DNA of 22,489 bases from a virus. The DNA is taken from positions 1 through 22,489 of the IMG/VR virus record IMGVR_UViG_3300037042_003718, one strand, 5' to 3'. The notes beneath the pieces were generated by a model. The model was not told the origin of the DNA. It made no database searches and saw only the letters and a program-made list of their open reading frames with translations. Within the stretch, counting starts at the first letter, position 1. Each line of letters opens with the position of its first letter. Below, in pieces: positions 1 through 22,489 of the stretch. The translations under genes were made by a program, and so were the position numbers.

Positions 1-260
1 AATCAGGACCCGTCAGACTGATTGGAATAGACAATATTCCTGAAGCCAAAGACGTGAATGCATTTGACTTTGACCCGAATGTGCATTATATTATGATCTT
101 TGGGCAGGAACAGATTGGCGTTCCTACTGACGTTCTAAGTATGTGTGATGATGTCTTGTATATCCCTCAGTATGGGTCTGTAAGAAGCATCAATGTTGGT
201 TGCGCAAGTTCAATTATCATGAATAATTATTGCGCTAAAATTCACTCCTCGGTAGTGTAA
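1..260 (+). CDS. SpoU/TrmH-family RNA 2'-O-ribose methyltransferase, C-terminal part (5' end outside window)
   Basis: The frame is open from the left edge (first full codon at base 3), so only the C-terminal 85 or so residues are present. They carry the two hallmark SPOUT motifs: motif 2, IMIFGQEQIGVP, and motif 3, YIPQYGSVRSINVGCASSI, which in the SpoU family form the knotted S-adenosylmethionine site. Enzymes of this family methylate ribose 2'-OH groups in tRNA or rRNA. The sequence does not show which RNA is the target. The last 15 bases, including the TAA stop, lie inside the following tRNA-Gln gene, so the two are probably co-transcribed and then separated by tRNA 5' processing. A tRNA target is an inference from this neighbourhood. 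The family call is firm; the subfamily (TrmH, TrmL or RlmB-like) is not. Confidence 0.88.
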   Translation, partial: SGPVRLIGIDNIPEAKDVNAFDFDPNVHYIMIFGQEQIGVPTDVLSMCDDVLYIPQYGSVRSINVGCASSIIMNNYCAKIHSSVV

Positions 261-316
261 CGGCAGCACCAGAGACTTTGGATCTCTTTGTATAGGTTCG
301 AATCCTATCTGAGGAA
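246..316 (+). tRNA. tRNA-Gln (anticodon TTG)
   Basis: A complete 71-nt cloverleaf. The acceptor stem pairs TCCTCGG with CTGAGGA (one G-T pair), with discriminator A at 316. The D stem is GTGT/GCAC, the anticodon stem AGAGA/TCTCT, the anticodon loop CTTTGGA (anticodon TTG, codon CAA), and the T stem ATAGG/CCTAT with loop TTCGAAT. CCA is not encoded. The first 15 nt overlap the end of the upstream methyltransferase gene, whose stop codon falls in the D arm. Confidence 0.96.
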
Positions 317-318
317 TT

Positions 319-429
319 ATGACTGAAAAAATTATAGTTTTGTCAATATGTGCTGTTGCTTCCATTCCTGGTTTTTGGTTAATCGGCTATGGCATCTGGT
401 GCATGATTAGTGATTTAAGAAAGAAATAA
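319..429 (+). CDS. small single-span membrane protein (36 aa)
   Basis: A 36-residue frame starts 2 nt after the tRNA-Gln and ends 1 nt before the GroES-like gene. It has a short charged N-terminus (MTEK), a hydrophobic stretch from about residue 5 to 31 (IIVLSICAVASIPGFW then LIGYGIWCMI) and a basic end (LRKK), as expected for one transmembrane helix with a cytoplasmic basic tail. There is no clear ribosome site. The exact fit between two genes suggests it is real. I do not recognise a family and cannot say what it does. Confidence 0.55.
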   Translation: MTEKIIVLSICAVASIPGFWLIGYGIWCMISDLRKK

Positions 430-430
430 T

Positions 431-703
431 ATGAGCATTATGAAACCTATCGGCAAGTGGATCGTCGCAAAGTCTTTGGTTGGTGGTGAAAAGACTACTG
501 AAGCCGGCATCATCTTTCAAGAAAAATCAAAGTACAAGATCATTCGTGCAAAGGTCTTGGCAGTCGGAAACAAACTCACCGAAGACATTCAGGTAGGTGA
601 TATTATTCTATGGGATATCAGCAAGATCAAAGATGGATATGGTGGAAACCATCTTGTTCATCAAGATTGGATTGAAGCAGTTGAACGAGGCTCAGAGGCT
701 TAA
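431..703 (+). CDS. GroES-like co-chaperonin
   Basis: The 90-residue protein follows the GroES fold from end to end: an N-terminal beta strand (MKPIGKWIVAK), a mobile-loop region around residues 19-28 (GEKTTEAGII), then RAKVLAVGNKL, the VGDIILWD core strand, and the closing LVHQDWIEAVE, matching the order in GroES (about 97 aa). Phages such as T4 encode a co-chaperonin (gp31) that replaces host GroES on host GroEL so that the major capsid protein can fold; the same role is likely here. The mobile loop, which contacts GroEL, is close to the bacterial GGIV/GGIL pattern but reads AGII. No GroEL gene is visible. The end overlaps the convergent nucleotidyltransferase gene by 12 bp. Confidence 0.9.
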   Translation: MSIMKPIGKWIVAKSLVGGEKTTEAGIIFQEKSKYKIIRAKVLAVGNKLTEDIQVGDIILWDISKIKDGYGGNHLVHQDWIEAVERGSEA

Positions 704-1552
704 ACGTTCATCTTGTTTTGACTTGATATAATTGTTCATCTTATCAAGATAACCAAGATTTCGTAATTCTTTGAATATGAGATTTCCGTGTGAGAACTCT
801 CCATATTTTGCAATGCTTCCAGTTCTCATATCTCTGAACTTATCTTTAAGTTTCTGGAATGATTCATCTTCTGCGTTGGAAGCAATCAAAGAATCTATTT
901 GTTCAATGTATTCCTGAACCTTCTTGATGATATTTGGATTGCTGAGATTCACTTCTTGGTGAACTGGTTCGGCAATCCATTTATTATCAGTGATGCTGAA
1001 TACGCCTTGATCTTTGGCAAATCCATCATTCATGTCTTGAGCATAAATTTCTACATCATTGCCATGAATCTTGATGTCATGTGTCAATGACCATAATTGT
1101 TTCTTGTCTTTCAAATAGTCATCAATGAAATCTGGGCAATTTGGAATTGCATCAATATCTACAAGAAGATGAAGATCTATATCTGATTGTGGTGTGTAAT
1201 TGTAATTTGCATTACCACCGACCAAGATCATTTCTTTGACGGCTTCTACTGGGATATTGGCCCACGTAACCCAAGTTTGACCAATTTCAATAAGTTTATT
1301 CCGAACATCATCTTTCAATTCAAACCCATCCCAGATAGATGGATTTAATTCTTCATGATATTGCAGAGTAGACTTCAGTTCTTCTTTTAGAAAATCAGAG
1401 AATCCAAATATCTTGGATTCATTTCTTTCATGCTTTGATATTTCAATAGCCTGTAATTGAGCGACTGCTTTCTTCTTTGAAGAATGCTTTCCAAGGACTT
1501 TTTTGCCCGTGGAATCCAGAACATAGAATTTGTCGCCTACTGCCTTGATCAT
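692..1552 (-). CDS. nucleotidyltransferase-fold protein
   Basis: A 286-residue protein. Residues 1-41 form a small basic module (KFYVLDSTGKKVLGKHSSKK, then AVAQLQAIEISKH) of a kind seen at the start of many T4-like virion proteins. Residues 108-132 carry the Pol-beta-type nucleotidyltransferase motif: LVGG (111-113), then SDIDLHLLVD with D124 and D126 as metal ligands. VEIY near residue 168 (E168) could supply the third carboxylate. The C-terminal half is mostly helical and has no motif I recognise. Enzymes with this fold transfer nucleotides to RNA, protein or small molecules; the substrate here is unknown. A late-promoter box lies exactly 5 nt before the ATG, so it is expressed late. It converges on the GroES-like gene with a 12-bp overlap. 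Confidence 0.75.
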   Translation of the reverse strand: MIKAVGDKFYVLDSTGKKVLGKHSSKKKAVAQLQAIEISKHERNESKIFGFSDFLKEELKSTLQYHEELNPSIWDGFELKDDVRNKLIEIGQTWVTWANIPVEAVKEMILVGGNANYNYTPQSDIDLHLLVDIDAIPNCPDFIDDYLKDKKQLWSLTHDIKIHGNDVEIYAQDMNDGFAKDQGVFSITDNKWIAEPVHQEVNLSNPNIIKKVQEYIEQIDSLIASNAEDESFQKLKDKFRDMRTGSIAKYGEFSHGNLIFKELRNLGYLDKMNNYIKSKQDERLSL

Positions 1553-1557
1553 ACAAT

Positions 1558-1565
1558 TATTTATG
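1558..1565 (-). promoter_or_regulatory. T4-type late promoter box CATAAATA for the nucleotidyltransferase
   Basis: On the minus strand CATAAATA is followed by 5 nt (ATTGT) and the ATG at 1552. If the T4 rule holds (last base of the box at -6), transcription starts at the A of ATG. Confidence 0.75.
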
Positions 1566-1606
1566 GGAAAGAAAAAGCCCCTTCTGCGCAGAGATTAGAA
1601 GGGGCC
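1566..1606 (-). terminator. intrinsic terminator after the EF-hand-like gene
   Basis: Read on the minus strand, GCCCCTTCT and AGAAGGGGC form a perfect 9-bp stem around an 11-nt loop, followed by TTTTTCTTT. It lies after the stop of the 1635-2285 gene and directly before the next late box, so it separates the two late units. Confidence 0.88.
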
Positions 1607-1634
1607 GAAAGATCGTGAGATCTTTACAGGGGAT

Positions 1635-2285
1635 TTATTTCTTTTTTAGTTCGTGAATACCGTAATCAGATGCAATTTGGTCTTCCACACCAAATTCTGG
1701 AAAATTGTCTTTAAAAAATTCATGAGCTGCTTCTGCTTCTTTGAACATATGATGTTCTGGTCCGTATCCTTCGACTTTTCCTTTTGGGTGTTTCTTTAGG
1801 TTACCCAAATGCATTAAAGCGAGATCCCGTACAAGTTTTGGAACACCTCTTTGGCCGGTTTGTGATTGACCAGACATTATTGGGTTGCCACCACTTGATA
1901 ACATTTTTTCAAATTCATCTACGCCAACAGCATTTAGATTGTCTTCGGCGGCACTTGCCTTTGCTGGAATGTCAAATTTTGCTTCATTGATTACTCGGGG
2001 GAAACCACCATAGTTCATGATGCCACCTTGAACTTCGCGGCCTTCTTTGATCATCTTCTTTTTCTCGGCCATCTTCTTCTTGATAGCCTTATCCTTGGAA
2101 CCAAAGTATTCTTCTTTACCAGATTCAACCTTGCCATCACCATCATAATCTTTGCCAGCCTTTTTATCGGCCTTCTTGACTTCTTTCTTGTCCTTCTTCT
2201 TGTCTTTCATTTTGGCTTCAAGAATAGCAAGTTGTTGCTGAAGTTGTTCGCAAAGGTTACGGTAGTAATTTTCTAAGTGTTTCAT
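1635..2285 (-). CDS. lysine-rich virion-type protein with EF-hand-like loop
   Basis: 216 residues. Residues 1-40 look like a coiled coil running into a Lys/Asp tract. Residues 46-59 hold a calcium-loop-like sequence (DYDGDGKVESGKEE: D46, D48, D50, G51, E54), followed by YFGSKDKAIKKKM. This DxDGDG...SGK-EY-G block recurs in hypothetical structural proteins of marine T4-like phages. Residues 99-102 (INEA) match the (L/I)xE cleavage pattern of T4 prohead protease. The C-terminal half (residues 105-216) is mixed helical, with a short HEFFKDNFPEF segment. I do not know the function; a head-internal or scaffold-associated protein is the best guess. It has its own late box 5 nt before ATG and an intrinsic terminator behind it. 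Confidence 0.8.
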   Translation of the reverse strand: MKHLENYYRNLCEQLQQQLAILEAKMKDKKKDKKEVKKADKKAGKDYDGDGKVESGKEEYFGSKDKAIKKKMAEKKKMIKEGREVQGGIMNYGGFPRVINEAKFDIPAKASAAEDNLNAVGVDEFEKMLSSGGNPIMSGQSQTGQRGVPKLVRDLALMHLGNLKKHPKGKVEGYGPEHHMFKEAEAAHEFFKDNFPEFGVEDQIASDYGIHELKKK

Positions 2286-2290
2286 AATAT

Positions 2291-2298
2291 TATTTAGA
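2291..2298 (-). promoter_or_regulatory. late promoter box TCTAAATA for the EF-hand-like gene
   Basis: TCTAAATA, 5 nt (ATATT), then ATG at 2285. It lies in the 14-nt gap after the RCC1-repeat gene. Confidence 0.72.
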
Positions 2299-2299
2299 T

Positions 2300-3931
2300 T
2301 TAAATTTGTACAACTAAATCTGTTGATCTTATTGCATTTGCATCTATGACTGAAGTATAGGTGTTACCAAAATCGGTTACTTGACCCCAAAATAACAACT
2401 TTCCATCATTTCTTAATGCAGCAGTATATCTTGTACCAGCAATTACTTGAACACAATTTCTCAATCCAAATGGAACATTGCATTCACCAGAATTATTTTC
2501 TCCCCAACAAACTACAGTTCCATCATCTCTGATTGCTACAGTATGGTGATACCCACCAGCAACTTGTTTAAATGTTCCTGTTGGGAGACCAAGTGTTCCA
2601 TCTGAATTGCGAAGTGGGCTGGATTCACCCCATTCATTTCTATCCCATGCAAATATAGATCCATCGGATTTAATAACCTGACTTGTGTAATATCCAGCAC
2701 CAACTGATTTTACGGAACCTGTTGTAATCTTAAAAGATTTTACAGTTGAAGCAGTTTGATCACCAATGGGTGCGGGTGGGAATGGATATGCTGCACCCCA
2801 ACCAGCATTATCTCCAACATTGTATCCATTTGGAATACCAGTACCGGCACGAGTCCAACCATTTCCTTGTTTTCCGCTTCCAGTAATTGTATAATACCAA
2901 TTTTGACCCCAAGTTTCAATATTTCCATCTTCTGTCAGTAAAATACTATGACCTCTGCCAGCAGCGATATCAATGTATCTTTTACCAGATGTTCCAAATA
3001 TGGAATTTGGAGAACTGCAATTATTATTATAACAACCATTTGGCATTGTTATATGTGCTGTACTTTTTGTCCAACTGCTTCCAGGACCACTATAGTTTAC
3101 GCTAGTGGGGTCGCCAACAGTTGCTCTGGAGAATTGATAATCGTAGGGGGCGCCCGTATCATTGATCCAGTTTAAAATTCCACTCCATGCAAAAGGAGGT
3201 CTTGGATATGTTCCGGCATATGGGCCAGAAGTTCTTATATATGGAGTGTCATATGCACCATTAGGATTATTAGAACTATAATTTTCTGCATAGTGTAATG
3301 GACAACCAACAGTTAAACCTCTGAATAATCTATATGGAATAAGTTCTGGACTTGGAACACATGTATTAGGTGAAAATAGAAACTCCAAAAATGATGCGGC
3401 GTCTTGTTTGTATTCCCAATTGATATATGCACTATATCCTGTAATATATGGAGCTTCAGCAGCAGTTGGTCTTGGAATTAAACCTACAGCAGACCAAACA
3501 GTATTTGGATCGCTAAATTGTGCGGTTTCGTTTCCACTACCCCAAGTAACTACAGATCCATCATTCAACAGTGCCAAATAATGGTATGCACCTGCTGCAA
3601 GTCTTACAACTTTTTTACCAACCGCATTTAGTTGGGTCATAAAATATTCAGTGTTTGCTTTATTTGTATTTGCATCATCACCCCAACCAATAACAGTACC
3701 GTCTACTTGCAAAGCAACTGCAGATCTATAACCTGTAACAACTTGTCTACACTTACCAAGAGTAACTGGAGGAGTCATGTTAACTCCTCTATGGTTTGTT
3801 ATATCTTTAGAAATATAATTAACGGTACCATCTTTGCTGGTATAAAAAATTAATGCCCCAGAATTAGTAGCCAAACTTACAGAATTCAAACCACTTACAG
3901 AAATATTGGTATTGAGTAATATTGGATGCAT
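2300..3931 (-). CDS. RCC1-repeat beta-propeller protein, probable tail or surface-binding protein
   Basis: 543 residues with at least six RCC1-type repeats: near residues 62-85 (CRQVVTGYRSAVALQVDGTV, IGWG), 106-133, 318-343 (YIDIAAGRGHSILLTEDGNI), 407-430, 453-482 and 493-517. Each has the x-V-x-AG-xx-H/Y-x-x-A-L...DG-x-V-x-WG pattern that forms one propeller blade. Blades two and three are separated by about 185 residues (135-317) of unrelated sequence rich in Tyr, Pro, Asn and Cys, probably a separate inserted domain. RCC1/BLIP-II folds are protein- or surface-binding platforms, and in bacteria and phages they are mostly extracellular. A receptor-binding or fibre role is inferred from the fold and late expression. 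No signal peptide or membrane span is visible. Start chosen at the only plausible ATG; the late box lies 30 nt upstream. Confidence 0.82.
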   Translation of the reverse strand: MHPILLNTNISVSGLNSVSLATNSGALIFYTSKDGTVNYISKDITNHRGVNMTPPVTLGKCRQVVTGYRSAVALQVDGTVIGWGDDANTNKANTEYFMTQLNAVGKKVVRLAAGAYHYLALLNDGSVVTWGSGNETAQFSDPNTVWSAVGLIPRPTAAEAPYITGYSAYINWEYKQDAASFLEFLFSPNTCVPSPELIPYRLFRGLTVGCPLHYAENYSSNNPNGAYDTPYIRTSGPYAGTYPRPPFAWSGILNWINDTGAPYDYQFSRATVGDPTSVNYSGPGSSWTKSTAHITMPNGCYNNNCSSPNSIFGTSGKRYIDIAAGRGHSILLTEDGNIETWGQNWYYTITGSGKQGNGWTRAGTGIPNGYNVGDNAGWGAAYPFPPAPIGDQTASTVKSFKITTGSVKSVGAGYYTSQVIKSDGSIFAWDRNEWGESSPLRNSDGTLGLPTGTFKQVAGGYHHTVAIRDDGTVVCWGENNSGECNVPFGLRNCVQVIAGTRYTAALRNDGKLLFWGQVTDFGNTYTSVIDANAIRSTDLVVQI

Positions 3932-3934
3932 TAG

Positions 3935-3962
3935 TTGACTTTCAGAATATCCACTGTATAAT
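3935..3962 (+). promoter_or_regulatory. sigma70-type promoter (TTGACT-16-TATAAT) for the gene at 3972
   Basis: TTGACT at 3935-3940, a 16-nt spacer and a consensus TATAAT at 3957-3962. The ATG is 9 nt after the -10, which predicts a leader of only about 3 nt. It overlaps the divergent late box by one base. Confidence 0.72.
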
Positions 3963-3969
3963 ATTTAGA
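3962..3969 (-). promoter_or_regulatory. late promoter box TCTAAATA for the RCC1-repeat gene
   Basis: TCTAAATA on the minus strand, 30 nt before the ATG at 3931, giving a leader of about 25 nt. This is the longest box-to-start distance in the window apart from possible internal promoters. Confidence 0.6.
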
Positions 3970-3971
3970 CT

Positions 3972-4172
3972 ATGAGCAATAAAGATTTGGAAGAGCTTAT
4001 TTACGAGTATGGCCAAGTTCTTTATAAACTTGGTAGACTTGAAACTGATGGAAAAGAAACCCAAAAAGATTACAATAAACTGACCAAGAGAAAAGAAGAA
4101 TTAATGAATCTTTTTGATGATCATTTCAAATCTTCTACCAAAAAGTTGGCACATACTTTAGGTGTCTTGTGA
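3972..4172 (+). CDS. small helical protein of unknown function
   Basis: 66 residues, highly charged and predicted helical throughout (for example LEELIYEYGQVLYKLGRLE, then YNKLTKRKEELMNLFDDHF), consistent with a coiled-coil dimer. No known family. It is driven by a good sigma70-type promoter rather than a late box, so early or middle expression by host RNA polymerase is likely. Its end overlaps the convergent gene by 15 bp. Confidence 0.72.
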   Translation: MSNKDLEELIYEYGQVLYKLGRLETDGKETQKDYNKLTKRKEELMNLFDDHFKSSTKKLAHTLGVL

Positions 4173-4355
4173 TTTGGGAGCAAAAGTGGTTTTAATGATC
4201 TCTTTGGCTTTTTCTGAAGTTATGCCTTGACGAGCCATGGAAGCCCAAAAACGGTCCATCATAACCTTGTTTACATCATCTAGTTCAGAACTTCTATTTT
4301 CAGATGGTTTAGAAGTTTCAACGTTATAGAGATTTCCTTCGTTTATATCTTTCAT
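4158..4355 (-). CDS. small conserved-type hypothetical protein
   Basis: 65 residues. The N-terminus (MKDINEGNLYNVE) is polar; the C-terminal half (DVNKVMMDRFWASMARQ, then GITSEKAKEIIKTTFAP) looks like two helices. INE at residues 4-6 resembles the prohead-protease site seen in neighbours, but it is too close to the N-terminus to argue from. A late box sits exactly 5 nt upstream. Function unknown. Confidence 0.68.
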   Translation of the reverse strand: MKDINEGNLYNVETSKPSENRSSELDDVNKVMMDRFWASMARQGITSEKAKEIIKTTFAPKSQDT

Positions 4356-4360
4356 ATTAA

Positions 4361-4368
4361 TATTTATG
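4361..4368 (-). promoter_or_regulatory. late promoter box CATAAATA overlapping the start codon of the opposite gene
   Basis: CATAAATA, 5 nt (TTAAT), then the minus-strand ATG at 4355. The last three bases of the box region (4366-4368) are also the plus-strand ATG of the next gene, so one sequence serves as promoter on one strand and start codon on the other. Confidence 0.72.
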
Positions 4369-4665
4369 CCCAGACATCGTAAAACATCGACTCAGCCCAA
4401 GCGCAAATACAACAAAAAGACTGTGGTAGTTCCCACAAAGGTCTACCCAGAATTTGTTCAAAATTTTATAAATGAGGTCGAAGCCAAGACCAAGTATAAG
4501 GTGGTTGCCGCACAGTATAACGAGGGATCAGGTTATCATGTTGGTGTTTGTAAACCTATTCCTCACGGAAGATATCACTGCATCTGGGGAACAGATTACG
4601 CCAAAACCAAGGAAGAATTGGATAAATTTTGGACCGTAAAGGATAGTCTAAATATTGTAGAATGA
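4366..4665 (+). CDS. hypothetical basic protein
   Basis: 99 residues. Residues 1-20 are strongly basic (PRHRKTSTQPKRKYNKK), then comes a compact alpha/beta body (VYPEFVQNFINEVEAKTKY, VVAAQYNEGSGYHVGVCKPI, HGRYHCIWGTDY). The basic tail suggests nucleic-acid binding, but no family is recognised. No clear promoter precedes it. It overlaps the next gene by 4 nt (ATGA), so they are translationally coupled. Confidence 0.72.
   Translation: MPRHRKTSTQPKRKYNKKTVVVPTKVYPEFVQNFINEVEAKTKYKVVAAQYNEGSGYHVGVCKPIPHGRYHCIWGTDYAKTKEELDKFWTVKDSLNIVE
4647..4654 (+). promoter_or_regulatory. late promoter box TCTAAATA inside the preceding gene
   Basis: TCTAAATA, 7 nt (TTGTAGA), then ATG at 4662. It lies in the last codons of the 4366 gene and could drive the next gene late on its own. 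Confidence 0.55.
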
Positions 4666-5117
4666 TTGATGGAACCTACAAAAAAGTAATTTATTATGAT
4701 CTCGCTGCATTATGGAATGCAGGCGGTGGTGTTTCATTAACAGTAAACACATCTGGATACAGGTGGCCAAAAGCCTTTGCTGTTAGAATTGGCACGGACA
4801 CAGATATTGGTCCTGCCTGTCCCACTATATCAGCAACGTATTATACTTCTGCTGGAAGTGAGTTGACATTAACTCAACAAATTTCCACTACAAGTGCAAC
4901 AATACCAAATTCAGCACAATCAATTTTTGGTAATTCCACCAATTCTGGTTTTTCTGGTATAGTAATACCAGATAATTCCACATGGGGTCATACTTTGTGT
5001 AAGGCTTCTACCGGACCTTTATCTTGGTTGTGGTATCCATACAGATTAATTAAGTTGACATACCATGCACCAACCAATGGTACTCCGGCTGATTCAGGAT
5101 TACTACTTCTTTTTTGA
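4662..5117 (+). CDS. beta-rich hypothetical, possible virion protein
   Basis: 151 residues, rich in Ser, Thr, Gly, Tyr and Trp with few charges, for example YTSAGSELTLTQQISTTSAT and NSTWGHTLCK. This composition is typical of phage fibre, decoration or head-surface proteins, but I recognise no domain. A late box lies 7 nt before the ATG, and the start overlaps the previous stop (ATGA). The similar style of the following 87-residue protein suggests the two belong together. Confidence 0.68.
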   Translation: MIDGTYKKVIYYDLAALWNAGGGVSLTVNTSGYRWPKAFAVRIGTDTDIGPACPTISATYYTSAGSELTLTQQISTTSATIPNSAQSIFGNSTNSGFSGIVIPDNSTWGHTLCKASTGPLSWLWYPYRLIKLTYHAPTNGTPADSGLLLLF

Positions 5118-5124
5118 ATAAATA
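5117..5124 (+). promoter_or_regulatory. late promoter box AATAAATA
   Basis: AATAAATA starts on the last base of the preceding TGA stop and is followed by 5 nt (ATATT) and the ATG at 5130. Confidence 0.72.
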
Positions 5125-5129
5125 ATATT

Positions 5130-5393
5130 ATGAGAACCTATAGAAAAATTAATCAACTTCCCATCCGTACTCACGGTAGCACTTGGATAAACAATGAAGG
5201 CGCTTTGGTTGTTAACCAAACTGCAGGCGCAGTAAATTTTACTTATACTTCATTGACTCCTGCTGGAAATACTGCAGACATCACCATGCAGATTGCTGCA
5301 GCTAGCAGCACTTTAATCCCAATTTTTCTTTATTCTTGGGATTCTTCTCCAAAGGGAAGCGCTGCAGGCATCACCTTCTACACTGTAACCTAA
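5130..5393 (+). CDS. small beta-rich hypothetical, possible virion protein
   Basis: 87 residues: a basic start (MRTYRKINQLPIRTHG), then a Thr/Ala-rich beta-type sequence (VNQTAGAVNFTYTSLTPAG, TADITMQIAAASSTLIPIF). It shares composition with the upstream 151-residue protein. It is driven by its own late box at 5 nt. No family recognised; a late structural role is inferred only from promoter and composition. Confidence 0.68.
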   Translation: MRTYRKINQLPIRTHGSTWINNEGALVVNQTAGAVNFTYTSLTPAGNTADITMQIAAASSTLIPIFLYSWDSSPKGSAAGITFYTVT

Positions 5394-5394
5394 T

Positions 5395-5601
5395 ATGGCC
5401 AAAGAAGTCCGTTGTCTGATAACTAATCAGATACTACGGCCCAAGGAATGGTTCTGGCTTTCTTGGGAAATGGATGCTGCAATCTCAGCACCGGGTCTCG
5501 CAGAAATAGAAATTCGTCGTCATGATCCTGACGACGAATTTGCTAAATTATTATGGCAAGAATGGGAATGGTCCCGAGAGATCGGGTATCCCGATCTTTA
5601 A
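5395..5601 (+). CDS. small Trp-rich hypothetical protein
   Basis: 68 residues with seven Trp (EWFWLSWEMD, LLWQEWEWSREIGYPDL) and an acidic bias. It starts 1 nt after the previous stop, so it is in the same transcript. Its last 4 nt overlap the convergent gene. Family and function are unknown. The region encoding its last residues forms a hairpin that may end transcription. Confidence 0.66.
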   Translation: MAKEVRCLITNQILRPKEWFWLSWEMDAAISAPGLAEIEIRRHDPDDEFAKLLWQEWEWSREIGYPDL

Positions 5602-5602
5602 C
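5579..5602. terminator. possible terminator hairpin between convergent genes
   Basis: AGATCGGG and CCCGATCT form a perfect 8-bp stem with a 3-nt loop (TAT) across the last codons of the plus-strand gene, at the meeting point of two convergent genes. The T tract after it is short (TTTAACCCTTT), so efficiency is uncertain. Confidence 0.45.
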
Positions 5603-6200
5603 CCTTTAGGATTCTACTGATCTTCTGAGAAAGTGATTCGTATACTTCTCCAGTACGTCCTGTGTAATCACTCCAGCGACGAGCATCTTCATCTTCTTCC
5701 ATATCCATTTCAGCATCAGCGTCATCAATTGCCTTTGTCTCGGCACGGGCTTGTGCAGCAATTGCGTAAGAAGGAAGTCTTGAATCTGGGTCGGCCATGA
5801 CGCCATCTTGAGCATCATCTTCGACCTCTTGGGCATCACCGGTTGGCTTGGCATCAACTGGACCTTGCTTTTGTGCCATTTGTGCCAACTTCTCGGCCTG
5901 CTTCATGTTTTTAATTTTCTTGTATTCACCGACATCACCATCAGCAAGTGCAATGGTGGAAGCGGAGGTTTTACCAAGACGAGCAATTGTATCAATTACA
6001 TCGGCTGGATGAGCACTTGGAGCTTCTGGGTTAACAGTTTGTGCAACGGGCATTTGACCCATTAGTTTTGCTCTTTGGGCAGGATCTGTGATCTTTGCAG
6101 CCTTGGCTTCGTTAATCATGCGGAAACCATTTTGTTGAGCCTCTAGACCAGCACGGTTTAATTGGTGGATCCAGCTGTAATAACCTTTATTGTTCTTCAT
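5598..6200 (-). CDS. hypothetical virion/scaffold-type protein with N-terminal leader
   Basis: 200 residues. The N-terminus (NNKGYYSWIHQLNRAGLEAQ, QNGFRMINEAK) ends in I29-N30-E31 followed by A32, matching the T4 prohead-protease pattern (L/I)xE. The middle is rich in Ala, Gln and Asp, and residues 155-175 are very acidic (DDADAEMDMEEDEDARR). The C-terminus is a short amphipathic helix (LSQKISRILKG). The acid-rich, low-complexity build resembles phage scaffold or internal head proteins. It has a perfect TATAAATA box 5 nt before the ATG. Function not known. Confidence 0.74.
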   Translation of the reverse strand: MKNNKGYYSWIHQLNRAGLEAQQNGFRMINEAKAAKITDPAQRAKLMGQMPVAQTVNPEAPSAHPADVIDTIARLGKTSASTIALADGDVGEYKKIKNMKQAEKLAQMAQKQGPVDAKPTGDAQEVEDDAQDGVMADPDSRLPSYAIAAQARAETKAIDDADAEMDMEEDEDARRWSDYTGRTGEVYESLSQKISRILKG

Positions 6201-6205
6201 ATCAA

Positions 6206-6213
6206 TATTTATA
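6206..6213 (-). promoter_or_regulatory. late promoter box TATAAATA (consensus)
   Basis: An exact T4 late consensus, TATAAATA, with 5 nt (TTGAT) before the ATG at 6200. It sits back to back with the plus-strand sigma70-type promoter at 6215-6242. Confidence 0.8.
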
Positions 6214-6214
6214 T

Positions 6215-6242
6215 TTGACTTTAGTTATACTCGATATATACT
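6215..6242 (+). promoter_or_regulatory. sigma70-type promoter (TTGACT-16-TATACT), predicted leaderless
   Basis: TTGACT at 6215-6220, a 16-nt spacer, TATACT at 6237-6242, then AGTGGC and the ATG at 6249. With the -10 hexamer at -12 to -7, +1 is the A of ATG. It probably also drives the RNA cluster behind the small gene. Confidence 0.72.
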
Positions 6243-6248
6243 AGTGGC

Positions 6249-6374
6249 ATGGATTACGGATCACATGGTGCTGGAAAAGGAAGTTCTCCAAGACCAGTAA
6301 ATTTCGAACAATACGGTAAAAATTTTGAAGCAATCTTCAAGAAAAAGAAGAAGTCAAAAAAGAAGACTAAATAA
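6249..6374 (+). CDS. tiny phage protein with GKGSxPRPV motif and Lys-rich tail
   Basis: 41 residues: MDYGSHGAGKGSSPRPVNF, EQYGKNFEAIF, then a run of Lys (KKKKKSKKKTK). Small proteins of this pattern (GKGSxPRPV...Y..NFxxIF) recur as hypotheticals in T4-like phages, from memory. The tail suggests binding to nucleic acid. The start is fixed by a sigma70-type promoter 6 nt upstream. The stop codon is part of an ACTAAATA box that may drive the RNA cluster. Confidence 0.7.
   Translation: MDYGSHGAGKGSSPRPVNFEQYGKNFEAIFKKKKKSKKKTK
6366..6373 (+). promoter_or_regulatory. possible late box ACTAAATA before the structured RNA
   Basis: ACTAAATA made of the last Thr-Lys-stop codons of the small gene. Predicted +1 is near 6379, just before the structured RNA. 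It could be chance, since Lys-TAA gives AAATAA. Confidence 0.35.
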
Positions 6375-6379
6375 ACTAC

Positions 6380-6522
6380 AATCATAAAGCAGTGTCGGGA
6401 TACCTGATACCCAGGCTGCAATCAGTGGTGGGGCGCGAACACCATAGAAGAACGCGAAGGGCTAGTATTACACTTCCCAGACCTTGATCGGGTCTGGAAA
6501 AAGGATTCAACGCCCGACTTTA
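6380..6522 (+). ncRNA. unassigned structured RNA upstream of tRNA-Tyr
   Basis: No reading frame of note. The stretch folds into a closed multibranch shape: GTCGGG (6394-6399) pairs with CCCGAC (6513-6518). Inside are CCTG/CAGG (6403-6406/6412-6415), TGGTG/CACCA (6426-6430/6440-6444) and a 7-bp hairpin, CCAGACC/GGTCTGG (6477-6483/6491-6497). The start mimics a tRNA (stem, then TA, then a 4-bp D-like arm), but there is no normal anticodon or T arm. I do not recognise a family; motifs of RNase P RNA, SRP RNA and tmRNA are absent. Its place in an RNA cluster supports a real transcript. Exact ends are guesses. Confidence 0.5.
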
Positions 6523-6605
6523 GCGAGTGTACTCAAGCGGTCAACGAGGACAGATTGTAAATCTGTTGGCATTTGTCTACGAAGGTTCGAATCCTTCCGC
6601 TCGCA
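6523..6605 (+). tRNA. tRNA-Tyr (anticodon GTA)
   Basis: An 83-nt class II tRNA. The acceptor stem pairs GCGAGTG with CGCTCGC, discriminator A. The anticodon stem ACAGA/TCTGT encloses loop TTGTAAA (anticodon GTA). A long variable arm follows, as bacterial tRNA-Tyr requires, then the T stem GAAGG/CCTTC with loop TTCGAAT. No CCA is encoded. Confidence 0.95.
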
Positions 6606-6611
6606 TTAAAA

Positions 6612-6619
6612 ACTAAATA
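6612..6619 (+). promoter_or_regulatory. possible late box ACTAAATA before the tRNA-like element and tmRNA
   Basis: ACTAAATA in the short gap after tRNA-Tyr. Predicted +1 is 6625, two bases before the 5' end of the tRNA-like fold. If used, the tmRNA would be made late. Confidence 0.4.
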
Positions 6620-6626
6620 ATTTTAC

Positions 6627-6722
6627 GTGTAGTTAAGCGGCTGAGGATAAACGGCTAGGCTTATATGGACCTAGGTTTCTAGAACCGAGGGTTGAGAATG
6701 GGTGCAAGTCCCTCGCTACGCT
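6627..6722 (+). ncRNA. tRNA-like element with enlarged T and anticodon loops
   Basis: GTGTAGT (6627-6633) pairs over all seven positions with GCTACGC (6715-6721), and directly inside it a perfect T-type stem GAGGG/CCCTC (6687-6691/6710-6714) abuts the acceptor strand, exactly as in a tRNA. TA follows the acceptor, then a D-like arm AGC/GCT with GG in its loop. The T loop, however, has 18 nt (6692-6709); deleting 11 of them (6694-6704) leaves TTCAAGT, a canonical T loop. The anticodon region (CTAGG/CCTAG) has a 10-nt loop, and GGTT/AACC could be a variable arm. It may be a decayed tRNA gene, a tRNA with small insertions, or a processing signal for the tmRNA behind it. Confidence 0.5.
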
Positions 6723-6785
6723 TTGGTATTGTTGATATTGGAACAAAAGTAGTTCAACACAAGGGTTCAATTCCCTTCTGGTCCA

Positions 6786-6883
6786 CTAGCCTAATTTAAA
6801 TATTTTCTGCAAATATTTGAAGATGGCGAATCAAGTCCTCTTGCAGAGGGGCAACGCTTGGAGTCCTAGGCTCCAAGCATTAA
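6786..6883 (+). other. intervening segment between tmRNA halves
   Basis: About 98 nt removed in two-piece tmRNAs. It holds AAATATTT twice (6798-6805, 6811-6818), a CCTCT/AGAGG hairpin (6837-6849) and a perfect 8-bp hairpin GCTTGGAG/CTCCAAGC (6856-6863/6871-6878) ending 5 nt before the 5' end of the coding half. The hairpins probably guide processing at both ends. Confidence 0.7.
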
Positions 6884-6979
6884 GGGCCCGAATTGGTTTC
6901 GATTGGCTACGAGTAGTGAAGAAGGAGATGCCCGACACGGGTAACAAGTGTCGTAAATAAACAGTTGCAAAAAATAATT

Positions 6980-7006
6980 GCTAACGAATTAGCAATGGCT
7001 GCTTGA
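6980..7006 (+). other. tmRNA tag reading frame (tag ANELAMAA)
   Basis: Resume codon GCT, then Asn-Glu-Leu-Ala-Met-Ala-Ala and TGA. It is preceded by GCAAAAAATAATT, which matches the conserved A-rich and TAGT-like region before the E. coli resume codon. With the tRNA-donated Ala the added tag is AANELAMAA. It is shorter than most bacterial tags (E. coli has ten encoded residues) and ends in MAA rather than LAA. Confidence 0.85.
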
Positions 7007-7045
7007 AGCAGTGGGGTTTGGTCTCCCGCATCTGAATCGACCCTG

Positions 7046-7074
7046 AACCCCCCTCAAAAGGGGTTTTGTTATTT
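7046..7074 (+). terminator. intrinsic terminator after the tmRNA
   Basis: AACCCC/GGGGTT (7046-7051/7060-7065), an 8-nt loop, then TTTTGTTATTT. It ends the RNA cluster immediately before the next promoter. Confidence 0.85.
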
Positions 7075-7100
7075 GACACGCCATAAATAAGGAGTATACT
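7073..7100 (+). promoter_or_regulatory. sigma70-type promoter (TTGACA-16-TATACT), predicted leaderless
   Basis: Consensus TTGACA at 7073-7078, a 16-nt spacer, TATACT at 7095-7100, then ATTCAT and ATG at 7107, so +1 falls on the A of ATG. A CATAAATA box (7082-7089) and an AAGGAG (7089-7094) lie inside the spacer. That Shine-Dalgarno could serve only transcripts that start farther upstream. Confidence 0.78.
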
Positions 7101-7106
7101 ATTCAT

Positions 7107-7280
7107 ATGCCTAATTCAAAACAACGTGTAACTTCTCGTACGCATAGAAAGCGTAAGACCCGTCTTCGTAATAACCGTCACAAGAGCCTCATGGAGGCTA
7201 AAGTTGGTACTCTTCGTGCGCTTGACGCGAATGGCCAACTACCTATTTCAGTCAAGCAAGTGAGACTGCCTAATGGCTAA
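7107..7280 (+). CDS. small very basic hypothetical protein
   Basis: 57 residues. Residues 1-27 are dense in Arg and Lys (KQRVTSRTHRKRKTRLRNN, then RHKS); the rest (MEAKVGTLRALDANG, LPISVKQVRLPNG) is beta-like. The basic half recalls small ribosomal proteins such as bL32 or bS20, but I cannot match a family, so this may only reflect RNA or DNA binding. A strong sigma70-type promoter fixes the ATG and indicates early expression. It overlaps the next gene by 8 nt (ATGGCTAA). Too short for many gene finders, yet well supported by promoter, spacing and coupling. Confidence 0.75.
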   Translation: MPNSKQRVTSRTHRKRKTRLRNNRHKSLMEAKVGTLRALDANGQLPISVKQVRLPNG

Positions 7281-7572
7281 GACTGCCACAGAAATGACTC
7301 TTGCCGATGTACGCAAGAAGTATGATTCTATCGATTGCTTCTTCACCTATTATGATGGTGAAAAGGCTGCATTTGATTTTTATGGCACCGATGCAACGGG
7401 TGCGGAAGTTCGTATTTCCCTTGGTGGATGCCCTGCTTGGATCAAGCACATGGCATTCGGTCCAAAGGACCCCCTAAATATCAGTGACGCAATGAGCCGT
7501 CACGTTCGATATGTGTCTGTCACGGACAATCGGGGCAAGTTGGTTTACGAACAGATTTTTGATACTAACTAA
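7273..7572 (+). CDS. hypothetical protein, early operon
   Basis: 99 residues, mixed alpha/beta: an N-terminal helix (EMTLADVRKKYDS), then strands with aromatic residues (CFFTYYDGEKAAFDFYG) and a C-terminal strand pair (HVRYVSVTDNRGKLVYEQIF). No recognised family. It is translationally coupled to the 57-residue protein by an 8-nt overlap and lies 8 nt before the next gene, so the four genes 7107-8227 form one operon. Confidence 0.75.
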   Translation: MAKTATEMTLADVRKKYDSIDCFFTYYDGEKAAFDFYGTDATGAEVRISLGGCPAWIKHMAFGPKDPLNISDAMSRHVRYVSVTDNRGKLVYEQIFDTN

Positions 7573-7580
7573 GGAAAGAT

Positions 7581-8015
7581 ATGAATAATTCAGATTTTAA
7601 TGATTTCAAGAATTGGCAGAATGGTGATGATGACGATGCCAATAATCCAAATAACAATCCCAATGGATTCTTCTTCTATGGCAACATGGGTCCGGAGTTT
7701 CGCAAGATGTGGAATGACATCAACAGTGGGCAAGACTTCACTGAAAGCATGAAGGAATATCTAAACATCGATGATATCATGAAAGAATGGGGTAAGAATA
7801 ATTCTAAGTCCAAGAACCCCATGAACAATCGTCGTCCAATGAAGAAGCCTCAGCCTGCAAAGACCACAACTACGTTCTCTCGTGAGGATTATGAGAAGCT
7901 AATTGAGATTCGTGGCTATCTAAACATTACCGAGCAGCGTGCTCACGTCAAGGCTCTAGATAAGCTTCTAAGTCAAATTGTAATTATTCCAATTGATCCA
8001 AAGGATAAGGCATGA
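7581..8015 (+). CDS. hypothetical protein with Asn/Asp-rich N-terminus
   Basis: 144 residues. Residues 1-30 are Asn/Asp-rich and probably disordered (NGDDDDANNPNNNPNG); then comes a helical part (GPEFRKMWNDINSGQDFTES), a basic Pro/Met linker near residues 75-95, and a C-terminal helical hairpin (FSREDYEKLIEIRGYLN, RAHVKALDKLLSQIVIIP). GGAAAGAT lies just before the ATG as a Shine-Dalgarno. Family unknown. It overlaps the following gene by 4 nt (ATGA). Confidence 0.75.
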   Translation: MNNSDFNDFKNWQNGDDDDANNPNNNPNGFFFYGNMGPEFRKMWNDINSGQDFTESMKEYLNIDDIMKEWGKNNSKSKNPMNNRRPMKKPQPAKTTTTFSREDYEKLIEIRGYLNITEQRAHVKALDKLLSQIVIIPIDPKDKA

Positions 8016-8227
8016 CAGATTACGTTCCCGGTTCTGCATATAAAAAGGGTTATGATACTAGAATGAATGGTGGCGACAAGGCTTCCGATATCTACGAATC
8101 AACTTCTGTATATTGGCAGGAATGGCTTGCTGGATGGGAAGATGCCCATAACAAGATCATTAATGAAGCCAGAGCAAACTCTGGTTGCACTAAACCGAAG
8201 TGTTGTAAGAACTTTATTCAGGATTGA
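8012..8227 (+). CDS. RMF-like small protein (possible ribosome modulation factor homologue)
   Basis: 71 residues. The segment from residue 9 to 46 (AYKKGYDTRMNGG, then Y...WQEWLAGWEDA) follows the RMF pattern A..GY...G......Y......WL.GW..A. RMF dimerises ribosomes and blocks translation in stationary E. coli. The RMF Cys-Pro-Tyr is only partly kept (a Tyr is present), and the protein adds a Cys-rich tail (GCTKPKCCKNF). If the match is right, the phage might act on host ribosomes early, since the operon has a host-type promoter. Related small phage proteins exist, so a different target is possible. It ends just before a bidirectional terminator. Confidence 0.6.
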   Translation: MTDYVPGSAYKKGYDTRMNGGDKASDIYESTSVYWQEWLAGWEDAHNKIINEARANSGCTKPKCCKNFIQD

Positions 8228-8252
8228 AAAAGCCCCCGAAAGGGGGTTTTTA
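8226..8252. terminator. bidirectional intrinsic terminator
   Basis: GCCCCC-GAAA-GGGGG stem-loop with an A tract before and TTTTTATT after, so it works from both sides. It ends the plus operon 7107-8227 and the minus gene 8253-9857. Confidence 0.9.
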
Positions 8253-9857
8253 TTATAGATGAGGCTTTAATATTGAGTTTAATTGAGCCAAAGTATCTGA
8301 ATCCATACTATGGCTGACACTTCCATATTCATCACCACTAATAGATACTGGAGATAATTTTGGATTGCCTTTCAATGGATCTAGTATTCTTGTTGCTTTT
8401 CTTGCTGTAACTCTTCGAAGATTTGGATGGGGATTTTCGCCACCTGCTTTTCTACTTCTTCTTTGATGGCCAGTTTCACTCAATCTTATTTTTCTTTCTG
8501 ATGTTGATCCAAGAACTTCGGGACCAGCCATATAATATCTTCCATCATTTCTTTTTACCATGAATGATGATTCTTTTGGATGAAATCCAGCTTCTTTGGT
8601 TGGATTATTTTGATAATGGTCATCCATTGCTTTTTTAATTGCAGAAGAAACATGTTCACCTTTTCTTACTCTCAATTCTTCCGATTCATGAGAAGTAGAA
8701 GTATCTAACAAATCTTTGACTTTTGGAATTTCCATAAATTCGTTTTTAGAAATTTCACTGCTAACATAAGCATCACCACTTGAAATATCTTTAACATCAA
8801 TAGCTTTTAAATTCATGCCACCATTATTATCAAAATGAATTGCATGCGTGTCTTTTGAAGTTGCAGAAGCTGGACTTAAAATTGTTGAATGTGTTGTATC
8901 AACATAAGTTTTTAAATGTTCTGGATTATTTTTTACTGAATGATAATTTTTTATATGGTTTATTAAACGAGCTTCATATTCACTTTTGTGAGCACGATTT
9001 TTTGTATTTCCATGTAAATCCACTAAACTTTTTATATGAGTTTGTAACTGTTCATGGTCGTCATCATGCGTGCGCGGTAAAACTTGTTTTTTTGTTTCCA
9101 TTATTAAAAAATCATCATCATCGAAATCATCATAATCTTCATTCAAAATATCCAATCCTTCTAGACCATATTCTTCCATGAAACTCTGTGGCTTCATGGA
9201 GATAAAATGAACTTCTCCAGTATCAGAGTTTCTTATGGCCATCTTTCCTTTGCCATTTCTTCTCTGATATCTTTGGAGATAAGACTTGCTTTCACTTTCT
9301 GGGACATGTCTCCATGCCTTTGCAGATTTGATTCCTTCATAGTCATCTGGACATACATCAAACATCTCACATGAATTTTCAAATCCCAAAATTGATTTTC
9401 TCTTCATCACACCTTTTTGCATTGGTGGATCATAGCCAGAAACACCACCAGTGTTGTTGGATGTTGCTGGACCGCCAAGATTGGCTGATCCCATTTCTTC
9501 AACCAGTTCAAGATAGCTCAGTTCACCATTGGATTCACTTGCAACCATTCCTTCGACAAAATAATTAAAATGCTCCGATTCCATTCCATAGTCCTGAGCT
9601 TCTTCAGAAAACATTTGAAGCGCTGGAATATAAGAAGCCAAGCTGGCCTTGGTTGTTCCGTAAGGAAGCTGTTCAAAGATCTTCTTTAACTTTATTACAA
9701 AGTATTCAAAAGGATCAATGCTGCTTTCTGGCTTTATTATATGACCGCTTGAATCAATAACCCCAGATGAATATGCGGACAATGATGTATAAGGTGCGCT
9801 GATTGCATCAGCAAACTTATAATAATAAAATGCTGGAACTAGTGGATCAGATCTCAT
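8253..9857 (-). CDS. large virion-associated hypothetical protein
   Basis: 534 residues. The N-terminal 85 residues (PLVPAFYYYKFADAISAPYT, then SIDPFEYFVIKLKKIFEQLP) form a well-ordered module of a type I associate with conserved hypotheticals in marine T4-like phages. Residues 240-252 are very acidic (NEDYDDFDDDDF). The middle (about 260-320) is helical and His/Lys-rich (HIKSLVDLHGNTKNRAHKS), and the C-terminal 150 residues are polar, with a basic stretch (GHQRRSRKAGG). No catalytic motif is evident. A late box lies 6 nt before the ATG, and it ends at the bidirectional terminator. A head or neck role is inference. Confidence 0.76.
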   Translation of the reverse strand: MRSDPLVPAFYYYKFADAISAPYTSLSAYSSGVIDSSGHIIKPESSIDPFEYFVIKLKKIFEQLPYGTTKASLASYIPALQMFSEEAQDYGMESEHFNYFVEGMVASESNGELSYLELVEEMGSANLGGPATSNNTGGVSGYDPPMQKGVMKRKSILGFENSCEMFDVCPDDYEGIKSAKAWRHVPESESKSYLQRYQRRNGKGKMAIRNSDTGEVHFISMKPQSFMEEYGLEGLDILNEDYDDFDDDDFLIMETKKQVLPRTHDDDHEQLQTHIKSLVDLHGNTKNRAHKSEYEARLINHIKNYHSVKNNPEHLKTYVDTTHSTILSPASATSKDTHAIHFDNNGGMNLKAIDVKDISSGDAYVSSEISKNEFMEIPKVKDLLDTSTSHESEELRVRKGEHVSSAIKKAMDDHYQNNPTKEAGFHPKESSFMVKRNDGRYYMAGPEVLGSTSERKIRLSETGHQRRSRKAGGENPHPNLRRVTARKATRILDPLKGNPKLSPVSISGDEYGSVSHSMDSDTLAQLNSILKPHL

Positions 9858-9863
9858 TTTAAA

Positions 9864-9871
9864 TATTTATG
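9864..9871 (-). promoter_or_regulatory. late promoter box CATAAATA fused to the upstream stop codon
   Basis: The TAA of this box is the stop codon of the 131-residue gene upstream. 6 nt (TTTAAA) separate it from the ATG at 9857. Confidence 0.72.
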
Positions 9872-10262
9872 ATTCAGTCATTGACAATTTACGATTGATT
9901 CTGTCATCAGTCCCCAATTTTTTATATTGAACTTCGGGAATGTCAATGATATTAAATTCCAGAAAAACTAAAAAAGACTTCAGGTATGCATGAAGTCTTG
10001 GTTCAAAGTTAAAAAATAATATTCTTGCACAATTTTCTTCACCAAATACATTTCTCAAAATAATGAGATGGTTTATTATCAAACGCTCTCTTATTGACTT
10101 CAATGTTCTTTGCTTATGTACTTTTTGCAGAAGGCGCTTGACATACTTGATTCTTTTCAGATCATCAGTATATTCATTTTTTCCAGAACACTGTGGATTA
10201 AAATAACAATTTTGACAGAATAAATTAAAATTTTCTTCTGTCAAAGGTTGTTTTGTATTCAT
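9867..10262 (-). CDS. conserved-type small phage protein, helical
   Basis: 131 residues from the ATG at 10262. An upstream in-frame start at 10322 would add 20 residues read from inside the preceding gene, so it is unlikely. Features: two Cys pairs near the start (FCQNCYFNPQC), then basic helices (DLKRIKYVKRLLQKVHKQ), LIINHLIILRNVFG, and HAYLKSFLVFLEF. The NHLI-x-L-x-NVFG and YLK-FLVFL blocks recall a small conserved protein of T4-like cyanophages whose function I do not know. It starts 7 nt after the preceding stop and is probably co-transcribed with it. Confidence 0.74.
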   Translation of the reverse strand: MNTKQPLTEENFNLFCQNCYFNPQCSGKNEYTDDLKRIKYVKRLLQKVHKQRTLKSIRERLIINHLIILRNVFGEENCARILFFNFEPRLHAYLKSFLVFLEFNIIDIPEVQYKKLGTDDRINRKLSMTES

Positions 10263-10269
10263 AATGGTA

Positions 10270-10827
10270 TTAGTGCATGCAGCCACAGTCAGAGCTACCG
10301 CCAACTTCTTGATTAGGTTCACTTGGTACGATGGCTAGGAATACACGGCGTAGCCCATTTGGATTCTTTACAATATTGACGGAAAGTTGTAGACCATGGC
10401 CTAGTTTCTCTGTGATACCATCGCCTTGGTTGAAGCCCTTCTTGCTAACATCATCATATGGATTTTGTCCATAGACACCGAGTTGGGGACTTCCATATTG
10501 AACTAATGGAATGTAAGTTAGTCCGTCATCACCTTCGGCTTGTTTGGAATTCTTTGCATCGAAGTCAAAGCCAAAGTGGTTGAGCTTGGTTTGTACAACT
10601 GCAAGCACGCCTTGGGGATCAATGTAATCTCTGGAGGAGAATGCACCTAGCATGGCGTTGATTGCGTCCAAGGAATGTGGAAGCTTGATATTGAAAGTTC
10701 CCTTATTGGAGAGGGCGCTCAGCTCACCTCTGCCGGGATCACCGATGTAAAGACCGCCACCAAAGGTATGTTCTGGGGCGTTTTCGTTTAGTGTATCGAT
10801 TTTGGATAATAGTTGTTTGAATTTCAT
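10270..10827 (-). CDS. hypothetical virion-type protein with T4-like capsid-targeting leader
   Basis: 185 residues. The leader MKFKQLLSKIDTLNE ends in L13-N14-E15, the (L/I)xE pattern cut by T4 prohead protease, and resembles that of the 789-residue neighbour (MNFKHLLTKLFEA). The rest is a globular alpha/beta protein (GGGLYIGDPGRGELSALSNK, NHFGFDFDAK, YIPLVQYGSPQLGVYG) ending in a Cys-rich tail (SSDCGCMH). No known domain. Its late box contains the stop codon of the preceding gene, and an AAGGA lies 7-11 nt before ATG. An internal head protein is the likely class; activity unknown. Confidence 0.74.
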   Translation of the reverse strand: MKFKQLLSKIDTLNENAPEHTFGGGLYIGDPGRGELSALSNKGTFNIKLPHSLDAINAMLGAFSSRDYIDPQGVLAVVQTKLNHFGFDFDAKNSKQAEGDDGLTYIPLVQYGSPQLGVYGQNPYDDVSKKGFNQGDGITEKLGHGLQLSVNIVKNPNGLRRVFLAIVPSEPNQEVGGSSDCGCMH

Positions 10828-10836
10828 GGCTTCCTT

Positions 10837-11616
10837 TTATTTAGACTGGTTTAAATGCCCCCAAAGGCTGGGGTTATAATCTAAATTTTGAATAGAGATA
10901 ATTGTGTTTTCTACAATCATGTTTTGAACGTCATTGGTTTGTTCACAAACATTATTATTTTCTTTTAACATGGAAGATACAGACTTTGAGCTCCATGTTC
11001 TGCAGGCCCAATAACGAGCTTTCCATCTTGGTCCTGGATTTTCACAATGATGTCTGGCACGGAAATTCTTGCGACGAGCTGGGTCATCGCGCTTGATTTC
11101 CATGTTTGGGTCGCCAAAATTAACTTTTACAACATTTCCCTTGTCATTCTTTACATAAACTTTATACTTCTTGACATCACCACGCATGATCTTGTTCAGC
11201 TTGACTTTTTTCTTTGAATCTTCGTAGATTTCAATTGCATCACCATATTCATTTACTGTGGTGTCGCGTACAGTGTCAACCAATCCCATCATTGCTTCTG
11301 GCAAGAAAGATTCTACGATTTCTTGGTTATCAGAAGTAGTCATGGTGACAGTTAGATTGCTTTCATTTATTTCTATACAATCAACATTAAATACTTTGCC
11401 ACTCTTATTGATGACAACATCATATGGCTTAAGATTTTGGGCTTGGATACCAGAGAAAGTCATGTTTACGACATTTCCGGTCCCTTCAACGACAAAGGTG
11501 GAAGAAAGTCTTGAATCAGAAGTCTTGATATCTGACTCGTCTTTTCTGAACCATTTGCCCAGACCAGACTTTTCAAATACCTTTTCTACTAATTTCTGTG
11601 CTCTTTTTGAAGTCAT
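10837..11616 (-). CDS. phage protein with conserved Cys/His basic motif, prohead-type
   Basis: 259 residues from ATG 11616. A TTG 6 nt earlier is in frame, but ATG is preferred because it overlaps the preceding stop as ATGA and has AGGA upstream. Residues 1-25 are a basic amphipathic helix (RAQKLVEKVFEKSGLGKWFR). Residues 40-165 are beta-rich. Around residues 168-212 lies the distinctive block GDPNMEIKRDDPARRKNFRA, RHHCENPGPRWKARYWACR, common in T4-like marine phage proteins as I recall. Its Cys and His residues could bind zinc. The late C-terminus is acidic to polar. Function unknown; its place in the late block suggests head assembly. Confidence 0.77.
   Translation of the reverse strand: MTSKRAQKLVEKVFEKSGLGKWFRKDESDIKTSDSRLSSTFVVEGTGNVVNMTFSGIQAQNLKPYDVVINKSGKVFNVDCIEINESNLTVTMTTSDNQEIVESFLPEAMMGLVDTVRDTTVNEYGDAIEIYEDSKKKVKLNKIMRGDVKKYKVYVKNDKGNVVKVNFGDPNMEIKRDDPARRKNFRARHHCENPGPRWKARYWACRTWSSKSVSSMLKENNNVCEQTNDVQNMIVENTIISIQNLDYNPSLWGHLNQSK
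10838..10845 (-). promoter_or_regulatory. late promoter box TCTAAATA fused to the upstream Lys-TAA stop
   Basis: The last codons TCT-AAA-TAA of the upstream gene form the box. 10 nt (AAAGGAAGCC, with a Shine-Dalgarno core) separate it from the ATG at 10827. Confidence 0.7.
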
Positions 11617-13982
11617 TTCCAATCCTTATTTTGCTTCTCGCCTTTTTTGTGTCCATTGTCGGCACGGTTCTTTGATTTTTTACGAACACGTAAATTATTT
11701 ATACCGTTTGAACCACCTGATCTCAAAGGTTTTTTGTGGTCGATGTCTTTTCCATCGCCCTTCTTTACAACACCTTTTTTCTTCATCAGTTCTCTTGCAC
11801 GAGTTCTGGCAGCACGTTCTTTGCGTTGCTTGGCTTTACCGTGGTAGTTACGGTATTCCATTTTGTAATCTCTCTTGTATTCTTCTCCCAAAAGATCCAA
11901 GAGTAAATTCAAACGATCAGGTTCTTCATCTATGCGTTCATTGATATTGTTGTAGATGGATAGAAGATTGATGTTTGTTGCATCTGCAGATTCTAGTAGA
12001 TTTACTACGCCATTTTCAATAATACTGGCTTCTGTTTCGGTAACCAAGTTTGTTTTCAATAGATCAGCCAAAACAAAATTATTGGTCAAGGCTTCAATCA
12101 AAATGTCATTGACTATGAAGCAACCTTCGCCAATTAGTTTGGATGCGATCTTTTCTTTGCTTATTACTGGAATTTTAGTGGTCTTGCCGTCTACATAGAC
12201 ATAATTGTATTCGACTGCATTAATGTCTTTGGGGCTGAATCCGGGAAGAAGGCTGGCATCAAAATCAAAGTCAAAAGAATTTGCGACAGTATGTGCAAGC
12301 ATATCCCCGATATCAACTTCATTCTTTTGAATGATCAGATCCTTTAATGAAGGCTTCTTTGGTTTTTGTAATTTAGCTTCAACCAGTGCTTTAAACTTAT
12401 TCATTTTCTCTGCCGCAGCTGGTTTGTACTTGGAAATGTTATCAACGGTCATGGTATTCTTAGCATGACTTGCATTGAGTGTTGCTGTCTTGGAAATCTC
12501 GTTGAAATATGCATCACTCATGGGAAACACACCATTCATGGTAACAACGTGAGTGGGGGCTGTTTCTGGAGGAACGATACCATCGCCACGCAAAACTAGC
12601 TTTAGTAAATTGTCGGTAACCATTTGAGAAAATGGATTGTTCTTGTTATTTTTCAAAGACTTAACGATGTCTTTTTTGAACTCACCAATTTTACTCTGAT
12701 AATTGTCAAGACTTGCTAATGGATTTAGATTTCCATTTGCATCAAGTACCATTCCTTGCTCCACACCAGTATCATCAATGACGGGTGTTGATTGCAACTC
12801 TTTGACATAATTTGAATCGGAAAGAATTGCTTGCAATGAATCATTTGAGATTAAAGTGGATGAAAATCCTTTAGAGATATCACCAATATTAGTAAGGGCG
12901 TTTGCTATTCCTTCTTGAGTTGGTTTGGCAAACTCTTGTTGCAGTGCTCTTGTCAAGGATGCAGCCAAGAATCCCTTGAAGTTCTTATTTTGTTGATCGA
13001 ATGCTGTGGTGGAAATGCTCATCTCACCACCTGCAGAAATCTTAAAGCGATAGGATCCACATTGCATATCGCTGGCCCCTTCGCTATTGATTGATTTGTT
13101 TCCTTGTTCAATATTTGAAACAAGGTCTTGGATGCATTGATCACCAATTTGGCTGAGGATCTTCTTGGCTTGTCCGAATGCTCCTCTGGTAAATTCCATG
13201 GCAGCGGGAGACAAGGTAGTATAAGTTGCCATCTCTTGATCGCTTGCGCCAGCTTTGGTCTTGGCAAGGAATACTAGAGCATTCAAAACTTGTTGATTGT
13301 ATGGAAGGTCTGAAGCAGGATTGATGCCGTACTTGACACTCAATTCTTCGTATGACATATTATCAAAATCAGCCGCAGATGGTGGATTGCGAGTTGATTT
13401 GAAATATTCTTGTCTTACGTCAAATGGCATTACTGCCAATTGCTCTGGGGTCATTTGGCTCATGACACCCATCATTTGTTCTGGTGAAAGCTTCTTTGCT
13501 TTTTGTCCTGCAGGAGGAGTTTCTTGAGGAACCTGTGCCTCTGGCTTTTCTTCTTCGGCTTTCTTTTCTTTGGGTTCTTTTTTAGTTGGTTCTTTTTGCT
13601 TTACATCACCCAATAAAAGTACAGATGCTCTGGTTTGTTCAAATTTTGGATCCGAGGTAATCTGTTTTGCCTCTGGAATGCTTAGATCATTGTCATTTAA
13701 TTTTGTGTGAGTTTGCTTATTGAATGAATCTTTAAAAATTAATTGAACTGTATTATTTTTGGTCTTGACCGCAATAATATCTTGAACCAATTCAGACTTG
13801 GACTTTTTCTCTCTTGGAATCTGGCGGGCACGCTCAGCACGCTTTCTTGCGGCATCCTTGGCCTTCAAATCGCTTGCATTAGATTTGGCTTGGTCTTTGG
13901 CCACAGCCTCTCCGGTGGTGGTAAATGCCTCAGAGGCTCCGCGAGCTTCAAATAATTTGGTTAAAAGGTGTTTAAAGTTCAT
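11613..13982 (-). CDS. large virion-type protein with C-terminal HNH nuclease-like domain
   Basis: 789 residues, the largest in the window. Leader MNFKHLLTKLFEARG ends in L10-F11-E12 before A13, a T4 prohead-protease-type site. Residues 20-175 are low complexity, with KKEPKEKKAEEEKPEAQ then a Pro/Gln tract. Residues 175-690 are mostly helical with no known domain. The last 90 residues are basic and end in an HNH/beta-beta-alpha-metal pattern: DIDHKKPLRSGG (H749), then NNLRVRKKSKNR, as in HNH nucleases (DH..P...GG...NL......N). CxxC zinc pairs of many HNH enzymes are absent. A nuclease tail on a head-internal protein would fit injection with the DNA; this is inference. It has its own late box. 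Confidence 0.8.
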   Translation of the reverse strand: MNFKHLLTKLFEARGASEAFTTTGEAVAKDQAKSNASDLKAKDAARKRAERARQIPREKKSKSELVQDIIAVKTKNNTVQLIFKDSFNKQTHTKLNDNDLSIPEAKQITSDPKFEQTRASVLLLGDVKQKEPTKKEPKEKKAEEEKPEAQVPQETPPAGQKAKKLSPEQMMGVMSQMTPEQLAVMPFDVRQEYFKSTRNPPSAADFDNMSYEELSVKYGINPASDLPYNQQVLNALVFLAKTKAGASDQEMATYTTLSPAAMEFTRGAFGQAKKILSQIGDQCIQDLVSNIEQGNKSINSEGASDMQCGSYRFKISAGGEMSISTTAFDQQNKNFKGFLAASLTRALQQEFAKPTQEGIANALTNIGDISKGFSSTLISNDSLQAILSDSNYVKELQSTPVIDDTGVEQGMVLDANGNLNPLASLDNYQSKIGEFKKDIVKSLKNNKNNPFSQMVTDNLLKLVLRGDGIVPPETAPTHVVTMNGVFPMSDAYFNEISKTATLNASHAKNTMTVDNISKYKPAAAEKMNKFKALVEAKLQKPKKPSLKDLIIQKNEVDIGDMLAHTVANSFDFDFDASLLPGFSPKDINAVEYNYVYVDGKTTKIPVISKEKIASKLIGEGCFIVNDILIEALTNNFVLADLLKTNLVTETEASIIENGVVNLLESADATNINLLSIYNNINERIDEEPDRLNLLLDLLGEEYKRDYKMEYRNYHGKAKQRKERAARTRARELMKKKGVVKKGDGKDIDHKKPLRSGGSNGINNLRVRKKSKNRADNGHKKGEKQNKDWK
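11696..11703 (-). promoter_or_regulatory. possible internal late promoter TATAAATA
   Basis: A perfect consensus box inside the end of the 789-residue gene, about 80 nt before the ATG at 11616. It could give extra late transcripts of the downstream gene, or be chance (it lies over Gly-Ile-Asn-Asn codons). Confidence 0.4.
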
Positions 13983-13989
13983 CTTTAAA

Positions 13990-13997
13990 TATTTATG
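13990..13997 (-). promoter_or_regulatory. late promoter box CATAAATA fused to the upstream stop codon
   Basis: Its TAA is the stop codon of the NUMOD-like gene. 7 nt (TTTAAAG) separate it from the ATG at 13982. Confidence 0.72.
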
Positions 13998-14598
13998 TAT
14001 CTTTAGATGGACGGTATTGCTCCAGCGGATTGAAAAGTCTCAAATTATTGCAACTTTTGGCTTTTCCAACCGATACCTTATACAAATTTGCAGGATCCAT
14101 GCCATTATCTTTAGCAAATTGTTTTATGTTGTTCACTACGATAATTTCATTGGTTTGACTGTCAATAAAGGTAGTCTGCTTTGGTACAGCAACTTTTTTC
14201 TTTGGTGGTGCTTTGGCCTTAATATGTCCACCGATATCTTCTTTTACTGGGCGCAGTTCAACGGCTGTCCAGCCTTTGTATGTCTTGCGCTTTCCATTTA
14301 AAAGTTCACAAATTTTTACAGGTGTCAGGCCATTCTGCAATCCAAACTGAGTCATGTTAGAAAAGAATACTTTTTCTTCTGTATCAACCCGTTTGAGCCA
14401 ATATCCATTCTGGACTTCAATTTTGCTCTTCCAAGTCCAGTATCTTCCGTTTCTAAAAAAGAAACCACCATGTTCCGCGACAAATTCTTCTCTGTTCCTT
14501 TCGGATCGTGAATTGTCGTTCATCTTTGCCCATAACTTGGAATTACGGCGATTTACAGACTCTTCAACAGTTTTAATGTCATGATATTCCATTTGCAT
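13993..14598 (-). CDS. NUMOD1-like DNA-binding protein without a visible nuclease domain
   Basis: 201 residues. Two related segments, about 67-117 (WLKRVDTEEKVFFSNMTQFG, LQNG, KICELLNGKRKTYKGWT) and 142-190 (FIDSQTNEIIVVNNIKQFAK, DNG, LYKVSVGKAKS), follow the pattern of nuclease-associated modular domains (NUMOD1): short strands, a helix with xFA-xxNG, and a GKxxxxxGW-type turn. These domains give sequence recognition to homing endonucleases of the GIY-YIG or HNH type. No catalytic motif of either type is present in the 66 N-terminal residues. It may be a nuclease remnant or a stand-alone DNA-binding protein. It overlaps the exonuclease gene; the start could be ATG 14598 or ATG 14592. Confidence 0.7.
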   Translation of the reverse strand: MQMEYHDIKTVEESVNRRNSKLWAKMNDNSRSERNREEFVAEHGGFFFRNGRYWTWKSKIEVQNGYWLKRVDTEEKVFFSNMTQFGLQNGLTPVKICELLNGKRKTYKGWTAVELRPVKEDIGGHIKAKAPPKKKVAVPKQTTFIDSQTNEIIVVNNIKQFAKDNGMDPANLYKVSVGKAKSCNNLRLFNPLEQYRPSKDT

Positions 14599-15238
14599 CC
14601 CTATATGATGTGATCAAAGATTTTAAAGATTTGACGTAATGAAGAGGATTGCCTTGGAAAACTTGTTTTATTCCATCTTCACAAGAAATCAAAATTGCAA
14701 AGTTGTCAATAATGGTTCCAGTTCTTTCCTGATACATCAATGCATAAGCACACGCCTGTGCAAAATAGTTATCAATATCTTGAGCACGTTTTTCTTTTGT
14801 GCTGGCCTTGAAATCTATGATTGAAAGTTTGCCATCATACTCGGCAATGCAATCTGTTCTCCCTGCAAGGCCAATAGTCTTTGACCACAGAGGGCTTTCA
14901 AGGGCTATGATGTTATCAATCTTATCCAATTCTGGTTTCAACATAGAGAATAAAGATTTATAATTTGGCATCAATTCATCATATTTTAAATCTTCATTAT
15001 TCAAATATGTTTCGATGATACTATGAAATTTAGTACCTCGGGTTGTTACTCTTTTGCTTTCTTCTGGATTCTTCTCTCTCCATTTTGCAAAGAAAGCTTG
15101 TTTCTGCCAACCAACAACAGTGGTGACGCTTGGAAAGTCACCATCTGGAGTAGTATAAAAACGTTTGCCGTTTTTAGATGTTTCTATTAATGATTCAGAT
15201 AATACGTTAGGTAAATGAATAAATTTTTTGTATATCAT
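14579..15238 (-). CDS. PD-(D/E)XK exonuclease, MGME1/RecB-like
   Basis: 219 residues from ATG 15238; an in-frame GTG at 15250 would add four. Numbering from the GTG: PSVTTVV (40-46), RGTKFHSIIETYL (71-83), E118, GRTD with D133, and IIDFKAS with D146 and K148, then the FAQACAYALMY helix. This is the order of the phage and mitochondrial MGME1-like branch of RecB-family exonucleases, where E, D, D and K form the metal site and the RGT.H segment helps to bind DNA ends. It should degrade single-stranded or flap DNA in replication, recombination or host DNA breakdown. It lies in a late block; the gene behind it overlaps its end. Confidence 0.86.
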   Translation of the reverse strand: MIYKKFIHLPNVLSESLIETSKNGKRFYTTPDGDFPSVTTVVGWQKQAFFAKWREKNPEESKRVTTRGTKFHSIIETYLNNEDLKYDELMPNYKSLFSMLKPELDKIDNIIALESPLWSKTIGLAGRTDCIAEYDGKLSIIDFKASTKEKRAQDIDNYFAQACAYALMYQERTGTIIDNFAILISCEDGIKQVFQGNPLHYVKSLKSLITSYRDANGIS

Positions 15239-15261
15239 CACATTTCTCACTACCTATTATA

Positions 15262-17139
15262 TCACCGTTGTTGGAAAAGGGTAGAATATCTTCCCAATTG
15301 GGTGGCACCGAGACCAACATTTCCTAAAATTGCAGATCCTTTGGGATCGTACATACCCATATCTTTTGCTTTTTTACCAACGTCAGCACCAAAAAATCTA
15401 AATTTTCTTTTTGGCTTGGGTGTGGTCTCTCCAGGTTTAACTGGTTCTTCTATTTTAGGTTCGGGCTTGGTAACAATTTCATCTTTGGTCTTGGTAACAA
15501 TATCGGTTTTGGGTTTCGTAACAACTTCTGTTGCTGGTTTTGGTACAATATCAGTCACAGGCTTTGTAACAACTTCTGTTGCTGGTTTTGGTACAATATC
15601 AGTCACAGGCTTTGTAACAACTTCTGTTGCTGGTTTTGGTACAATTTGATTTTTTACAACATCAAGCTCGGTTGGAACTACCTTTACTTCGGTTGATATT
15701 TCTTTACTTGGAACTGCTAGTTCTTTGCTTTGAACAGCCAATTCAGTTGTCTTTGGTTGTTCAACATTAATTTCTTTGGCTCCCTTAGTAACCAAAGCGG
15801 TTTCAGTTTTTGTTTTAATTACTTTGTCAATTACTTTTTGGATTTCGTCTGCATCTGTAATTTTATGGGTATCAATTACTGTCGAAGCAACATCTGAATC
15901 AGATAGATTTTTTGAAATTGCATCTTTGATTGATTGCTCAATTTCTGGACTTAATTGCTTTGCAGCAGTTTTTTCAGTAGACTGGGTGACGCGAGCAAGC
16001 GGACTTGTTGTTACATCAAAAATATCTGCTACAGATTTTGTCTTTGCAATTTGAGATTCGGCGCTTTGTGCTGCTTTTTTGGCAAGTTGTTTTTCTATTT
16101 GTTTGGCTGCAGTCTCTGCGGCTGGGGCCATACCACCTTCAAGTGCACGCAATACACCTTTTACAATTGCGTCTCCGACACCTTCAGAAATTTTTTGAAC
16201 TTTATTAGCAACTTCAAAAGCTTTCATTTTCTTTTGTCTTTCGTCTTCCTCTGCTTGTGCAGCATCCCACTTTGCCTTAAGGGCTGGATCTCCACCGGGT
16301 TTACCTTTTGGTGATTCTGTTGCAGATGCACCAAATTGATTACCTACAGACCAATCGGCTATTGATTTTACTGCACCAGAAAGAGGTCCGCCCTTCCACC
16401 CTTTATTATATAATTCTTGACCGATAACATCGGAAACAGTTTCACCGGTTTTTTTATTTACTTCAATATCTGCAATTGCTTCGCCGGCTTTAGCGCCGCC
16501 ATAAGCAGCCAACCCTACTAAAGCTCCAGTTGCAGCCAAACCAGCAACACCAGTTCCAATTGCTGGAGTAGCTACACCACCGAGGGCAGTTGTGGTTGCT
16601 GCTCCAGTAAGTTCACCAGCCACTCCACCACCAATAGCACCACCTATACCTTTGGCAGTTTCATTTTCAACTCCAGCTTTTTCAAGAGCCTGTTGAGTTA
16701 AATAATCTCCTGCCATAAATGTACCAAGATTGGTAGTAAATGATGCGGGACCACGAACAACAGACTTAGCGCGAGAGATCATTCCATCTACTTTTGTTTT
16801 TGGAGCAGCTGATGTTGCAGGTTTAGAAGATGTCTGTTTCGGACCTTTTGCTGCGCGAGCTTCAGCTCCAGCTTGCCAATCTGCTGCTCGTTGTCTAGCC
16901 TTTGAATTATAATCGGCATAAGGATCGGACACTCTCTCCGAAGATGCAGTTGGTTTTTCTTTGGAAGCACGCTTTGCTTGAAGTTTGGCTCTTATACCAG
17001 CCTTTTCTTCTTTTGTGGAAGTTGGCATGTTGCCATCAATCCAAGCTTCAATATCAGCATCCGACATTGCAGTTGCTTCTATTAAATTATTAAATCTATC
17101 GGAAAGAAGAGACTCTACTAATGGATGAAGCTTTTTCAT
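15262..17139 (-). CDS. virion-type protein with glycine-zipper region and KP-rich tandem repeats
   Basis: 625 residues. Leader MKKLHPLVESLLSDRFNNLI ends in L19-I20-E21 before A22, again a T4 prohead-protease-type site. Residues 50-118 are basic and low complexity. Residues 163-218 are Gly/Ala-rich and hydrophobic (GIGGAIGGGVAGELTG, VAGLAATGALVGLAAYGG), a glycine-zipper able to insert in membranes. Residues 285-460 are helical. From about 490 to 560 come Lys-Pro/Val-Thr repeats (unit IVPKPATEVVTKPVTD), an extended, TonB-like spacer. The C-terminus (YDPKGSAILGNVGLGATQLG) is short. The combination suggests a protein ejected with the DNA that crosses or opens the cell envelope; this is inference. 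It is separated by 19 nt from the gene before it. Confidence 0.75.
   Translation of the reverse strand: MKKLHPLVESLLSDRFNNLIEATAMSDADIEAWIDGNMPTSTKEEKAGIRAKLQAKRASKEKPTASSERVSDPYADYNSKARQRAADWQAGAEARAAKGPKQTSSKPATSAAPKTKVDGMISRAKSVVRGPASFTTNLGTFMAGDYLTQQALEKAGVENETAKGIGGAIGGGVAGELTGAATTTALGGVATPAIGTGVAGLAATGALVGLAAYGGAKAGEAIADIEVNKKTGETVSDVIGQELYNKGWKGGPLSGAVKSIADWSVGNQFGASATESPKGKPGGDPALKAKWDAAQAEEDERQKKMKAFEVANKVQKISEGVGDAIVKGVLRALEGGMAPAAETAAKQIEKQLAKKAAQSAESQIAKTKSVADIFDVTTSPLARVTQSTEKTAAKQLSPEIEQSIKDAISKNLSDSDVASTVIDTHKITDADEIQKVIDKVIKTKTETALVTKGAKEINVEQPKTTELAVQSKELAVPSKEISTEVKVVPTELDVVKNQIVPKPATEVVTKPVTDIVPKPATEVVTKPVTDIVPKPATEVVTKPKTDIVTKTKDEIVTKPEPKIEEPVKPGETTPKPKRKFRFFGADVGKKAKDMGMYDPKGSAILGNVGLGATQLGRYSTLFQQR
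15521..15648. repeat. 48-bp tandem repeat, 2.7 copies, in frame
   Basis: Units start at 15521, 15569 and 15617 and are identical or nearly so. Each encodes 16 residues (Lys-Pro, Val-Thr pattern). Degenerate half units continue at about 15490-15520, so the array has been growing and decaying. Near-identity of the DNA points to recent duplication. Confidence 0.92.
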
Positions 17140-17158
17140 TATATTGTGTCCTAATTAC

Positions 17159-18409
17159 TTAGCGTCTTCTTATTAAACTTGGTGGAGTTTGTCCGGGACG
17201 AGAAATCAAACTTGGAGCCTGACCATATTTGGGAGAACCAATACCACCATAGTTGGGTTGCTGTGCGGCTGGTCTTGCCATGAATCCGGGTTGTGCTTGA
17301 ATATTAGAAATTTCTTGACGAGCAGCAGCCTGACGTTCCGCAGTTGTCATATTTCGGAAACGGTCAAGTTCCATTTGAGATTGGTCAACCTGTCTTGTAA
17401 GTTCACCACCCTTTTCTGCCATGGCGGTATTTTGCTTATCATATGCTTGATTGAATTGATAAGAAGATACTGCTCCTTGACGGGCTGCTTCTGATCCATA
17501 ACGACCAGCGCCAGCTACCTTGTTGAGCATGGAACTTTCGCCTTTGTCAAATGCATTGTAATCTTTGCCAAACTTTGACTTATATTCTCCATAAGTCATG
17601 TTTGTGCCTTGGATGTTTTTATCTTTCATTCTTTCATAAAAAGCATTTTGATCACGTGGTGCATATCTTAAAGCAACATCCGATTGTTTTATATTTCCTT
17701 GTTGTGGACTTGACGGATTAATTTCGTCATACATTGAACGAAGTTGCTTTTGCATTTCTATAGTTTCGGGACTACTTGGGTCCACAGCTCTGGCAGCTTT
17801 CCATTTTGCTTTGAGTTCATCGCGTGCTTGTATTGCACCTATTGTGGCAGTTTTTATAGCCGCATTTCTTGCATCATTTTCGGCTTTTCTTTGATCTCTA
17901 TTGTCGCTGCTTCCTGTAGCCGCTCTATTAATAGTTGCAGTGGAACGAAGCATTCCTCGTGCATCTTTCAATTTTCCAATAGCATTACTATTGTCTGATT
18001 GAATATTTGGTTGTGCTGCTTGATTGTTGGGACCAACAGGCTGTGCACCGGGCAACATCGGCACATCTTTAACAGTCATGTCTTCGTTACCGGAAGGATC
18101 ATCTTGTTGTGGACCGCGTTTTGTGTACTCATTCAATGTGAATGGATTGACCGTGCTGTTCTTGGCATAAGAAGGATGGCCTGGATCATATTTCTTCTCT
18201 TCGCCAGATAATGCTCTGAGATACTTGCTGACATCTTGTGTCATGTGAGTATCATCGCTGAATGAAGAATTGCGAAGAAGGTTGTTTTCATTTAAGATAC
18301 CAACAATGCTATCTTTTAATGAACTCTTCTTTTGCTCAAAAGTTTGGGGCTTTTTGTTTAGAAAATCCTTGACTTCCCAATAAAATGATCTATTATCTTT
18401 GTTATCCAT
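17159..18409 (-). CDS. late virion-type hypothetical protein
   Basis: 416 residues from ATG 18409. The frame stays open to 18505, but the late box at 18420-18427 would lie inside that longer version, so the shorter start is chosen. Residues 8-20 (SFYWEVKDFLNKK) are ordered. L39-N40-E41 (GILNENN) is a possible prohead-protease site. Residues 110-200 are Asn/Gln/Pro-rich; 190-250 form a basic helix (RDQRKAENDARNAAIK); the C-terminal 60 residues are Pro/Gln/Gly-rich and end in PPSLIRRR. No known domain. It heads the operon that continues with the glycine-zipper protein, exonuclease and NUMOD-like protein. Confidence 0.74.
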   Translation of the reverse strand: MDNKDNRSFYWEVKDFLNKKPQTFEQKKSSLKDSIVGILNENNLLRNSSFSDDTHMTQDVSKYLRALSGEEKKYDPGHPSYAKNSTVNPFTLNEYTKRGPQQDDPSGNEDMTVKDVPMLPGAQPVGPNNQAAQPNIQSDNSNAIGKLKDARGMLRSTATINRAATGSSDNRDQRKAENDARNAAIKTATIGAIQARDELKAKWKAARAVDPSSPETIEMQKQLRSMYDEINPSSPQQGNIKQSDVALRYAPRDQNAFYERMKDKNIQGTNMTYGEYKSKFGKDYNAFDKGESSMLNKVAGAGRYGSEAARQGAVSSYQFNQAYDKQNTAMAEKGGELTRQVDQSQMELDRFRNMTTAERQAAARQEISNIQAQPGFMARPAAQQPNYGGIGSPKYGQAPSLISRPGQTPPSLIRRR

Positions 18410-18419
18410 GGCTATGAAA

Positions 18420-18427
18420 TATTTAGA
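18420..18427 (-). promoter_or_regulatory. late promoter box TCTAAATA (minus) of a divergent pair
   Basis: TCTAAATA, 10 nt (TTTCATAGCC), ATG at 18409. It forms one arm of the palindrome TATTTAGAATTTTCTAAATA (18420-18439). Confidence 0.74.
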
Positions 18428-18431
18428 ATTT

Positions 18432-18439
18432 TCTAAATA
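18432..18439 (+). promoter_or_regulatory. late promoter box TCTAAATA (plus) of a divergent pair
   Basis: TCTAAATA, 10 nt (CTTAAAACGT), ATG at 18450. Same spacing as its mirror image on the other strand, with only 4 nt between the two boxes. Confidence 0.74.
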
Positions 18440-18449
18440 CTTAAAACGT

Positions 18450-18947
18450 ATGTCGAAACAGGTTCTCCTGCTCAACTTCGACCAGTCTCCGATAAATGTT
18501 ATCAATCTGAATAAAGCGTATAAACTTATTTTAAAAAATAAGGTTTATGTTGATTATGACTCGGAAGAGTTTCATGAAGTTCAACTAGTAGCCAATAAGA
18601 TTAAAATACCTAAAATTTTAATTTTAAAGTATTACATCAAACTTCCAAATAAAAAGCTTTCACCATCCAGAAAGAATATCTTTAAAAGAGATTCTTATTG
18701 CTGTCAGTACTGTGGTAAAGATCTTTGTGATGGAAATGCCACTGTAGACCATGTTACACCAAGATGCAAAGGTGGGGCAGATTCTTGGACCAATTTGGTA
18801 ACTTCCTGTAAGGAATGCAACCTATATAAAGGTAGCAGGTCTCTTAAAGAGGCTAAAATGGAACTCAAAAATAAGCCAAAAGAACCTGCTTATGGATTCT
18901 TTATAGAAACCATGATGATTGCTTTTAAAAGGACCAAAAATGCCTAA
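18450..18947 (+). CDS. HNH endonuclease (McrA-type)
   Basis: 165 residues from ATG 18450, the start fixed by the late box; a longer frame from 18399 would run through the promoter. The N-terminal half (VLLLNFDQSPINVINLNKAY) is the usual helper region of phage HNH proteins. The nuclease core is C-terminal: RKNIFKRDSYCCQYCG (zinc CxxC), then TVDHVTPRCKGG with the catalytic His, WTNLVTSCKECN (second CxxC) and N of HNH, and KGSRSLKEAKMEL. Such genes are often free-standing homing endonucleases, or nick DNA in packaging. It forms a plus-strand pair with the zinc-ribbon gene, which it overlaps by 8 nt, in a minus-strand late region. Confidence 0.88.
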   Translation: MSKQVLLLNFDQSPINVINLNKAYKLILKNKVYVDYDSEEFHEVQLVANKIKIPKILILKYYIKLPNKKLSPSRKNIFKRDSYCCQYCGKDLCDGNATVDHVTPRCKGGADSWTNLVTSCKECNLYKGSRSLKEAKMELKNKPKEPAYGFFIETMMIAFKRTKNA

Positions 18948-19248
18948 TTATGCATATGTGTGTGAAAAGTGTAATCATAAGTTTGAGGCTACTCTATTGA
19001 TTAAAGATAGAGAGAACCCAACCAAGGAACCATGCCCAAGTTGCAAGAAGAAGAAAGTCATTCGTGACTGGAGCGATTATGCCACCGGAAATGGTGGTAT
19101 CATGATGGATACAACTCTATCTCCTGCCAAAGTTTGTGGTAGTGCATGGAAAGAAGTCTGTGATAGAATCAAGACCAGCGGACAGGTTCCAAAGAGATTC
19201 CATGAAAAATTGGATCGATCTTCGGATTTCCGAAACGGCCAACTTTAA
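18940..19248 (+). CDS. FmdB-like zinc-ribbon protein
   Basis: 102 residues from ATG 18940, overlapping the HNH stop as ATGCCTAA, with AGGA upstream. Residues 1-45 are an FmdB-type zinc ribbon: MPNYAYVCEKCNHKFEA, CPSCKKKKVIRDW, with two CxxC pairs. The remainder is polar, with a GNGG turn and a basic end (FHEKLDRSSDFRNGQL). FmdB was first named as a regulator; phage copies are common and their role is unknown. Coupling to an HNH gene suggests a shared job on DNA. Its end overlaps the convergent resolvase gene by 4 nt. Confidence 0.8.
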   Translation: MPNYAYVCEKCNHKFEATLLIKDRENPTKEPCPSCKKKKVIRDWSDYATGNGGIMMDTTLSPAKVCGSAWKEVCDRIKTSGQVPKRFHEKLDRSSDFRNGQL

Positions 19249-19799
19249 GTTAAATTTTTGGCCTGAATAAGAGCCTTTAAAACATAATAACTGTCAATGA
19301 CATCGGTCACTGGATTGGTCAAAGTTTTTTGACCAAAAACTGTCATTAGGTCTGTTTTTGACTCTAGGGTGAAGGCTTCGTACATTGCCTGTTTATCTGC
19401 GTTACCTTTGCCCGTAGCGCATTTCTTTACCTTGGACGGCTCTAGGACGGTCAAAGGAACGGCGAGCTTATAGAGCTTATGCTTCAAGATTCCGCAATTC
19501 TCGGCTAGATTGAAAATTTTGCCTTTGCTGCCGAAAGAATATCCTTCCAGACCCACATCAGCAGCCCCAATACAAAGATTTGCTGCCCATTCTGAAATTG
19601 TGTCAAATCTTTCAGTATCAAAAATATAATCATCAAATGATTTCCCTGTAATATTGGGAGCAATAGTTGTTGCGTATTTCTTTGTATTTGTTAGAAAGTA
19701 AAAAGAGCAGTTCTGAAAACAGAATTCTCGTTTTTCATCAAACAAACATATAGCCGGACTAGTTATAGAATAATCAATTCCTACGAGCATGGTGAACAT
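19245..19799 (-). CDS. RuvC-like Holliday junction resolvase
   Basis: 184 residues with RNase H-fold resolvase motifs: GIDYS near the start (D9), VGLEGYSFGSKG (E85), LEPSKVKKCATGKGNADKQA (the typical PxxVKK..TG.G.A.K segment of RuvC-like proteins) and PVTDVIDSYYVLKA (D166, D169). These give the four acidic residues that bind two magnesium ions. It should cut branched DNA during recombination-dependent replication or packaging, the part played in T4 by the unrelated gp49. A late box lies 10 nt before the first ATG, with AGGAAA between. An ATG three codons in is an alternative start. Confidence 0.87.
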   Translation of the reverse strand: MFTMLVGIDYSITSPAICLFDEKREFCFQNCSFYFLTNTKKYATTIAPNITGKSFDDYIFDTERFDTISEWAANLCIGAADVGLEGYSFGSKGKIFNLAENCGILKHKLYKLAVPLTVLEPSKVKKCATGKGNADKQAMYEAFTLESKTDLMTVFGQKTLTNPVTDVIDSYYVLKALIQAKNLT

Positions 19800-19809
19800 T
19801 TTCCTACTA

Positions 19810-19817
19810 TATTTATT
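19810..19817 (-). promoter_or_regulatory. late promoter box AATAAATA fused to the upstream stop codon
   Basis: GAA-TAA-ATA: the TAA of the box is the stop of the protease gene. 10 nt (TAGTAGGAAA) to the ATG at 19799. Confidence 0.72.
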
Positions 19818-20610
19818 CGGAAAACCAGGGCCAGTCGCAGACTTCTTGTTTCATTGAAGAATCGATCCAATCATAGAAATAATCAATTCTTGCGGCACCA
19901 TTGTCCAGAATCTGATTTGTTTCATGGTCCATGCTAAGGAAATCAATTATGCCGGCCAACTTTCCACCGTCTTCAAATACTGCACCACCAGAATCTCCAA
20001 AATAGATTGATCCTTTGGTTGCCAACATTCTCATTACTTGTCCATGATCTTCAATAAGACTTCCATAGTAATGCATAACACCGGATCTGCTTATTTTTTT
20101 AAATCCCAAACTCCAACCAACAGTAATTAAAGGTTCTCCCCTTGCAAGTTCAAATGGATATCTTATTAGATTGGTCGGAGGCTCAAAGCAATCTTCTTCC
20201 AAAATGCACAATGCAATATCATTGAGTTGAGCAGTTATAGAATATGGTTCTACTAGAATTACTTTTTTAATTTTTATTAGTTGACCATTCTTTGTCCAAA
20301 AATAATTTGGATAATAGTTTGGATCATCAAAACAATGTTGTGCACTCAATATTGCTCGTGGATGTATCAACACGGCAGAGCCAATTATACTTGCCCCCGG
20401 ACCTATCAAAGCCCCTACACAGGAGTAGCGGTCGTCCTCGTCAGCTTCGATGGAATCGTACTTCGATGAATCCAAAAGGAATGAGGGGACTCCCGCTACT
20501 TCCTGTGTTTTGTTCTGTTCAGGTTCTTCGGATTTTTGGGGGCAGGATATGCTATTGCATGCACTGCATGTCGCCAGAATCAGAGCGAGGATTGAAGCCC
20601 TCATACTCAT
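19813..20610 (-). CDS. exported trypsin-like serine protease
   Basis: 265 residues. Residues 1-20 (RASILALILATCSACNS) are an export signal, possibly lipoprotein-like, though the Cys context is not a clean lipobox. The chymotrypsin fold follows, with the full catalytic triad: H92 in AILSAQHCF, D131 in LNDIALCIL, S207 in GDSGGAVF, at family-typical spacing. Six or more Cys outside the signal suggest disulphides, so it acts outside the cytoplasm. The family cuts proteins after residues set by the S1 pocket, which I cannot assign. It has a consensus late box, so it is made with the virion proteins. It could aid lysis, process a surface protein, or alter the host envelope. A secreted S1 protease is uncommon in phages. 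Confidence 0.86.
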   Translation of the reverse strand: MSMRASILALILATCSACNSISCPQKSEEPEQNKTQEVAGVPSFLLDSSKYDSIEADEDDRYSCVGALIGPGASIIGSAVLIHPRAILSAQHCFDDPNYYPNYFWTKNGQLIKIKKVILVEPYSITAQLNDIALCILEEDCFEPPTNLIRYPFELARGEPLITVGWSLGFKKISRSGVMHYYGSLIEDHGQVMRMLATKGSIYFGDSGGAVFEDGGKLAGIIDFLSMDHETNQILDNGAARIDYFYDWIDSSMKQEVCDWPWFSE

Positions 20611-20618
20611 GGCATTAA

Positions 20619-20626
20619 TATTTATA
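20619..20626 (-). promoter_or_regulatory. late promoter box TATAAATA for the serine protease
   Basis: Exact consensus TATAAATA, 8 nt (TTAATGCC) before the ATG at 20610. It follows directly after the terminator of the HNH gene. Confidence 0.78.
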
Positions 20627-20627
20627 A

Positions 20628-20649
20628 GAAAAAACCCCCTTGCGGGGGT
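20628..20649 (-). terminator. intrinsic terminator after the second HNH gene
   Basis: Minus strand CCCCC-GCAA-GGGGG followed by TTTTTTCTT. It insulates the HNH gene from the protease gene. Confidence 0.88.
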
Positions 20650-20663
20650 AAAAACTTTTGATT

Positions 20664-20999
20664 TTATTTTGGTTTTAAATGATGTGTTTCAAAATGACAA
20701 TTTGCACATAATAAATCACATTTATCTAATTCCTTTTTAGTCTTTTCCCATGAATGAGGCATTCCTTTGTGAGACAAACCAAAATCTTTTTCATTTGGAT
20801 CTCTATGATGAAATTGAAGTGCTGCTGCACAGTTATTGTATCCACAAGTTTGACATTTTCCACCTTTATACTCTATGCATTTTTGTTTTCTTCTTTGGCG
20901 ATAAATTGTAACAGCACACCCATTACATAAAGATTTTCTATGTCCGTTTTTACGATTATAGATAAAAGATCTATCACATCTAGTACATATTGTATTCAT
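20664..20999 (-). CDS. small HNH endonuclease with two zinc clusters
   Basis: 111 residues from ATG 20999; the frame extends 12 codons upstream, but the late box lies there, so this start is preferred. An N-terminal zinc knuckle (CTRCDRSFIYNRKNG, SLCNGC) precedes the HNH core: CQTCGYNNCAAALQFHHRDP with the catalytic HH, then a helix (WEKTKKELDKCDLLCANCH) and FETHH. This is the common phage HNH layout (CxxC...FHH.DP...CxNCH...H). Probably a free-standing homing nuclease or site-specific nickase. It has its own promoter and terminator, so it is a self-contained unit that could have been inserted between the tRNA and protease genes. Confidence 0.88.
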   Translation of the reverse strand: MNTICTRCDRSFIYNRKNGHRKSLCNGCAVTIYRQRRKQKCIEYKGGKCQTCGYNNCAAALQFHHRDPNEKDFGLSHKGMPHSWEKTKKELDKCDLLCANCHFETHHLKPK

Positions 21000-21004
21000 A
21001 CTAT

Positions 21005-21012
21005 TATTTAGT
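21005..21012 (-). promoter_or_regulatory. late promoter box ACTAAATA for the second HNH gene
   Basis: ACTAAATA, 5 nt (ATAGT), ATG at 20999; predicted +1 at the A of ATG. Confidence 0.7.
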
Positions 21013-21043
21013 ATTAGCACGCTATGTACTGCCACAAATTAAA

Positions 21044-21115
21044 CTGGAGCGACAGGATTCGAACCTGTAACCAATCCGTTAACAGCGGATTGCACCACCG
21101 TTGTGCTACGCTCCA
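21044..21115 (-). tRNA. tRNA-Asn (anticodon GTT)
   Basis: A 72-nt cloverleaf on the minus strand. The acceptor stem TGGAGCG/CGCTCCA is perfect, discriminator G as in bacterial tRNA-Asn. D stem GCAC/GTGC, anticodon stem ATCCG/CGGAT with loop CTGTTAA, T stem ACAGG/CCTGT with loop TTCGAAT. CCA is not encoded. It lies 8 nt downstream of the ribonucleotide reductase stop, so it is probably cut from that transcript. Confidence 0.96.
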
Positions 21116-21123
21116 TAGAAGGA

Positions 21124-22489
21124 TCAGACTATCTGACATCCACCTGCGCTGCAGGCATACTCCTTTGCGGATTCAGTATTGTCTTCTGCCTCGTATTTAG
21201 ACAGGTCCTTAAAGTTAACTTTAACCTTAGGATGTGTCGAATAGGTTGCAGAATCAATCTGCTCAAAGGGTGCTTGAGCGTAAGTGTGGCTGTCACCACC
21301 GGGAAGGAATGAGATGCCTGTTGCGACATCAAAGTTTTCCCAGAGCCAGTTGCCGACTTCAAGGAATTCAGAGTCCTTGTAGTTGACGGTAATTGATGGC
21401 TTGTGGTGGCAGAAGTGCTCTTGATAAGTTTTCCACAGATCAAGATGGTCAAGTGCGCGAAGTTCCTCAGTGGTCATGGTTCCCTTTGGAGCCTTCATCG
21501 CAAACGTAAAGACGGCAGTAGAAGTTGGGTTAATAACATCATCCTCACACGGGACGCCTTGATCCTTCATCAAATTGTACAGAGGATCTTTCTTGTCCAG
21601 ACGAATTCTGCGGTAATAATAATCCGCATAGCGAGGATGCAGACCCGAGGCAGAGTCCACCAAACACGATGTAGTGCCTTCAGGCTTCACGCAAGTGATT
21701 GACTTGCTAGGATTGATTCCCAACTTCTCTGCCCACTTGAGATTGGTCGCGGTCGCATGATCACGAAGAGTCTCAAGAAGACGAACAAGCTTTGGCTTGC
21801 CTTCCAAACCACTGGTAAGCTTGTTGTCAAAAATACCTGTCATGGATACTCCAAGTAGTCTTTCCTCTTCGCAATTCTTCTTCCACTCCGGACGAAGGTA
21901 TGGGAAGTTGGTAAAGGTAGATTGAACAGTACCGATGATTGTAGCAATCTCAATCTTCTTCTTCAGTGTTGCTGCAGTATCGTCTTGGCGAACTACTACT
22001 GTAGAAAGATTGCAGAATTCAAATGGCTTGAGAATAATCTCTGAACATGGATTGGTTCCGTATTCACACTCAGGATCACGACCAGACTTTGCAGCCTGCT
22101 CCTGAAGAGCCTTACGGTTGATCATTCCACGCTCACCACTGTGGCTGTTGTAGAGTGATGTCCACTCTTCTAGGAATTGGCCCATTGGAGGACGGCCACG
22201 ATAAACAGCAGAGTTGTTTGCGTATGAACGGAATCCAGCCTGCTCCCACCACGCACCACTCTTGCAATGTGCCATCTCACGATCAGCAAGATCGCTCAAG
22301 GAGATCATGGCAGAACGACGAACACCACCAACGATGACTGCATTGGCAATAGCACAACAGACATCATGGCATTCAAGTGCAGTGAGTCTGCGGCCTTGTG
22401 CATTGTAGAAAACCTTAACGACAAACTTGAATAGATTGTCTAATGGAGCAGGACCACTAGCACGACCACCAAAAGTCTTAAGTCGTGCA
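21124..22489 (-). CDS. nrdJ: adenosylcobalamin-dependent (class II) ribonucleoside-triphosphate reductase, C-terminal part
   Basis: The frame is open to the right edge; about 454 C-terminal residues are present. The visible start contains FGGRASGPAPL, then ECHDVCCAIANAVIVGGVRR and SAMISLSDL. Catalytic signatures follow: NPCSEIILKPFEFCNLS (the NPC.EI loop with the thiyl-radical Cys and nearby Glu) and CVKPEGTTSCLVDSASGLH (PEGT phosphate-binding motif). The C-terminus CSAGGCQIV holds the CxxxxC redox pair that re-reduces the active site. This is the monomeric RTPR type, which makes dNTPs from NTPs with vitamin B12 and needs no oxygen. It supplies nucleotides for phage DNA synthesis. The phage does not visibly make B12, so it depends on the host for cobalamin. 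No late box for this gene is visible within the window. Confidence 0.93.
   Translation of the reverse strand, partial: ARLKTFGGRASGPAPLDNLFKFVVKVFYNAQGRRLTALECHDVCCAIANAVIVGGVRRSAMISLSDLADREMAHCKSGAWWEQAGFRSYANNSAVYRGRPPMGQFLEEWTSLYNSHSGERGMINRKALQEQAAKSGRDPECEYGTNPCSEIILKPFEFCNLSTVVVRQDDTAATLKKKIEIATIIGTVQSTFTNFPYLRPEWKKNCEEERLLGVSMTGIFDNKLTSGLEGKPKLVRLLETLRDHATATNLKWAEKLGINPSKSITCVKPEGTTSCLVDSASGLHPRYADYYYRRIRLDKKDPLYNLMKDQGVPCEDDVINPTSTAVFTFAMKAPKGTMTTEELRALDHLDLWKTYQEHFCHHKPSITVNYKDSEFLEVGNWLWENFDVATGISFLPGGDSHTYAQAPFEQIDSATYSTHPKVKVNFKDLSKYEAEDNTESAKEYACSAGGCQIV

Follow-up and report, generated by a model that had tools for sequence, protein, structure and literature searches.

A circularly permuted phage tmRNA gene whose intervening sequence appears folded and exchangeable

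Introduction

A circularly permuted tmRNA gene has been described in the methylophage Melnitz (MZ577097), and across phage genomes the same study recorded 53 two-piece tmRNAs, of which marine or aquatic phages account for 50 (PMC9004378). The occurrence of a permuted tmRNA in a phage is already published, then, and is not new, which answers a question that the first-pass annotation of the DNA considered here had left open. The Melnitz tmRNA is of the alpha type, its tag is ANDNYVPVDYALAA and a glutamine riboswitch has been reported in its 3' domain. One-piece tmRNAs with the standard gene order are also encoded by phages, among them the Bxz1-type mycobacteriophages and Bacillus phage G (PMC4131195). 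Bacterial permuted tmRNAs are represented in Rfam by three clade models, alpha (RF01849), beta (RF01850) and cyano (RF01851), and by a merged permuted model, RF04321. The intervening sequence of permuted genes is absent from the mature RNA (PMC11915505) and has a length of 75-125 bp in the known examples given for Pelagibacter (PMC2704228). In one permuted tmRNA a tRNA-Ala gene lies within the intervening sequence (PMC11915505).

The whole stretch of DNA analysed here, referred to as the window, corresponds to a virus record in IMG/VR and is 22,489 bases long. It carries a circularly permuted (two-piece) tmRNA gene, as the first-pass annotation had proposed for a phage. With Melnitz the gene shares its permuted arrangement in a T4-like phage, its tag frame and, by inference, the use of the host for the other factors; with the bacterial permuted tmRNAs it shares gene order, a tRNA-like domain, a resume and tag region and an intervening sequence. 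The one-piece phage tmRNAs are likewise phage-encoded RNAs for trans-translation, but the present gene is permuted. The structured, exchangeable intervening sequence is the most unusual part of the locus and was absent from the first-pass annotation.

Anatomy and flanks of the permuted gene

The gene occupies 6725-7042 on the + strand and both ARAGORN and Rfam place the acceptor half before the coding half. The merged permuted model RF04321 spans 6725-7006 end to end at 76.2 bits (E 2.7e-13), the gathering cut-off being 47 bits, and ARAGORN reports a permuted tmRNA with the tag ANELAMAA at 6695-7097. The acceptor piece (6725-6785) consists of a 5' GGTAT, a P2 strand, a T arm with its stem at 6761-6765/6773-6777, the 3' acceptor strand CTGGTCC (6778-6784) and the discriminator A6785; the 3' CCA is not encoded, as the discriminator is followed by CTA. 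Beyond the intervening sequence (6786-6883) lies the coding piece (6884-7042), with the 5' acceptor strand GGGCCCG (6884-6890), the D-loop region, the other P2 strand, a first pseudoknot (PK1), the tag and a second pseudoknot (PK2). The coding piece supplies ATGCC (6928-6932) as the partner of the GGTAT at the start of the acceptor piece, and P2 is formed across the halves by GGCUAC with GUAGUU. Alignment of relatives delimits PK1 at 6933-6968 (CGACAC 6933-6938/GTGTCG 6948-6953; GTAAC 6941-6945/GTTGC 6964-6968) and PK2 at 7011-7042 (GTGGG 7011-7015/CCCGC 7025-7029; GGTC 7020-7023/GACC 7039-7042). Between them the tag frame (6980-7006), called by ARAGORN and conserved in relatives, reads GCT AAC GAA TTA GCA ATG GCT GCT TGA, or ANELAMAA, and so closes with -AA followed by a stop codon. 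Within the coding piece the 3' part has no low-energy signal of its own (z -0.87), because a pseudoknot is invisible to the folding program.

The first-pass annotation had recognised the acceptor half (6761-6785) upstream of the coding half, the P2 helix joining them, PK1 and the tag, and each of these elements was recovered at its position; it had also proposed that a permuted-tmRNA model should score above its Rfam threshold, as RF04321 does. The pairing of GGGCCCG with CTGGTCC that it described holds for the location of both strands, but the acceptor stem contains a single mismatch, C6 x U67. Beyond its end point for the coding half, 7045, the gene probably continues through a terminator-like intrinsic hairpin with a T-rich tail (7045-7072, + strand) to about 7072; such hairpins are weak evidence by themselves, two having been found against 1.0 expected in shuffled sequence.

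A conserved non-coding RNA of about 90-105 nt, designated element E, lies between the tRNA-Tyr gene and the tmRNA (6624-6724), closed by the stem GCGUAG/CUACGC and containing the T-loop-like hairpin GGUGCAAGUCC. It drew no call from ARAGORN or Rfam. It was also seen in L009, L038, L041, L044, L048, L065, L072, L160, L174, L193 and other loci, and elsewhere it precedes a tRNA-Ser gene or an RNA like the module B described below.

In front of element E the window has a late-promoter-like box, ACTAAATAA (6611-6619, + strand), of putative function. Among relatives, 33 of 46 distinct upstream regions without E have a CTAAATA-type box that ends 3-6 bases, mostly 5, ahead of the acceptor piece; where E is present, the box lies 5' of it in 12 of 15 copies. 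The background is about 1-2% of 30-mers (1.2% for the regions without E). This box resembles T4-type late promoters, which suggests that the tmRNA gene may be expressed late. For the Melnitz tmRNA, in contrast, an early promoter was proposed (PMC9004378).

Relatives, covariation and place among known tmRNAs

A search of IMG/VR with the open reading frame 3' of the tmRNA (7273-7572) yielded 69 loci, and in 89 loci ARAGORN identified 27 distinct permuted tmRNAs. A scan with a coding-half motif raised the set to 63 distinct gene copies, three of which are cut by contig ends. RF04321 was passed by 10 of the 12 family records tested. An exact T-arm/acceptor pattern search of IMG/VR gave no match, INPHARED (50,697 phage records) held no tmRNA relative beyond T-arm similarity, and none was found among the plasmids searched.

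The alanine (AlaRS) identity pair G3:U70 is kept in all 44 distinct homologues, whilst other pairs of the acceptor stem covary across the same 44 sequences: pair 4 is GC, CG or UA, pair 5 CG or UA and pair 6 UG, CG or UA. The stem is fully paired in the 43 homologues other than the window gene; in L125 and L152, for example, the acceptor strand GGGGTCG pairs fully with CGACTCC (read by eye). All 44 also pair in the helix between the two pieces, GGUAU/AUACC, where changes on one strand are compensated on the other. Both helices of PK1 vary with compensation, CGACAC/GUGUCG being replaced by CGUU/AACG in some relatives, and the second helix of PK2 occurs as GGUC/GACC, GACCA/UGGUC, GAUCC/GGAUC or GCCC/GGGC (both sets read by eye from the alignment). 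Tags in the family end in -AMAA, -AVAA, -AIAA or -RMAA. The family is a conserved RNA of functional appearance.

None of the bacterial clade models reaches its cut-off in this family. The window gene scores 40 bits with the beta model (cut-off 84) and 24.6 with the cyano model (cut-off 70), and is not matched by the alpha model at E<=0.001, so that the alpha and cyano models suggested in the first-pass annotation as a check both miss their thresholds. Eleven family records gave at most 26 bits with alpha (cut-off 50), 30-53 with beta (84) and at most 42 with cyano (70), whereas Melnitz, as a positive control, gave 106.7 bits with RF01849. The family is therefore a separate lineage within a kind already known, closest to the betaproteobacterial model, and a lineage outside the alpha, beta and cyano models appears to be new when compared with the open-licence literature. 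With scores under the cut-off of every clade model and numerous relatives among viruses, it appears to be a long-established viral lineage, on a comparison that hardly covered bacterial genomes. A viral lineage of permuted tmRNA is thereby added outside the three bacterial clade models.

The intervening sequence

The sequence between the two pieces (6786-6883), termed module A on the basis of alignment, covariation and fold, is ordinary in length at 98 nt, as the known Pelagibacter cases span 75-125 bp (PMC2704228). It can be drawn as a helix P1 (6789-6791/6825-6827, GCC/GGC), a hairpin P2 (6795-6805/6811-6821) with the invariably present loop CUGC (6807-6810) and a hairpin P3 (6837-6840/6848-6851) with the loop GCAG (6843-6846), which is also invariably present and is complementary to CUGC; a linker GGCGA-NNN-AAGUCC runs between the P2 and P3 hairpins. 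A fourth helix, P4 (6856-6863/6871-6878, loop TCCTAGG), is optional.

Pairwise identity averages 81% in the core, 86% in the acceptor piece and 84% in the coding piece, but 35% in the 60 bases upstream of the gene. In an alignment of 32 distinct sequences pairing holds in 92.3% of cells; both partners have changed in 14 pairs, and compensatory changes, seen in three helices, account for 58 cells. These values were matched by none of 500 shuffles, and pairing fell to 34-46% when the partner was shifted by one to three columns, although the structure was drawn from the same 32 sequences and the contrast with shifted or shuffled partners is partly built in. In L008 a further compensatory change in P1, from GCC/GGC to GGC/GCC, is masked by a misaligned gap. 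The covariation indicates that module A is a conserved folded RNA. A contact between the P2 and P3 loops may be offered as a hypothesis only, and covariation provides no test of it because its four pairs never vary.

Within 6786-6883 Rfam returned nothing at E<=5 except tmRNA models. Neither a glutamine riboswitch such as that of Melnitz nor, at E<=5, a self-cleaving ribozyme was matched, and the notion that P4 is a dispersed repeat was discarded as it is present in a single copy per locus. The P4 loops were seen to be six-base palindromes that change together (CCTAGG, CCCGGG, GCTAGC; window 6856-6878 and relatives), and such loops could form loop-loop dimers. No description of a conserved, folded and exchangeable intervening module was found in the open-licence literature, and by that comparison the exchangeable folded spacer appears to be new.

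Exchange of the intervening sequence

The 63 gene copies comprise 46 with module A, seven with a different sequence, module B, six with a spacer of 5-6 nt, one with a remnant and the three that are cut by contig ends. The shorter module A spacers measure 71-73 nt and lack P4. Module B, of 122-173 nt, is unrelated to A and has a closing stem GGUUAG/CUAACC, D-arm-like and T-arm-like hairpins and a large variable arm. In their mature parts, genes with module B share 91-93% identity with the nearest module A genes, and the gene nearest to that of L193, which has module B, carries module A. It follows that the spacer has been replaced whilst the mature RNA was retained. Since some genes have only 5-6 nt between the pieces, a permuted gene of this kind can exist without a module. 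The remnant is the spacer of L186, which is 31 nt long with an A-like start; the mature RNA of this gene is 99% identical to that of L175, which has a full module A.

Module B shows a few compensatory changes of its own among six sequences and was matched to a tRNA by neither ARAGORN nor Rfam. It is not confined to permuted genes. One copy stops 12 nt short of the 5' end of a one-piece phage tmRNA (L203:1313-1772), which scores 117.9 bits with RF00023 and was missed by ARAGORN, and on the reverse strand of L044 and L065 module-B-like RNAs stand alone directly after element E, with the altered closing stems GGUGAU/AUCACC and GGUAAU/AUUACC. By its predicted fold, module B looks like a degenerate class-II tRNA. 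The tRNA-Ala reported in a permuted tmRNA (PMC11915505) is an independent instance of a tRNA in the spacer slot. In phage tmRNAs of both the one-piece and the two-piece kind, a tRNA-like RNA is associated with the 5' side of the coding part. The L065 copy was observed to be short enough to resemble a class-II tRNA.

That a discarded spacer should be both conserved and swappable hints at a function for the spacer itself. A nearly constant mature RNA occurs with three spacers (A, B and almost none), a natural experiment through which the role of the spacer can be tested by swapping, and which bears on why two-piece tmRNAs have evolved repeatedly and on what the discarded segment does.

Proposed function and alternative readings

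We consider it probable that the locus is a functional phage-encoded permuted ssrA gene from whose RNA the spacer is removed, that it serves ribosome rescue with the assistance of the host, and that module A helps the precursor to fold or be cut. The working-tmRNA part of this reading is argued for by RF04321 and ARAGORN, by the observed covariation, by G3:U70 in 44 of 44 homologues and by the conserved tag frame and pseudoknots; the acceptor-stem mismatch C6 x U67 of the window gene speaks against it, and the genes with a 5-6 nt spacer speak against a role for the module. In favour of the reading as a whole also count the conservation and compensatory changes of module A, the A, B and empty spacers among 63 genes, the module B copy beside a one-piece tmRNA, the lack of SmpB in 16 mostly incomplete records and the CTAAATA-type boxes. 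From these features we infer a course of events running from transcription timing through processing and charging to rescue in vivo, with a part in it for the modules. A single precursor of acceptor piece, intervening sequence, coding piece and terminator would be transcribed, probably from a T4-type late promoter. Host RNase P would cut before G6884, tRNase Z or exonucleases would trim after A6785, and CCA would then be added. Removal of the spacer would leave a two-piece tmRNA held together by the acceptor stem and P2, which the host AlaRS could charge by way of G3:U70 and which host SmpB would bring to stalled ribosomes; the nascent chain would receive an alanine and a tag ending in ANELAMAA and would then be released, so that ribosomes stay usable on the damaged or cut mRNAs of the infected cell. 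Module A most likely aids the folding and cutting of the precursor, or may itself be a second RNA that is released, whereas the tRNA-like module B would supply RNase P and tRNase Z sites itself, after the logic of tRNA punctuation.

The modules might instead be cargo, independent small RNAs that are excised by tRNA-processing enzymes and act alone, with the tmRNA precursor as their carrier. They are conserved almost as well as the mature RNA and yet are exchangeable and dispensable, module-B-like RNAs stand alone behind element E and occur upstream of a one-piece tmRNA, and the tRNA-Ala case (PMC11915505) has the same arrangement; but outside permuted tmRNA genes module A gave chance pattern matches only, and no targets or partners of the modules are known, so that we hold this to be possible but distinctly less likely. 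A related and equally tentative suggestion is that the gene is an expression platform whose spacer slot accepts interchangeable functional RNAs, kissing-loop-like or tRNA-like, which host enzymes would release to act alone during infection.

Recent capture of the permuted ssrA of a bacterial host, perhaps a betaproteobacterium, with the gene kept by chance or for a mild benefit, seems improbable. Of the three clade models, beta scores highest in the window (40 bits), and the -AMAA tag endings agree with the beta consensus, but every clade model remains below its cut-off, related viruses carry the gene widely and in diverse forms, and the spacer pattern gave chance matches only in one scan of a genome collection. 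The simple host capture put forward in the first-pass annotation is accordingly not supported. The matches in that scan (L136-L143) had no tmRNA around them and were consistent with chance. It is more improbable still that the RNA is left uncut, with the spacer as a structural domain, or that it is a decoy which occupies host SmpB in place of a working tmRNA. The conservation of the spacer would fit, and a molecule of phage DS6A that consists of a tRNA-like domain only does inhibit tmRNA (PMC4131195; PMC11915505). However, a decoy has no need of a tag frame or of pseudoknots, yet the frame and both pseudoknots are conserved, and in relatives the spacer is exchanged or absent. Retention of the spacer, moreover, would block the addition of CCA and hence charging. 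The functional permuted ssrA gene with a removed spacer is the reading that we prefer.

Genome context

The surroundings of the gene are those of a phage, with a ribonucleotide reductase (phrog_367), a RuvC-like resolvase and an exonuclease, and ARAGORN finds tRNAs for Gln, Tyr and Asn in the window. The neighbouring genes are nearest to those of cyanophages, of pelagiphage Mosig and of phages such as Caulobacter phage Cr30, at about 37-54% identity. A cyanophage reading was unsupported, no psbA having been found in 19 family records, mostly incomplete. A phage-encoded SmpB was found in none of 16 related records, mostly incomplete, the control search being positive in 10 of 14 genomes, and host SmpB is therefore presumably used. 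Elsewhere in the window a GroES-like co-chaperonin (431-703), an RCC1-repeat-like protein (2300-3931), an HNH endonuclease (18399-18947) and a trypsin-like protease (19813-20610) were noted.
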